A stretch of DNA of 51,290 nucleotides from Clostridia bacterium (GTDB lineage Bacteria; Bacillota; Clostridia; Oscillospirales; CAG-272), in NCBI GenBank assembly GCA_017508665.1, contig JAFVYL010000026.1:1-51290 (forward strand). The letters run 5' to 3'. A program made the translations under genes and the position numbers. Every line of letters begins with the position of its first letter. The first letter of the stretch is position 1. Below are positions 1 to 51,290 of the stretch, piece after piece. Under the pieces are notes generated by a model that was not told where the DNA came from, ran no database searches, and saw nothing but the letters and a program-made list of their open reading frames with translations.

Positions 1-880
1 CCTGTGCCCTCATCTCCTTGCAGTAGTCGATCTTGGACTCGTCAAGAAGAGACTTACCTACGCCATAGCCCATTGCAGCATTGAAGGTATATGCCATACC
101 GCCGCCGATGATAAGGGTGTCAACCTTGGTAAGAAGGTTGTCAATAACATTGAGCTTATCAGCAACCTTTGCGCCGCCGAGAATAGCAACGAAGGGTCTC
201 TCGGGAGTCTGAAGAGCCTTACCCATTACGGAAATTTCCTTCTGGATGAGGTAACCGCAAACTGCAGGAATGTAATCTGCAACGCCTGCTGTAGAAGCGT
301 GAGCTCTGTGAGCCGCACCGAAAGCATCGTTTACAAAGAGATCTGCGTAATCAGCAAGAGCCTTTGCAAGATCTGCGCCGTTCTTGGTCTCGCGAGCATC
401 GAATCTGGTGTTCTCAAGGAGAACTGCATGACCGGGCTCGAGAGCAGCCACCTTAGCCTTTGCATCCTCGCCTACGATATCCTCAGCGAAGGTTACAAGC
501 TCTGCGCCAAGGAGCTCGTTGAGTCTTGCGCATACGGGCTTAAGGGTGAGCTTTTTCTTGTCGGAAACGAGCGCCTTTGCAAGGTACTCTGCAGTAGCAG
601 CTGCCTGCTCCTCTGCGGGGAGAGCCTCAACTGCCTTCTTTTCCTTCTTGGTAAGACCAAATCCCTCGGTGAGAATGCTGTGGGGCTTACCCATGTGAGA
701 GCAAAGGATAACCTTTGCGCCATTATTAAGAAGATACTGAACGGTAGGAAGTGCGCCTACAATTCTCTTGTCTGAGGTGATAACACCGTCCTTCATAGGT
801 ACGTTAAAGTCGCAGCGAACAAGGACTGTTTTGCCGGACACTTCAACGTCTTCAATAGTTTTCTTGTTGTAAGTTGCCAT
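1..880 (-). CDS. pgk: Phosphoglycerate kinase, 3' end outside the window
   Basis: Phosphoglycerate kinase transfers phosphate from 1,3-bisphosphoglycerate to ADP in cytosolic glycolysis. The frame runs open from the ATG at 878-880 to the window edge, giving about 293 of the usual 390-400 residues, so the nucleotide-binding C-terminal end is missing. The N-terminus reads [20 protein letters not shown] followed by the family signature [11 protein letters not shown]. Further on come [14 protein letters not shown] and [11 protein letters not shown], both diagnostic of Pgk. An AAGGAG ribosome site lies about 8 bases upstream of the ATG. The gene has its own promoter (957-985) and a leader of about 70 nt. 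The call is secure; only the truncation is a limit. Confidence 0.97.
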
Positions 881-956
881 TTTAGATAACTCCTTTTATA
901 TAAAATTTATTATAACACTTGGCTGTGCGAGAATTTCCCAATCCTCGCCAAATATC

Positions 957-985
957 ATATTAACATAAATATTTTAATAAGTCAA
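957..985 (-). promoter_or_regulatory. Sigma-A promoter of pgk
   Basis: On the minus strand the sequence reads TTGACT, a 17-bp spacer, then TAATAT. The predicted leader of about 70 nt contains an imperfect hairpin (arms 927-935 and 940-948, with outer TTGG/CCAA pairs) that could affect mRNA stability. No riboswitch class is recognised. Confidence 0.6.
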
Positions 986-1023
986 TGATTTTGTTAAAAA
1001 ATAAACGAATTTTAAATATAGAA

Positions 1024-1056
1024 ACGGAGCAACCGACGCGGTTGCTCCGTTTTTTA
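1024..1056. terminator. Intrinsic terminator between the epimerase gene and pgk
   Basis: A perfect 10-bp stem (1024-1033 with 1041-1050, loop CGACGCG) is followed by six T on the plus strand. On the minus strand, where the upstream gene lies, the tail is a weaker TTTCTATATTT. It sits just past the stop of the gene ending at 1066 and ahead of the pgk promoter, so it probably separates the two transcripts. Confidence 0.75.
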
Positions 1057-1065
1057 TATTTTATT

Positions 1066-2193
1066 CTACCAAATATTTTCGCCACGCTCAAGCTTATCCA
1101 CAAGATAGAGCATACGGGGCAGGTGGAACGGTCCCTTTGAGAAATTGCCCTTTAGTGTATTGGCGCGAGTACCGTCGTAGTGCATATAGCCGAACCACTC
1201 GCCGTGTTCAGTATCTAGATAACGCTCAAAGCACCAATCCCGTAGTGCCTTGAAGTCACGAAGATATTTATCCTCGCCAAAAACGTTATAGCACAGAAGG
1301 TTAGCTATAATCGCCTCGCACTGCGGCCACCATATCTTCATATCCCACTCGAGCTGTGTGGGAGGATTTCCGTCACAATCGCAAAAGGCGATAATACCGC
1401 CGTCGCGGTAGCCAAGCTTCATTGAAATATCGATTATTTCTTTCGCTTTCTGTTTGTAATTGTCGTTATTTTGATACACGCCCTCGGACATCAAGAACCA
1501 TGCGGCCTCAAGCGAGTGACCGGGATTAATCTCGCGTCCGTTCGGAGCATTGATAAATTCGCCGTTAAGTCCGACGTTCTCGAGAAGTCCTTTGTCCTCA
1601 ATAAAGTGAACTAAAATCTCATCTGCGCACTCCTTGGCTATCGCGTCATATCTCGCGTGTTCGACCTTGCGAAGTACCTGGGCGACAGAGAGCATTATCA
1701 TGGACGGACCGAGAGCCTTGGTCTCGGGAACGGGAGGATTCACCGAAGGGAGTCTTGCTAAATCTTCTTTATAAAGTCGGTATGCGATGTCAAAATACTT
1801 CTCGGCATTTTTCCACGCATCGCGCTTGCCTGTGGCTATGTAGTACTCCGCGCATCCGATAGCCGCGAAGGTCTCGCTGTAATACGCATTATCTACAACG
1901 AGAGCTCTGCCGTCGCGCGATGCAATAAACGGTAATCTTCCGCTTTCATCAAGCTCACACTTAGGAAGGAAGTTATACATATTCTCGGCAATTTTAAGAT
2001 ATTCCTCGTTTTTGTCGAGCTCGGTATAGGCGAGTGAATAGGTGTACAGAGTTCTGCCGGCAAACCAGACGTTCTTATCGGTTCCGTATACCCCGCCCTC
2101 GCGGTCAATCATATTATAGAGTCCACCGCAATCATAATCGATAGCATGTTTCATCCAGAAAGGCAGGACATTGTTAAGAAGAAAATTTCTCAT
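1066..2193 (-). CDS. AGE-family sugar 2-epimerase (N-acylglucosamine or cellobiose 2-epimerase type)
   Basis: This 375-residue protein fits the AGE family, (alpha/alpha)6-barrel enzymes that epimerise C2 of N-acetylglucosamine, glucose, mannose or cellobiose. The translation has family features: FWMKHAIDYDCGGLYNMIDREG near the N-terminus, NVWFAGRTLYTYSLAY, NPGHSLEAAWFL in the middle and EWFGYMHYDGT near the end. The substrate cannot be fixed from sequence. The ATG at 2191-2193 was chosen because AAGGAG lies 6 bases upstream; the open frame extends 14 codons further without a ribosome site. The enzyme is probably cytosolic, since no signal peptide is seen. It is monocistronic, with a consensus promoter and a terminator at 1024-1056, and is divergent from the gene at 2331. 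Confidence 0.85.
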   Translation of the reverse strand: MRNFLLNNVLPFWMKHAIDYDCGGLYNMIDREGGVYGTDKNVWFAGRTLYTYSLAYTELDKNEEYLKIAENMYNFLPKCELDESGRLPFIASRDGRALVVDNAYYSETFAAIGCAEYYIATGKRDAWKNAEKYFDIAYRLYKEDLARLPSVNPPVPETKALGPSMIMLSVAQVLRKVEHARYDAIAKECADEILVHFIEDKGLLENVGLNGEFINAPNGREINPGHSLEAAWFLMSEGVYQNNDNYKQKAKEIIDISMKLGYRDGGIIAFCDCDGNPPTQLEWDMKIWWPQCEAIIANLLCYNVFGEDKYLRDFKALRDWCFERYLDTEHGEWFGYMHYDGTRANTLKGNFSKGPFHLPRMLYLVDKLERGENIW

Positions 2194-2223
2194 AGCAAGC
2201 TCCTTAAAGAGTTTTATGAATGA

Positions 2224-2252
2224 ATTATAACACACATCACCGCTCTTTTCAA
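2224..2252 (-). promoter_or_regulatory. Sigma-A promoter of the AGE-family gene
   Basis: The minus strand reads TTGAAA, 17 bp, TATAAT. Transcription should start near 2217, about 24 nt ahead of the ATG. It is back to back with the plus-strand promoter at 2272-2300, and the two -35 boxes are about 20 bp apart. Confidence 0.8.
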
Positions 2253-2271
2253 GTAAAGTCGGAGAAATACC

Positions 2272-2300
2272 TTGACTATTTTTCTTTCGCGGTATAGAAT
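2272..2300 (+). promoter_or_regulatory. Sigma-A promoter of the FliB-like gene
   Basis: The sequence reads TTGACT, 17 bp, TAGAAT. An AAGGAGG ribosome site at 2315-2321 precedes the GTG start at 2331 by 9 bases. Confidence 0.75.
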
Positions 2301-2330
2301 ATATGTAAAAGCGGAAGGAGGCACGCCATA

Positions 2331-3314
2331 GTGAAAATAAGGGTCCCTGATTATTTTGTAAATTTCAAGTGTATAGCGGACAAGTGTCTTGACTGCTGTT
2401 GTATTGGCTGGGAAATCGACATAGACGATAAAACAAGGACGAAATATTCCCAAATAAGCGGTGAAATAGGACACGAAATAGCCGAAAAAACTCAACACGG
2501 TTGCTTTACTCTTGCAGAAAACGGCAGATGCGCCTTTCTTGACGATAAAGGACTGTGTCGCATAATATGTGCGCTTGGCGATGAGTATTTATGTGATATA
2601 TGTCGCGAGCATCCGAGATATTACGGTGTAGGCAAAGACGGAATAGAGGGTGGACTTGGACTTGGTTGCGAGGAAGCTGCAAGAATGATACTATCGCTTA
2701 AAGAACTTCCGAGCTATACCGAGATAAATAGACATATTCCCTATTCCGACGATGACGAATATGCAGATGTTAACGAACATTTCCGAGAGCTTCTCTTTAA
2801 CAATGTATTCACAGGCAAAATAGAAGAGGTTACAGGTGCTTTTGCAGAGTATGCAACGCTTTCCGACGAGGTTGCCTTTGAGATATCCACGACGGGAAAA
2901 AAGGTTGATATACCAAAGCTCACTATCACTCCTATTAAAAATGAGCGTTTAGAAAAACTATACACAGGGTTCTTCAAAATACTTTCCGAATGTGAATTGC
3001 TCAATGACAATGCAAGGAAGCTTATCGAACGCGCAAGCAGAATACGAATATCCGATGCATTGAAGGTTGCGGACAAAACAAGAGGTATATTCTACTACTT
3101 TACCCATAGATATGTAAGAGAGGGTGTCTTGGACATCTCACTCGGGCAAAGAATACTCTTTGCGCTTGTATCAGCTCTTGCTATCTCCGCTCTATCACTG
3201 GTGAATCCCGCAGATGATAGTATAATAAGAAGCGCGGTTTTTTATTCCAAGAATATAGAATACTCTACCGATAATGTAGATATGATTTTAGATAGATTAA
3301 GCGATTTTTTGTGA
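2331..3314 (+). CDS. FliB-like (flagellin lysine-N-methylase family) Cys-rich protein
   Basis: This 327-residue protein starts with GTG and a strong AAGGAGG site. Its N-terminal half carries the Cys pattern of FliB-type and YkgJ-type proteins: C14, C19 and C22-C24 before GWEID, then a GRCAFLDDKGLCRI segment, EYLCDICREHPRYYG and GLGLGCEEAARM. In characterised FliB proteins the cluster is associated with methylation of flagellin lysines. Many clostridial members lie away from flagellar genes, as here, so the substrate is open. The protein is somewhat shorter than typical FliB (about 390 residues). It is a single gene with its own promoter and terminator. A metal or Fe-S cluster is inferred from the cysteines only. 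Confidence 0.7.
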   Translation: MKIRVPDYFVNFKCIADKCLDCCCIGWEIDIDDKTRTKYSQISGEIGHEIAEKTQHGCFTLAENGRCAFLDDKGLCRIICALGDEYLCDICREHPRYYGVGKDGIEGGLGLGCEEAARMILSLKELPSYTEINRHIPYSDDDEYADVNEHFRELLFNNVFTGKIEEVTGAFAEYATLSDEVAFEISTTGKKVDIPKLTITPIKNERLEKLYTGFFKILSECELLNDNARKLIERASRIRISDALKVADKTRGIFYYFTHRYVREGVLDISLGQRILFALVSALAISALSLVNPADDSIIRSAVFYSKNIEYSTDNVDMILDRLSDFL

Positions 3315-3339
3315 ACTATAGTTTTCTAAAAAGCGTAAA

Positions 3340-3373
3340 GCGAGGATGCCGAAAGCATCCTCGCTTCTTTATT
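3340..3373. terminator. Bidirectional terminator between convergent genes
   Basis: A perfect 10-bp GC-rich stem (3340-3349 with 3355-3364, loop CGAAA) is followed by TTCTTTATT on plus and by TTTACGCTTTTT on minus. It closes the FliB-like gene and the ABC permease operon. Confidence 0.85.
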
Positions 3374-3379
3374 GTGGGA

Positions 3380-4174
3380 TCAGTTTTTGATATCCTTCTT
3401 TGTATATTTTGTAAACGCGAGAGCTACACCGAGTCCGCCGAGTAATACGCCTATTATCACAGGTAAGATCTCTATTTTTGCATTCTCGATAATATAGCCG
3501 CTGTTAGCGTATCCGAAGGGAGTAATCTTACCGATAAACTCAAGTCCGTCGGCAAGATTGGAAAGTATATTAAGGAAATAAAGACCAAAGGATACGCCTA
3601 TACCTATACCTATCGTGTTACCGCTGAAGAGTGCGGAAAGCCCAAACGTGATAGCTGTAATCTCAAGCTGTGCGATAAGATTTGCCACAAATATAAGTGC
3701 TATCTTGCCGGCATCTGCCTCCACACCGATCGCTAATATAGCAAGCGTGCTGACAAGAACACATGCGAGGTTTACCACGATCACGTGGAATGCGGCAAAC
3801 ATAAGCTTCTCTGCCACGATACGCCTTCTTGTTACCGGCATTGTGAGAAGAAGCTCCGCCGTGCCGTCACGCTCTTCCTTTGAAAGTGCAGTGATACCGA
3901 CAATGCCCGCAAGAAGTGCGCCGCCAAGTCCAAGTGTGTTTCCGATCTCAACTCCGAAATAACCCATAAACTCACCGAAATTGAGCGTATCCATACCGAA
4001 GGCCTCGGTAAATGATCCCATATCCGAGAACATCGCGCCGAGATCACCCATTTGCGACTGCATCTCCGGATAGATAAATACACAAATGCCAAGCATCCAT
4101 GAAAGAGCAACTGACCAGATTATAAGAGAAAGCTTATTTCTTCTGATCTCATGCAAGAAAAGTGTGAATTTCAT
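3380..4174 (-). CDS. ABC-2 type transporter permease
   Basis: This 264-residue integral membrane protein is last in the sdpR-sdpI-ABC operon. It has the ABC-2 permease layout: a cytoplasmic N-terminus (MKFTLFLHEIRRNKLSLIIW), a first transmembrane segment, a charged and Met-rich extracellular stretch (about 35-65), then paired hydrophobic segments. A cytoplasmic motif, SKEERDGTAELLLTMPVTRRRIVAEK, resembles the coupling region of NatB/YhaP-like exporters. Its ATG directly follows the TAA stop of the ATPase gene, so translation is probably coupled. The pair should form a homodimeric exporter. The substrate is unknown; the SdpI context suggests defence against a membrane-active compound, which is inference. 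Confidence 0.88.
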   Translation of the reverse strand: MKFTLFLHEIRRNKLSLIIWSVALSWMLGICVFIYPEMQSQMGDLGAMFSDMGSFTEAFGMDTLNFGEFMGYFGVEIGNTLGLGGALLAGIVGITALSKEERDGTAELLLTMPVTRRRIVAEKLMFAAFHVIVVNLACVLVSTLAILAIGVEADAGKIALIFVANLIAQLEITAITFGLSALFSGNTIGIGIGVSFGLYFLNILSNLADGLEFIGKITPFGYANSGYIIENAKIEILPVIIGVLLGGLGVALAFTKYTKKDIKN

Positions 4175-5050
4175 TTACTCAGCCTCCCTTACATAGTAGT
4201 TCATAAATATTTCATCAAGCTCCGGGTCGGATATGTTTACGTCGGATACCTCAAGCTCGGAGAGTGCGCGGAGCAGCTCCTTGACCTCACCGCTGTAGAG
4301 GAATGTAAGTTGATCAGAGTCAATTCTTACGTCCTCTATGCCGAGAATCTGCGGTGCAGCGCTCGCCCCTTTTACGCTAACCTTTTTTACTCCCGTGTGA
4401 GCAAGATTTTCAACAGTATCGAGAAGAACAAGTCTGCCTCCCCGAATGATTCCCGCAGATCTGCAGTACTTCTTTATCTCCGAGAGTACGTGTGATGAAA
4501 GGAAGACTGTCGCACCTTCATCGTTTCTCTCCTTGAGTATAGCAAAAAATTCCTGCTGAATAAGCGGATCAAGACCGCTTGTAGGCTCATCAAGAATATA
4601 TAAACGCGGTCTGTGCTGTAGAGCGCAAACTATACCAACCTTCTTTTTGTTGCCAAGCGAGAGTTCACTTACGCGTCTATCCATATCAAGATCAAGTCTC
4701 TTAGCAAGCTCCTCGGCCTCAGAATCACAGTTAAGACCGCGCATTTTTGCCGAAAATCTCAGCACGTCCCTAACCTTCATGCCGCTCCAAAAATCAGCCT
4801 CCGCAGGGAGATAACCTATTTCGCGCAGGTTATCTATCCTACACTCAACTATATCTCTTCCGAATATCTCAGCCGTACCCGATGTGGGGGATATAAGTCC
4901 GAGAAGGGTACGTATCAGAGTAGATTTGCCGGCGCCGTTAGGGCCTATAAATCCAAAAAACTCGCCCTCTCTGACGCTGAGAGACACGCTGTCTATACCG
5001 CGCACCTCACCGTAATATTTAGTCAAAGTATGAGTTTCTATTGCTTTCAT
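4175..5050 (-). CDS. ABC transporter ATP-binding protein
   Basis: This 291-residue ATPase pairs with the permease encoded directly downstream. It has Walker A GPNGAGKST (residues 36-44), a divergent signature LSLGNKKK (from about 130; the consensus is LSGGQ), Walker B LYILDEPTSGLDP (from about 150) and the H-loop SSH. The C-terminal 80 residues after GGRLVLLDTVENL form the accessory domain common to NatA/CcmA-like multidrug and bacitracin-type exporters. The gap to sdpI upstream is 4 bp and the stop abuts the permease ATG, so all four genes form one operon. The substrate is unknown. Confidence 0.93.
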   Translation of the reverse strand: MKAIETHTLTKYYGEVRGIDSVSLSVREGEFFGFIGPNGAGKSTLIRTLLGLISPTSGTAEIFGRDIVECRIDNLREIGYLPAEADFWSGMKVRDVLRFSAKMRGLNCDSEAEELAKRLDLDMDRRVSELSLGNKKKVGIVCALQHRPRLYILDEPTSGLDPLIQQEFFAILKERNDEGATVFLSSHVLSEIKKYCRSAGIIRGGRLVLLDTVENLAHTGVKKVSVKGASAAPQILGIEDVRIDSDQLTFLYSGEVKELLRALSELEVSDVNISDPELDEIFMNYYVREAE

Positions 5051-5054
5051 TATA

Positions 5055-6113
5055 TCACTCCTTGTTTACGTACTCTAAAAGTGTCTCGTAAAGTCTGAGC
5101 GTATCCTCTGTCGTCTTATCTGCTATAACTATTACCTCATCACCAACAAAAATGATTACGGCAGCATTGCTATTTGTATAGGTATAACGTGTATAGTTGC
5201 CAAATTCATCATTTCTGAACTGTCCGTAAAGAAGTCTAGGAGAGCCGTAACCCATAACACGGCTACCGGGTACCTTCTCTCCTCTGTAGTATATTTCCGC
5301 TTCCTTAAGCTCGGAATACTGAAGCTCAATACCGCCGCCAAACGTGGGCTTAATTTTAAGCTCGGAGTCGGTAAAGGTATACTTTATATTGCCCGTTGTC
5401 ATAAGCACGCAGACAAGTAAGATCACTGAAACAGATGTAATTATAATTGCCGCAACACCGCGCTTTCCCATTACCTTCTCGAGCTTGTAGTCCTCCTCGG
5501 TAGCCTCGCCCGATTCTATCTGTCTTCTGTAGAACCGATAAGAGTAAACCGTTGGGATAACCACTATAAATACGAGCATAACCGCCAAAGATATAAATGT
5601 TATCTTGGTAGGAAGAAATGCGGTAAGGAATGACAGAATACCTGCTATAACAAAGAGCTTTCCGCCGAGACGGTGAGTCGCAACCCAGTTGTCATCATTA
5701 GCTATTGTCCACTTAAGCTTGATACCGAAGGTGCGGTTGCGCTTAGCCTTGGGCAAATAGTTACCCATAACTATGAAGGAAACACCGAGAAGCACAGCGC
5801 AGATAAGATTTACGTCAAAATCCAAGCCGAGCATAATAGCTATAAATATAGCACTTATATATACGGAAATTGCAGGAATAATGAAGAATACTATATTCTC
5901 AATCTTCTTGCTCTGCTTCACAGGATCAATATATCTTGTCAATATGAGGAGTCCGGTATGAAGCGCAGCTAAAATGAGCGGCATTAGCCAAGTGAAATAC
6001 CACGCCCCCTTAATTGCGTTTTCAATGCTCCCTTTAATAAATAAAGTCACAAAAGACGGAATTAGTATAACTATCAAAGAGATAATATATTTAATCTTGT
6101 TTTCCTTAATCAT
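5055..6113 (-). CDS. SdpI-like multipass membrane protein with C-terminal PH-like domain
   Basis: This 352-residue protein has an SdpI-type N-terminal part with hydrophobic segments at about 9-28, 40-58, 75-95 and 100-118. The hallmark segment NYLPKAKRNRTFGIKLKWTIANDDNWVATHRLGGKLF follows. In Bacillus subtilis SdpI gives immunity to the SdpC toxin and acts with the autorepressor SdpR. Here a C-terminal extension of about 110 residues (after about 240) has a final membrane segment and a beta-rich YTFTDSELKIKPTFGGGIELQYSELKEAEIYY region resembling bacterial PH-like domains. The gene overlaps sdpR by 8 bp and is followed by an ABC exporter. No SdpC toxin gene is present, so the protein may sense or resist a foreign compound. 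Confidence 0.82.
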   Translation of the reverse strand: MIKENKIKYIISLIVILIPSFVTLFIKGSIENAIKGAWYFTWLMPLILAALHTGLLILTRYIDPVKQSKKIENIVFFIIPAISVYISAIFIAIMLGLDFDVNLICAVLLGVSFIVMGNYLPKAKRNRTFGIKLKWTIANDDNWVATHRLGGKLFVIAGILSFLTAFLPTKITFISLAVMLVFIVVIPTVYSYRFYRRQIESGEATEEDYKLEKVMGKRGVAAIIITSVSVILLVCVLMTTGNIKYTFTDSELKIKPTFGGGIELQYSELKEAEIYYRGEKVPGSRVMGYGSPRLLYGQFRNDEFGNYTRYTYTNSNAAVIIFVGDEVIVIADKTTEDTLRLYETLLEYVNKE

Positions 6114-6381
6114 TTCCCTTTTCTCCTTTCAGATTAGTTATCCATAGCATTATGTCCTCAAGCACAGAGGTATTAAGCTCATAGAAAATATATTTCCCCT
6201 CTCGAGAGTCGCGTATCAGATCGGCTTCCTTGAGCACAGCGAGATGACGTGATATCGAAGCACCCGTAACCTCAAAATGCGACACAATATCCCCGGCGGA
6301 CATTCGCCCCGACTTGAGTATACTGAGTATCTCACGCCTTATCGGATCGGAAAGCGCCCTGAGAGTGTTTTGCAGACTCAT
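6106..6381 (-). CDS. SdpR-like ArsR-family autorepressor
   Basis: This 91-residue winged-helix regulator has LRALSDPIRREILSILKSGRMSAGDIVSHFEVTGASISRHLAVLKEADLIRDSREGKYIFYELN, the ArsR/SdpR core. The ArsR metal-binding ELCVCDL box is absent, in keeping with the SdpR subgroup, which senses through its membrane partner. The ATG at 6379-6381 was chosen because AAAGGAG lies 5 bases upstream; an ATG five codons earlier has no site. It heads the operon, overlaps sdpI, and sits behind a perfect promoter with a palindrome over the transcription start. Autorepression relieved by SdpI sequestration is known in B. subtilis and inferred here. Confidence 0.87.
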   Translation of the reverse strand: MSLQNTLRALSDPIRREILSILKSGRMSAGDIVSHFEVTGASISRHLAVLKEADLIRDSREGKYIFYELNTSVLEDIMLWITNLKGEKGND

Positions 6382-6425
6382 ATGATCTCCTTTCATATTT
6401 TATTCAAATAGTAATAGCAAGGGTC

Positions 6426-6452
6426 ATTTAACGTTTAACCTAATTGTTAAAT
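6426..6452 (-). promoter_or_regulatory. Palindromic operator at the sdpR operon start
   Basis: ATTTAAC (6426-6432) and GTTAAAT (6446-6452) form a perfect 7-bp inverted repeat with a 13-bp spacer. It lies immediately downstream of the -10 box, covering the predicted start near 6448. This is where an ArsR-type repressor would block transcription. Confidence 0.65.
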
Positions 6453-6454
6453 GT

Positions 6455-6483
6455 ATTATATCATAAGCCTACGTGTTTGTCAA
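6455..6483 (-). promoter_or_regulatory. Consensus promoter of the sdpR-sdpI-ABC operon
   Basis: The minus strand reads TTGACA, 17 bp, TATAAT: both hexamers match the sigma-A consensus exactly. Such a strong promoter fits an operon held off by a repressor. Confidence 0.85.
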
Positions 6484-6498
6484 GAGGAAAATTAAGTA

Positions 6499-6537
6499 AG
6501 AGCAAGAATAGAAGGATTTTCCTTTTACTCTTGCTCT
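6499..6537 (-). terminator. Terminator of the lectin lipoprotein gene
   Basis: An 18-bp stem (6499-6516 with 6520-6537, 16 Watson-Crick and two G-T pairs) has a 3-nt loop. On minus it is followed by CTTACTTAATTTT. It lies about 80 bp past the lipoprotein stop and just upstream of the sdpR promoter. Confidence 0.65.
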
Positions 6538-6618
6538 TTATCCATAGATTTAATTGTTATGTTCTGCGTTTTTTGCTTAAAATTTAGATATAATCTTTAT
6601 TTTAATTAATCACATAAA

Positions 6619-8094
6619 TTATTCAGTTACTTCCCATTCGCAGATGAAGTATTGAACAAAAAGAGGTTGAAGATCATTCCACTTTCCAAAGTTTTGCCAG
6701 TTTATTTCAGCAAAGAACTCTACACCTTGACCGTTAGTTGGTTCACCCGGATACCAATTAGCATAATCAAACTCCTCATCGGTTATCCACTGCCATTTTA
6801 CACCATCCATGTACGCACCAATCCATGCACGCGCTGTGAAGCTTTGCGAATTCATATAAGTTTCAATAAATGTCTGTTCTTCTTCGGAAGTTATGGTAAC
6901 AAGATGACCTCCGAGGTTATTGCAGTATGTATATGCATCGAACCAAGAGAGATTTACATTAAATATCTTGTAAATTCGTCCATCATACATAGCCGCATTA
7001 CAATGCTCACAAAGGGTAACGCCCTTAGCTTCATCAAATATGAAATTGTGTTCGAGTTGAGTAATTGTTTCAGTTTCTTCAAGACCGCAGTGAGTGCAGA
7101 ATCTGTATTGCTCACCGTCACCGTAGCAAGTAGCCTCGGTAACAGTTTCCCACTCTGTGAAGAAGTGCTCGGTTTCAACTATATCAAGCTCCCATTCGCA
7201 GATTATACCTGAGCTATTGTATTTAGAAAGCCTTATTTTGTTTGCATCTAAGTCATTCCACTGACCGGAAACTTCATTAGAATTTGCAGAATATACATTC
7301 ATAAACCACTCAATACCACCGGCATTATCAGGCATTCTATTATACCAGTTGGTATATACAAATTCTTCACCGGTTATCCAGCTCCACTGGCTGTTAGTCT
7401 TGATTCCGCCAATCCAGTAAATGGGTTCAATTGCTGTTGCCATCATATCGGTAATGATCGATTGCTCTTTCTCTGATGTTATGGTTGCTAAATGACCGCC
7501 TAAGCTATCACATATCTTATAAGCATCATACCATGTTACCGATTGATCTATAACCGCATACAGATGTCCTTTGAAAATTCTCGCGTCACAATGCTCACAA
7601 GCGTAAAGCTTTGTTTCTTCGTCCTGTATGAACTTATGCTCAAGAGTTTCGATATTGATGTTTTCCTTGATTTTGCAAGTAGAGCAGGTTCTTGTCTTTT
7701 CGCCTTCTGTAAAGCAGCCGGGCTCTGTAACTACTGTCCACTCACCGTAATTGTGCATTTGCGGAGCAACTGCCTGAGCAACAATTACAGTATTACATAC
7801 CGAGCAGTGTTTACCCTCTGTAAGACCTGTTGTGGTGCAAGTGGGGGTTACCGCACTGTCTATAACCTCAGTGTGTCCAAGAGCAGGAATTTTCTCCTGT
7901 GCAACTATAGTTTCACCGCACTTTGCACAGTGCTTACCTTCTGTAAGACCGCTTTCGGTACAAGTAGCTGCAACAGCGGCATCAGTAACCATGTCCTTAT
8001 GCTTACACGGGAAAACTTTGTTCGTAAGCTTGCAAGAGCTAAGACACGCGATGCAAGCTATGAGAACAATCATAACGAGTAAAAGTTTTTTCAT
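6619..8094 (-). CDS. Surface lipoprotein with Cys-rich repeats and two C-type lectin domains
   Basis: This 491-residue protein begins with a lipoprotein signal (lipobox LSSC, Cys21). Cys-rich repeats follow, of the form H-x-E-V-x-D-(S/A)-A-V-x-(P/A)-T-C-T-x-(S/T)-G-L-T-E-G-K-H-C-x-x-C; each unit has a CxxC pair and may bind metal or form disulfides. Two C-type lectin-like domains lie at about 178-305 and 365-491. Both show the fold marks W(Y/F)DAY..C..LGGHL(A/V)TI(T/S)SE.EQ, then WIG, W.W.T.EEF.Y.NWY and QWNDL or KWNDL, ending IICEWE or FICEWE. Lectin-like domains in gut bacteria often bind carbohydrate or host ligands; the ligand here is unknown. An AGGAG site precedes the ATG. The divergent XRE gene and operator-like palindromes suggest specific control. 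Confidence 0.85.
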   Translation of the reverse strand: MKKLLLVMIVLIACIACLSSCKLTNKVFPCKHKDMVTDAAVAATCTESGLTEGKHCAKCGETIVAQEKIPALGHTEVIDSAVTPTCTTTGLTEGKHCSVCNTVIVAQAVAPQMHNYGEWTVVTEPGCFTEGEKTRTCSTCKIKENINIETLEHKFIQDEETKLYACEHCDARIFKGHLYAVIDQSVTWYDAYKICDSLGGHLATITSEKEQSIITDMMATAIEPIYWIGGIKTNSQWSWITGEEFVYTNWYNRMPDNAGGIEWFMNVYSANSNEVSGQWNDLDANKIRLSKYNSSGIICEWELDIVETEHFFTEWETVTEATCYGDGEQYRFCTHCGLEETETITQLEHNFIFDEAKGVTLCEHCNAAMYDGRIYKIFNVNLSWFDAYTYCNNLGGHLVTITSEEEQTFIETYMNSQSFTARAWIGAYMDGVKWQWITDEEFDYANWYPGEPTNGQGVEFFAEINWQNFGKWNDLQPLFVQYFICEWEVTE

Positions 8095-8128
8095 TTTCTT
8101 TCTCCTATTAGTATATTTCGTCTATAAT

Positions 8129-8145
8129 TAGTAAAAAAAATACTA
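8129..8145. promoter_or_regulatory. TAGTA/TACTA inverted repeat in the lectin gene leader
   Basis: TAGTA (8129-8133) and TACTA (8141-8145) flank seven A residues. The same half-site recurs in the larger palindrome at 8168-8199, so the XRE regulator may bind both. Inference from repeated half-sites only. Confidence 0.45.
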
Positions 8146-8155
8146 TTACATTGGT

Positions 8156-8184
8156 ATTATATTATATTTTTTACTATTTTTCAA
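8156..8184 (-). promoter_or_regulatory. Promoter of the lectin lipoprotein gene
   Basis: The minus strand reads TTGAAA, 17 bp, TATAAT. The -35 box lies inside the palindrome at 8168-8199, so an occupied operator would block it. Confidence 0.65.
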
Positions 8185-8199
8185 TAGTTTTAGTAAAAA
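8168..8199. promoter_or_regulatory. Operator-like palindrome in the lectin/XRE divergent region
   Basis: TTTTTACTA (8168-8176) and TAGTAAAAA (8191-8199) are perfect 9-bp arms around a 14-bp spacer. The palindrome overlaps the -35 box of the minus-strand promoter and lies just upstream of a TATAAT at 8204-8209 that could serve the XRE gene. It is well placed for one regulator to control both genes. Confidence 0.6.
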
Positions 8200-8244
8200 T
8201 TGCTATAATTTATTCATAATAAACTATTTTCGGAGATAACATTT

Positions 8245-8532
8245 ATGAAAATCGGTGAGAAAATAAGAGCCGCAAGAGAAGATATGGATCTTTCACAAGA
8301 AGAGGTTTCCAGCCTCATTCCAATAAATCAATCAAGCTATTCAAAAATAGAGCGCGACATTCAAGAGCCTAATTTGGAACAGCTTCGTCGAATATGTCAA
8401 ATACTGAAACTTGATCCTGCATATTTACTAATGCTTGATAAATTCGAGAACACCAATAATGAAGATCTCCTTTTTGCGAAAGAGATTAAAAACTTGTATC
8501 AAAGAATATACAAAAATAAGACTCCCGATTAA
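8245..8532 (+). CDS. Small XRE-family transcriptional regulator
   Basis: This 95-residue protein is almost entirely one Cro/C1-type helix-turn-helix domain: IGEKIRAAREDMDLSQEEVSSLIPINQSSYSKIERDIQEPNLEQLRRICQILKLDPAYLL. A tail of about 30 mostly charged residues follows, with no sensory or protease domain. A GGAG site about 9 bases upstream supports the ATG. It is divergent from the lectin lipoprotein with shared palindromes, so control of that gene and of itself is the simplest reading. It could also be a phage-derived or antitoxin-like regulator, but no partner gene is adjacent. Confidence 0.88.
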   Translation: MKIGEKIRAAREDMDLSQEEVSSLIPINQSSYSKIERDIQEPNLEQLRRICQILKLDPAYLLMLDKFENTNNEDLLFAKEIKNLYQRIYKNKTPD

Positions 8533-8554
8533 CTTCAGGAGTCTTATTTTTAGT
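8512..8554. terminator. Bidirectional terminator of the XRE and TldE genes
   Basis: A 14-bp stem (8512-8525 with 8538-8551) has A-rich and T-rich ends that make it work on both strands. The XRE stop codon lies in the 12-nt loop. The TldE gene ends 30 bp further on the other strand. Confidence 0.8.
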
Positions 8555-8584
8555 TTTATAAATGATTCTATATCATTATACTGT

Positions 8585-9928
8585 CTATTTACCCGCTATG
8601 CTCATGTCGGGAACGAACACATCAGGGGAACAGAATCCGGTGAAACCGGTGGTAACGCCACGCTCAAGCTTGTTGCCGAGAGCCGCTATATTTTTAAGAA
8701 GATCGAAGAAATTGCCGGCTATGGTAAATGACTTTACAACCTCGCACTTCTTTCCTCCGCGGATCATAAAGCCGGCGGACTGGAGTGAGAAATCACCGCT
8801 TACAGGGTTTGCGCCTGCGTGCAGACCGTTGATCTCGGTGATGAAAATGCCATCACCTGCAAGAGCAAAGAGTTCGTCCTGAGTCTTGTCACCGGGCTCA
8901 ATAGCAAATGAGTAGGGGCGTACTCCGATGGGTGATGAGTATCCCGCCTTGGATGCGTTGGCAGTGGTTTCCTTACCCATAGCGAGAGCCGTCTCTCTGT
9001 TGTGAAGAAATGTCTTAAGAACACCCGCATCAACAACGGATTTGCGATGAGTAGCAACGCCCTCAGCATCAAAGTTTGTTCCTACAGCATTTCCCTCTCT
9101 CTGAGGATCATCGGTAATCGTCACAATATCAGATGCTATCTTCTCACCCTCAAGGCCCTTGAGTCTTGACATACCGTCAATAACAGCCTTAGCTGAAAAA
9201 GCATTTGAGAATACGGAAAGAAGCGAACGCATCTTGTCTCCGCTAAATACGACGTTGTATTTTCCGGAGGGTACACTACCCGCTCCAATCTTTGCGAGTG
9301 CCTCGCTGACAGCCTCATCAACAACCTCGGTAACTGTCTGATCTCCCTCAAGACTCTTAAAGGAATAGTCAACCTGATTCTCACCGTCAACACATACGAC
9401 CGCCTCGCCTACAAGCAGATTCGCTCCGCATTCCAATGAAAGATCTACACCGTGAGAATTAAAGAGTCTTACGGTAGTACCCGCGCTGACAGCAGAGGAG
9501 GAAGTTCCCTCCTTAACAGCAGGATCCTTAGCAAAGAGTGCCTCGCCCGTCTTGATAGCATAAGCTTTAAGCTCAGCCGCAGAAAGAAGCTCTATCTTAG
9601 GCATTTTAAGTTCCTCATAGCTCGGAGAACCTGCAAAGATGCCTACCGTGTCAGGTTTTTCGGTCGCATATGCATTTGCCTTAGCTCTGAGAGGAAGCTC
9701 CTTCATCTCTGTCTCAGTCATCAATTCTGTTGATGCATATCCCATCTTTCCGTCTACGGCAACACGAAGACAAAGGCCGCCGCTGCTCGATGAGGAGAAG
9801 GAATTTACTTCCTTGTTGAGAGTATCAACAGAGGTACTCTCATCGCTCATATAATATATCTCATACTCGGTGATGCCTATCTCAGAAAGAGCTGCAACAA
9901 GAGTATTCTTTAATACGTCAAAGTTCAT
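8585..9928 (-). CDS. TldE/PmbA-family subunit of a TldD-type metalloprotease
   Basis: This 447-residue protein matches the PmbA/TldE family: an N-terminal domain with NSFSSSSSGGLCLRVAVDGKMGYASTE, and a C-terminal half with GTNFDAEGVATHRKSVVDAGVLKTFLHNRETA, NPVSGDFSLQSAGFMIRGGK and FTIAGNFFDLLKNI. TldE lacks the zinc HExxxH motif, and none is seen here. With TldD it forms a heterodimer that cleaves unfolded peptides; in E. coli the pair acts in microcin B17 maturation and CcdA turnover. Its ATG immediately follows the tldD stop (TAAATG), so the two are coupled. No RiPP precursor was seen nearby, so a general peptide-degrading role is likely. Confidence 0.9.
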   Translation of the reverse strand: MNFDVLKNTLVAALSEIGITEYEIYYMSDESTSVDTLNKEVNSFSSSSSGGLCLRVAVDGKMGYASTELMTETEMKELPLRAKANAYATEKPDTVGIFAGSPSYEELKMPKIELLSAAELKAYAIKTGEALFAKDPAVKEGTSSSAVSAGTTVRLFNSHGVDLSLECGANLLVGEAVVCVDGENQVDYSFKSLEGDQTVTEVVDEAVSEALAKIGAGSVPSGKYNVVFSGDKMRSLLSVFSNAFSAKAVIDGMSRLKGLEGEKIASDIVTITDDPQREGNAVGTNFDAEGVATHRKSVVDAGVLKTFLHNRETALAMGKETTANASKAGYSSPIGVRPYSFAIEPGDKTQDELFALAGDGIFITEINGLHAGANPVSGDFSLQSAGFMIRGGKKCEVVKSFTIAGNFFDLLKNIAALGNKLERGVTTGFTGFCSPDVFVPDMSIAGK

Positions 9929-11308
9929 TTATCTGCCTCCTACTGTGATTTTGGATACACGGATAAGCGGCTGTCCTACGTCTGTAGGAACACTGCCTGA
10001 GGAAGAACCGCACATACCCTGACCTGTGGCGAGATTCTGACCTACCATGTCGATATCCTGGATTATCTGTGAGCCGTTGCCGATAAGCGATGCACCGCGC
10101 ACAGCCTCACATATCTTACCGTTTCTGACTATGTATCCCTCGTTGACCGCAAAGTTAAAGTCACCTGTCAAGGGGTTGACCGATCCGCCGCCCATCGACT
10201 TAGCATAGAGTCCGTACTCTATGGATGCGATAATATCCTCGTTCTTATCAGGACCGTTGTCAATGAAGGTATTGGTCATACGGGAGGTAGGTTCGTAAGC
10301 ATAGCTCTCACGACGTCCGTTACCCGTCATAGGCATACCCATTCTGCGTGATCCGAGACGGTCTATCATATAGCTCTTGAGTACACCGTTCTCAATAAGT
10401 ACGTTGCGCTGTGTGGGATGTCCCTCGTCATCAATGTTGACAGAGCCCCAAGCACCGGGAATAGTACCGTCATCTATAGCAGTCACCTTCTCATTTGCAA
10501 TCTTCTGACCGAGCTTGCCGCACATCTGAGAGCAGCCTGTACCTACAGAGGTAGCCTCAAGAGAATGACCGCAGGCCTCGTGGAAGATTACACCACCAAA
10601 GCCGGACTCGATAGCAACGGGCATCTGACCTGCCGAGCAGTAAACTGCACCGAGGTTAACGATAGCCTGTCTTGCCGCCTCAGTGCCTATATCCTCAGGC
10701 TTGAACATCTCAAAGAGCTCAAGTCCCATACCGCGTCCGGGCGAACAAGAGCCTGACTGAGTCTCAGAGCCGTCTGCAGCGATAGCGCTGACCGCCATAC
10801 GTGTGCGGATATGTCTGTCGGTAGTGAGAAGGCCCTCAGTATTAGCGATCTCAATGGTATGGTCAACAGTAATAAGGTTTCCTGCCGCCTGAACTATGCG
10901 CTTGTCATACGCCTTTGCGCTCGAGCAAGCAAGCTTAAGAAGGTCGGATTTGTATCCCATATCCGCAGTCGAGGGAACGATGCGTACGGGATGAATATTC
11001 GGGAATACACGCTCGGTGAGAACAACGTTCTGTCCCTCTCCGATCTCTCCCATAGCCTCAGCAACCGCTTTAGCGCACTTTACAAGTCCGGAGGGAGTCG
11101 TGTCTGAGGTTGATCCGTAAACGGTAGACGTGCCGCGGAATGCGCGGATACCTACGCCTGATACCACCTCATCTGTGATGGATTCAATTCGCTCATTCAT
11201 AAGAGCAATTCTGCCGTTGCGCGTGTACTCACAGTAAACCTCGGCAAAATCTGCTCCACCGGAGAGTGCTATGCCGAGAATCTGTTCATATAGTCTTTTT
11301 TCTAACAT
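9929..11308 (-). CDS. tldD: TldD-family zinc metalloprotease
   Basis: This 459-residue catalytic subunit carries the TldD zinc motif H243-E-A-C-G-H248 (HExxxH) in GGVIFHEACGHSLEA. Other family marks are NEKVTAIDDGTIPGAWGSVNIDDEGHPTQRNVLIENGVLKSYMID, GNGRRESYAYEPTSRMTNTFI and NPLTGDFNFAVNEGYIVRNGK. The C-terminal zinc-ligand region GQGMCGSSSGSVPTDVGQP is intact, so the enzyme should be active. The protein is cytosolic. A purine-rich site (GGGAAAGG) precedes the ATG, and the gene leads a two-gene operon with tldE. Confidence 0.94.
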   Translation of the reverse strand: MLEKRLYEQILGIALSGGADFAEVYCEYTRNGRIALMNERIESITDEVVSGVGIRAFRGTSTVYGSTSDTTPSGLVKCAKAVAEAMGEIGEGQNVVLTERVFPNIHPVRIVPSTADMGYKSDLLKLACSSAKAYDKRIVQAAGNLITVDHTIEIANTEGLLTTDRHIRTRMAVSAIAADGSETQSGSCSPGRGMGLELFEMFKPEDIGTEAARQAIVNLGAVYCSAGQMPVAIESGFGGVIFHEACGHSLEATSVGTGCSQMCGKLGQKIANEKVTAIDDGTIPGAWGSVNIDDEGHPTQRNVLIENGVLKSYMIDRLGSRRMGMPMTGNGRRESYAYEPTSRMTNTFIDNGPDKNEDIIASIEYGLYAKSMGGGSVNPLTGDFNFAVNEGYIVRNGKICEAVRGASLIGNGSQIIQDIDMVGQNLATGQGMCGSSSGSVPTDVGQPLIRVSKITVGGR

Positions 11309-11358
11309 ATTTTACCTTTCCCGACCGAATGGCCGTTTTAATTTTAAAAATTACTTCT

Positions 11359-11387
11359 ATTATATAAGAAAAATATTGACAATTCAA
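11359..11387 (-). promoter_or_regulatory. Promoter of the tldD-tldE operon
   Basis: The minus strand reads TTGAAT, 17 bp, TATAAT, giving a leader of about 45 nt. Confidence 0.65.
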
Positions 11388-11401
11388 GTCTTATGTACAT
11401 T

Positions 11402-11418
11402 TATATTAGTCTAATATA
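11402..11418. promoter_or_regulatory. Perfect 17-bp palindrome between tldD and the TetR gene
   Basis: TATATTAG and CTAATATA flank a central T: an 8-1-8 perfect inverted repeat. It lies 15 bp upstream of the tldD -35 box and about 100 bp upstream of the TetR-gene promoter. The size suits a TetR-family site, but the pairing is a guess. Confidence 0.4.
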
Positions 11419-11515
11419 TAATACGGATATTAATTATCTTAATACCCCAACCAAAGCAATCCGACAGTGACTAATACAAATTGTCGAGTAAAACAAAATT
11501 CCCTCTCAAAAGTTG

Positions 11516-11544
11516 TTGACATATGTATCTTTTCGTGATATAAT
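11516..11544 (+). promoter_or_regulatory. Consensus promoter of the TetR-family gene
   Basis: The sequence reads TTGACA, 17 bp, TATAAT: an exact consensus in both boxes. A GAGGAGG site precedes the ATG at 11570. Confidence 0.85.
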
Positions 11545-11569
11545 AATAAAAAACATTTGAGGAGGAAAA

Positions 11570-12148
11570 ATGGCAGAAAGAAAAGAAGACATTAGGATTG
11601 TAAAAACAAGAAAAGCACTCACGGATGCTTTTTTTGATATGCTTACTGAAATGCCTCTGGATGAAGTTACAGTAAACGATCTGTGTGAAAGAGCAGATGT
11701 CAGACGTGCGACATTCTACAAGCACTTCAAGGACAAGATGGACTTTATCACATATCTGATAAAAGATATACGGGCTCGCTTCGACCGTGAGGTGTGGCAA
11801 GCTGATCTCAAGACCACGATAACAAAGGAATACTACATACAGTATGCCGAAGCAATAATAACCTATTTGCTCGAGCGCGACGCGGCAATTAAGAACATAA
11901 TAGATTCTCCCGTGCGTTCTGCGTTCTTCGACCTCTTCTTACACGAAAACTATGAGGATACGGTAAGACGTCTTGAAGCAAGTGAAGAGTTCGGTGTACC
12001 CCTTATAGCTCCGCCTAAAATTATGGCGAGTATGATCGTCGCAGGTATCGCACATCCTATCATAAAATGGTTTGATTCAGATGAGAGATGCTCGGTTGAC
12101 GATCTGCTGAAATACATCTACCGCTTCATCGAAAAGATGTTCGATTAA
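11570..12148 (+). CDS. TetR/AcrR-family transcriptional regulator
   Basis: This 192-residue protein has the N-terminal TetR helix-turn-helix: IVKTRKALTDAFFDMLTEMPLDEVTVNDLCERADVRRATFYKHFKDKMDFI (residues about 10-60). An all-helical ligand domain follows. It belongs to the group resembling DhaS or the TetR_C_7/8 type, where the effector cannot be guessed from sequence. The gene is monocistronic with a very strong promoter and a terminator at 12182-12235. It converges on a MATE efflux gene, so drug-responsive control of that pump is possible, but no operator was seen near the MATE start. Confidence 0.88.
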   Translation: MAERKEDIRIVKTRKALTDAFFDMLTEMPLDEVTVNDLCERADVRRATFYKHFKDKMDFITYLIKDIRARFDREVWQADLKTTITKEYYIQYAEAIITYLLERDAAIKNIIDSPVRSAFFDLFLHENYEDTVRRLEASEEFGVPLIAPPKIMASMIVAGIAHPIIKWFDSDERCSVDDLLKYIYRFIEKMFD

Positions 12149-12181
12149 GAGTATTTTGTAAATAACAGTTATAAAAAAATA

Positions 12182-12235
12182 GACAAAGCAGCTACTTAAG
12201 GATCTGATCCGCAGGTAACTGCTTTGTCGTTTTTT
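12182..12235 (+). terminator. Terminator of the TetR-family gene
   Basis: A perfect 10-bp stem (12182-12191 with 12219-12228), extended by TAC/GTA after a mismatch, is followed by GTTTTTT. Confidence 0.8.
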
Positions 12236-12274
12236 AGATTTTACCAAAGACATGATCTATTAATGGAATAAAAC

Positions 12275-12327
12275 AAAAAACGCATTAACATACTCTTGAC
12301 GTGAGAAGTCATGTTAGTGCGTTTTTT
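12275..12327. terminator. Bidirectional terminator ahead of the MATE gene end
   Basis: Arms 12275-12291 and 12311-12327 pair over 17 bp (one G-T), with A6 on one side and T6 on the other. It probably ends the MATE transcript on minus, about 75 bp past its stop, and backs up the terminator at 12182 on plus. Confidence 0.75.
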
Positions 12328-12403
12328 ACAAGTAAAAGGTGTGGTTATAATATCGGAAGTTCACTTACGTGCATCGCTTCCGCTGTAAGCCGCCCCTTAG
12401 TTC

Positions 12404-13822
12404 TTATGAAGTTACGGGCAGCTTGGCAGGGTCTTCCTTGTGCTTGCGAAGCTCGATAGCGACAAGAATGAACGCTGTAGCAAACGTAAGTGCCCATGAT
12501 ACGGGATAAGAAATATATATACTCTCAAGAGTAAGGAAGTATTCAAACACCGTGAGAAGCCAAACCACGCGCAATAGACATACGCCGAGCAACGAGATAA
12601 CGGCCGAAGTAATCGACTTGCCAAATCCGCGGAGAATACCGCAAGCTATCTCCATCCAAGCCAATATGAAATACGGCATGGTCTCACACCTCAGTTTGGT
12701 CATAGCGGCATCGTAAGCAATGCCTGCGAGTCCCTCTCCGTCAACTACACCGTAAAGTGCGAGAAGCTGACGGTTGAAGATTAGAATTGCCAAACTGAAT
12801 ATGATAGCGACAAGAGTCGTCAGAGCATAAGAGGCGTACATAATCTTCTTGACTCTGTTGTATTTACCCGCACCGACGTTCTGACTTGAAAATGCAATAG
12901 CTGCCTGACAAACGGAATTCGTAGCGGTGTAAATGAAGCCGTTAAGGTTGGAAACCGCGGCGTTGCCCTCGACGACAGGCTCGTAAACGCTTCCGGGAGA
13001 GAGAATATCATTCACACGGAGCACAGAGGACTGTATCATCATATTTGAGAATGAGAAGAGCGCGCTCTGAAGTCCCGCCGGTAATCCAATGCGTATTATG
13101 TCACGCAGAGCTCTTCTGTCAATGCGAAGCAACTTTGGGGAGAAGCGGCAATCATCATCACTTTTTGAAAGGAAATAGATAAGTGCAAATGCCGACGCGC
13201 CGTTGGAAATAACGGTAGCCCAAGCAACACCGTCAACTGACATGCCAAAGAGAAGAACAAACATGAGATTGAGAAGCACGTTCGCAAATCCCGAGGTCAT
13301 GAGGATGTATAAGGGAGTTTTTGTATCTCCTTTAGCGCGGAATATAGCAATGGAATAGTTGGTCAATGCTAAAAACGGCGCACCGGCAAAATATATACGT
13401 GTGTAAAGAGTTGCGAGCTCCAGCAAGTTGTCCTTTGCTCCCATAAGGCTAAGCACAGGCTTGGATATAGCAAATCCAATAGCACCACCGAAAACACCAA
13501 CCAGTACGGCGAGGATCAGTGAGGTATGAACAACACTCGATACCTGACGCGCATCCTTTGCGCCTATGCGCTGTGCTATAACTACGTTTGCTCCGACTGA
13601 TAATCCGATAAATAAGTTCAGCACCAGGTTAACGAATGCCGCCGTCATTCCTATTGCGCCAACGGAATTTGCCTCGTGAGACATGCTCACGATCATCATA
13701 TCCGCCGCGTTATACGTAACCTGCAACAGATTTGTCGCCAACACCGGCAGAACAAACAAAATAATTTTACCGAGGATCGGCCCCTCGGTCATATCAATAT
13801 TTTTACTTGATACCCTTCTCAT
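12404..13822 (-). CDS. MATE-family multidrug efflux transporter
   Basis: This 472-residue protein has the expected 12 hydrophobic segments in two halves. The N-terminal signature DMTEGPILGKIILFVLPVLATNLLQVTYNAADMMIVS is typical of clostridial NorM/DinF-like MATE pumps, which export cationic drugs or metabolites using Na+ or H+ gradients. A conserved PFLALTNYSIAIFRAKGDTKTPLYI segment lies in the first half and GLPAGLQSALFSFSNMMIQSSV opens the second. Length is normal. No strong AGGAGG precedes the ATG, so initiation may be weak. Upstream are three 120-bp structured repeats separating it from asnS. The substrate is unknown. Confidence 0.93.
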   Translation of the reverse strand: MRRVSSKNIDMTEGPILGKIILFVLPVLATNLLQVTYNAADMMIVSMSHEANSVGAIGMTAAFVNLVLNLFIGLSVGANVVIAQRIGAKDARQVSSVVHTSLILAVLVGVFGGAIGFAISKPVLSLMGAKDNLLELATLYTRIYFAGAPFLALTNYSIAIFRAKGDTKTPLYILMTSGFANVLLNLMFVLLFGMSVDGVAWATVISNGASAFALIYFLSKSDDDCRFSPKLLRIDRRALRDIIRIGLPAGLQSALFSFSNMMIQSSVLRVNDILSPGSVYEPVVEGNAAVSNLNGFIYTATNSVCQAAIAFSSQNVGAGKYNRVKKIMYASYALTTLVAIIFSLAILIFNRQLLALYGVVDGEGLAGIAYDAAMTKLRCETMPYFILAWMEIACGILRGFGKSITSAVISLLGVCLLRVVWLLTVFEYFLTLESIYISYPVSWALTFATAFILVAIELRKHKEDPAKLPVTS

Positions 13823-13920
13823 TTTCTATGCTTTTCACCGAAAAGCCATAAAGTTCTATTTATTGCTTGAGGTAATAAAAATAATACTTACCTGCTTGAT
13901 AATGTGCTAAAAATACGATA

Positions 13921-14280
13921 CATTTGAAGAATGTACCACAAATATGCACAGAGATTATGGGCAGTTTTTGAATCAGATTACGGCTTATTCGTACCGAAGC
14001 AATAGTTGCCTATTGCGAGCTTGTACGAAAAGGCGCGATACGTTTAAAAAATGCAACTCAAATACATGCAGAGATTATGGGCAGTTTTTGAATCAGATTA
14101 CGGCTTATTCGTACCGAAGCAATAGTTGCCTATTGCGAGCTTGTACGAAAAGGCGCGATACATTTAAAAAATGCAATTCAAATACGCACAGAGATTATGG
14201 GCAGTTTTTGAATCAGATTGCGGTTTCTTTGTGCCGAAGCAATAGTTACCTATTGCGAGTTTGCACAAAAAGGCGCGATA
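13921..14280. repeat. Three tandem 120-bp repeats, each with a conserved hairpin
   Basis: The asnS-MATE intergenic region holds three head-to-tail units of exactly 120 bp (13921-14040, 14041-14160, 14161-14280). Units 1 and 2 are identical over their last 90 bp; unit 3 is more diverged. Each has a two-part hairpin (13988-14029, 14108-14149, 14228-14269): an outer 7-bp stem, an internal loop, then GCAATAG/CTATTGC around a 4-nt loop. In unit 3 the outer stem keeps pairing through two compensatory changes (C-G to T-A and A-T to G-C). Traces of further units flank the array: AAAATACGATA before 13921 and an AAAAAATGC start after 14281. No promoter or T-run terminator is evident. The family is not recognised; it could be a REP-like element or a repeated structured RNA. 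Confidence 0.9.
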
Positions 14281-14309
14281 TGATCAAAAAATGCCCATAA
14301 GATCAATGT

Positions 14310-15704
14310 TTAATATTCAGCGTTGCCTACAGTTCTGGGATAAGGAATGACGTCGCGGATGTTGGATACGCCTGTGAGATACATTATGATACGCTCGAAG
14401 CCGAGACCGTAGCCTGCATGCTTAGTACCGCCGTACTTACGGAGATTGAGATACCACCAATAGTCCTCCTCAGAGAGCTGAAGCTCTGCCATACGGCTCT
14501 TCAGCACATCTATTCTCTCCTCACGCTGAGAACCGCCGATGATCTCACCGACACCGGGAACGAGGAGGTCCATAGCAGCAACTGTCTTACCGTCATCGTT
14601 GAGTCGCATATAGAACGCCTTGATATCCTTGGGGTAATCTACAAGGAAGATAGGCTTCTTGTATACCTGCTCTGTGAGGTATCTCTCGTGCTCGGTCTGA
14701 AGGTCAACACCCCAGTATACAGGATACTTGAACTCAGCACCGGACTTAAGAAGAACGTCAATAGCCTCGGTGTAGGTCACCTTTGCGTAATCAGCGTTGC
14801 GAAGTGCGGTGAGTCTCTCGAGGAGACCCTTGTCCACAAAGCTGTTGAAGAAGCTAAGCTCAGCCTGGCAGTTATCCATTACGTGGTTGATGATATACTT
14901 TATCATATCCCACGCGAGCTGCATATTGTCGTTGAGATCAGCAAACGCGATCTCAGGCTCTATCATCCAGAACTCTGCCGCATGACGCGCAGTGTTGGAG
15001 TTCTCGGCTCTGAATGTAGGACCGAAGGTATAGATGTTACCGAATGCCATAGCGTAGGTCTCGCCCTCGAGCTGACCGGAAACCGTAAGGTTTGTGCTCT
15101 TGCCGAAGAAGTCCTGAGAGAAGTCTACCTTACCGTCCTCGCCCTTGGGAAGATTATCAAGATCAAGGGTGGTAACACGGAACATCTCACCTGCGCCCTC
15201 TGCATCGGATCCGGTGATGATGGGAGTATGAACGTATACGAAGCCACGGCTGTGGAAGAACGAATGGATAGCATATGCTACCTCAGAACGAACTCTGTAT
15301 ACCGCGGAGAAGAGGTTGGTTCTCGGGCGGAGATAAGCCTGCTCACGAAGATACTCAACAGTATGACGCTTAGGCTGGATGGGATAGTCGGGAGTGGAAG
15401 TGCCTTCAACCTCTACCTTCTCAGCCTTGAGCTCCATAGGCTGCTTTGCGCCGGGAGTGAGAACAATAGTACCGGTAACTACAAGTGCCGCGCCAACATT
15501 CTGTGCCGCTATCTCATCATAGTTGTCTATCTTATCTCTCTCGAAAACGACCTGAATGCCCTTGAAGTGAGAGCCATCGTTAAGATCAATAAATCCGAAC
15601 GCCTTGGAATCTCTGAGGTTTCTCACCCAACCGCCGACGGTTACAGTCTTGCCACCGTAGGATTCCATATCGGCATATATGCTTCTAAGTAAATCTCTTT
15701 TCAT
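14310..15704 (-). CDS. asnS: Asparagine-tRNA ligase
   Basis: This 464-residue class IIb aminoacyl-tRNA synthetase attaches asparagine to tRNA-Asn. The N-terminal OB-fold anticodon-binding domain (about 15-110) reads [33 protein letters not shown]. The catalytic domain has motif 2, [27 protein letters not shown], and motif 3, [26 protein letters not shown]. The ending is ...[13 protein letters not shown], typical of AsnS rather than AspS. The ATG at 15702-15704 was chosen because GGAGG lies 5 bases upstream. The leader is only about 30 nt, so no T-box is present. No terminator follows before the repeat array. Confidence 0.97.
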
Positions 15705-15743
15705 TTTTGCCTCCAATGTAAGAGTAATTGTCAATAATAATAT

Positions 15744-15772
15744 ATTCTAACACAACGCGAGAGCTTTTTCAA
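15744..15772 (-). promoter_or_regulatory. Promoter of asnS
   Basis: The minus strand reads TTGAAA, 17 bp, TAGAAT, giving a leader of about 30 nt. Confidence 0.75.
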
Positions 15773-15830
15773 CCTTTTTTTAAAATATTTGAAAAAAGTA
15801 TTAATTTTGTTTTATAGTATGCCTACCGTG

Positions 15831-15859
15831 TTGACTTTTAGGAAAAATACTGTTAAAAT
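15831..15859 (+). promoter_or_regulatory. Promoter of the DUF5058-M20 peptidase operon
   Basis: The sequence reads TTGACT, 17 bp, TAAAAT. An AAGGAG site at 15880-15885 precedes the ATG at 15892. Confidence 0.75.
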
Positions 15860-15891
15860 ATAACCGTTATAAAAAATATAAGGAGAATATT

Positions 15892-16701
15892 ATGGAATTC
15901 CAGGCTAACCACCCGATTCTGTTCATTATGGTAGGTATTATCATAGCGGCAGTACTCGGACAATCCATCTATTTCCTCGTTAAGTCTTACAGACGCGCGA
16001 AGGAAAAAGGAATGGATATGACAAAAATTCACAAGACCATCAAAACAGCCGCGATCTTCACTATCGCGCCCGCAATCTCTATCGTTATCACGGTAATTAC
16101 GCTACAAAAATCACTCGGATTAGCATTGCCGTGGCTCAGACTCTCAGTCGTAGGATCTCTCTCGTATGAAACGGTCGCTGCTGCCAGTGCTGCTTCGGGA
16201 ATGGGAACTTCGCTTTCAAAGCTCGCGAGTTTTGGCATAAACGCGACACAGTTTGTAACTATAGCAATAGTTATGACCCTCTCAATAATGGTCGGCATCT
16301 GGCTCGTTCCCGCAATCGCGAAGAAATACCAGAGCGGTCTGCTCTCATTTGAGAAGAAAGACGCAAAGTGGTCCGGAATACTGCAGAACTCACTTTTTGT
16401 AGGTATGATATCTGCATTCGTCGGCTTCGTATTCTGCGACGTATCCAGACTCTGGACATCCACTGACGGCGTTTACACCACAATGGAGACCAACGCGATG
16501 GGTGAGCTTGAAGAGGTGTTCTATTCTTCGACTTCCGGTCTTATCCCGGTATTCGTAATGGCAATATCCGCAGTGCTTATGTGCGTATGCGGCCTGCTTA
16601 TAAACAAGCTCAAGTGGAAGTGGGTAAACGACTACGCACTGCCTATCTGTATGGTGCTCGGCATGGCGGCGGCAATTCCGCTCACATTCTGGCTCGGATA
16701 A
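15892..16701 (+). CDS. DUF5058-like integral membrane protein, likely transporter subunit
   Basis: This 269-residue protein begins MEFQANHPILFIMVGIIIAAVLGQSIYFLVKSYRRAKEKGMD and has about seven hydrophobic segments. From memory it matches the DUF5058 family of clostridial membrane proteins, whose function is not established. A glycine/serine-rich segment, SYETVAAASAASGMGTSLSKLASFG, lies between membrane segments, as in transporters with re-entrant loops. A second small membrane protein gene follows after 13 bp, then an M20 peptidase after 14 bp, so the three are surely co-transcribed. A two-subunit carrier for peptides or acyl-amino acids is the simplest inference. Family assignment rests on pattern recall only. 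Confidence 0.65.
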   Translation: MEFQANHPILFIMVGIIIAAVLGQSIYFLVKSYRRAKEKGMDMTKIHKTIKTAAIFTIAPAISIVITVITLQKSLGLALPWLRLSVVGSLSYETVAAASAASGMGTSLSKLASFGINATQFVTIAIVMTLSIMVGIWLVPAIAKKYQSGLLSFEKKDAKWSGILQNSLFVGMISAFVGFVFCDVSRLWTSTDGVYTTMETNAMGELEEVFYSSTSGLIPVFVMAISAVLMCVCGLLINKLKWKWVNDYALPICMVLGMAAAIPLTFWLG

Positions 16702-16714
16702 GGAGGTATTAACA

Positions 16715-17386
16715 ATGAAAAAAGATAAAAATCTCTCATATATGGACTCCGTGCACAGAGACGGTACTATATGGAATCTGTCGATAATGGTTCTACTGTT
16801 GCTCTTCCCTGTGCTTGTAATGATTATTTTCAATGCCATGCCCGATTGGAAGGGCGTAGGCGTCGGTCTTCTCAGTGCAGGAACGATGTACTGGGCAGTA
16901 GGTATCGTAGAGGTAATAACCTTTATACCAATGCTCGGTGCCGGCGGATCTTACCTCTCATTTGTAACCGGTAATATCTCCAACCTCAAGCTTCCCTGCG
17001 CTATAAATGCGCTCGAGAACTTTGGTGCAGATCCCAAAAGCGAGGAAGGTGAAATAGTTTCCACCATCGCTATCGCGGTATCCTCTATTGTAACTACTAT
17101 AATAGTAGCTCTCGGTGTAGCTCTTATAGTACCGCTCAAGCCCATTTTTGAAAGCAAGGTACTTATCCCCGCATTTGATCAGATGCTTCCCGCACTCTTT
17201 GGTGCGCTCGGTGTAGCTCTCATCTCCAAGTCCTGGAAGATAGCTATAGCACCGATACTCCTTATGCTCGCACTTTTCGTTTTTGTTCCTGCCCTCGATG
17301 CGGGAATGGTAGGAATCATGGTGCCTGTAGGAGTGGTATTCACTATCATAGTTGCAAGAATAATGTATAAGAAAGATATGCTCTAA
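16715..17386 (+). CDS. Integral membrane partner of the DUF5058-like protein
   Basis: This 223-residue protein has a short charged N-terminus (MKKDKNLSYMDSVHRDGTIWN) and about six hydrophobic segments. The loop FIPMLGAGGSYLSFVTGNISNLKLPCAINALENFGADPKSEEGE contains conserved-looking small and polar residues that could line a substrate path. A GGAGG site precedes the ATG. I do not recognise a named family with certainty. Its size, gene order and co-transcription suggest that it forms a hetero-oligomeric transporter with the preceding protein, comparable to split carriers. No ATPase or PTS component is present in the operon. Confidence 0.7.
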   Translation: MKKDKNLSYMDSVHRDGTIWNLSIMVLLLLFPVLVMIIFNAMPDWKGVGVGLLSAGTMYWAVGIVEVITFIPMLGAGGSYLSFVTGNISNLKLPCAINALENFGADPKSEEGEIVSTIAIAVSSIVTTIIVALGVALIVPLKPIFESKVLIPAFDQMLPALFGALGVALISKSWKIAIAPILLMLALFVFVPALDAGMVGIMVPVGVVFTIIVARIMYKKDML

Positions 17387-17400
17387 TAGGAGAATTGTAA

Positions 17401-18843
17401 ATGTTACCTTACGTTTTACCTACTATCGGCGCAATAGTATTCCTGTTTTTCGCCGTAGTAATTATAAGAACACTCACATTCAAACCGAAGCCCCTGCCCA
17501 CCACGTCAGACGACGAGATAGTGTTTGACAAGGAAAAGGCTGTAGATGACCTCGCGAGACTCGTGCAGTGCAAAACCGTATCCCGTATAGACCACGTAGG
17601 CGAGGACGATGATGAATTTGAAAAGCTCGTGGCTATGCTCCCCGAAATGTACCCCCACGTATATGAAAAATGCGAATTCAAGCGTTTCCCCGACCGTGCC
17701 CTACTCTACAAGTGGGAGGGTAAATCGCACGATAAGCCCTCTGTATTTATGGCGCACTACGACGTAGTACCCGTAAATGAAGAGGATTGGCAGAAGCCGC
17801 CATTCGATGCAGTGATCGAGGACGGAGTCATCTGGGGACGAGGCACACTTGATACTAAAGCAACCTTCTCAGGTGCGCTCTTTGCGGCAAACCACCATAT
17901 AGCAAACGGCTTTGTGCCCGAGCATGATATCTATCTTGCGTTCTCCGGATGCGAGGAGGTAAACGGCCCCGGCGCAAGACATATTGTAGACTACTTTGAG
18001 GAAATGGGAATTGATCCTGAAATGGTGCTTGACGAGGGCGGTGCTGTCGTCGAGGGTGCATTCCCCGGACTCAAGAGACCCTGCGCGGTAATAGGAATTG
18101 CTGAAAAGGGTATGATCGACGTGGAGTACCGTGTCAAATCAAACGGCGGACACGCATCTGCTCCCAAGCCGCACACCCCCGTAGGCGTGCTCTCTCTTGC
18201 CTGCGCGAAGGTGGAAGCGAGCCCCTTCAAATCTCACGTGACAAAGCCCGTCAAGGAAATGTTTGACACCCTCGGCAGACACTCAACCTTCCTATACAAG
18301 ATGATATTCGCCAATATGTGGTGCTTCGGCTGGGTAATCGATATGCTCGGCAAAAAGCAGGGCGGCGACATCAACGCGCTCATGCGTACCACCGTAGCTT
18401 TCACACAGATGTCGGGAAGCTCAGCATCCAACGTAATCCCACCAGAGGCCACAATGGTTTCAAACCTTCGCTTAAATCCCGCAGACACCATGGACTCAGC
18501 CCTTGAATATCTGAAGGAGACGGTAGCTGATGAGAACGTACAGCTCACTATTCTCCGCGGATACAATCCCAGCCGTATCTCTACAACCGACGGAGTGGGA
18601 TACAAGAGAGTGGAAAGTGCAGTTGTATCCACCTGGCGCGGATGTATCCCTACCCCTTATCTTATGATGCAGTGCTCAGACTCAAGACATTGGGGCAGAA
18701 TTTCGGATAAGGTATACCGCTTCTCAGCTATGGATCTTACCAAGGAAGAGCGTGCGTCCATCCACGGCAACAACGAAAAGATCCGTTTTGAGTGCGTACA
18801 CAAATGCTGTGAGTTCTTTATTCGCATAATGTCCGAGTGCTAA
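17401..18843 (+). CDS. Membrane-anchored M20-family metallopeptidase
   Basis: This 480-residue protein has one N-terminal transmembrane segment (about 3-26) and then an M20 di-zinc peptidase domain. Metal ligands and catalytic residues are in place: AHYDVVPV (H119, D121), WGRGTLDTK (D151), SGCEEVNGPG (catalytic Glu about 185, metal Glu next to it), MVLDEGGAV and a late HGNNE. The dimerisation lid holds YRVKSNGGHASAPKPHTPVG. The architecture resembles yeast carboxypeptidase S and mammalian PM20D1, which hydrolyse dipeptides or N-acyl amino acids. The orientation is uncertain; the domain could face either side. Translational spacing is tight with the upstream membrane genes, so it probably processes what they transport. 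Confidence 0.9.
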   Translation: MLPYVLPTIGAIVFLFFAVVIIRTLTFKPKPLPTTSDDEIVFDKEKAVDDLARLVQCKTVSRIDHVGEDDDEFEKLVAMLPEMYPHVYEKCEFKRFPDRALLYKWEGKSHDKPSVFMAHYDVVPVNEEDWQKPPFDAVIEDGVIWGRGTLDTKATFSGALFAANHHIANGFVPEHDIYLAFSGCEEVNGPGARHIVDYFEEMGIDPEMVLDEGGAVVEGAFPGLKRPCAVIGIAEKGMIDVEYRVKSNGGHASAPKPHTPVGVLSLACAKVEASPFKSHVTKPVKEMFDTLGRHSTFLYKMIFANMWCFGWVIDMLGKKQGGDINALMRTTVAFTQMSGSSASNVIPPEATMVSNLRLNPADTMDSALEYLKETVADENVQLTILRGYNPSRISTTDGVGYKRVESAVVSTWRGCIPTPYLMMQCSDSRHWGRISDKVYRFSAMDLTKEERASIHGNNEKIRFECVHKCCEFFIRIMSEC

Positions 18844-18893
18844 ATTCTATCAGCTAATTTTGACGTCTCAACAAAGAGGCGTGTGAGGTAAAA

Positions 18894-19859
18894 ATGATTT
18901 TTCAGAAACTCGTTTTGGGTTTTTACAGAAAAACCCTTCTCCGCCGTCACGATCCCGACGGTACTCTTTACTATTTCAGCAAAGAAGATTTTCCCGGTCT
19001 TGAATGTGAGGAATATTCATTCACAGGTGACAAAGGGCAACGCCTCGCGGCATATCTCTACTACAGAGATGAAAAAAGATTCGACCGACTCATAATGTTC
19101 GAACACGGTATGGGTTGCGGACACGCCGCCTACATGCAGGAAATAAACGTAATAACAGAACACGGTTATACGGTATTCACCTATGACCACACGGGTACAC
19201 GATGCTCGGAGGGGGAGAATATCGGCGGCTTCTCACAGTCACTCTCCGACCTCGACAGAGCTGTACGTTTTGTGCGCTCAATGCCAGAATATAAGGATTC
19301 CGATATATCTGTTATCGGTCACAGTTGGGGCGGATTCTCTACCATGAACATCCCTGCTATATACCCCGATATTACACACGTGGTGGCGCTTTCCGGCTTC
19401 ATCTCGCCGAGAGCGATACAAGAGCAGTTCTTCGGAGGTCTTCTGAAATACTACCGAAAGGCAGCATTCAAGCTTGAATATGAGTCTTTACCCGATTATG
19501 CGGAGTTTGACGCAAGGATCTCGCTGAAAAATGCAAGCACACGCGCACTTATAATCCACTCGAGAGATGACGAAACCTGCCTCTTTGAAAACCACTTTGA
19601 AGCATTAAGACGCGCGCTCTCGGGTTGCGAAAATGTAGAATTTTTAGCTCTCGACGGCAAGCGTCACAATCCCAACTATACATCCGATGCAGTTGCCTAC
19701 ATGCGCGAGAGGATGTCCGATCTCAGAGCAAAGCTAAAGAAAAAGCAGATCGTCACAGACGAGGACAAGGCAGCCTTTGTAGCTAATCAAGATTGGGTAC
19801 GAATGACGAAGCAGGACGAAGACGTATGGAACAAGATATTCGCATTCCTTGAGAAATAG
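18894..19859 (+). CDS. Alpha/beta hydrolase (serine aminopeptidase or lysophospholipase-like)
   Basis: This 321-residue hydrolase has nucleophile elbow GHSWGG (Ser144), an oxyanion-type FEHGMGCGHAAYM motif near residue 70, a probable acid in IIHSRDDETC (about 236) and His in GKRHNPN (about 267). It resembles the Hydrolase_4 group, which spans esterases, monoacylglycerol lipases and serine aminopeptidases. No signal peptide is seen. It lies 50 bp after the M20 peptidase gene and before the operon terminator, so it may finish the breakdown of an acylated or peptidic substrate. The exact substrate is unknown. Confidence 0.85.
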   Translation: MIFQKLVLGFYRKTLLRRHDPDGTLYYFSKEDFPGLECEEYSFTGDKGQRLAAYLYYRDEKRFDRLIMFEHGMGCGHAAYMQEINVITEHGYTVFTYDHTGTRCSEGENIGGFSQSLSDLDRAVRFVRSMPEYKDSDISVIGHSWGGFSTMNIPAIYPDITHVVALSGFISPRAIQEQFFGGLLKYYRKAAFKLEYESLPDYAEFDARISLKNASTRALIIHSRDDETCLFENHFEALRRALSGCENVEFLALDGKRHNPNYTSDAVAYMRERMSDLRAKLKKKQIVTDEDKAAFVANQDWVRMTKQDEDVWNKIFAFLEK

Positions 19860-19924
19860 GCAAAAAACGCGGTGCATCTATAACAGATTACCGTTAAATT
19901 AAGTCACATCCACCAATATAAAAC

Positions 19925-19962
19925 GGGCGAAGAATTTCAGCAGTTCTTCGCCCTCTTTTTTT
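19925..19962 (+). terminator. Terminator of the DUF5058-M20-hydrolase operon
   Basis: A perfect 10-bp stem (19925-19934 with 19944-19953) is followed by TCTTTTTTT. The next 200 bp up to the promoter at 20169 hold no gene that I can support. Confidence 0.9.
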
Positions 19963-20168
19963 ACGGGTGCGGAGCTAATACTCAGACAGATTCGTTGCCC
20001 CAACGGTGCATATATAATGCAATACTCTGATTTTTTCACTTTTTATCTACAGCCGTACAAAACGACATATTTCGCACTTTTTCCCGTCTATTTGCACATA
20101 CAGTATAGGTTTCATTTGTGACTTTATACAAAAAAGATCGACATAATATTTGTTTTTTTCATATTCTA

Positions 20169-20197
20169 TTGACATTTTATTCACACATTGCTATAAT
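20169..20197 (+). promoter_or_regulatory. Consensus promoter of the zinc-ribbon/SPFH cluster
   Basis: The sequence reads TTGACA, 17 bp, TATAAT: an exact consensus in both boxes. The leader is about 67 nt. The purine-rich site ahead of the ATG at 20271 (GGGAAAGTGAG) is only moderate. Confidence 0.85.
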
Positions 20198-20270
20198 TAA
20201 TACATTAAAAAGGAAGAGTTTTCTTTTTTTGTCAATTTTACACATCATTTGATGGGAAAGTGAGCTTCAT

Positions 20271-20864
20271 ATGGCGATTCAGGCAGTTGATATCAAGTGT
20301 CCAAACTGCGGCGCTGCTGTTGCCGCAAATCAGGAGTCTTGCGAGTGGTGTCACTCTCCACTCTACATTACTTCATTTAACAGCATTTCGCAAATGTCAC
20401 CCCTGCAGGCTAACAAGTATGCGAGCAGCTATCGCAAGGAACTTGCAAACGATCCCGACAACACCACGCTTAATGCATCGATCGCATTCTGCTATCTCAA
20501 GCTCGGAATGTATGACGAAGCTTACAACGCATTTTCAAAAGCAATTGTAGACAACTTTGATAACTCGGAGACATACTTCTACGCGGCAGTGTCTCTTCTC
20601 AAGGGCAAAAAGGCGTTCTTACATACCCGCCCCGAGATAGACAAAATGCTCGAGCTTATCAACGCTGCGCTCATGATCGAGACGCGCGGTGTCTACTACT
20701 ACTTCATGGCGTACATAAAGCACGATTACTTCAAGCGCAAATTCCTCAACACAACACCTAACTACAAGGACTGTCTCATTAAAGCTAATTCTCTCGGCTG
20801 TTCAAACGCTGATATAGACCACTTCTACTCGGTCGCAGGCGTTGAACGTGTTACTATGGTTTGA
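20271..20864 (+). CDS. Zinc-ribbon and TPR-like protein
   Basis: This 197-residue protein opens with a zinc ribbon, CPNCGAAVAANQESCEWCHSPL (about 10-31), with four cysteines in CxxC...CxxC. Then come helical TPR-like repeats: KYASSYRKELANDPDNTTLNASIAFCYLKLGMYDEAYNAFSKAIVDNFDNSETYFYAAVSLLKGKKAF. There is no signal peptide or membrane segment, so it is cytosolic. Such zinc-ribbon proteins commonly neighbour SPFH/YdjI-like and PspA-type membrane-stress proteins in Bacillota. It heads a cluster read from a perfect promoter, and a protein-protein adaptor role is inferred. No enzyme motif is visible. Confidence 0.75.
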   Translation: MAIQAVDIKCPNCGAAVAANQESCEWCHSPLYITSFNSISQMSPLQANKYASSYRKELANDPDNTTLNASIAFCYLKLGMYDEAYNAFSKAIVDNFDNSETYFYAAVSLLKGKKAFLHTRPEIDKMLELINAALMIETRGVYYYFMAYIKHDYFKRKFLNTTPNYKDCLIKANSLGCSNADIDHFYSVAGVERVTMV

Positions 20865-20913
20865 TTTTTATTAGCACAAGTATTAAATAAACATTTTTTA
20901 GGAGGACACAAAA

Positions 20914-21660
20914 ATGGCATTATTACAGAATCTTATGGGTAAAAAGAAGGACTCTGCAGCTCCCAACGTGCTTATGGCATCTGTACTCAAGAGAGCTAAG
21001 TCTCCCGATCAGTGCAAGTGCATAGACTTCTTCATGGGTACTGAGGAAGGAGCAAACGCTAAGAAGGGTTGTCTCAGCAAGGGTCCCTCTACTTGGACAA
21101 TCGACGACTACATCGCACACGTTGACAACGAGGTAAACAAGCTCAACCTTAAGCAGCGCGCTATCGAAAAGATCGGTCTCGACGAGTCCCAGATCTCCGA
21201 GATTCCCCCTGTTGTTATCTCTTCCTTCGCACGTTCCGGCGAGGGCGTTTACTTCAAGGCTACCGCAGACTGGAGCAGATATGTAACCAATAAGTTCTAC
21301 GTAACTTGGATCTTCTTCTCCGCTACTCAGCTTTACACCTACACCTACGTTCTCGACACTATGACAGATAACGCAGTTGAGACCACAAGAGATTTCTTCT
21401 ACAGCGACATTACCTGCATCAGAACCGAGCATGAGGTTGAGGAAGTTGTTTACGAGATCAAAGAGAAGGGCTGTCTTGCATACCTCAAGAGCCTCTTCAA
21501 CAAGAGCGAAGAGAAGTTTGCTCGTTACCACAAGCACTGGGATACTCTCCAGATCACAGTTCCCAGCGATTCCTACTCCTTCTACTGCAGAACTACTCCT
21601 ACTCTCGAGCAGAGCATCCAGGCTGCAAAGGCTATGATCCGCGAGAAGAAGGAATCATAA
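20914..21660 (+). CDS. Conserved-looking protein of unknown function in the SPFH cluster
   Basis: This 248-residue soluble protein was not recognised. It has a lysine-rich N-terminus (MALLQNLMGKKKDSAAPN), a Cys-containing segment QCKCIDFFMGTEEGANAKKGCLSKGP (about 32-57), and a beta-rich middle with many aromatic residues (FYVTWIFFSATQLYTYTYVLDTMTD, about 128-152). That part could be a PH-like or lipid-facing fold. It ends in basic helices. An AGGAGG site gives strong translation, and codons are highly regular, as in an expressed gene. A terminator-like hairpin follows at once, so much of the transcript may end here. No function is proposed. Confidence 0.75.
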   Translation: MALLQNLMGKKKDSAAPNVLMASVLKRAKSPDQCKCIDFFMGTEEGANAKKGCLSKGPSTWTIDDYIAHVDNEVNKLNLKQRAIEKIGLDESQISEIPPVVISSFARSGEGVYFKATADWSRYVTNKFYVTWIFFSATQLYTYTYVLDTMTDNAVETTRDFFYSDITCIRTEHEVEEVVYEIKEKGCLAYLKSLFNKSEEKFARYHKHWDTLQITVPSDSYSFYCRTTPTLEQSIQAAKAMIREKKES

Positions 21661-21674
21661 TTTTGAATTTCTTT

Positions 21675-21705
21675 AAGGCAAGGCATTTTTTGCCTTGCCT
21701 TTTTG
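21675..21705 (+). terminator. Terminator or attenuator within the SPFH cluster
   Basis: A perfect 11-bp stem (21675-21685 with 21691-21701, loop TTTTT) runs into TTTT. It separates the abundant-looking first two genes from the YidD-like gene, whose ATG is 13 bp downstream. Confidence 0.75.
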
Positions 21706-21717
21706 GTAAAATATATT

Positions 21718-22155
21718 ATGTGTGATTGCGACGGTAGAATTACGGTGTGGGAGGATGACCCGAACTACGTTAAAAAGGAAGAGTTCGTACCGAACAATCC
21801 TCTTGAAAGGCCTAAAATCAACTACGTAAAGCCTATTATCGCATTTCTCGTCTATGCCCTGCAGTTTGTAGGCCTATTTTTCATCCCATATGGCAAGACG
21901 TGGATAAAGGTCGTAGTACTAATCGCATATTCTCTGATATATTTCTCATTTATCGCAAAGCGCACTGTCATATGGCTCGTTCATCTGTATCAGAACAAAG
22001 CCCCGGACGAGGTCAGACTCAAGTGCGTTATGGAGCCGAGCTGCTCTGTATATATGATACTTGCGGTTGAAAAATACGGAGTTATACGCGGAGTGTATAA
22101 GGGTATACGCCGACTTTTCCGATGCGGAGATGTATCCGGTGTAGATTACCCGTAA
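21718..22155 (+). CDS. Membrane protein with a YidD-like C-terminal domain
   Basis: This 145-residue protein has two hydrophobic segments (about 40-85) and then a YidD-like region: MEPSCSVYMILAVEKYGVIRGVYKGIRRLFRCGDVSGVDYP. This matches the YidD pattern PTCSxYAxxAIxxxGxxxGxxLxxxRxxRC...GGxDPV. YidD helps the YidC insertase place proteins in the membrane and is usually about 75 residues without transmembrane segments, so the fused membrane part is unusual. The ATG at 21718 was chosen over an in-frame TTG at 21703, which sits on the terminator tail. No clear ribosome site precedes it. It could be a non-canonical YidD paralogue in a membrane-maintenance cluster. Confidence 0.68.
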   Translation: MCDCDGRITVWEDDPNYVKKEEFVPNNPLERPKINYVKPIIAFLVYALQFVGLFFIPYGKTWIKVVVLIAYSLIYFSFIAKRTVIWLVHLYQNKAPDEVRLKCVMEPSCSVYMILAVEKYGVIRGVYKGIRRLFRCGDVSGVDYP

Positions 22156-22285
22156 CTGATAGCCTTAGACGGAATTTCTATATTCTATCATGGCGAAGCG
22201 TAAATATCAGAATTATTCCCTGTGTCCAAAATTCGGACATTATATTCTTACCGTCTGAAAACGACGGCAAAAGGAGACTAGAAAA

Positions 22286-23419
22286 ATGGCATTATTTAAG
22301 AAAAACCCTAATGAAGCGGCTTACCGCGACGGCAAAAAGCATTGGGCGGAGGTTATTAAAAACACCGGCCCCGGCGATCTTTTAATATGGAAACAGCCCG
22401 AAGAGGACTTCAACACCAACTCCACCCTTATCGTTATGCCCGGTGAAGCGGCTATATTCGTAAACCGCGGAGTTGTAGAGCAGGTCTTTGAAAACGGTAC
22501 ATATAAGCTCTCTACACAGAACTACCCCTTTATAAGCAGACTCAGAAACGTGCTTACCGGCGGTATCAGCACCTTCAACTGCGTTGTGTACTTCGTAAAG
22601 ACAGCGCACACCACAGAGATCAAATGGGGCACTGATTCACCCATCCAGGTAAGAGATAAGCTCCTCGGTATAGCAACCAAGCTTAAGGCTCGCGGCGCGT
22701 ACAGAGTAAACGTAGGCAACCCTGCAAAGTTCCTCGAGAAGATGCTTGGTAATAACTACGACGGTATGCATCAGAGCGCGCTTGTAAATTACTTTGTAAG
22801 CGAATTCCAGAGCAAGATAAAGTCCACTGTGGCGAAGGCTATCAACGAGTCCAACACCGAGATACTCGGTATTGACGCGAGACTCGACGAGATATCCGAC
22901 CTCATCAAGCCCTACTTCCAGGAAGTGCTCAGCGACTACGGTCTCAACTGCGTAAGCTTTGCGATCGCAGCTATTGATATTGATGACAGTGAGCTCAGAC
23001 AGAAGTACGACGAGATCGGCATGGATGCTATCGCAAAGATGCGTAACGCGCAGGCTGACCGTATGGTTATGGATACTCTCGGTGACCGCTGGGCACAGCA
23101 GCAGTCCGTCAACATCATGTCCACTCTCGCGGAGGGTGTGGCAAACGGTGGCGGCGGAAGCGGACTTACCGAAGCAGGAATGGGTCTCGGAATGGGTATG
23201 GCAGCCGGCGGTATGTTCGGCGGTATGGCACAGCAGATGTTCGCACCTATGCAGCAGCCTATGCAGCCTCAGGCAGCTCCCGCTCCCGCACAGCCTCAGG
23301 CAGCTCCCGAGCAGGATCCTATGGAGGTACTCTCAAAGCTCAAGAAAATGCTTGACATGGGACTCATAGAGCAGTCGGAGTATGATGCCAAAAAGGCAGA
23401 AATACTCAGCAAAATGTAA
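22286..23419 (+). CDS. SPFH/Band-7 family protein with C-terminal SHOCT domain (YdjI-like)
   Basis: This 377-residue protein starts ALFKKNPNEAAYRDGKKHWAEVIKNTGPGDLLIWKQPEEDFNTNSTLIVMPGEAAIFVNRGVVEQVFENGTYKLSTQNYP. This is the YdjI/virion-core-like SPFH type, with the SPFH core over residues about 40-260. A glycine- and methionine-rich linker follows (about 290-320), then a Pro-Ala-Gln stretch, then a SHOCT segment at the end (DPMEVLSKLKKMLDMGLIEQSEYDAKKAEIL). In B. subtilis YdjI lies in an operon with a PspA homologue and functions at the membrane. There is no transmembrane segment here. An AAAGGAG site precedes the ATG. It probably scaffolds membrane proteins with its neighbours. Confidence 0.88.
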   Translation: MALFKKNPNEAAYRDGKKHWAEVIKNTGPGDLLIWKQPEEDFNTNSTLIVMPGEAAIFVNRGVVEQVFENGTYKLSTQNYPFISRLRNVLTGGISTFNCVVYFVKTAHTTEIKWGTDSPIQVRDKLLGIATKLKARGAYRVNVGNPAKFLEKMLGNNYDGMHQSALVNYFVSEFQSKIKSTVAKAINESNTEILGIDARLDEISDLIKPYFQEVLSDYGLNCVSFAIAAIDIDDSELRQKYDEIGMDAIAKMRNAQADRMVMDTLGDRWAQQQSVNIMSTLAEGVANGGGGSGLTEAGMGLGMGMAAGGMFGGMAQQMFAPMQQPMQPQAAPAPAQPQAAPEQDPMEVLSKLKKMLDMGLIEQSEYDAKKAEILSKM

Positions 23420-23463
23420 ACTTTAGAAGTCATAATCCATATTTAAATTCAAACGAATCACTA

Positions 23464-23514
23464 TCTCTACTAAGGATGCATACTTGTAATATTTCTGCAA
23501 ACCCTTAGTAGAGA
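23464..23514 (+). other. Leader hairpin upstream of the last gene of the SPFH cluster
   Basis: A perfect 12-bp stem (23464-23475 with 23503-23514) encloses a 27-nt loop with no T-run after it, so it is not an ordinary terminator. A second small stem, CCGC/GCGG (23531-23534 with 23539-23542), overlaps the GGAGG site of the next gene. Together they could modulate translation or stability; this is inference. Confidence 0.5.
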
Positions 23515-23553
23515 CGGTAACAAAATTTTCCCGCTTATGCGGAGGTGAACAAA

Positions 23554-24234
23554 ATGACTAAAAGCAAAGTTTTCGGATGGATAACAAGGCTGTTATTCCT
23601 TGCAGCATTCAATGCCATCTTCTTCATTGTCGGCGGTACCGATCATCCCGCCTCTGTGTGGATCGCCTATGCGATGATACAGGCAACCTACCTTCTGCTC
23701 ATACTCTCCCCCTACTTTACCGCAGGTGGAAAAACCGCACTTGAGACAGGTGCTCCTCTCGTAATGCTCTCAAGCATAAACTTTGCCCTGCACTTCGTAG
23801 TCGGCCTCATATTTATGATAGCTGCTCCCGAAAAGTGCAAGGGAGAGATCGTCCTGTATATTATTCTTGTGGCTATCTATCTCGCGGTATTCTTCACTCT
23901 GATGTTTGCAAATTCTCACACAGAGTCCTCAGTAAAGAGACAGGCACAGGATACCTTCTTCATCAAAAATCAGTCATCCAAGCTCAAGCTCCTTGCATCA
24001 AGAGCAACAGATGCCGAGCTGGCAAGACTTATTGAAACTATGGCTGACAACATGCATGCAAGTCCCTCTCGCTCAAATCCTAACGCCGCTATGGTAGAGT
24101 CTAACATCTCCATGAAGGTAATGGAGATCGAGATGGCAGTTAACGAAGGACGTGCAGACGATGCAAAACGCTCCTGCCGTGAGCTCGGTTATCTTATCGA
24201 AGAGAGAAACCGCGTTCTCACTATAAGCTATTAA
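23554..24234 (+). CDS. Membrane protein with a cytoplasmic helical domain, unknown function
   Basis: This 226-residue protein has four hydrophobic segments (about 8-30, 37-55, 65-90, 97-118) and then a soluble helical domain of about 100 residues: SSVKRQAQDTFFIKNQSSKLKLLASRATDAELARLIETMADNMHASPSRSNPNAAMVE. The ATG at 23554 was chosen because GGAGG lies 8 bases upstream; the in-frame GTG at 23545 overlaps that site. It is last in the SPFH cluster and is followed by a strong terminator. No named family is recognised; a membrane partner for the SPFH protein is a reasonable guess. Confidence 0.75.
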   Translation: MTKSKVFGWITRLLFLAAFNAIFFIVGGTDHPASVWIAYAMIQATYLLLILSPYFTAGGKTALETGAPLVMLSSINFALHFVVGLIFMIAAPEKCKGEIVLYIILVAIYLAVFFTLMFANSHTESSVKRQAQDTFFIKNQSSKLKLLASRATDAELARLIETMADNMHASPSRSNPNAAMVESNISMKVMEIEMAVNEGRADDAKRSCRELGYLIEERNRVLTISY

Positions 24235-24265
24235 TAAGGTCGCGCACCTCGGCGCAAAACGAAAT

Positions 24266-24302
24266 GAGTGAGGCAGAAAAACTGCCTCACTCTACTTTTT
24301 TT
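24266..24302. terminator. Strong terminator of the SPFH cluster
   Basis: A perfect 11-bp stem (24266-24276 with 24282-24292, loop AAAAA) is followed by TACTTTTTTT. It may also serve the minus-strand reductase gene ending at 24378, where the tail is ATTTCGTTTT. Confidence 0.88.
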
Positions 24303-24377
24303 ATTAGTTTATAGGTTTGGGCTTAACCCATTTGCGTTTGACCGGTCAAATGCGATGATTGCACTCAGCGTTGTTTT

Positions 24378-25757
24378 TCAATTCTCCGCTAATTTATCAT
24401 TACCCTTTTTCTGCCTTTTCTCCATCTTCTTGAACATCTTCTCATACGGAGCGATCATTCCCTCGTTCATCTTATTGCCCATCTTGGAGAGTATCTTCTC
24501 GCTACTGAGAAGCAGTCCGACAAGATGCATCAGCATCGCCTTGCCGCTGAAGCGTCGCGGGAAGTCGTAAATCCCCTGCTTCTTATAAAACTTGTGGTCG
24601 GCGCGCATCATACCGCGCATCTCGAAGATAAGATCGCGGAATATCTTCATACCTCCTACACCCCAGAAGCTTTGTGGCGTGGTATGTCCTGTCTGAAGAC
24701 AGAAGGTAAGCGTCTTTACAAGATCGTCAATGCGCGCATCCGTGTCGTGCTCATCCGTAGCAACTCCGGCGAGGAAATTGCCGCCCGTCTCTGCTCTCGC
24801 CTCTATGACCGTGCGCAAATTGTTCTCCGCGGTGTAGTTTCCGGACACGAGATATCCCACCGGCATACCTACCGTCACGGTACGGTGTCCGTTACAGAAA
24901 TTACGGTCGTCGTACATCTTGAAGCGTGCGCCCATGGAATGATCGCTGATCTTGAAGGCGTAGACTATCGCATCGGCAGTCTGTATCTCTTCTCTTAAAA
25001 ACTTATCAAAGCCGTCCTTGTACACGCACTTCTCACTCACCGCGCAACGGAAGCAACCGAGGCAACCGCCGGACAGCGGATACTCGCTGATGTTTATCAC
25101 CCTGGTCTCGTAAGGAAGTGACGCTCTGAAGCGAGATATCATCGTGGCAAGATTAGAGTCCGTGTCGGTAAGGTCGGTGAGGACGAGGACGTCCTTGTCC
25201 TTGGATCTATCTACGGTGGGCTGAGCAGGTGTCGCCGGTGTCATTGTATATGCCACGCGCTCCGTCGAAGCGGTGTATACGTCATTATCTACCGACCACA
25301 AGAAGCGCTCAAAGAAAGCGTTGGCATCCTTTTTGCCATCATCGGTCAGCAGATCCTCCATATCCGCGGACAATCCGCGTACGTACTTCATACCGAGGTC
25401 AAGACAGTTTTCCTCCACGTATTTGTGCGCCGTGACGTCATAAAAGTGCTTGGACGTAGATATCTGTGTCGCAAATTTGCCGGACAGGTCGATGCCGTCA
25501 GCCTTTATAAGCTCTATGAACCTATGAAGCTGTGAGGGGCAAAGGAAGGTGTAGACCGGATATGAGAATATCACCGCATCAGACGTAGACAAAAGCTCGC
25601 GCGCCTCAGAGAAATCCCTCTCAAGCGCCTTTATCCTCTGCCCTGCGTCAAGCACGGCAAACTCGTGCTCAGGAAACGTCAAGGAGAGATATCTGAGTGT
25701 CTGCAGAGTTATACTGTACTTACCCTTTGGGCTACCGTTGATTACCGCTATTTTCAT
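24378..25757 (-). CDS. Tandem flavodoxin-fold (NADPH-dependent FMN reductase-like) protein
   Basis: This 459-residue protein contains two flavodoxin-like domains. Domain 1 (about 1-165) begins MKIAVINGSPKGKYSITLQTLRYL with a flavin phosphate-binding GSPKG loop, followed by SDAVIFSYPVYTFLCPSQLHRFIELIKAD. Domain 2 (about 185-400) has DVLVLTDLTDTDSNLATMISRFR and GGCLGCFRCAVSEKCVYKD, the Cys pattern of the NAD(P)H-dependent oxidoreductase (NADPH_FMN_red) group. A basic helical tail rich in Lys and Met ends the protein. Single-domain versions usually run as dimers, so the fusion may be a covalent dimer with diverged halves. A GAGGTG site precedes the ATG. It is monocistronic; the electron acceptor is unknown. 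Confidence 0.83.
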   Translation of the reverse strand: MKIAVINGSPKGKYSITLQTLRYLSLTFPEHEFAVLDAGQRIKALERDFSEARELLSTSDAVIFSYPVYTFLCPSQLHRFIELIKADGIDLSGKFATQISTSKHFYDVTAHKYVEENCLDLGMKYVRGLSADMEDLLTDDGKKDANAFFERFLWSVDNDVYTASTERVAYTMTPATPAQPTVDRSKDKDVLVLTDLTDTDSNLATMISRFRASLPYETRVINISEYPLSGGCLGCFRCAVSEKCVYKDGFDKFLREEIQTADAIVYAFKISDHSMGARFKMYDDRNFCNGHRTVTVGMPVGYLVSGNYTAENNLRTVIEARAETGGNFLAGVATDEHDTDARIDDLVKTLTFCLQTGHTTPQSFWGVGGMKIFRDLIFEMRGMMRADHKFYKKQGIYDFPRRFSGKAMLMHLVGLLLSSEKILSKMGNKMNEGMIAPYEKMFKKMEKRQKKGNDKLAEN

Positions 25758-25786
25758 AACTTCACCTCGTTCTTTATTCTTCTAAC

Positions 25787-25815
25787 AGTATATCACAAGT
25801 AAGGCGCAATGTCAA
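25787..25815 (-). promoter_or_regulatory. Promoter of the tandem flavodoxin-fold gene
   Basis: The minus strand reads TTGACA, 17 bp, TATACT. Confidence 0.8.
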
Positions 25816-25867
25816 ATATAAAAGTCTGTACCGCCAGAAAAGTACAAGATACTCAAGAGAACAAGAC

Positions 25868-25897
25868 AAAAAACCGCCGCGGACATACCGCGGCGGT
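25868..25897 (-). terminator. Terminator of the YwaF-ABC operon
   Basis: A perfect 10-bp GC-rich stem (25873-25882 with 25888-25897, loop ACATA) is followed on minus by TTTTTT. It lies about 45 bp after the lipoprotein stop. Confidence 0.9.
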
Positions 25898-25943
25898 AAA
25901 AGTTTTATTTAAGTTTAATCGCTAACTGATAACTCAGAGCTGA

Positions 25944-28727
25944 TTAGTGATAGAGCTCGAAGAGCATGGACATACCGCCCTGAGAAAGAATGATCTCATC
26001 TGCGGTTGCGAACGCCTCAAGAAGCTCTACGTGAGTTGCGGGAGATACTGCATTACCCTGAAGATCAATGAAGCCGAGATCACCGGCATAGCACATAGTG
26101 TAGTCCGTGCCGTCTGCACCCTTTACAGTAAGGAAGGGAGCGCCTGCCGCTGTAGGATTATAGCCCATAAATGCATAGATGTCTGCCCAGAAGGTGTCAC
26201 CCTCGCGCCATCTCTCGATACCGCTGTCATCACCGATCTTTACAGTACCCTGTGCCATAACGTCAGCAAGCGCATCAGCTGCATTTGAACCGCCGGGCAT
26301 AAGGAGAACCTTCATGTTCATCATACCCTCTCCGTCAACAAAGTTACAGGATACGCCCTTAACTGCAGTAAGGAACTGGCTAAGACCGCCGCCGAGAGCG
26401 GTAATGTTGGAAACGACAGTGCCCGTGGGGTCAACAGACTTGAACCAGGCCTCCTGACCGCTGAGGTGAGTCTCAATGTTGCCAACACCGGTGACGGTAA
26501 CAACAGGATTGTAGTATGTGCCGTCTACGTTAATAGACTGAGGCATAATAACAGGACCGCCTGCACCGTTCATAAACGTGTTGTGAACGTTGAGAATACT
26601 GTCACCCCAAACGAAGATAGCACTCTGATAAGCGTCATAGCACTTAACGTCGTTAAGGTCGAGGTCGCCGTGATATTCTGCAAAGTAATTAATGAAGAAG
26701 CACTGGGAGTTAACGTTGTTGAAGGTGGTGTGCGTGTAACGTGCAGACTTAACAAGAATGAGACCGCCTGCGGTAACAAGCTCGTTATCTGCGCCTATGT
26801 TAGTGCCGTCAACGCTCTGGATAACCCAGCAGTCACGTCCGGCATTGCCGACAAACTCAACGTTGTTGAATGTAACGTCGGGAACGTCCGCCTCTGCAGG
26901 CTCCATACCGTTAGCCCAATCTCCGTATACGTCCTCGTCATACGTCTCGAAGTAGAAGAGTGCGGAGTTGGAATAGTCAGAGCCGTAGGTCTTATCCTTA
27001 TTCTCAAAGATAGAGGGAGAAGCTATGAGCGGGAAATCAGCAGTATTAACGGTGAAGAAGTTACCTTCGATAACGAAGTCCTTATTACCGGTACGCTGGT
27101 AAACGTAGGTACTGTCCTTAAGATACTTCATACCTGCGATCTCGGAGTAGTTTCTTACTTCTCCGGTAGCAGTATTGTAGTACTGAACTGCGTGCTCAGC
27201 ATCATAGAAGAAGTTTGCGGGAACATCCTTGTAAGTAACCTTGATATCGCTGTGAAGAACGATACCTGCGGGATCGATACCTGCTACACCCCACTCTGTC
27301 TTAAGAGCGTTCCAATCGGTGCGGTAGGGGTTGTTCTCGATAACGGAGAGCTGCTGCGCGTTGTGAACGTTGTAAGCATCGATAACAGTAGCCTCAAGAG
27401 TTACGGGAGTCTTTGCCGCATCACCGGTGTAATGGGCAGCGGAAGGAAGAACTGTAATTTTTACCTTTGCGATAGGCTCCTCGAACTTGTAAAGACCGTT
27501 GTAGGTATCTACGGTAGCAAGAGTCTTGCCGTCGAGGGAGTAAGTATACTTGGTTTCGGAGTTTGCAGTTCTGGTAAGGGTAACATAGCTGCCCTCTACC
27601 TCGACCTCGATGGTTACATCCATATAGTAGGAAGTACGGGCGGTAAGAACGCCGTCAACCAAAGCTTTCATAGTGGGAACCATCTTGAAGTCGTTGTCGT
27701 CGCCTATAACGTAAGTCTTGCCGCCTACAGAGAAGTGACCGGAGAAGCCGGTAGCGTTAGGATCCTGAGTAGCGGATGCGTTGTCAGAGTTGAACGCCGC
27801 GATAGTGTTGGTGTTGTGCGCGAACTGCATTACTCTCTCGCGTTTTACAACGTTAACGGTGAGGTTAACATACTCTTCCTCGCCGTTGATGGGATCAAGG
27901 AAGGTAACCTTTACGGTCTTAGTGCCTACTGTGGACATATCAACAACGGCAGCGGTGAAGCCGGTAGTAACATACTGAGGCTCGCCCTCCTCGTAGGTAA
28001 CCTTTACGGTAAGACCGGTGAGGTCGAGAGACTCGCCTGCCTCGTAGGTAGTCTTGCAAGATACGGTGATCTCAACGCCCACTACGTGGTTCTTCTCCTC
28101 ATCGGGATCGATAACACGAACAGTGATAGTGCCGGCAGACTCACCGTTGTAGGTAGCGGTGATCTCCTTGGTACCTGCGGTAGCGGTAAGCTCGGAATAG
28201 TCGCTGAAGGTGAGACCGGTAAGATCGGTGATCTCAACCTCAGTCTTGTTGGACATTACGTCAAAGAGTTTAAGACCGGTAAGATCAACAGTCTCGCCAA
28301 GATAATAAGTAGTATCTACAGCCGATGTATCTATTCTATAGGACTCGTGAACAACCTTGTTGGGGTCCTCGGTAATAACGATATCAACGGTAGTGGTAAT
28401 AGTTTCATTAAGATTGGGATCATTGTAAGAAACAGTAACCTGCTTCTGTCCTACTGTATCATTATCGGGATAAGTGAACTGAAGGCTGCTGTAGGTAAGC
28501 TCTGCGTTAAGCTCCTCGTCGGAGTAGGTAACATAAGCCTTGATGTTCTTGAAGCCATCTGCGATGTCTTCGCCAACAAAGTAGTTTGTCTTTACAGTAG
28601 AGCGGTCTACTGCAAATGATTCAAGCTTAAGTGATCCACCGAAAAGTCCACAGGATGCTATGGACAATACCATGCAGAAAACTAAAGCCAACGATGCGAT
28701 TTTTGCCAAAACGTTAGATTTTTTCAT
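25944..28727 (-). CDS. Large surface lipoprotein with Ig-like repeats and a beta-helix-like region
   Basis: This 927-residue protein has a lipoprotein signal with lipobox IASC (Cys26). Three bacterial Ig-like (Big_3/4-type) repeats follow at about 32-115, 122-205 and 212-290, each with LxxxxVDxSxVKTxYxxGExxDLTGLxVxxxYxxG-like sequence. A middle region of about 150 residues has another beta-rich domain. Residues about 540-800 are rich in Asn and short beta strands (VTFNNVEFVGNAGRDCWVIQSVDG, TTFNNVNSQCFFINYF, LDLNDVKCYDAYQSAIFVWGDS), as in right-handed beta-helix proteins. No catalytic motif is seen. It is last in an operon with the YwaF-ABC fusion and permease, and may be the cargo or an assisting surface component. 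Confidence 0.85.
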   Translation of the reverse strand: MKKSNVLAKIASLALVFCMVLSIASCGLFGGSLKLESFAVDRSTVKTNYFVGEDIADGFKNIKAYVTYSDEELNAELTYSSLQFTYPDNDTVGQKQVTVSYNDPNLNETITTTVDIVITEDPNKVVHESYRIDTSAVDTTYYLGETVDLTGLKLFDVMSNKTEVEITDLTGLTFSDYSELTATAGTKEITATYNGESAGTITVRVIDPDEEKNHVVGVEITVSCKTTYEAGESLDLTGLTVKVTYEEGEPQYVTTGFTAAVVDMSTVGTKTVKVTFLDPINGEEEYVNLTVNVVKRERVMQFAHNTNTIAAFNSDNASATQDPNATGFSGHFSVGGKTYVIGDDNDFKMVPTMKALVDGVLTARTSYYMDVTIEVEVEGSYVTLTRTANSETKYTYSLDGKTLATVDTYNGLYKFEEPIAKVKITVLPSAAHYTGDAAKTPVTLEATVIDAYNVHNAQQLSVIENNPYRTDWNALKTEWGVAGIDPAGIVLHSDIKVTYKDVPANFFYDAEHAVQYYNTATGEVRNYSEIAGMKYLKDSTYVYQRTGNKDFVIEGNFFTVNTADFPLIASPSIFENKDKTYGSDYSNSALFYFETYDEDVYGDWANGMEPAEADVPDVTFNNVEFVGNAGRDCWVIQSVDGTNIGADNELVTAGGLILVKSARYTHTTFNNVNSQCFFINYFAEYHGDLDLNDVKCYDAYQSAIFVWGDSILNVHNTFMNGAGGPVIMPQSINVDGTYYNPVVTVTGVGNIETHLSGQEAWFKSVDPTGTVVSNITALGGGLSQFLTAVKGVSCNFVDGEGMMNMKVLLMPGGSNAADALADVMAQGTVKIGDDSGIERWREGDTFWADIYAFMGYNPTAAGAPFLTVKGADGTDYTMCYAGDLGFIDLQGNAVSPATHVELLEAFATADEIILSQGGMSMLFELYH

Positions 28728-28780
28728 TTCAGAAAATCTCCTTTATATTTTTTTAAAAGCTAATTAAGTGCTTTTTCGGA

Positions 28781-29272
28781 TCAACCCTGTTGATCCTCTG
28801 CTGAACGTGCCCAGAAGGTTACAGTAGTTGAAGCTCCGTGACCGTCAAGAGCTTTGATTTTTACAGTAATTACGCCGGGCTGCATAAAGATAATGGACTT
28901 GGAAATCTCATGATAATACGCCAAATCAGGCCTGTCGATAATAAACTCAACTTCCTTGTTGGTTGCGTTGGTGGGGAAGACCATTAAAGTCTGCGCGAGT
29001 GTAACAATGTTGGGATTATTTTCATCATCTTTTTCGTAGAACTCATCACCGCCATCGGTGGCAATGAAATCAAAGGTGTACAGAAGCTCAGAGCCGAGGG
29101 GAGTCGGCTTTATTTCTCGACCGTTCTCACCAAGCAGATTAACACTCGGTACGTCAATAGAGGTAACGTAGGTTTGGCTGTCCTTCGGCACGGGAAGAAT
29201 TCCCATAAAGTTTACCACCGCGATTGAGGCGATAAATACTGCAAGGATCAAAATAACCATTACTTTTTTCAT
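28781..29272 (-). CDS. Small membrane-anchored extracytoplasmic protein
   Basis: This 163-residue protein has one N-terminal hydrophobic segment (about 3-24, KVMVILILAVFIASIAVVNFMGIL) and no lipobox Cys, so it is probably anchored by an uncleaved signal. The rest is a beta-rich domain: an ATDGGDEFYEKDDENNPNIVTLAQTL loop with acidic residues, then NKEVEFIIDRPDLAYYHEISKSIIFMQPGVITVKIKALDGHGASTTVTFWA, which reads like an Ig-type fold. Its start overlaps the stop of the permease gene by one base (TAATG), so it is translationally coupled. It likely works as an extracytoplasmic partner of the exporter; the family is not recognised. Confidence 0.78.
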   Translation of the reverse strand: MKKVMVILILAVFIASIAVVNFMGILPVPKDSQTYVTSIDVPSVNLLGENGREIKPTPLGSELLYTFDFIATDGGDEFYEKDDENNPNIVTLAQTLMVFPTNATNKEVEFIIDRPDLAYYHEISKSIIFMQPGVITVKIKALDGHGASTTVTFWARSAEDQQG

Positions 29273-31185
29273 TATTGTTTCTCCTTATAGAATGCCTTAA
29301 TCTTGGAAAGGTAGGTGATCACCTTGAAAATAGCGAGTGCGATAGTAACTATAGCGATCTTAGTCCACACGCCCCTGCTTCTCTCACCGGAAAGAAGAAG
29401 CGCTGCGATCGCTACAACTATGCTGAGAATTACAGCAAGGAGCGCCGTCTTGGACTCATTGGGATTGCTCGCCTGGTCGTTGAACGTAGCGTATCTCTTA
29501 TACTGGGGATTCATTATATCACTCTCTGCCGCAGAGAAGATGTGGAAGATGTACATAGCAAATACCGATACACCGACGAGCATCGCTTCAAGCGGTTTAA
29601 GATAAGTGAAGCCCATAAAGATAAGCGTAGTAAGAGCAGTTCCCACAAAGGCTATCACGATTGGGAAGAAGAGCTTCGAGAAGAGGAGAAGCGCGTAAGG
29701 AGCGGGCTGTACCTTGTTGAGGTATGAGCTTGCACCGTCACGGCTGTAGGTAGATGCGATCTCTATATTGGTCATAAGAAGGAGAAGGAGCATCAACATA
29801 ACTGTGAATGCCACGGTCATCTGCTTGCCAAAGGTAGAGAGCTTCATCGAAGCGTAAATACTGCTGAGAAGATATACCATCATAGGCATTACCACGACGA
29901 GTATGCCTACGAGCTTAATAAAGCTGTTGGAGCGCAAGCCCGATATCCACTCTTTTCTGAGTGCGGACTTGAAGGGGGACGCAACCTTGTTCTGCTTTTC
30001 CTTGATGGAATTCTTCTTTTTGAACTCGAAGGGGGTAGCCGCCATACGGCAGAAGAGAGGCTTGGAAATAAGGAAGCAAAGAACGAGAGCCGCGATATCG
30101 ATAGCCGCAACGATAAGCAAGGACTTTACAGTCTCGGAGTGGAACACAACGTTGTTGAATCCGACACTCTTACCTACGATGAGCTCGGTAAACTTGTAGA
30201 TGGGAGCGAAGTTCTCGGTATAGGACTTAAGGAACGCCTGTACCTCCCAATAGGTCTCACCCCACGTCTCAATAAAGTTGATGTCCTTGGGAATTATGCC
30301 AAGAAGTAACCAAAGACCGATGAATCCGCCTACACCCGCACACGCGTAAAGGATGTATTGGAGCACCTTAACACGGTTAAGGAATACGTAAACGAACATC
30401 GAGGGGATAGAGAGGAGAGCTGAGATAAGTACCGGTACGGTAGATACCAGGATAAACATAAGAAGCAGCCAGGGATAGTAATAGAGACCGTAGCCCTTGA
30501 CTATACCGAAGCCGATAAACATCGGGATCAAGAACATTACCGTCTTCTTAAGCTCGTACACGTAGTAGGTCACAAGCTTGGAGAAGAAGATAAGAGAGGG
30601 AGTCGCGGGGAATGTAAGAAGAACTGTATTATCCTTTGAGAAATACAGCGACTTCATAAGTCCCACGGTGTCGGTGATCACCGAGAAGAGGAGCATCACC
30701 GCAAAGAGAATAGAAATTACGGATACGGGAATGTTACGCGAGAGCGAGAACAGACCGAGCAACTGAACGAAGTAGAAGAGGAAGTAGAATATAAGAGTGA
30801 TAAGTACAAATTCCACGATGAGCCAGATCAGCTTGAAGAAGAACTTTTTCTTCGAGCGAAGAGCACTCATATCCATCTTTTCCTTGAGCTGCATCTTAAC
30901 AAGTGTAAGAAGCGTCTTCATACTGTCGCGAAAAGCACTCCACACCTTCTTAAGAGTAGGAAGAATCGCTCTTTCAAACCACTTTACAACCGGGTCGAGC
31001 TTCCCGAGTATACCGAGAAGGAAACATATCGCAAGTGAAAGGAGAATGCCTACGGTGATCGCGGAAAACGTAACGAGACCGGGCCTACCTATCACGGCGC
31101 CTACGATAAGTATTGCCAGCGCAGCAAGTGCAAGTACAAGCTCGCAGACAAAGCCTATCCGAAGTCTTTTTTGAATTTTGCTCAT
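29272..31185 (-). CDS. Large ABC-type permease subunit
   Basis: This 637-residue integral membrane protein has more than ten hydrophobic segments. After two N-terminal segments a basic amphipathic region occurs (KTLLTLVKMQLKEKMDMSALRSKKKFFFKLIW), then KSLYFSKDNTVLLTFPATPSLIFFSKLVTYYVYELKKTVMFLIP. This last stretch is the coupling-loop pattern seen in large ABC-2-like permeases of Bacillota. A second half repeats this order (VASPFKSALRKEWISGLRSNSFIKLVGILVVVMP, SYLNKVQPAPYALLLFSKLFFPIVIA), suggesting an internal duplication. It overlaps the ATPase fusion gene by 4 bp (ATGA). The substrate is unknown. Confidence 0.85.
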   Translation of the reverse strand: MSKIQKRLRIGFVCELVLALAALAILIVGAVIGRPGLVTFSAITVGILLSLAICFLLGILGKLDPVVKWFERAILPTLKKVWSAFRDSMKTLLTLVKMQLKEKMDMSALRSKKKFFFKLIWLIVEFVLITLIFYFLFYFVQLLGLFSLSRNIPVSVISILFAVMLLFSVITDTVGLMKSLYFSKDNTVLLTFPATPSLIFFSKLVTYYVYELKKTVMFLIPMFIGFGIVKGYGLYYYPWLLLMFILVSTVPVLISALLSIPSMFVYVFLNRVKVLQYILYACAGVGGFIGLWLLLGIIPKDINFIETWGETYWEVQAFLKSYTENFAPIYKFTELIVGKSVGFNNVVFHSETVKSLLIVAAIDIAALVLCFLISKPLFCRMAATPFEFKKKNSIKEKQNKVASPFKSALRKEWISGLRSNSFIKLVGILVVVMPMMVYLLSSIYASMKLSTFGKQMTVAFTVMLMLLLLLMTNIEIASTYSRDGASSYLNKVQPAPYALLLFSKLFFPIVIAFVGTALTTLIFMGFTYLKPLEAMLVGVSVFAMYIFHIFSAAESDIMNPQYKRYATFNDQASNPNESKTALLAVILSIVVAIAALLLSGERSRGVWTKIAIVTIALAIFKVITYLSKIKAFYKEKQ

Positions 31186-33440
31186 ACTACAGCACCCTCG
31201 GCGAGCTTTTCTCTCTCAGCCGCTTCCTTGATTGATACGGGTGCCTGAGTATTTCCGTCTATGGTGCTCATATAGAATGTCTCAAGAGGAATACCGGACT
31301 CCTTGATCTCCGCGACACTCCTGGTAGTGAGTATCTGTCCCTTACGGATAATTGCGATTCTGTCACAGATATTCTCTACTACGTCGATGATATGTGTGGA
31401 GAAGAATACGATGTTGCCACGTGAAGCGTGCTCCTTCATACACTCCTTAACCTGGAAGATGGACTCGGGATCAAGACCGGTAAGGGGCTCGTCGAGTATC
31501 CATATCTTAGGATTGTGTACAAGAGCGGACATGATGGTTATCTTCTGCTTCATACCGTGAGAGTAGGTCTTCATGGGGTTGTCTATAGCGTGCTCAAGAC
31601 GGAAGCGTGATACATAATCGCTTATTCTCTCATCACGGTCCTTCTTAGACACGTTGTAAAGGTCGGCAATATAATTTATATACTCACGGCCTGTGAGGTT
31701 CTCGTAGAGTGCATAGTGGTCGGGAACGAAGCCGATCTGCATCTTTGCGCCAACCGCCTGCTTATCAACGTCGTAGCCGGAAACCTCGATCTCACCGGAG
31801 GTGATGGTCTGAATGCCGACTATAGATTTAATGATGGTAGACTTACCTGCACCGTTCGGGCCAAGGAAGCCGAATATCTGGCCGCCCTCGATCTCGAGGT
31901 TGGCATCGTAAACAGCGTAAACGTCGCTGGTGGAATATCTCTTTGAGAAATGACGAAGGATAAGCTTGCCTTCGTTCTGGGGATTCATAGGTTCCTGCAT
32001 ACTTCTTCCTGCAAGATGTACCTCGAGAGCGAGTCTGTCAGCCTTGATCTTGCGGTTCCTTTCCATAATTGTTGCATAAGTATCTGTGATTTCAAATACC
32101 TGCTCGTAAATGAACCACATCGCGAATGATAATACGATATAAACTGAGAAGTAAAGTATCTGATACGGTGGGTAAAGAATAAATTGCTTACCCTTGAAGT
32201 TTATAATGAACGTGATCTTGCGTAAATCCTCTGCCCATTGTCCGAGCTTGTCTGCGATGAAGTCGGAGTTGATGAAGAAGAAGTCGGTCTCGTTGCCAAG
32301 TCCGGTAAGCACCGCATTTGCCACAAGGACAAACGCATAATACGCGGCGAAAGCTACGAGTGAGTATATAAACTGCTTCATCTTCGGACGGGGGAAGATG
32401 CGAAGCGACATGAACAGAAGGGGAAGAAGGAGCGCCATATAGTGGTTTGACCAGAACTGGAAGGTTCTGACAGACAACCAGTTTGCTCCGTCGGTGTTGG
32501 GACACAGCATAGCTATCATCGCGCCAAGCACATTGATAAAGATTGTGAAGTAATAGAGCTTATCCCATTTGAAGATAAGTACAAGGGGCAGAACGTACAT
32601 AGCCGTGTTACAAAGATGTAAGGGCCAATCTGCCATATGCAAGAAGGTTTCAAACGAATAATTGAAGGAGAAGGATATCATCGTCGCCATACTGATGATG
32701 ATGAGAGCGTATCTTCTCTGCTCATATTCACATCTCGTGAAGAGGAAGTGAATAGAGAATATGATGAAGAGCGAGAGGTAAAGCGCGATTCTGTGAGCCT
32801 GGCTGAAGCCGTCGACCTCGATGAGCTCATCACCAAGACCGAATATACACTGCGGCATCCATACAGGCATTGCCATAATGAAAGCACCGAGGAAGATTGC
32901 CGCTGTAGTAAACCACTGTTTTCTCGTCTGCTTGGTCTTAACGCTGTCAGCAAGGTAGGAGGACGAGAGAGCAAGTCCTACACCAAGCTCAAACGCAAGA
33001 ATGAGATGACGCCAATAGAAGCCGTCGGCGAGATCGCCGTCCATCGCTCTGTTGAGGAGAGGCATCATACAGATCGAAGCCACGTATACAACAGGGGTAA
33101 CGTAACGGATTATGGGCAATACTCTCGGAACGTGATCCTCGAAGAAAACATATGTAACCATGAGAACTTGGACCGCAAATATGAGCCAAATCATGATTGC
33201 CGAGAAGAAGGTCTGCACCGCACCGTGCGCTCCGAAGGGAGAGTATACGTTAAGTCCTATCGTGTAGCGTATCTCGAATATATCCGCGAGACAGCGGCAG
33301 AAAAGCAACGCGCCGTAGACCAGAGCTGCGATCTTTCTGGAGTTCAAATTTTTGACGTAGCTCTTGCCTTTTGTGAAATAGAGGGCCGCAAATACGCCGC
33401 CCGCCGTAAGCAGAGCCACAAGGTAGTAAATGACCGCCAA
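31182..33440 (-). CDS. YwaF/TMEM164-like membrane domain fused to an ABC ATPase
   Basis: This 752-residue protein has two parts. Residues about 1-450 form a multispan domain. Its segment from about 265 to 350, DWPLHLCNTAMYVLPLVLIFKWDKLYYFTIFINVLGAMIAMLCPN...FQFWSNHYMALLLPLLF, fits the YwaF/TMEM164 family with conserved His-Leu-Cys and a later His about 56 residues on. Residues about 490-700 are a complete ABC ATPase: Walker A GPNGAGKST (about 527), signature YSHGMKQ (about 626), Walker B IWILDEPLTGLDP (about 646) and H-loop STH. The start is TTG at 33440, nine bases after GGAGG; no better start exists nearby. TMEM164 is an acyltransferase-type protein; whether this domain is an enzyme, sensor or anchor is unknown. 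It leads the four-gene operon. Confidence 0.85.
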   Translation of the reverse strand: MAVIYYLVALLTAGGVFAALYFTKGKSYVKNLNSRKIAALVYGALLFCRCLADIFEIRYTIGLNVYSPFGAHGAVQTFFSAIMIWLIFAVQVLMVTYVFFEDHVPRVLPIIRYVTPVVYVASICMMPLLNRAMDGDLADGFYWRHLILAFELGVGLALSSSYLADSVKTKQTRKQWFTTAAIFLGAFIMAMPVWMPQCIFGLGDELIEVDGFSQAHRIALYLSLFIIFSIHFLFTRCEYEQRRYALIIISMATMISFSFNYSFETFLHMADWPLHLCNTAMYVLPLVLIFKWDKLYYFTIFINVLGAMIAMLCPNTDGANWLSVRTFQFWSNHYMALLLPLLFMSLRIFPRPKMKQFIYSLVAFAAYYAFVLVANAVLTGLGNETDFFFINSDFIADKLGQWAEDLRKITFIINFKGKQFILYPPYQILYFSVYIVLSFAMWFIYEQVFEITDTYATIMERNRKIKADRLALEVHLAGRSMQEPMNPQNEGKLILRHFSKRYSTSDVYAVYDANLEIEGGQIFGFLGPNGAGKSTIIKSIVGIQTITSGEIEVSGYDVDKQAVGAKMQIGFVPDHYALYENLTGREYINYIADLYNVSKKDRDERISDYVSRFRLEHAIDNPMKTYSHGMKQKITIMSALVHNPKIWILDEPLTGLDPESIFQVKECMKEHASRGNIVFFSTHIIDVVENICDRIAIIRKGQILTTRSVAEIKESGIPLETFYMSTIDGNTQAPVSIKEAAEREKLAEGAVV

Positions 33441-33491
33441 GGGGAAATACCTCCGAACTAAATTTTATTTATCAGTTGTTGAAAACAGTAA

Positions 33492-33535
33492 AAAAATGAG
33501 GGTTTGCCTCGAATTTTGTAATTCAAAGCAAACCC
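33492..33535 (-). terminator. Terminator of the hexapeptide-repeat nucleotidase gene
   Basis: GGGTTTGC/GCAAACCC arms (33500-33507 with 33528-33535) plus inner GAATT/AATTC pairs form the stem. On minus it is followed by TCATTTTTTT. It lies about 90 bp after the nucleotidase stop. Confidence 0.75.
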
Positions 33536-33622
33536 ATTATACATAAAGGAATGTATTTTGTAAAGTACTTTTATTAATTATTAAGATTTTTTAATAAATA
33601 ATAAGGGATTATTCTTGAAAAA

Positions 33623-35467
33623 TTATGAAAGTCCGCCATCTCTTACATATTCCGCAAACAAGTCTCTTGCGTAAAGGCCGCTGATTCTGGCAACCTCGGT
33701 GAGATTGTTGTACGTATAAGAGGAAGTGTATGTATCTACTACTATATAGTAGGTTTTACCGGAGCTTATACTGTTCTTCAAGGTGTTTATATCGACTCCC
33801 GCCGCTACGTAATAATCGGAATTCGTCGTATTGATAAACTTACTCAGAAGATCAGCACCTGATATTGAACAAAGCACGAGATCGTTGTCAAACGGAAGAA
33901 GTGAATATACGTCAGAATAGAGAACTGTGCCTGCCTTAAGGTTATAAGGATTTCTCGTACGGATAAATCCGCCGCCGAGAGTGATATCATATTTATCACC
34001 CCAAGCCTCAACTCCTGCCTGATAATAGAGATTCGCGACTATCTGCTCAACCTCGGAGTCGTCAAGGTACTTGCTGTTAGTACCGAGCACCTCGTCCGCC
34101 GCGGATATCTGTTCATCGTACTTAAGCAAAAGCTCTGCGACAATAGGATCGTCAGCAAGAGAGCTCCATGCCGAGGAATTGACTATCTCTACCGTGTTCA
34201 CACCGGTATTGCCGTTTGCCGAGTTGATGCTGATCTCTGCGTGAGAGATGCCCTTGTTCTCTCCACCGCCCTGTAAGTGATACACGCCATAGCCGTCAAG
34301 AAGAATATACGACTGATGGGTATGTGCCTCGAATACCATATCTACGTAGCCGTTTGAAAGAGCTACATCATAATAGGAGGATATGGCGGAGTTGCTCACG
34401 GACTTAATACCGGATGAGCTCGAGCCGTAACCGTCGTGTATAGAATAGATTATGAAGTCAACGCCCTGCGCTCGCAGTCTATTGGACTCAGCCTTGACAA
34501 GAGCGGTAAGCGCACTGCCTACCTTGAATGTGAAATCACCGGATACGTCACCCGAGATCGAGGAATAGCAGTCGCCGATAGCACCGATAATGCCTATTTC
34601 TACACCTCCGCGTTCAATGACTACAGAGGGGGTAGCATATTCTGCTCTCTCGCCTGTAGATTTGTTATAAATATTGATACCGAGGAGTGGGAAATCCGCA
34701 AGAGCGGCGTTTGATGAAATATAGATCTCGCTCCAATCATACTCATGATTGCCAAGAGTCATGGAAACGAAGTTAAGCTCATTCATCCATTCTGTGATAA
34801 ATGCGCCGTACGTAAGATTGGACTCAGCACTTCCCTGCCACATATCACCCGACGAGAGAAAAATGGTGTTGGCATCAGACTCTCTCTTGAGATAAGTTGT
34901 AAGTCCGCCGATACCGGGCTGAGAGGTGGTCGCGGATATCTTTCCGTGGAGGTCGTTGAGAGCAAAAATATCAATTACAACAACAACAGAAACCGAGCAA
35001 TAATCGCACACGCCATCGTTGTTAACGTCAGTATGACCGTCATCGCAGTCTTCACCTGTGCCGGTGTTGTCACCCGTGCCGGTGTTATCGCCCGTGCCGG
35101 TGTTATCGCCCGTGCCGGTATTATCGCCTGTACCGGTGTTGTCACCTGTACCGGTGTTGTCGCCTGTGCCGGTGTTGTCACCTGTGCCGGTGTTGTCGCC
35201 CGTGCCGGTATTGTCACCTGTGCCGGTATTGTCACCTGCGCCGGTGTTGTCACCTGTGCCGGTATTGTCACCTGTGCCGGTGTTGTTGTTTGAATGATCA
35301 TCATCGGTGGGTTGTCTGTCTCCGGAAATTCCGTCACCTACAAGGTCCTCGGGAGTAGGAAACAGCGAAATCTGGTGTTCAACGGTTTCTCCCGGCACTC
35401 CAACAAAGAGTGAACAGCTACTGAGACAAAGAGTCATTATAACAAATAATGCGATTAACTTTTTCAT
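33623..35467 (-). CDS. 5'-nucleotidase family lipoprotein with hexapeptide-repeat linker
   Basis: This 614-residue protein has a lipoprotein signal (LSSC, Cys18), then a linker of 13 TGTGDN-type repeats. Next is a Cys/acidic motif CDDGHTDVNNDGVCDYC, a metallophosphatase domain, and a 5'-nucleotidase C-terminal domain (GGGFIRTRNPYN, YSLLPFDNDLVLCSISGADLL). Metal and catalytic motifs are present: NDLHGK, SSGDMWQG, TLGNHEYDW, IYSIHDGY and EAHTHQSY. Such enzymes hydrolyse nucleotides or UDP-sugars outside the membrane to salvage nucleosides and phosphate. The ATG at 35465-35467 was chosen for its AGGAAA site; 22 upstream codons are open but lack one. It is a close paralogue of the next gene, which lacks the repeat linker. 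Confidence 0.92.
   Translation of the reverse strand: MKKLIALFVIMTLCLSSCSLFVGVPGETVEHQISLFPTPEDLVGDGISGDRQPTDDDHSNNNTGTGDNTGTGDNTGAGDNTGTGDNTGTGDNTGTGDNTGTGDNTGTGDNTGTGDNTGTGDNTGTGDNTGTGDNTGTGEDCDDGHTDVNNDGVCDYCSVSVVVVIDIFALNDLHGKISATTSQPGIGGLTTYLKRESDANTIFLSSGDMWQGSAESNLTYGAFITEWMNELNFVSMTLGNHEYDWSEIYISSNAALADFPLLGINIYNKSTGERAEYATPSVVIERGGVEIGIIGAIGDCYSSISGDVSGDFTFKVGSALTALVKAESNRLRAQGVDFIIYSIHDGYGSSSSGIKSVSNSAISSYYDVALSNGYVDMVFEAHTHQSYILLDGYGVYHLQGGGENKGISHAEISINSANGNTGVNTVEIVNSSAWSSLADDPIVAELLLKYDEQISAADEVLGTNSKYLDDSEVEQIVANLYYQAGVEAWGDKYDITLGGGFIRTRNPYNLKAGTVLYSDVYSLLPFDNDLVLCSISGADLLSKFINTTNSDYYVAAGVDINTLKNSISSGKTYYIVVDTYTSSYTYNNLTEVARISGLYARDLFAEYVRDGGLS
35048..35281 (-). repeat. 13-copy 18-bp coding repeat (TGTGDN linker)
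   Basis: Thirteen 18-bp units encode TG(T/A)GDN, with the last one TGTGED. Units differ at silent third positions, and one has Ala for Thr. The linker is rich in Gly, Thr and Asp, so it is likely a flexible spacer lifting the enzyme from the membrane. Slipped-strand length change would stay in frame. Confidence 0.95.
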
Positions 35468-35534
35468 GTAATTTTTCCTTTTGTAACATTGAAAATACGC
35501 CCGATGTGCAGGCGGCGTAAATTTATACACCACT

Positions 35535-35563
35535 ATTCTACACTAAATCGGACGTTTTTTCAA
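35535..35563 (-). promoter_or_regulatory. Promoter of the hexapeptide-repeat nucleotidase gene
   Basis: The minus strand reads TTGAAA, 17 bp, TAGAAT. Confidence 0.75.
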
Positions 35564-35599
35564 GTGTTTTCGATTGTTTTTTGTATTTAGGCGCACAAA

Positions 35600-35646
35600 T
35601 GGACTCAATGCCATCTTGAACTTCTGCTAAAAGAAGTCGCAGTCCA
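35600..35646 (-). terminator. Possible terminator of the second nucleotidase gene
   Basis: TGGACT/AGTCCA (35600-35605 with 35641-35646) encloses ACTTCT/AGAAGT (35620-35625 with 35632-35637). On minus the tail is a short TTTGTG, so termination is uncertain. Confidence 0.45.
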
Positions 35647-35665
35647 CGTCAAAGAGCACAGATAT

Positions 35666-37207
35666 TTATGAAAGTCCGCCGTTTCTGACGTACTCTGCAA
35701 AAAGATCTCTGGCAAAGACGTGATCTGTAATTCTTGCCACCTCAGTGCATCTGTTGTAAGCATAAGTTGACGTATATGTATCTGTAACAATATAATACGT
35801 CTTTCCGGGTTCAATAGAATTTCTCAGAGTGTTTATATCAACTCCGGAAGAAATGTAGTAATCCTCATTCGTGCTATTGATGAATTTGCTGAGAAGGTCG
35901 GAGCCGGATATAGAGCATAAAACTATATTATTGTCAAACGGAAGAAGCGAATATATATCCGAGTAGGTTATCTGCCCTGCGGCTAAATTGTACGGATTTC
36001 TCGTACGTACGAATCCGCCTCCAAGAGCTATATCGTATTCGTCTCCCCACGTCTCAACGCCAAATTCATAGTAAAGATCTGCAACGATCTGCTCAACCAC
36101 TGAATCATCACGGTACTGTCTGTTAGTTCCAAGAACCTCATAAGCGGGAGAGATCACATCCTCGTATTTCTCTAACAGCTCTGCGACAAGAGGATCGGAA
36201 CCGAGCTTACTGTAGACAGATGACTTAACTATCTCAGCGGTTCTGACATTTGTCGTACCTGTAACGGAATTTACAGCAACCTGAGCATGGGAGATACCCT
36301 TGTTCTCTCCACCGCCCTGAAGATGGTATACGCCGTAGCTATCGCTGAGAACGTAGCTCTGATGTGTATGTCCTTCAAACACAAGGTCTACGTATCCGTT
36401 AGATAGCGAGGTATCATAATAATAGGCTATATCCTTGCTTTGAACAAGCTTAGTACCGCTACTGCTGTTTTCATAGCCGTCGTGTAAGGAGTAAACGATG
36501 AAGTCAACGCCCTCGTTCCTGAGTCTTGTAGCCTCAGCCTTTACAAGTGATGTAAGCTCACTGCCCACCTTGAAGGTAAAGCCGTCGTTTACGTCACCGG
36601 AAATAGAAGAATGACAGTCACCGATAGCACCGATTATTCCTATTTCAATACCTCCGCGCTCTATCACTATAGAAGGAGTGGCATACTCTGCCCTCTTACC
36701 GGTTTTGGTGTCGTATACGTTTATTGCAAGCATCGGGAATTCCGCAAGGGCGGCATTGTCACGTATGTATTTCTCCGTCCAATCGTACTCGTGATTGCCG
36801 AGTGTCATTGAAACGAAGCCAAGCTCATTCATCCATTCTGTGATAAATGCGCCGTACGTAAGATTGGACTCAGAGCTACCCTGCCACATATCACCCGACG
36901 AAAGCAAGACGGAGTTTTCGTTAGATACGGTTTTAAGATACTTTGTAAGTCCGCCGATACCGGGTTGAGATGAGGTCGCGTTTATCTTGCCGTGCAGGTC
37001 GTTGACAGCAAAAAGATCTACGAAAACGAGTACCGAAATGGCACAGTAATCGCAAGAGCCGTCATCATTATCATCAGTATGACTGCCGGCCTTACAGCCA
37101 TCGGTCAGTCCAGAGGCGGGTTCTTTGTTACCGAGAATCCCCTCTAACACCGAGCAACTGCTGAAGCAAAGAGAGAGCAAAATGAGTAAAGCAATCAGTC
37201 TTTTCAT
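35666..37207 (-). CDS. 5'-nucleotidase family lipoprotein, paralogue without the repeat linker
   Basis: This 513-residue protein has a lipoprotein signal (FSSC, Cys18), the motif CKAGSHTDDNDDGSCDYC and the same two-domain enzyme as its neighbour: NDLHGK, SSGDMWQG, TLGNHEYDW, VYSLHDGY, EGHTHQSY and a C-terminal GGGFVRTRNPYN...YSLLPFDNNIVLCSISGSDLL domain. All metal ligands seem intact. Roughly four in five residues match the downstream paralogue over the enzyme domains by eye, pointing to a tandem duplication. It has its own promoter of the same layout, so it is transcribed separately. The protein should act on the outer face of the membrane on nucleotides or related phosphoesters. Confidence 0.93.
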   Translation of the reverse strand: MKRLIALLILLSLCFSSCSVLEGILGNKEPASGLTDGCKAGSHTDDNDDGSCDYCAISVLVFVDLFAVNDLHGKINATSSQPGIGGLTKYLKTVSNENSVLLSSGDMWQGSSESNLTYGAFITEWMNELGFVSMTLGNHEYDWTEKYIRDNAALAEFPMLAINVYDTKTGKRAEYATPSIVIERGGIEIGIIGAIGDCHSSISGDVNDGFTFKVGSELTSLVKAEATRLRNEGVDFIVYSLHDGYENSSSGTKLVQSKDIAYYYDTSLSNGYVDLVFEGHTHQSYVLSDSYGVYHLQGGGENKGISHAQVAVNSVTGTTNVRTAEIVKSSVYSKLGSDPLVAELLEKYEDVISPAYEVLGTNRQYRDDSVVEQIVADLYYEFGVETWGDEYDIALGGGFVRTRNPYNLAAGQITYSDIYSLLPFDNNIVLCSISGSDLLSKFINSTNEDYYISSGVDINTLRNSIEPGKTYYIVTDTYTSTYAYNRCTEVARITDHVFARDLFAEYVRNGGLS

Positions 37208-37266
37208 CTTTCTTATTCCTTTTTACGTTTTTGTGAGCACATTTACAGTGCAACTTTTACACTATT

Positions 37267-37295
37267 ATTCTACATTATTCCGTATGTATTTGCAA
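37267..37295 (-). promoter_or_regulatory. Promoter of the second nucleotidase gene
   Basis: The minus strand reads TTGCAA, 17 bp, TAGAAT. The arrangement matches the paralogue's promoter at 35535-35563. Confidence 0.7.
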
Positions 37296-37396
37296 GTGCT
37301 TTCGACATAAATTAATAATTATATCTTCTTATTAAACCAAATTCAAAGAATTCGGCAATACGATAAATATCTTCAAATGAAAAAGCAACATACAAC

Positions 37397-37425
37397 TTGA
37401 CGGAAATAAGGAAAAATGCTACAAT
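37397..37425 (+). promoter_or_regulatory. Promoter of the TIM-barrel isomerase gene
   Basis: The sequence reads TTGACG, 17 bp, TACAAT. A GAGGA site follows just ahead of the ATG at 37451. Confidence 0.75.
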
Positions 37426-37450
37426 ATAGAAAAGAAAGCGAGGATAAAGA

Positions 37451-38308
37451 ATGAACAGACTAAAAATAGGAATTACCAACAGCTCATACGGTGTCTATGA
37501 GTTCAAAGAGGCTATCAAAAAAATCAGAGAACAAGGCTACGACTGTATAGATTATCAGGGCTTCATCGATATAGAAACGGAATTCTTCCGGCTTCCCGAA
37601 AAGGAGTTTATGAAGGCATTAGCGGAGCAAAAAGCGTTATTTTCTTCACACGGTCTTGAGGTATCCCAAGCTCATGCGCCTTGGAGAACACCAAAAGACG
37701 GAGATCCGGAGGAAAGAAAAAAGTGGCTCATCGCTATAAAAAAGGCCATACGCGGCACCAATGCGCTCGAATGCCATAGATTTGTGGTTCACCCGCTTTT
37801 CCCATATATGGAAACCGACGAGCATCCGGACGAGGTTTGGAAAATGAATGAGGAGTTCCTTGCCACACTTGCCGACTATGCAAAGGAGTACGGTGTCACC
37901 GTCTGCCTTGAGAATATGCCCTTCACCGAATTCCCGATATCCACAGTGGAGCACTGTATAAGCATGGTAGACAAGCTCGGCCGTGACAATCTCAGGATCT
38001 GTCTTGACACGGGCCACGCGGCAATATTCGAGAAAGCCGACGTAGCGCGTGCTGTTAAAACCGTCGGTCACAGACTTGAGGCCGTACATATCCACGACAA
38101 CATGGGCAAGACCGACGAGCACCTTATTCCCGGTGACGGTATCATCGATTGGGATAGCTTTGCCAAGGCATTAAAAGAGGTGGGATTCAACAAGGTCATC
38201 TCTCTCGAAACCAGCCCGAAGCACAAGAATCACCCAAGGGACGTGTGGAATAATAGAGAGCTTATGCTTGTTGAAATCGCAAAAACTTTAGCAGAAAAGG
38301 CTTTTTAA
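37451..38308 (+). CDS. Sugar phosphate isomerase/epimerase-like TIM-barrel protein
   Basis: This 285-residue protein belongs to the xylose isomerase-like/AP endonuclease 2 barrel family. Metal-site motifs are visible: SQAHAPWR near residue 77, RFVVHPLFPY near 115, VCLENMPF (metal Glu about 155), LRICLDTGHAAIF (Asp and His about 188-191), LEAVHIHDNMGKTDEHLIPGDGIIDW (His about 218) and KVISLETSP (Glu about 258). These enzymes interconvert sugars or inositol derivatives, or cleave abasic DNA; the sequence looks like the sugar-enzyme branch. It is cytosolic and monocistronic. Its neighbour is a beta-mannosidase on the other strand, so sugar metabolism is plausible. Confidence 0.87.
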   Translation: MNRLKIGITNSSYGVYEFKEAIKKIREQGYDCIDYQGFIDIETEFFRLPEKEFMKALAEQKALFSSHGLEVSQAHAPWRTPKDGDPEERKKWLIAIKKAIRGTNALECHRFVVHPLFPYMETDEHPDEVWKMNEEFLATLADYAKEYGVTVCLENMPFTEFPISTVEHCISMVDKLGRDNLRICLDTGHAAIFEKADVARAVKTVGHRLEAVHIHDNMGKTDEHLIPGDGIIDWDSFAKALKEVGFNKVISLETSPKHKNHPRDVWNNRELMLVEIAKTLAEKAF

Positions 38309-38315
38309 AAAAGAT

Positions 38316-38356
38316 AAGTGCTTGTGTCACGTAAGATGGCACAAGCACTTTTTTTG
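38316..38356. terminator. Bidirectional terminator of the isomerase and beta-mannosidase genes
   Basis: A perfect 11-bp stem (38316-38326 with 38340-38350) is followed by seven T on plus. The minus side also has a T-rich tail (upstream AAAAAAGAT). It closes the mannosidase operon 11 bp after its stop. Confidence 0.85.
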
Positions 38357-38366
38357 TATTGCAAAA

Positions 38367-40772
38367 TTATCTGATGTCATAAACGCTTCTTACACGAAGC
38401 TCACCGGGAACACCCTCGATAACCTTAACACGTTTTTCTCCCGCGTTCATATCGAAGAAGTTATCCGAGAGAACGAAGTCCGAATCGGGAGAGTATATCT
38501 CCACGCTTTTTGCATAAGCAGAGGACTTAACTACTATCTCGTCACCCTCAAGGCGCACCTCCAGCTCAGGATCGATAAAGTCGAAGTGCTTAGGAGCGGT
38601 AAAGAGGACTGTACCCTCGGATACTACCTCGTCATTTACTGCAAGCTCGTAGGAATAGTAGTTGTTTCTCACGTCGGTCTTGCCAAAGTCAACCTCATCA
38701 AGATGGAGAACCGAAAGAGGCTCAACACGCACGGGATAGGTCTCGGTAGAGAGAATCTCAGAGCGGCTGTTTCTTAGTGTAGCTACAACCTTGCCCTCTA
38801 CCGCATCAAGTGTATCGTTGGTGATGGAAAGCGTCGCCTTCGTCTCGTAGTCGAAGTACCAAGGCTCCATAATGACGTAGGGGCGTGTTGTTTTTTCTCC
38901 TATTTCCGCACAGGAAAGAAGCACGGGTGAGAAGAATCTCTTTGCATAGTAATGGAGCGCCTTAAGTCTGCCGTAGTAGTCGATACTCGACCAGGAAGCT
39001 ACGGGCCAGATATCGTTGAGCTGCCAATAAAGAGTACCCATACATCTGCCTCTGTTACGTCTGAGATGCTCAACACCGTACTTTATAGCCTCGGCCTGAA
39101 GCAGCTGAGATGCGTAAAGCAAGGTCGGGAACTCTTTGGGATAGAGGAAGGTCTCGGAGAGATAGCTGATTATCTTAGCATTTGCTCCGGCATTTCTCTG
39201 GTGCATCTCCATTACTCTTGAGAAGATATTTCTATCCTCGGGCAACGTTATCGCATTTATAGTCTTTTCACAGGGGAAGGACTGGAATCCAAACTCGGAA
39301 AGATAGCGGAAATAGTGATTTCTATACTCGGTAAAGGGTTTATTCTGGTGCCATACGTCCCAATAATGTGTATCACCAAAATTCTCATTGTTAGGATCTA
39401 CAAATCTACCGAGAGAGACGGGAGAGGTATGAATGTAAGGAATCTCGGGGCATACTTCCCTCGCAATATCGGCAATAACGCCCTCAAAGAGCTCAATATT
39501 TACCGGAATACAAATCTTACTTACCTCTTCACCCGCGCCGGGACCGCAAGCCTCTATCTCGTTGTTACCGCAAACGATAGCAAGACACGCGTGATGACGT
39601 ACCCTCTGAAGATTCTGTCGCACCTCGCACACGATATTCTCAAGCATATGCTTATCGGGCATTATGTAAGTGCAGGCAAACGCAAGGTCAAAGAATACGA
39701 CAAGTCCGAGCTCGTCACAGATATCGAAGAAGTAATCGTCGGGATAATATCCGCCACCCCATACTCTTATAGCGTTAAAGTTAGCGAATATGCATCTTTC
39801 AAGCAGCTTACGGCTTCTCTCAGCGTTACAGCGGGAAAGAATGTTGTCCTCGGGGATGTAATCCGCGCCCATAGCGAAGAATCGTACACCGTTGCACTCG
39901 TGAAGGAAGCTCTCGCCCCATCTGTCCTTCTCGCGTATAAGCTTGAGGGTACGAAGACCTACTCTTAAGCTCTTGGAGTCAAGAGTGCGCTCCCCGGATA
40001 CAACCTCCGCGGTAAAGGTATAGAGAGGCTGATCTCCGAGTCCGTGAGGCCACCAAAGCTGAGGATCGGGAATCTCAGTCTCCTCGTTCGCAGGAAGATA
40101 ATATTTCTCACCCTCGGGAGTTACAAAACTAACGGATACGATGCAATCCTCGTCTGTCGATACACGGGGTGTGACGAACACCTTGCCGCCCTCGTGCCTT
40201 TGTTCGACCTTGAATTCGGAAATGCGAGCGCTATCCTTACTAAGAATAGATACACTTCTCCATATTCCCATGTCAGGAAGGAAGGGACCCCAGTCCCAAC
40301 CGAGCATACAGTGTGCCTTACGGATATAGCCGAAGCCTGCAAGTGCCTGAATGGTCTTCATCAGATCAAGCTCGGCCACTTTTTCTTTTATGTAAGGGTG
40401 AATATTTCTGCAAATAACCGATATCTCGTTCTTTCCGTCATGAATCGTATCGGTAACGTTAAACTCGTAGGTGATATGCATATCGTCGGTGTGAGCAATA
40501 TGAACACCGTTGAGATAAACGTCGGCTATAGTGTCTATTCCCTCAAAGCGAAGTATGTATTCATACGGACCTTTCACAAAATTGAATGTGCGGCTGAAGG
40601 TATAATCGTTGTGAGTAAGAGCCAAAGCTCCGAACTCATTGTCGCGCCAATACGGATCATTCATCATTCCCGCATCAAGCAGAAATGAATAGAGCGAACC
40701 GGGGATTTTGCCCTCGCAATCTATATCGCCTCCGGTCAATCTCCAAATGCCATCAAGAGATATGCTGTTCAT
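38367..40772 (-). CDS. Beta-mannosidase (GH2 family)
   Basis: This 801-residue enzyme should release mannose from beta-mannosides such as N-glycan cores or mannan fragments. It has a GH2 sugar-binding domain (SLDGIWRLTGGDIDCEGKIPGSLYSFLLDAGMMNDPYWRDNE) and the segment GYIRKAHCMLGWDWGPFLPDMGIWR, which is typical of beta-mannosidases. Catalytic residues are visible: the acid/base in CGNNE (Glu405) and the nucleophile in YLSEFGFQS (Glu493). Length matches the family. There is no signal peptide, so it acts in the cytosol on imported oligosaccharides. Its ATG overlaps the stop of the phosphopantetheinyl transferase gene by 4 bp (ATGA). Confidence 0.93.
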   Translation of the reverse strand: MNSISLDGIWRLTGGDIDCEGKIPGSLYSFLLDAGMMNDPYWRDNEFGALALTHNDYTFSRTFNFVKGPYEYILRFEGIDTIADVYLNGVHIAHTDDMHITYEFNVTDTIHDGKNEISVICRNIHPYIKEKVAELDLMKTIQALAGFGYIRKAHCMLGWDWGPFLPDMGIWRSVSILSKDSARISEFKVEQRHEGGKVFVTPRVSTDEDCIVSVSFVTPEGEKYYLPANEETEIPDPQLWWPHGLGDQPLYTFTAEVVSGERTLDSKSLRVGLRTLKLIREKDRWGESFLHECNGVRFFAMGADYIPEDNILSRCNAERSRKLLERCIFANFNAIRVWGGGYYPDDYFFDICDELGLVVFFDLAFACTYIMPDKHMLENIVCEVRQNLQRVRHHACLAIVCGNNEIEACGPGAGEEVSKICIPVNIELFEGVIADIAREVCPEIPYIHTSPVSLGRFVDPNNENFGDTHYWDVWHQNKPFTEYRNHYFRYLSEFGFQSFPCEKTINAITLPEDRNIFSRVMEMHQRNAGANAKIISYLSETFLYPKEFPTLLYASQLLQAEAIKYGVEHLRRNRGRCMGTLYWQLNDIWPVASWSSIDYYGRLKALHYYAKRFFSPVLLSCAEIGEKTTRPYVIMEPWYFDYETKATLSITNDTLDAVEGKVVATLRNSRSEILSTETYPVRVEPLSVLHLDEVDFGKTDVRNNYYSYELAVNDEVVSEGTVLFTAPKHFDFIDPELEVRLEGDEIVVKSSAYAKSVEIYSPDSDFVLSDNFFDMNAGEKRVKVIEGVPGELRVRSVYDIR

Positions 40773-41383
40773 ATGTCCTCCATATATTCAAAAGTTATCT
40801 TTTTGTTTTCGTTACACGCTACGGAAATTATAAACTGCTCGTCACCCACACTTGCGATCTTAATCTCTGTGTGATGCTCCGACACCTCCGTGCGATTTGG
40901 CAGAAGAGCTTTACCTCCTGTTTTTTTGAAGATACTCTCCTTCTTTACCCACGACTCAAGGAGATAGCGCGAGGTGTCCACACCCTCAAGTTTTTCTATC
41001 GAAAGAAGCTCTCTGTCAGTGAGTATTTTTCCTTTAAGGTCAGGATTGATATCCCGGACAAACTCTGCGTCAACACCTATCGGCTCATCGGATACTGCTA
41101 CGCATACCAAACCGTTAGTATGGGAAAGAGAAAAATAAAAATCCGGGCAAATCCATTGTCCATTATCGGTTTTTGTAAACTTAAGGTTAGCAAAGTCACA
41201 GTTAAGATGCATGCGTACTACTTTTTCAAGCAGCTTCCACACATAATATTTCTCGCGTCTTGCAGATTCGTTTTTACACTTATCTACCTCTAACTGTCGC
41301 TCTATAGGATAAAGCGAATCTATGAATAGCGACTCCTTTATCGGAGTATATGCGACAAAGGTGCCGACTTCAAAACCTGACAC
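40769..41383 (-). CDS. 4'-phosphopantetheinyl transferase (Sfp-like)
   Basis: This 204-residue protein transfers phosphopantetheine from CoA to a carrier-protein serine. Core motifs are YFSLSHTNGLVCVAVSDEPIGVDAEFVR (metal Asp and Glu in GVDAE) and LESWVKKESIFKKTGGKALLP (the W-x-x-K-E-S/A signature). The length is a little short for Sfp but longer than AcpS. The start GTG at 41383 was chosen because GGAGAGG lies just upstream; the frame remains open for 41 codons beyond without a site. The target carrier protein is not encoded here, and no NRPS or PKS gene is in view. It is transcribed with the beta-mannosidase from the promoter at 41408. Confidence 0.87.
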   Translation of the reverse strand: MSGFEVGTFVAYTPIKESLFIDSLYPIERQLEVDKCKNESARREKYYVWKLLEKVVRMHLNCDFANLKFTKTDNGQWICPDFYFSLSHTNGLVCVAVSDEPIGVDAEFVRDINPDLKGKILTDRELLSIEKLEGVDTSRYLLESWVKKESIFKKTGGKALLPNRTEVSEHHTEIKIASVGDEQFIISVACNENKKITFEYMEDI

Positions 41384-41407
41384 AGAATCACCTCTCCTTC
41401 CTTGGTA

Positions 41408-41436
41408 ATTATAGCATAAGCACAATACTTTTGCAA
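41408..41436 (-). promoter_or_regulatory. Promoter of the PPTase-beta-mannosidase operon
   Basis: The minus strand reads TTGCAA, 17 bp, TATAAT. Confidence 0.75.
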
Positions 41437-41461
41437 TACGTAATAAAAAATTTATATTATT

Positions 41462-41490
41462 ATTGAAAAACTCCCGCACATGTGTTAAAA
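41462..41490 (+). promoter_or_regulatory. Promoter of the PHP-pepF operon
   Basis: The sequence reads TTGAAA, 17 bp, TAAAAT. It is divergent from the promoter at 41408-41436, with about 25 bp between the -35 boxes. Confidence 0.75.
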
Positions 41491-41525
41491 TGAAATAAAG
41501 TCTCACCTAATGAAGGGAAATTCTT

Positions 41526-42215
41526 ATGTACAGATACGAAACACATCTACACTCAGCGCCCGCAAGTAAATGCGGAAGCTACAGTGTCAGAGAAAATATG
41601 GAATTTTACAAAAGCATCGGCTATGACGGCATCTTCCTCACCAATCACTTTATAAACGCAAATATAGGCGGTGACCGTACTCTCCCCTATGAGGATCAGG
41701 TAGAGTTCTTTTTCAATGATATTGAAGAGGGAGAGCTACTTGCAGACGAAATAGGTATAAAGTTTTTCTGGGGCGTTGAGACTTCATATCTCGGCTCTGA
41801 CTTTCTCATTTACGGTCTCTCAAAGGAGTGGTATCTCGCTCATCCCGAGATAGTCAAGGTATCCCCTAAGGAGATGCTCACTATTTTCGACAATGCAGGA
41901 GCTCTTATAGTACATGCTCATCCGTTCCGTGAAGCGAGCTATATAGATCACATACGTCTGCTTCCTTACCACGTTCACGCTGTTGAGATAGACAACTGCG
42001 GCAACAAGGATCACAATAACGAGATGGCACGTATTTACGCAGACTTCTATAAGATACATCACTCAGCAGGCTCTGACAATCATATTGCCGGAGATATAGG
42101 ACGTCTCGCCGGTGTGGAATTCGACACGCCCTTGCGCGACATTGATGATTTTATATGCAGAATGAAACGCGGTGAGGGTCACACCTTCACTATCGAAAAC
42201 AAACCGAATAAGTAA
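41526..42215 (+). CDS. PHP-domain phosphoesterase
   Basis: This 229-residue protein has PHP metal-binding motifs in order: ETHLHSAPASKCG (His7 and His9), GIFLTNHF, FFWGVETSY (Glu about 85), LIVHAHPFREA (His about 140) and SAGSDNHIAGD (Asp and His near 188). This set supports a trinuclear metal phosphoesterase. Family members include histidinol phosphatase, 3',5'-nucleoside bisphosphate phosphatase and tyrosine phosphatases; the substrate cannot be fixed. No polymerase domain is fused. It is followed after 18 bp by the oligoendopeptidase gene, so they form an operon. Confidence 0.88.
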   Translation: MYRYETHLHSAPASKCGSYSVRENMEFYKSIGYDGIFLTNHFINANIGGDRTLPYEDQVEFFFNDIEEGELLADEIGIKFFWGVETSYLGSDFLIYGLSKEWYLAHPEIVKVSPKEMLTIFDNAGALIVHAHPFREASYIDHIRLLPYHVHAVEIDNCGNKDHNNEMARIYADFYKIHHSAGSDNHIAGDIGRLAGVEFDTPLRDIDDFICRMKRGEGHTFTIENKPNK

Positions 42216-42233
42216 ATTACGGAGGATTATAAA

Positions 42234-43988
42234 ATGGGAAAATGGAATCTTGACATACTTTACACGGGATTTGACACCGAGTCTTATCAAAACGATCTTA
42301 AGAGGCTCGACGTACTCATTCCCGAGCTCACATCTCTTGCAGACACCTGCAAGAATAAATCAGCCGCAGAGTTCCTTACCGAATACATACGTGTGAACGA
42401 GGAGCTCTCGGAGCTCATTGAGAAGCTTGCTATCTATGCAAATCTCAGATACTCCGCAAACACACGCGACACTGAGGCGGCATCAATGCTCGGCAGGATC
42501 ATGCAATCCGTAAGCGCAACGGCAGCACCCTCAGCAAAGATCGAAAAGGCTATCTCCGAGATAGAGGATCTCGATGAGATCATTCGATCTACCCCTTACC
42601 TCAAAGAATTCGAATATATGCTCACAAACGTTAAGCGCGACTCCCGTTATCTCCTTTCGGACAAGGAAGAAACCGTGTTTGCAAAGATGAGCCTCTCCGG
42701 TGCTTCGGCATGGAGCGATCTTCAAAGCAGTCTTACGAGCGGTGTGAAGGTCAAGTACGAGGGAGAGGATATTACTCTCTCCGCAGTAAGAAACCTCGCA
42801 TATTCTCCCGATGCAGACGTAAGACGCAAGGCATTTGAAGCAGAGATAGCATGCTATGACTCGATTAAGGAAGCCGTTGCGTTTGCGCTCAACAGCATTA
42901 AGCTCCAGGTACTTACAGAGTGTGAGCTCCGCGGATACGAATCTCCCCTCGCGAAGTCTCTCTATCAGTCGAGAATGAAGAAAGAGACCCTTGATGCGCT
43001 CCTTGGAGCTATGCAAGAATATCTCCCCGCGTTCCGTAAGTATATGAAGGCTAAGGCAAAAGCACTCGGCCACAACGGGTCTCTTCCCTTCTACGATCTC
43101 TTTGCTCCTATGGGCAAGAGCGACAAGACCTATTCTGTAGACGACGCAAAGAACTACTTGCTCAATATATTTGCGAAGTTTGACACAGAGCTTCACGACA
43201 TGGTCAAGTGCGCCTTCGAAAACGGTTGGATCGACTTCTTCCCGCGTGACGGAAAGGTCGGTGGTGCGTTCGACTGCGGAGTTCCCTCTGCGAAGGAGAG
43301 CCGTGTCCTGACAAACTTCGACGGTTCCTTCAGCGACGTTGTAACACTTGCTCACGAGCTCGGTCACTCATTCCACGACAGACAGGTATTCTCTCACTCC
43401 ATACTCAACCAGGGATATTCCATGCCGGTTGCCGAGACAGCATCCACATTCAATGAGGTGCTCGTGATGGAGACGGCAATAGCAAATGCTGCCGACAAGG
43501 ATGAAAAGCTCGCTCTCATTGAGAGTCAGCTTATGGATGCCTGCCAGATCATCGTAGATATTTACTCAAGATTCCTCTTTGAAGCATCTGTATTTGAAAA
43601 CCGTCCTATGGAATTTATGAGCGCCGACAGAATGTGTGAGCTTATGCTCGATGCTCAGAAGAAGGCGTACGGTGACGGACTCGACGAGAATAAGCTCCAC
43701 CCCTTCATGTGGCTGTGCAAGGGTCACTACTACAGCGGCGGACTCAGCTTCTATAACTACCCCTATGCATTTGGCGGTCTCTTTGCTCGCGGACTTTACG
43801 CAAAGTACAAGGCAGAGGGCACTCCGTTTGTAGCAACCTACAAGAAAATGCTTAACGCGACCAGCGTCATGGACGTAGAGGAGTGCGCAAGAATTGCCGG
43901 AGTTGATCTCACAGACAAGGAATTCTGGAGAGCAGGTCTTCAGTCTATAGCGGATAGAATCGACGAATTCTGTGAATTAGTTGAATAA
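42234..43988 (+). CDS. pepF: Oligoendopeptidase F (M3 family)
   Basis: This 584-residue cytosolic zinc peptidase hydrolyses short oligopeptides. The zinc motif HELGHSFHD has His374, Glu375 and His378, and the third ligand Glu is likely in PVAETASTFNEVLV about 27 residues on. The helical N-terminal domain includes NLRYSANTRDTEAASMLGRIMQSVSATAAPSAKI, and the C-terminus has KGHYYSGGLSFYNYPYAFGGLFARGLYAKY, both typical of PepF in Bacillota. Length is normal. A GGAGGA site precedes the ATG. It is co-transcribed with the PHP gene and closed by the terminator at 44011. Confidence 0.95.
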   Translation: MGKWNLDILYTGFDTESYQNDLKRLDVLIPELTSLADTCKNKSAAEFLTEYIRVNEELSELIEKLAIYANLRYSANTRDTEAASMLGRIMQSVSATAAPSAKIEKAISEIEDLDEIIRSTPYLKEFEYMLTNVKRDSRYLLSDKEETVFAKMSLSGASAWSDLQSSLTSGVKVKYEGEDITLSAVRNLAYSPDADVRRKAFEAEIACYDSIKEAVAFALNSIKLQVLTECELRGYESPLAKSLYQSRMKKETLDALLGAMQEYLPAFRKYMKAKAKALGHNGSLPFYDLFAPMGKSDKTYSVDDAKNYLLNIFAKFDTELHDMVKCAFENGWIDFFPRDGKVGGAFDCGVPSAKESRVLTNFDGSFSDVVTLAHELGHSFHDRQVFSHSILNQGYSMPVAETASTFNEVLVMETAIANAADKDEKLALIESQLMDACQIIVDIYSRFLFEASVFENRPMEFMSADRMCELMLDAQKKAYGDGLDENKLHPFMWLCKGHYYSGGLSFYNYPYAFGGLFARGLYAKYKAEGTPFVATYKKMLNATSVMDVEECARIAGVDLTDKEFWRAGLQSIADRIDEFCELVE

Positions 43989-44010
43989 TTGCTAACTTTA
44001 GTTAACAATA

Positions 44011-44048
44011 AAGCGAGTATGATGATATTGTTCATCGTACTCGCTTTT
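44011..44048. terminator. Bidirectional terminator of pepF and coaD
   Basis: A stem of 13 bp (44013-44025 with 44032-44044), one pair being G-T, has a 6-nt loop and is followed by TTTT on plus, and by an A-rich upstream arm for minus. It lies between two convergent operons. Confidence 0.8.
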
Positions 44049-44055
44049 GATTTTA

Positions 44056-44520
44056 TTAAATGCTTTTGATATATTCTGTCACCGAAGGAGGTAACAATCC
44101 GTCTAAGTTCTCTCCCTCTCCGAGCTTTTTTCTTACAAGAGTTGAGCTGATGCTTCTGTATTTTTCATCCGAAAGAATAAGCTCTGTATGATATCCGCCA
44201 TGCTTAAGATTATACTCTGCCTGCTCCTTTTCCCATGCAAGATCCGTATCGTTGCGATACCCCTTTACTATTCTGTCTATTCCGTGCTCACGCATATAGT
44301 CAACAACGTAGCCGAGAGAGTATGACACTATAACGTTATCAAGCCCCTCTGTAGCCAGCATAAGCATAGCTACCCTATCCTGAAGTGGAAAGGTATACTC
44401 CTTATTCGGATTTGTAAAGATCACTACGTACACCTCGTCTTCTCTTTCGGCAACACGGCGGATCATATCGACGTGACCGAGAGTTACGGGATCGTAGCTG
44501 CCGGGCATTATGACGCTCAT
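44056..44520 (-). CDS. coaD: Phosphopantetheine adenylyltransferase
   Basis: This 154-residue nucleotidyltransferase makes dephospho-CoA from ATP and 4'-phosphopantetheine. Diagnostic motifs are MPGSYDPVTLGHVDMIRRVAE (the T/HxGH ATP site), VKGYRNDTDLAWEKEQAEYN and a late SISSTLVRKKL (ISSTxxR). Length is close to the usual 160. Its start overlaps the rsmD stop by 4 bp (ATGA), as in many Bacillota where rsmD and coaD are adjacent. Confidence 0.96.
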   Translation of the reverse strand: MSVIMPGSYDPVTLGHVDMIRRVAEREDEVYVVIFTNPNKEYTFPLQDRVAMLMLATEGLDNVIVSYSLGYVVDYMREHGIDRIVKGYRNDTDLAWEKEQAEYNLKHGGYHTELILSDEKYRSISSTLVRKKLGEGENLDGLLPPSVTEYIKSI

Positions 44521-45089
44521 TCTCCGACACCTCTGTATATAAGAACGTTAACCGCAGTCTTTTTGCCGTAGTTTGTGCTCTTGACAAATTCAAAGCCGGA
44601 AAGTCGGGGATCGGTCTGTAAAATCTCCTCGGTGCCGCTCTCAAGAACAAGTATCGCGCCGGGAATGATCAGCTCAGCATCGCGAAGACGCATGGCAGAC
44701 TCTACACAACACTCCATAGCATACGGAGGATCAATGAATACAAGGTCAAATTTATCTCTTCCCGCCGCCTTACGTATATAATTACGGTAATCTGCAACAG
44801 AGTATTTTGCCCTGTCGAAGAAGTCGAGAGCTCTGGCATTTTTCTTTACTATTTCCATAGCATCTCGCTCGGAGTCTACAAAGGTTACGCTTTCCGCACC
44901 GCGCGAGAGAGCCTCAAATCCAAGCTGTCCCGAGCCTGCAAACAAATCGAGCACGCGTCTGTTTTCAACGTCAAACTGTATAGATGAGAAAATTGCTCCC
45001 TTTATTCTTTCCGAGGTCGGTCTTGTAGCCTCACCCTCGAGCGTAATGAGTTTTCTTCCCTTTTTAGTTCCGGTTATAATCCTTACCAT
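44517..45089 (-). CDS. rsmD: 16S rRNA (guanine966-N2)-methyltransferase
   Basis: This 190-residue SAM-dependent methyltransferase modifies G966 of 16S rRNA. Motifs are MVRIITGTKKGRKL, RPTSERIKGAIFSSI, the SAM loop VLDLFAGSGQLGFEALSRGA and the catalytic FDLVFIDPPYAM (DPPY). The ATG at 45087-45089 was chosen because GAGGA lies 8 bases upstream and the family N-terminus starts there. It overlaps the end of uvrC by 26 bp and coaD by 4 bp. Confidence 0.95.
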   Translation of the reverse strand: MVRIITGTKKGRKLITLEGEATRPTSERIKGAIFSSIQFDVENRRVLDLFAGSGQLGFEALSRGAESVTFVDSERDAMEIVKKNARALDFFDRAKYSVADYRNYIRKAAGRDKFDLVFIDPPYAMECCVESAMRLRDAELIIPGAILVLESGTEEILQTDPRLSGFEFVKSTNYGKKTAVNVLIYRGVGE

Positions 45090-46917
45090 CTTTATTTTCC
45101 TCTTTATTGAAATATTCATATATTGCGGCCGCATCACGCTCTGATATGCCGGCAATTTTGCCAAGCTCCTCTTTGGACATAGTCTTTATCCTTGCGTACG
45201 GTGCGGCATTAAGAAGTAGCTTTGCCTTCTTATCCCCTATGCCGTGTATATTTGTCAGCGATGAGCTTGTCAGTTTTTTACTCTTGTCACGTGAAGAATG
45301 CTTCAAGGCAAATCTGTGCGCTTCCTCCTGCAAGTTATAAATAAACGTATATACATTCATCTCTCTTGCTATGGAAATTTCCTCATCACCATCCGTGATG
45401 GCGCGCGTTTTGTGATACTCATCTTTAACCATTCCGAAAACAGGAATATCGACGTCAAGCTCTGCAAAAAGATCCTTTACAGTACGCACGTGCCCGACAC
45501 CTCCGTCAAGAAGAATAAGATCGGGAGATGTACCGAGTGACAGAGATCCGTCACCTATATGCGAGAGCCTACGTCTTATAGCCTCACACATCGATCCGTA
45601 ATCATCCTGACCGTCAGTGGACTTAATTGAAAAAGCGCGATAGTCACTCTTCTTGAGCTTGCCGTCGGCATATACCACCATAGATGCAAATATAGACTCG
45701 TTACCGAAGTTTGAAATATCATACGCCTCTATCCTCTTGGGCACTTCGGCAAGTGCGAGCAGCTCGGTAAGGCGCTTGATGCTCTTATCTTCCCTCTCGA
45801 TAGAAAGTCTATTCTGTCTTGCCATCTCCTTAGCATTCTCAAGCGCAAGGTCGCACAGACGTCTGCCGTCACCGCGCGAGGGAACTCTCACTGTGACCTT
45901 ATATGGCGCTGAGAGTGTAAGATACTCGGAGAGAAGTGAAAGATCGTCCTCACTTATATCGAAGTCAAGCATGATTTCTCTCGGGATATTTCCGGCTGTA
46001 TCGTAGTAATCAGCAATAAGAGCCACAGCATCATCCTCAGAGTTAAAATCGGCAAGAGAAATAATAAACTGGTTTTTATTGACAAGCGCTCCTCCTCTAA
46101 CAGAAAGCATAGACAGAACACTCTCCGTCTCGCCGATATATACCGCAAATACGTCACGCATTACCTTCTCATCGGCTACGACCTTTTGCTTCTCCACGAG
46201 TGTTCCGAGTGCCTTGATACTGTCACGAAGCTGAGCTGCACGCTCAAACTCCATCTCCTCTGCGGCATACTCCATATCACGGGTAAGACTTGACACGGTA
46301 GCCTTGATATTGCCGTCGAGCACCCATTCCGCACACTTAACGAGAGCGCGGTATTCTTCAGATGATATACCTCCCGTGCACGGTGCGACACATCTTCCCA
46401 TATCACGGTATATGCACGGTCTTTCCTTTCCTATATCCTTGGGAAAACTCCTGCGGCAGGTATAGAGGCCGAATATCTTAACGACGGTCTCCAGAGCGGT
46501 ATGAGCGGCAGACGAGCCCTGATAAGGTCCAAAATAGCGCCCCCTATCGCTCTTGCGCTCACGTGTCACAAAGATGCGAGGATACTCTTCCGCTGTCACC
46601 TTGATATAAGGATAAGACTTGGCATCTTTCAACTTAACATTATACTTTGGAGAGTGCTTTTTAATAAGCACGTTTTCGAGCGCCAGAGCCTCGATTTCGG
46701 TGTCGCAGACGATATAATCAAAGTCAGCAACGAGGCTTACCATACGCGCGGTTTTGGTTGAATGATGATTACCTGTGAAGTAGGATGTAACGCGATTTTT
46801 AAGTTTTTTAGATTTGCCGACGTAGATAATATCACCGTCGGAATTTTTCATTATATACACACCGGCAGACTCCGGTAATGAGTTAGCCTTATCTCTGAGG
46901 CGTTCTACTCTTGTCAC
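45064..46917 (-). CDS. uvrC: Excinuclease ABC subunit C
   Basis: This 617-residue nuclease makes both incisions in nucleotide excision repair. Residues about 15-90 form the GIY-YIG nuclease domain (PESAGVYIMKNSDGDIIYVGKSKKLKNRVTSYF). A UVR domain follows (EYAAEEMEFERAAQLRDSIKAL, about 210), then the UvrC RNase-H-like domain with EAYDISNFGNESIFASMVVY and DLILLDGGVGHVR, and C-terminal helix-hairpin-helix motifs (TNIHGIGDKKAKLLL, AGISERDAAAIYEYF). The start is GTG at 46917, six bases after AAAGGAG. It heads the uvrC-rsmD-coaD operon. Confidence 0.97.
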   Translation of the reverse strand: MTRVERLRDKANSLPESAGVYIMKNSDGDIIYVGKSKKLKNRVTSYFTGNHHSTKTARMVSLVADFDYIVCDTEIEALALENVLIKKHSPKYNVKLKDAKSYPYIKVTAEEYPRIFVTRERKSDRGRYFGPYQGSSAAHTALETVVKIFGLYTCRRSFPKDIGKERPCIYRDMGRCVAPCTGGISSEEYRALVKCAEWVLDGNIKATVSSLTRDMEYAAEEMEFERAAQLRDSIKALGTLVEKQKVVADEKVMRDVFAVYIGETESVLSMLSVRGGALVNKNQFIISLADFNSEDDAVALIADYYDTAGNIPREIMLDFDISEDDLSLLSEYLTLSAPYKVTVRVPSRGDGRRLCDLALENAKEMARQNRLSIEREDKSIKRLTELLALAEVPKRIEAYDISNFGNESIFASMVVYADGKLKKSDYRAFSIKSTDGQDDYGSMCEAIRRRLSHIGDGSLSLGTSPDLILLDGGVGHVRTVKDLFAELDVDIPVFGMVKDEYHKTRAITDGDEEISIAREMNVYTFIYNLQEEAHRFALKHSSRDKSKKLTSSSLTNIHGIGDKKAKLLLNAAPYARIKTMSKEELGKIAGISERDAAAIYEYFNKEENKDGKDYNRN

Positions 46918-46951
46918 TTCCTACTCCTTTCCGCTGTTAAGCCATGTATCG

Positions 46952-46983
46952 AAAAAACGGCAGTCCACCGACCGCCGTTTTCT
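46952..46983 (-). terminator. Terminator of the HPr gene
   Basis: AAAACGGC/GCCGTTTT arms (46954-46961 with 46974-46981), with an inner GTC/GAC, are followed on minus by TTTTTTCG. It lies between the HPr gene and uvrC. Confidence 0.75.
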
Positions 46984-47047
46984 GAGATAATTCCTGGTTC
47001 TACTCAATTTTCGTCGTTTTCGGTTTAACCAAAATGCGACCTATTAA

Positions 47048-47314
47048 TTAAAGCTCCGGAAAACCGCTGTTAACAAGATCAACAAGGCCGGATACTGCCT
47101 CGTTCTCGTCATTTCCGTCAGCAATAAGAGTAATGGTTGTTCCCTTCACAATTCCGAGAGAAAGAACACCGAGAAGACTCTTAGCATTAACGCGGCAATC
47201 CTCTTTTTCTACCCAGATGGAGCACTTATAAGAGTTAGCCTTCTGAATAAAGAAAGTAGCAGGTCTTGCGTGTAATCCAACGCTGTTCTGTATAGTAACA
47301 CTGCGAGAAATCAT
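47048..47314 (-). CDS. ptsH: Phosphocarrier protein HPr
   Basis: This 88-residue protein has the HPr active-site motif NSVGLHARPA with His15, which receives phosphate from enzyme I. The regulatory site is NAKSLLGVLSLG with Ser46, the target of HPr kinase in Bacillota. The presence of His15 argues against Crh. The ATG at 47312-47314 was chosen because AAGGAG lies 8 bases upstream and it places both residues at the canonical positions 15 and 46; two in-frame TTG codons precede it. The gene stands alone, with no ptsI nearby. It serves PTS sugar uptake and carbon catabolite control. Confidence 0.93.
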   Translation of the reverse strand: MISRSVTIQNSVGLHARPATFFIQKANSYKCSIWVEKEDCRVNAKSLLGVLSLGIVKGTTITLIADGNDENEAVSGLVDLVNSGFPEL

Positions 47315-47347
47315 CAACAAATCTCCTTCGAGAATTTTAGTAATACA

Positions 47348-47376
47348 AGTATATCAAATTTTTTTAAAAAAATCAA
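47348..47376 (-). promoter_or_regulatory. Promoter of the HPr gene
   Basis: The minus strand reads TTGATT, 17 bp, TATACT. The spacer is an A/T tract, which may give extra strength. Confidence 0.7.
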
Positions 47377-47447
47377 TACTTTTTTATAAAATATAATTTT
47401 CAACTTTAGCGATGCATTTTGTAAAGTTTTTGGTCATTTCAACCAAA

Positions 47448-49250
47448 TTATCTTATGGAAATGTCTATAGACGATGAATCTTCGGCACTGCCGTCGCTGA
47501 AATACGCCACCCTATCATCGAATTCACCCTTAGCCACTCTTAAAGACGCACTGCCAAGTCCGAATACGCACCAGAACAGATAGTACATAGTCATATCTGC
47601 CCAGATATAGTTAAACGCACCGTATACCATAAGCATAACGGTAATCGATGTAGTGTAGCCGGATATCTTGCTCACACTTGAATTTTTTACGTAAGGCTGA
47701 TAAATACTGCGATGTCTTACTCTTACCACGTAAATCAGAATGAACGCAGCAAGAGATATAATACCTGCCTCACATGCAATTTCAAGAAGGAAGTTTCCGC
47801 TATTATGATAATCATAATTTGCAGAATAATTGGCTATCTCGGTGAGGAAGGATTCTTCTCCTATTCCAACTCCTAAGAAAACGTGTTCCTTAAGCATAAG
47901 AAGTGATGTGTGCCAGCGACTCATAGAGTCCGAAAGGCCGAGCGAATTTACTATATCCTCAGAGGCGATAGCAGCGATATACTCATGCGGTACGAAGAGC
48001 AATCCGTATACAATTATTGATAAAGCAAAGAGCGTTATGCCCGCACCGTGTCGCATTTTCTGTACTAAAAACGCAAGCGCGCCAATGAGCATTGCACCAA
48101 ATGCCCAGAAGCTCATAGTGAAGAACAGAGCCGCAAAATTGATGAGCATGGTAAATGCGTAAAGCATCTTTGCCGCCTTTTTTCTTCGCACGTCCACAAA
48201 GTATGCGGAGAACGATAGAGAGACTATCAGGAATATTGCCAGAGTATAAGGCTTATCAAAGGTGGCTGTCGCGCCTTCAAATGACGCAAATCCGTCCTTA
48301 ACTATATTATATATCGACTCTGATATTGCGATCACGGATACCGGAATTGAAGAAATTATAACCGCATTGATAAGGCAGTCAGCAAGTCTACGGTTGGTAA
48401 CCAAACTGCTTGCAAGGACGTATCCCATGCCGAGCAGGATCATAACTACCGAGGATACAAATGAGTCCATACCCTTGAGAAAGATTCCGCTGATAAGGAT
48501 GCAGAAGAGCATAACAAATAGATTTAGGTCATACTGCTCAAAATAGTAAACTCGCTTTCCAAGCAAAACCTTTCTTCCATATGAGATCAGTGTTACCGCA
48601 ACGAGTGCAGCAAGAAATATGCCCTTTGTATCAAAGGAAAGATACGGCATGATGATGAATATAGAGAAGAATGAGAATTCGGGAGAAAGAAATGTAAGGA
48701 ATAGGTAGACCGCAACCGCAAGTCCAAGTGCCACAGTCCAAAGAGGAACTATCGCACCGAGGATCGCAAACATAACTCCCAAAATAACACCAAAGATCGG
48801 AGAGATACCTCTCACGCTGTCGTTCTTATGCATTCTTCTGATGCAGAAGAACTCAAAGAATATAAAGTCGGTTATAGGATTGTTTTGCAATGCCACTGAT
48901 AGGGGCTTATCCGAAATAAAGAACGGGATGCTTAAGAGTGAAAACGCAACTCCCATCATAACCACCTCAAGCGGTATAACGGTATATGCGCTGATATAGT
49001 CTTTAATATAGTGGATTACAAGAGAGAGCACTCCAAAAACACAAAGAAACGTGCCGTATGTTCTCGACTGAGTATACGATATTACCTTAGTGAGCTTGTC
49101 AAAGAAGCGCGATGCATATTTACCGATACGTGTTATAGATACGCGGTTAGCAGATCCGGTAACCGTCTGCGAACGAAACTTTTTTCCGCTGCTTTCGTTA
49201 TCACCGTTAGTATATCCGCCCAGCATTTCAAAAAAAGTATGCTTAGACAT
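47448..49250 (-). CDS. O-antigen ligase/polymerase-like membrane protein
   Basis: This 600-residue protein has a soluble N-terminus of about 60 residues and then about a dozen hydrophobic segments. A large loop near residues 430-480, SMSRWHTSLLMLKEHVFLGVGIGEESFLTEIANYSANYDYHNSGNFLLEIACEAGIISL, fits the Wzy_C/O-antigen ligase family, where a conserved His and acidic residues transfer glycan. In Gram-positives these proteins polymerise or ligate surface polysaccharide or teichoic-type glycans. An AAGGAG site precedes the ATG. It lies 48 bp after trmD on the same strand and may be read with it. No glycosyltransferase cluster is nearby, so the substrate is open. Confidence 0.85.
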   Translation of the reverse strand: MSKHTFFEMLGGYTNGDNESSGKKFRSQTVTGSANRVSITRIGKYASRFFDKLTKVISYTQSRTYGTFLCVFGVLSLVIHYIKDYISAYTVIPLEVVMMGVAFSLLSIPFFISDKPLSVALQNNPITDFIFFEFFCIRRMHKNDSVRGISPIFGVILGVMFAILGAIVPLWTVALGLAVAVYLFLTFLSPEFSFFSIFIIMPYLSFDTKGIFLAALVAVTLISYGRKVLLGKRVYYFEQYDLNLFVMLFCILISGIFLKGMDSFVSSVVMILLGMGYVLASSLVTNRRLADCLINAVIISSIPVSVIAISESIYNIVKDGFASFEGATATFDKPYTLAIFLIVSLSFSAYFVDVRRKKAAKMLYAFTMLINFAALFFTMSFWAFGAMLIGALAFLVQKMRHGAGITLFALSIIVYGLLFVPHEYIAAIASEDIVNSLGLSDSMSRWHTSLLMLKEHVFLGVGIGEESFLTEIANYSANYDYHNSGNFLLEIACEAGIISLAAFILIYVVRVRHRSIYQPYVKNSSVSKISGYTTSITVMLMVYGAFNYIWADMTMYYLFWCVFGLGSASLRVAKGEFDDRVAYFSDGSAEDSSSIDISIR

Positions 49251-49298
49251 ATTGCGCTCCTTTCATATGTTTTGAAAACTATAGTTTGTATTTTAGGG

Positions 49299-50036
49299 TT
49301 ATTTTTTGTTTTTCTTAGGTTTAGGTTTTAATGATTCTTCAATCTCAGGGTGTATTTCCAAGAGATCAGGACGTCTTTGCCTGGTTATTTCTACAGCCTG
49401 TTCAAGACGCCATCTGTCTATTTTAGCATGATCTCCGGAAAGCAAAATCTCGGGCACTTCTCTGTCAAGAAATATACGAGGCTTGGTATATTGAGGATAC
49501 TCAAGAATACCCGAAGCATGCGACTCATTCTCATAGCACTCTGAATCCGCAAGCACACCTTCCTTGAGTCTTGATACCGCATCAATGATTATACAAGCCG
49601 GAAGCTCACCTCCGGTAAGAACGTAATCTCCGATGGATATATCTTCATCAACTATCTCGTCAAGAACACGCTGATCTACGCCTTCATAATGACCGCAAAG
49701 AAAAATAAGATTATCATACTCAGCGAGCTCACGTGCTATAGCGTGGTTGAAAATTCTACCTTTAGGCGACATATATATGACACGGGTCTTATTTCCTTGA
49801 GGAATCTCCGACTTCACATGCATATAGCAGTCATAGATAGGCTGACACGTCATAACCATACCCATACCGCCGCCGTACGGTGTGTCGTCGGTCTTTCTGT
49901 GCTTATCGGTTGAAAAGTCCCTAATATTATGGCACTTTACTTCTATAATTCCCGCCGTCTGCGCTCTACCGATTATGCTCTCGCCGAGAGTGCGCTCAAC
50001 CATTTCGGGAAATAACGTCATTACGTCAAATCTCAT
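49299..50036 (-). CDS. trmD: tRNA (guanine37-N1)-methyltransferase
   Basis: This 245-residue SPOUT-class enzyme methylates G37 next to the anticodon, preventing frameshifts. Family signatures: RFDVMTLFPEMVERTLGESIIGRA, NIRDFSTDKHRKTDDTPYGGGMGMV, IFLCGHYEGVDQRV, the knot motif SIGDYVLTGGELPA, and HASGILEYPQYTKPR. The length is normal with a basic KPKPKKNKK tail. One base separates its ATG from the rimM stop, so they are coupled. The usual next gene, rplS, is absent. Confidence 0.97.
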   Translation of the reverse strand: MRFDVMTLFPEMVERTLGESIIGRAQTAGIIEVKCHNIRDFSTDKHRKTDDTPYGGGMGMVMTCQPIYDCYMHVKSEIPQGNKTRVIYMSPKGRIFNHAIARELAEYDNLIFLCGHYEGVDQRVLDEIVDEDISIGDYVLTGGELPACIIIDAVSRLKEGVLADSECYENESHASGILEYPQYTKPRIFLDREVPEILLSGDHAKIDRWRLEQAVEITRQRRPDLLEIHPEIEESLKPKPKKNKK

Positions 50037-50037
50037 A

Positions 50038-50547
50038 TCAATCGAAGAAGCCGGGAATGGGGGTGATAAGCATCCCCTTTTCTTCGTCTATCTCCTTTAT
50101 AAATTCCTTACCGGAGGGATAATAAACCTCGCCGTTAGGTGTATCTATAGTATAAAGAAGTCCGCGCGGAACGTCGGTAACTTCCTTTATCGCACCATAT
50201 TCTACACCGGTGTTTGCATCGATAACAGATAGACCTATCATATCTGCAAGAAGCATCTGGCCCTTGCCAACGGGGATATCGTCACGGTGAAGATATATAA
50301 CGGTGTTTTTCATAGAGACCGCAACGTCTCTGTCGTCTATCCCTTCAAGCGACATAAGCACGAGCGGTCCTGCAGCCGATGCAGAAACTACCTTTTTCTC
50401 CTCATATCCGCCATCCTTACCGGCGAGGAATATTCGTTTCTGCTTTGCAAGCACCTTGGGGCTATCGCACCAAACTTCAATTTTCAATACTCCGCGTACT
50501 CCGTGCGGCCCAAGCACCTTTCCGCCTTCCAAATATGTCTTTTTCAT
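50038..50547 (-). CDS. rimM: 16S rRNA processing protein RimM
   Basis: This 169-residue 30S maturation factor binds ribosomal protein S19. The N-terminal RimM domain starts YLEGGKVLGPHGVRGVLKIEVWCDSPKVL, and the C-terminal PRC-barrel has LLADMIGLSVIDANTGVEYGAIKEVTDVPRGLLYTIDTPNGEVYYPSGKEFIKEID. The ATG at 50545-50547 is fixed by alignment with RimM N-termini. It lacks a normal ribosome site, and the promoter -10 box ends 7 bases upstream, so the mRNA may be leaderless. It is followed by trmD; rpsP and ffh, its usual neighbours, are absent. Confidence 0.95.
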   Translation of the reverse strand: MKKTYLEGGKVLGPHGVRGVLKIEVWCDSPKVLAKQKRIFLAGKDGGYEEKKVVSASAAGPLVLMSLEGIDDRDVAVSMKNTVIYLHRDDIPVGKGQMLLADMIGLSVIDANTGVEYGAIKEVTDVPRGLLYTIDTPNGEVYYPSGKEFIKEIDEEKGMLITPIPGFFD

Positions 50548-50554
50548 ACCACTT

Positions 50555-50583
50555 ATTTTACCACATTTTCGTATTAAAGTCAA
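50555..50583 (-). promoter_or_regulatory. Promoter of rimM-trmD, predicted leaderless
   Basis: The minus strand reads TTGACT, 17 bp, TAAAAT. Only 7 bases lie between the -10 box and the rimM ATG, so transcription should begin at or next to the start codon. Confidence 0.7.
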
Positions 50584-50821
50584 TATAATATAAAAATTAG
50601 AAATACCCTTTGTTATTTTAAGCAAATAAGAAAAGGTTATCGCGGAAAAATCCAAGACAACCTTTCAGTGTATAAAACATTGTAAGCATCTGAACTAAAA
50701 TATATTTTTCGTACTTTAATGGTATTTAACGCACAAAACGTCAACTATAGTTATAATTTATATACAATAATCGACTTGTTTATTCTTCATTCTTTTTATC
50801 AACTTTTTTGGCGAGCGCGCA

Positions 50822-50950
50822 GCGATCGTGTGGTGCGTAGCGCAAAATGCTTTTCGCATTTTCCAAAATGTTTCATCGGCTTTCGCACGATTTAGTTGCT
50901 ATTTTCCGATCGAACGCGGAAAAATAACGCAAGATACCACAAGTGGTATG
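50822..50950. other. GC-rich multi-hairpin intergenic region
   Basis: The 50656-51037 spacer has no supported gene. Within it lies a stretch richer in GC than its flanks with four potential stems: ATCGTG/CACGAT (50825-50830 with 50886-50891) enclosing AAAATGC/GCATTTT (50844-50850 with 50856-50862), TTTTCCG/CGGAAAA (50902-50908 with 50917-50923) and ATACCAC/GTGGTAT (50934-50940 with 50943-50949). It could be an RNA gene or a mobile repeat remnant; no known class is recognised. Confidence 0.5.
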
Positions 50951-50973
50951 CGATGGAGCGAAAGAAGATATTC

Positions 50974-50995
50974 GTATCAATCAACTGAACACATT
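50974..50995 (-). repeat. 22-bp near-copy of the 23S rRNA 3' region
   Basis: Positions 50974-50995 match 51185-51206, inside the 23S rRNA near its 3' end, at 21 of 22 bases (A for G at 50980). Similarity does not extend beyond. It may be a relic of recombination at rRNA operons. Confidence 0.7.
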
Positions 50996-51037
50996 GAATC
51001 AATTTATCGGTTATAAGTGTCCTATTTAATTGTATAA

Positions 51038-51065
51038 ACAAAAAATGCCCTGCATCTGCAGGACA
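51038..51065 (-). terminator. rRNA operon terminator
   Basis: A 9-bp stem (51046-51054 with 51057-51065, one G-T type pair) is followed on minus by TTTTTTG. It lies about 100 bp after the 23S rRNA 3' end. Confidence 0.8.
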
Positions 51066-51149
51066 CCGCATATATAGAGCGCTTTGTGTACATCAAATGC
51101 GCATTGAAAACCGAATAAACTCAGGAAACGAAGAAGCTCTATGCATTAG

Positions 51150-51170
51150 CTTGAACAAAGGATGTTCAAG
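51150..51170 (-). other. Hairpin at the 23S rRNA 3' end
   Basis: CTTGAACA/TGTTCAAG (51150-51157 with 51163-51170) forms a perfect 8-bp stem around AAGGA at the predicted mature 3' end. It would compete with the usual pairing of 23S 5' and 3' ends, and may mark a processing site. Confidence 0.5.
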
Positions 51171-51290
51171 CCCTCGGTCTATTAGTATCAGTCAACTGAA
51201 CACATTACTGTGCTTACATCTCTGACCTATCAAACTCGTAGTCTACAAGTGACCTTACTCATTTAAAATGATGGGATATCTCATCTTGAG
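51165..51290 (-). rRNA. rrl: 23S ribosomal RNA, 3' end only
   Basis: Read on minus, the sequence runs CTCAAGATGAGATATCCC, then TAAGGTCACTTGTAGACTAC, GTTTGATAGGTCAGAGATGT, AAGCACAGTAATGTGTTCAG and TGACTGATACTAATAGACCG before AGGGCTTG, the conserved 3' end of bacterial 23S rRNA. The gene continues beyond the window. The mature 3' end, set at about 51165, is uncertain by a few bases. No 5S gene or tRNA lies between it and the terminator at 51038. Confidence 0.93.

Follow-up and report, generated by a model that had tools for sequence, protein, structure and literature searches.

Dispersed palindromes are best known from enterobacteria and Pseudomonas. The attC site is an imperfect palindrome that lies directly after a stop codon, folds better from its bottom strand and carries boxes with the consensus RYYYAAC ... 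GTTRRRY. Ribosomes are reported to stall at REPs lying no more than 15 nt from a stop codon (PMC12306157, partial text), and REPINs are tied to RAYT transposases (PMC3116915, partial text). ERIC forms a single long stem-loop according to a study in which two Clostridium species are among the clustered genomes (PMC2267715, partial text); furthermore, palindromic candidate RNAs have been described in human gut bacteria (PMC8040213, partial text). Here, we describe a large clostridial family that reaches dozens of copies in some genomes and has a strict address at gene ends. Its core is shared between families, and covariation extends over the entire rod. No description of this rod element was found in the open-access literature among the matches listed, as judged from titles and abstract openings.

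The family resembles REP/PU-BIME elements and REPINs of enterobacteria and Pseudomonas in consisting of dispersed, multi-copy extragenic palindromes, which are often clustered and a subset of which lies near stop codons. It differs from REP in being about three times longer (REP length is 30-40 in the accessible part of PMC2267715), and from both REP and REPINs in its direct tandem arrangement, its single orientation and the lack of a consistent Y1 gene. REP and REPIN units are short (about 20-40 nt) and mainly arranged as inverted pairs, whereas among the loci of the 92 arrays formed by 123 covariance-model matches in five genomes (the context set), only L212 has close opposite copies. The similar length and the single long stem-loop are reminiscent of ERIC/IRU (127 bp; fold from PMC2267715, partial text), but host group, tandem arrays, locus-specific arms and a near-strict sense orientation set the two apart, by description rather than by sequence. 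Like attC, the element is an imperfect palindrome right after a stop codon with a better-folding bottom strand. However, it follows household genes and not cassettes, and an attC identity was rejected because R boxes were found in 0 of the 123 copies (shuffled mean 0.59).

In the window, i.e., the whole analysed stretch of 51,290 nucleotides, a 120-bp tandem array of 3.2 copies (13916-14294, TRF) confirms the repeat period given by an earlier sequence-only reading. The upstream gene is asnS, encoding asparagine--tRNA ligase (14310-15704, minus strand; the ORF as listed runs to 15734), whose stop codon is 16 nt ahead of the first covariance-model match. The downstream gene on the same strand (12404-13822, minus strand; an ORF not profile-scanned) encodes a membrane protein that is MATE-like by our reading. 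In the order of asnS transcription, the first unit is a complete rod hairpin at 14195-14300 on the minus strand (DNA fold; model match 14203-14293, 82.2 bits), with outer arms at 14292-14300 and 14195-14203 and the core AACTCG-CAATAG-GTAA-CTATTG-CTTCGG at 14234-14261. The second and third copies, also on the minus strand, are matched at 14083-14173 (79.2 bits, core 14114-14141) and 13963-14053 (78.4 bits, core 13994-14021). The same reading had noted a 9-base segment after unit 3 (numbered along the plus strand) that can pair with each unit, and this is indeed the case: TTATGGGCA occurs at 13955-13963, 14075-14083 and 14195-14203, and 14292-14300 reads TGCCCATAA, its complement. Between units 1 and 3, counted along the plus strand, there are eight differences in the last 60 bases, four of which pair up as claimed, C13990-G14027 becoming T14230-A14267 and A13993-T14024 becoming G14233-C14264; the inner stem GCAATAG/CTATTGC is constant, and the plus-strand loop is TTGC or TTAC. 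When folded as DNA, the complete rod (14193-14303) has z-scores of -10.1 on the plus strand and -7.2 on the minus strand. Given these values and the covariation of the same structure across the family, the structure of the array is more than chance.

The array units are copies of one dispersed rod-hairpin family. A BLAST search of the array against its own genome found ten places, the array included, and those inspected have in common, some with changes, a core on the asnS strand, ARCTCG-N16-CTTCGG. A covariance model (R1; 73 copies, 13 pairs) was searched across clostridial genomes. In the source genome, which is 64% complete, it found 32 copies at E<=0.01, and 31 at E<=0.001 in another search; it matched 50 of the 60 sampled genomes of the genus (E<=0.01), with 0 to 44 copies per genome in this sample, and six of the 197 sampled genomes of the order (E<=0.001), the source genome included. 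Consistent with the sequence-only reading, which had recognized no known element family, Rfam 15 has no family at the array, and a permissive search gave three weak matches far below gathering.

In genome contigs, the specific core pattern was found in 44 stretches from MAGs all titled Clostridia, Oscillospiraceae or Clostridiales, most of them with ruminant gut in the title; one of these copies (L132) lies within coding sequence, and another (L106) seems to be without the rod. Of 394 genomes of the order, 40 contain a looser core, CTCGNNGTAN6TACNNCTTCG, and none contains the reversed control pattern; the matches to the looser core fall in families f1, f3, f10, f11, f13, f14, f17, f19, f20 and f23. 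Single matches of this looser pattern may be due to chance, and those in f13 (L267) and f20 (L281) are inside called genes. Family f3 has at most 34 core matches per genome, many of them at contig ends, as expected of assembly-breaking repeats. In two f3 genomes (G139 and G152), core copies lie 10-125 bases from the starts of many contigs; near-identical young copies are suggested for this lineage. Four matches in viral contigs were set aside as they looked like chance, the three inspected by eye (all but L148) being without the rod. At about 2960-3160 of L101, a second copy of the element is apparently split, as judged by eye, by about 150-170 unrelated bases directly after the apical hairpin.

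Each copy is a rod hairpin of about 100 nt, in which the core (CTCG-hairpin-CTTCGG) hardly varies and the outer arms differ from locus to locus. The family thus comprises imperfect palindromes of about 91-120 bp, single or in direct tandem, whose core is invariant and whose locus-specific arms covary. Direct unit spacings (n = 31) range from 91 to 214 nt, the model length being 91 nt. Copies for alignment were selected from 140 places matching a loose pattern, 105 of which fit a stricter core and 91 of which were retained. The omitted ones were L106, L132, L144 and three L111 copies (rod absent or coding, by eye), L094 (short flank) and seven removed by an 85% identity filter. Alignment A1 contains 84 of the 91 copies, and A2 and A4 contain 73 of the 90 left after another L111 copy was dropped, all hand-chosen to thin arrays. 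CTCG and CTTCG are constant in 73 of 73 alignment rows. The outer arms are specific to the locus yet complementary, as seen by eye; with regard to MITE features, they vary by locus.

In the 84-copy alignment, 40 of the 45 strongest APC-corrected scores fall on one antidiagonal (index sums 121-125, including neighbours of true pairs), therefore the copies share one rod of about 100 nt. With ribosum scoring, RNAalifold gave a sense structure of 30 pairs, in which 86.2% of the cells pair, compared with 68.1% in shuffles and 38-50% when the structure was slid along the alignment. Both sides have changed in 374 of its cells (141 in shuffles), and double changes occur in 23 of the 30 pairs. In the antisense structure (32 pairs), 89.5% of the cells are paired, both sides have changed in 421 cells (142 in shuffles), and 27 pairs have double changes. 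The default consensus is much smaller: it has 13 pairs, and double changes occur in 10. The nulls, shuffles and slid structures, keep the phylogeny partly or not at all, and the covariation counts are strong but not formal evidence, because phylogeny lies outside them.

The sequence-only reading had argued for selection on folded RNA or single-stranded DNA rather than on protein, a proposal strengthened by the many further compensations in homologues and by the absence of a common reading frame. The best frame is open in only 63 of 123 copies, and only 10 of the 31 spacings are multiples of three. A 118-aa plus-strand frame does cross the array, which follows from 120 being a multiple of three, and gene callers may report false small proteins over such arrays. 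The same reading had stated that asnS has no other terminator. This held, as a consensus scan of 13700-14400 found one terminator-like site (0.6 expected), which is within the next gene, and none between asnS and that gene; the suggestion that the array itself terminates asnS finds no support in its build, which is unlike that of a terminator. Among the 123 copies, a GC hairpin followed by a T run occurs in two, and a terminator follows 32 of the 92 arrays, about as commonly as it follows control genes (37 of 122). A repeated protein or an intrinsic terminator is thus a most improbable account of the family.

Genes around the 92 arrays were called with an in-house codon score in place of a published gene finder. 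Relative to the core strand, the upstream gene is on the same strand at 85 arrays, on the opposite strand at 5 and not called at 2, and 57 of the 85 same-strand arrays start -4 to +17 nt from the upstream stop codon, a position shared with the subset of REPs at most about 15 nt from a stop. Another 17 of the 85 start 108-177 nt from the stop, about one unit further, and we infer a decayed first unit in between. Downstream genes are on the same strand at 53 arrays, on the opposite strand at 35 and not called at 4. A cruder ORF caller, since replaced by the codon-scored one, had placed the upstream gene on the same strand in 51 of 60 cases, and so it is in 31 of 38 copies fetched by the core pattern, mostly from outside the genus. 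At the 57 arrays, the stop codon is TAA in 39, TGA in 16 and TAG in 2 (269, 88 and 20, respectively, among all called genes). No common function was found in the 40 of 84 distinct upstream genes that were profile-scanned, all from genomes other than G005. Among these genes are GroEL, IF-2, RNase Y, PFOR, a phosphoglycerate kinase-like protein, an S1-domain protein (Tex-like by our reading), asnS, frr, purL-type and nrdD-type genes and IMP dehydrogenase, with several of them turning up again as orthologues. The fixed place after stop codons goes beyond what the sequence-only reading had claimed, as do the family's spread and its folding strand.

PFOR was found in 51 of the 60 genus genomes, and 30 loci were inspected. 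A sense copy lies near the PFOR stop in 9 of 30 species (L283, L285, L286, L294, L295, L298, L303, L304 and L309), although that of L286 is about 100 nt from the stop and that of L285 is weak (28 bits). On inspection by eye, 7 of these 9 arrays are followed by a terminator, so the element is within the transcript, ahead of the terminator; at most of the other 21 loci the terminator comes closely after the stop codon. The element at PFOR has been gained or lost between species. Such positions are what would be expected of a sense-strand RNA of the 3' UTR like the E. coli REP, in which the hairpin would protect the mRNA 3' end or slow the terminating ribosome, as reported for stop-proximal REPs, and the core would bind a protein. 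The sense orientation to the upstream gene (85 of 90 arrays), the stop-codon address, the terminators after the PFOR arrays and the diversity of the household genes all speak for it. The apical loops do so as well: 28 of 68 copies have a GNRA loop on the sense strand and 1 of 68 on the opposite one, a difference in favour of the mRNA strand. The patchy presence at a given gene is a point against it, as is the folding behavior described below. Overall, we consider this RNA a serious possibility that falls short of even chances, almost as likely as a palindrome dispersing as a folded single strand.

The sense strand folds less well than its complement. Among 123 copies, the mean fold energy is -40.2 kcal/mol for antisense and -33.5 kcal/mol for sense, with sense more stable in 13 copies; against dinucleotide shuffles the mean z-scores are -4.5 and -3.3, respectively, with sense lower in 28. 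When the arms are aligned so that both kinds of mismatch are treated alike, A.C mismatches on the sense strand (502) outnumber G.T (359); A.C is in excess in 75 copies and G.T in 30, whereas the two are about equal (153 and 158) 41-59 positions away from the loop, a range that falls mostly outside the rod. Relative to column make-up, 117 A.C were observed with 171 expected, and 50 G.U with 111 expected (excluding two constant-G.T columns). These two columns (10/86 and 25/70) retain G.T on the sense strand. Of four RNAalifold comparisons, three favoured antisense and one, the A1 default score (-16.1 vs -10.3), favoured sense. For the core-pattern set, two of 44 copies (L267 and L281) were dropped for being inside called genes; of the remaining 42 fetched copies, 39 from other genera or families, antisense is more stable in 40. 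A.C exceeds G.T in 15 of 21 f19/f17 copies, and the reverse is seen in 4; the N1 tally is 14 A.C and 1 G.T. The better tolerance of A.C than of G.U argues against a functional mRNA hairpin, and this fold of the wrong strand is a testable puzzle that separates a function in mRNA from one in folded single-stranded DNA or antisense RNA.

At somewhat less than even odds, we tentatively favour a palindrome whose dispersing form is a folded single strand and which is retained after the stop codon in one orientation. A miniature palindromic repeat would spread within the genome as a folded strand opposite to the gene that it follows, recognized by a putative protein through the invariant internal loop (CGAA/GAG-YTT on the antisense strand). 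It would then be retained in the 3' UTR, in which a single orientation may be tolerated or useful, and copies within an array would multiply by tandem duplication. Mobility is supported by the range of copy number among genomes, the patchy presence at PFOR and the f3 copies at contig ends, which resemble young repeats. Furthermore, loci of one genome are more alike, with a mean identity of 0.61, than those of different genomes (0.55). Some copies have their nearest relatives in their own genome, a further point for mobility, but others (PFOR, Tex-like) most resemble the orthologous copy in a different species, indicating vertical descent; both spread and vertical descent thus occur. The greater stability of the antisense strand, the larger share of paired cells in its structure and the better tolerance of A.C on the sense strand support folding of the former. 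On the other hand, the orientation and the stop proximity are stricter than a plain mobile element needs, some copies descend vertically, and known mobilisers of single-stranded DNA do not fit; the GNRA sense loops, the two G.T columns and the A1 default score speak against the antisense fold.

Among candidate mobilisers, a REP mobilised by Y1 fits poorly, as 17 of 26 genomes with at least 10 copies have no Y1_Tnp over the cut-off and a consistent Y1 (RAYT) link is therefore absent. The 9 of 26 such genomes that do have it, compared with 6 of 34 with fewer copies, represent a weak tilt (Fisher P = 0.15). Copying through cDNA was considered because the antisense strand folds better, and lost support as reverse transcriptases were found in only 9 of the 60 genus genomes, G005 with its 37 copies not being among them. 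These absences are soft because many genomes are incomplete.

Pairing might also be maintained by mutation rather than selection, through template-switch correction of quasi-palindromes. The likeness of copies within one array (mean identity 0.74) fits this, and at PFOR (L283, L303, L304 and L309) the 3' flank, an outer arm, pairs by eye with the gene's own last codons. However, the core does not vary in the genus alignments and is found again in other families, and the orientation is almost always the same, making this explanation improbable. A broader proposal, which we hold to be doubtful, is that a strand-specific folded element of a new class marks gene 3' ends in this clostridial order, between stop and terminator; it would act via the folded template strand, as single-stranded DNA or antisense RNA, its invariant G.A-rich internal loop would be bound by a putative protein, and its outer arms would adapt to the last codons of each gene.

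The antisense fold and the single orientation at the 3' border of the gene would also suit a barrier to antisense transcripts, in which the hairpin stops or cleaves RNA entering the gene from downstream, replacing Rho. This idea is kept alive by Rho itself, for which 0 of 40 genus genomes are over the TIGR00767 cut-off, compared with 8 of 14 control genomes. In the window, a promoter-like site (13896-13924, 9 of 12 matches) aims into the array on the plus strand, but it is one of four such sites in the consensus scan of 13700-14400, where 2.3 are expected, and the 92 arrays taken together show no promoter signal directed at them (mean z -0.07). Convergent neighbours are not in excess (35 of 88 vs 45 of 122 controls), and a terminator already lies behind about a third of the arrays (the 32 counted above), so that we regard such a barrier as unlikely to be the function of the element. 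Rho appears to be absent from this genus sample, 28 of the 40 genomes having weak matches only, probably to other ATPases.

Two other features of the window were observed. Its terminus (51162-51290), which is that of the contig, is the 3' end of a 23S rRNA gene. At 35052-35286, an 18-bp tandem repeat of 13 copies lies in a minus-strand ORF (33623-35533), where it encodes a GDNTGT linker that connects a lipoprotein-like start to a 5'-nucleotidase-like body (names by eye).
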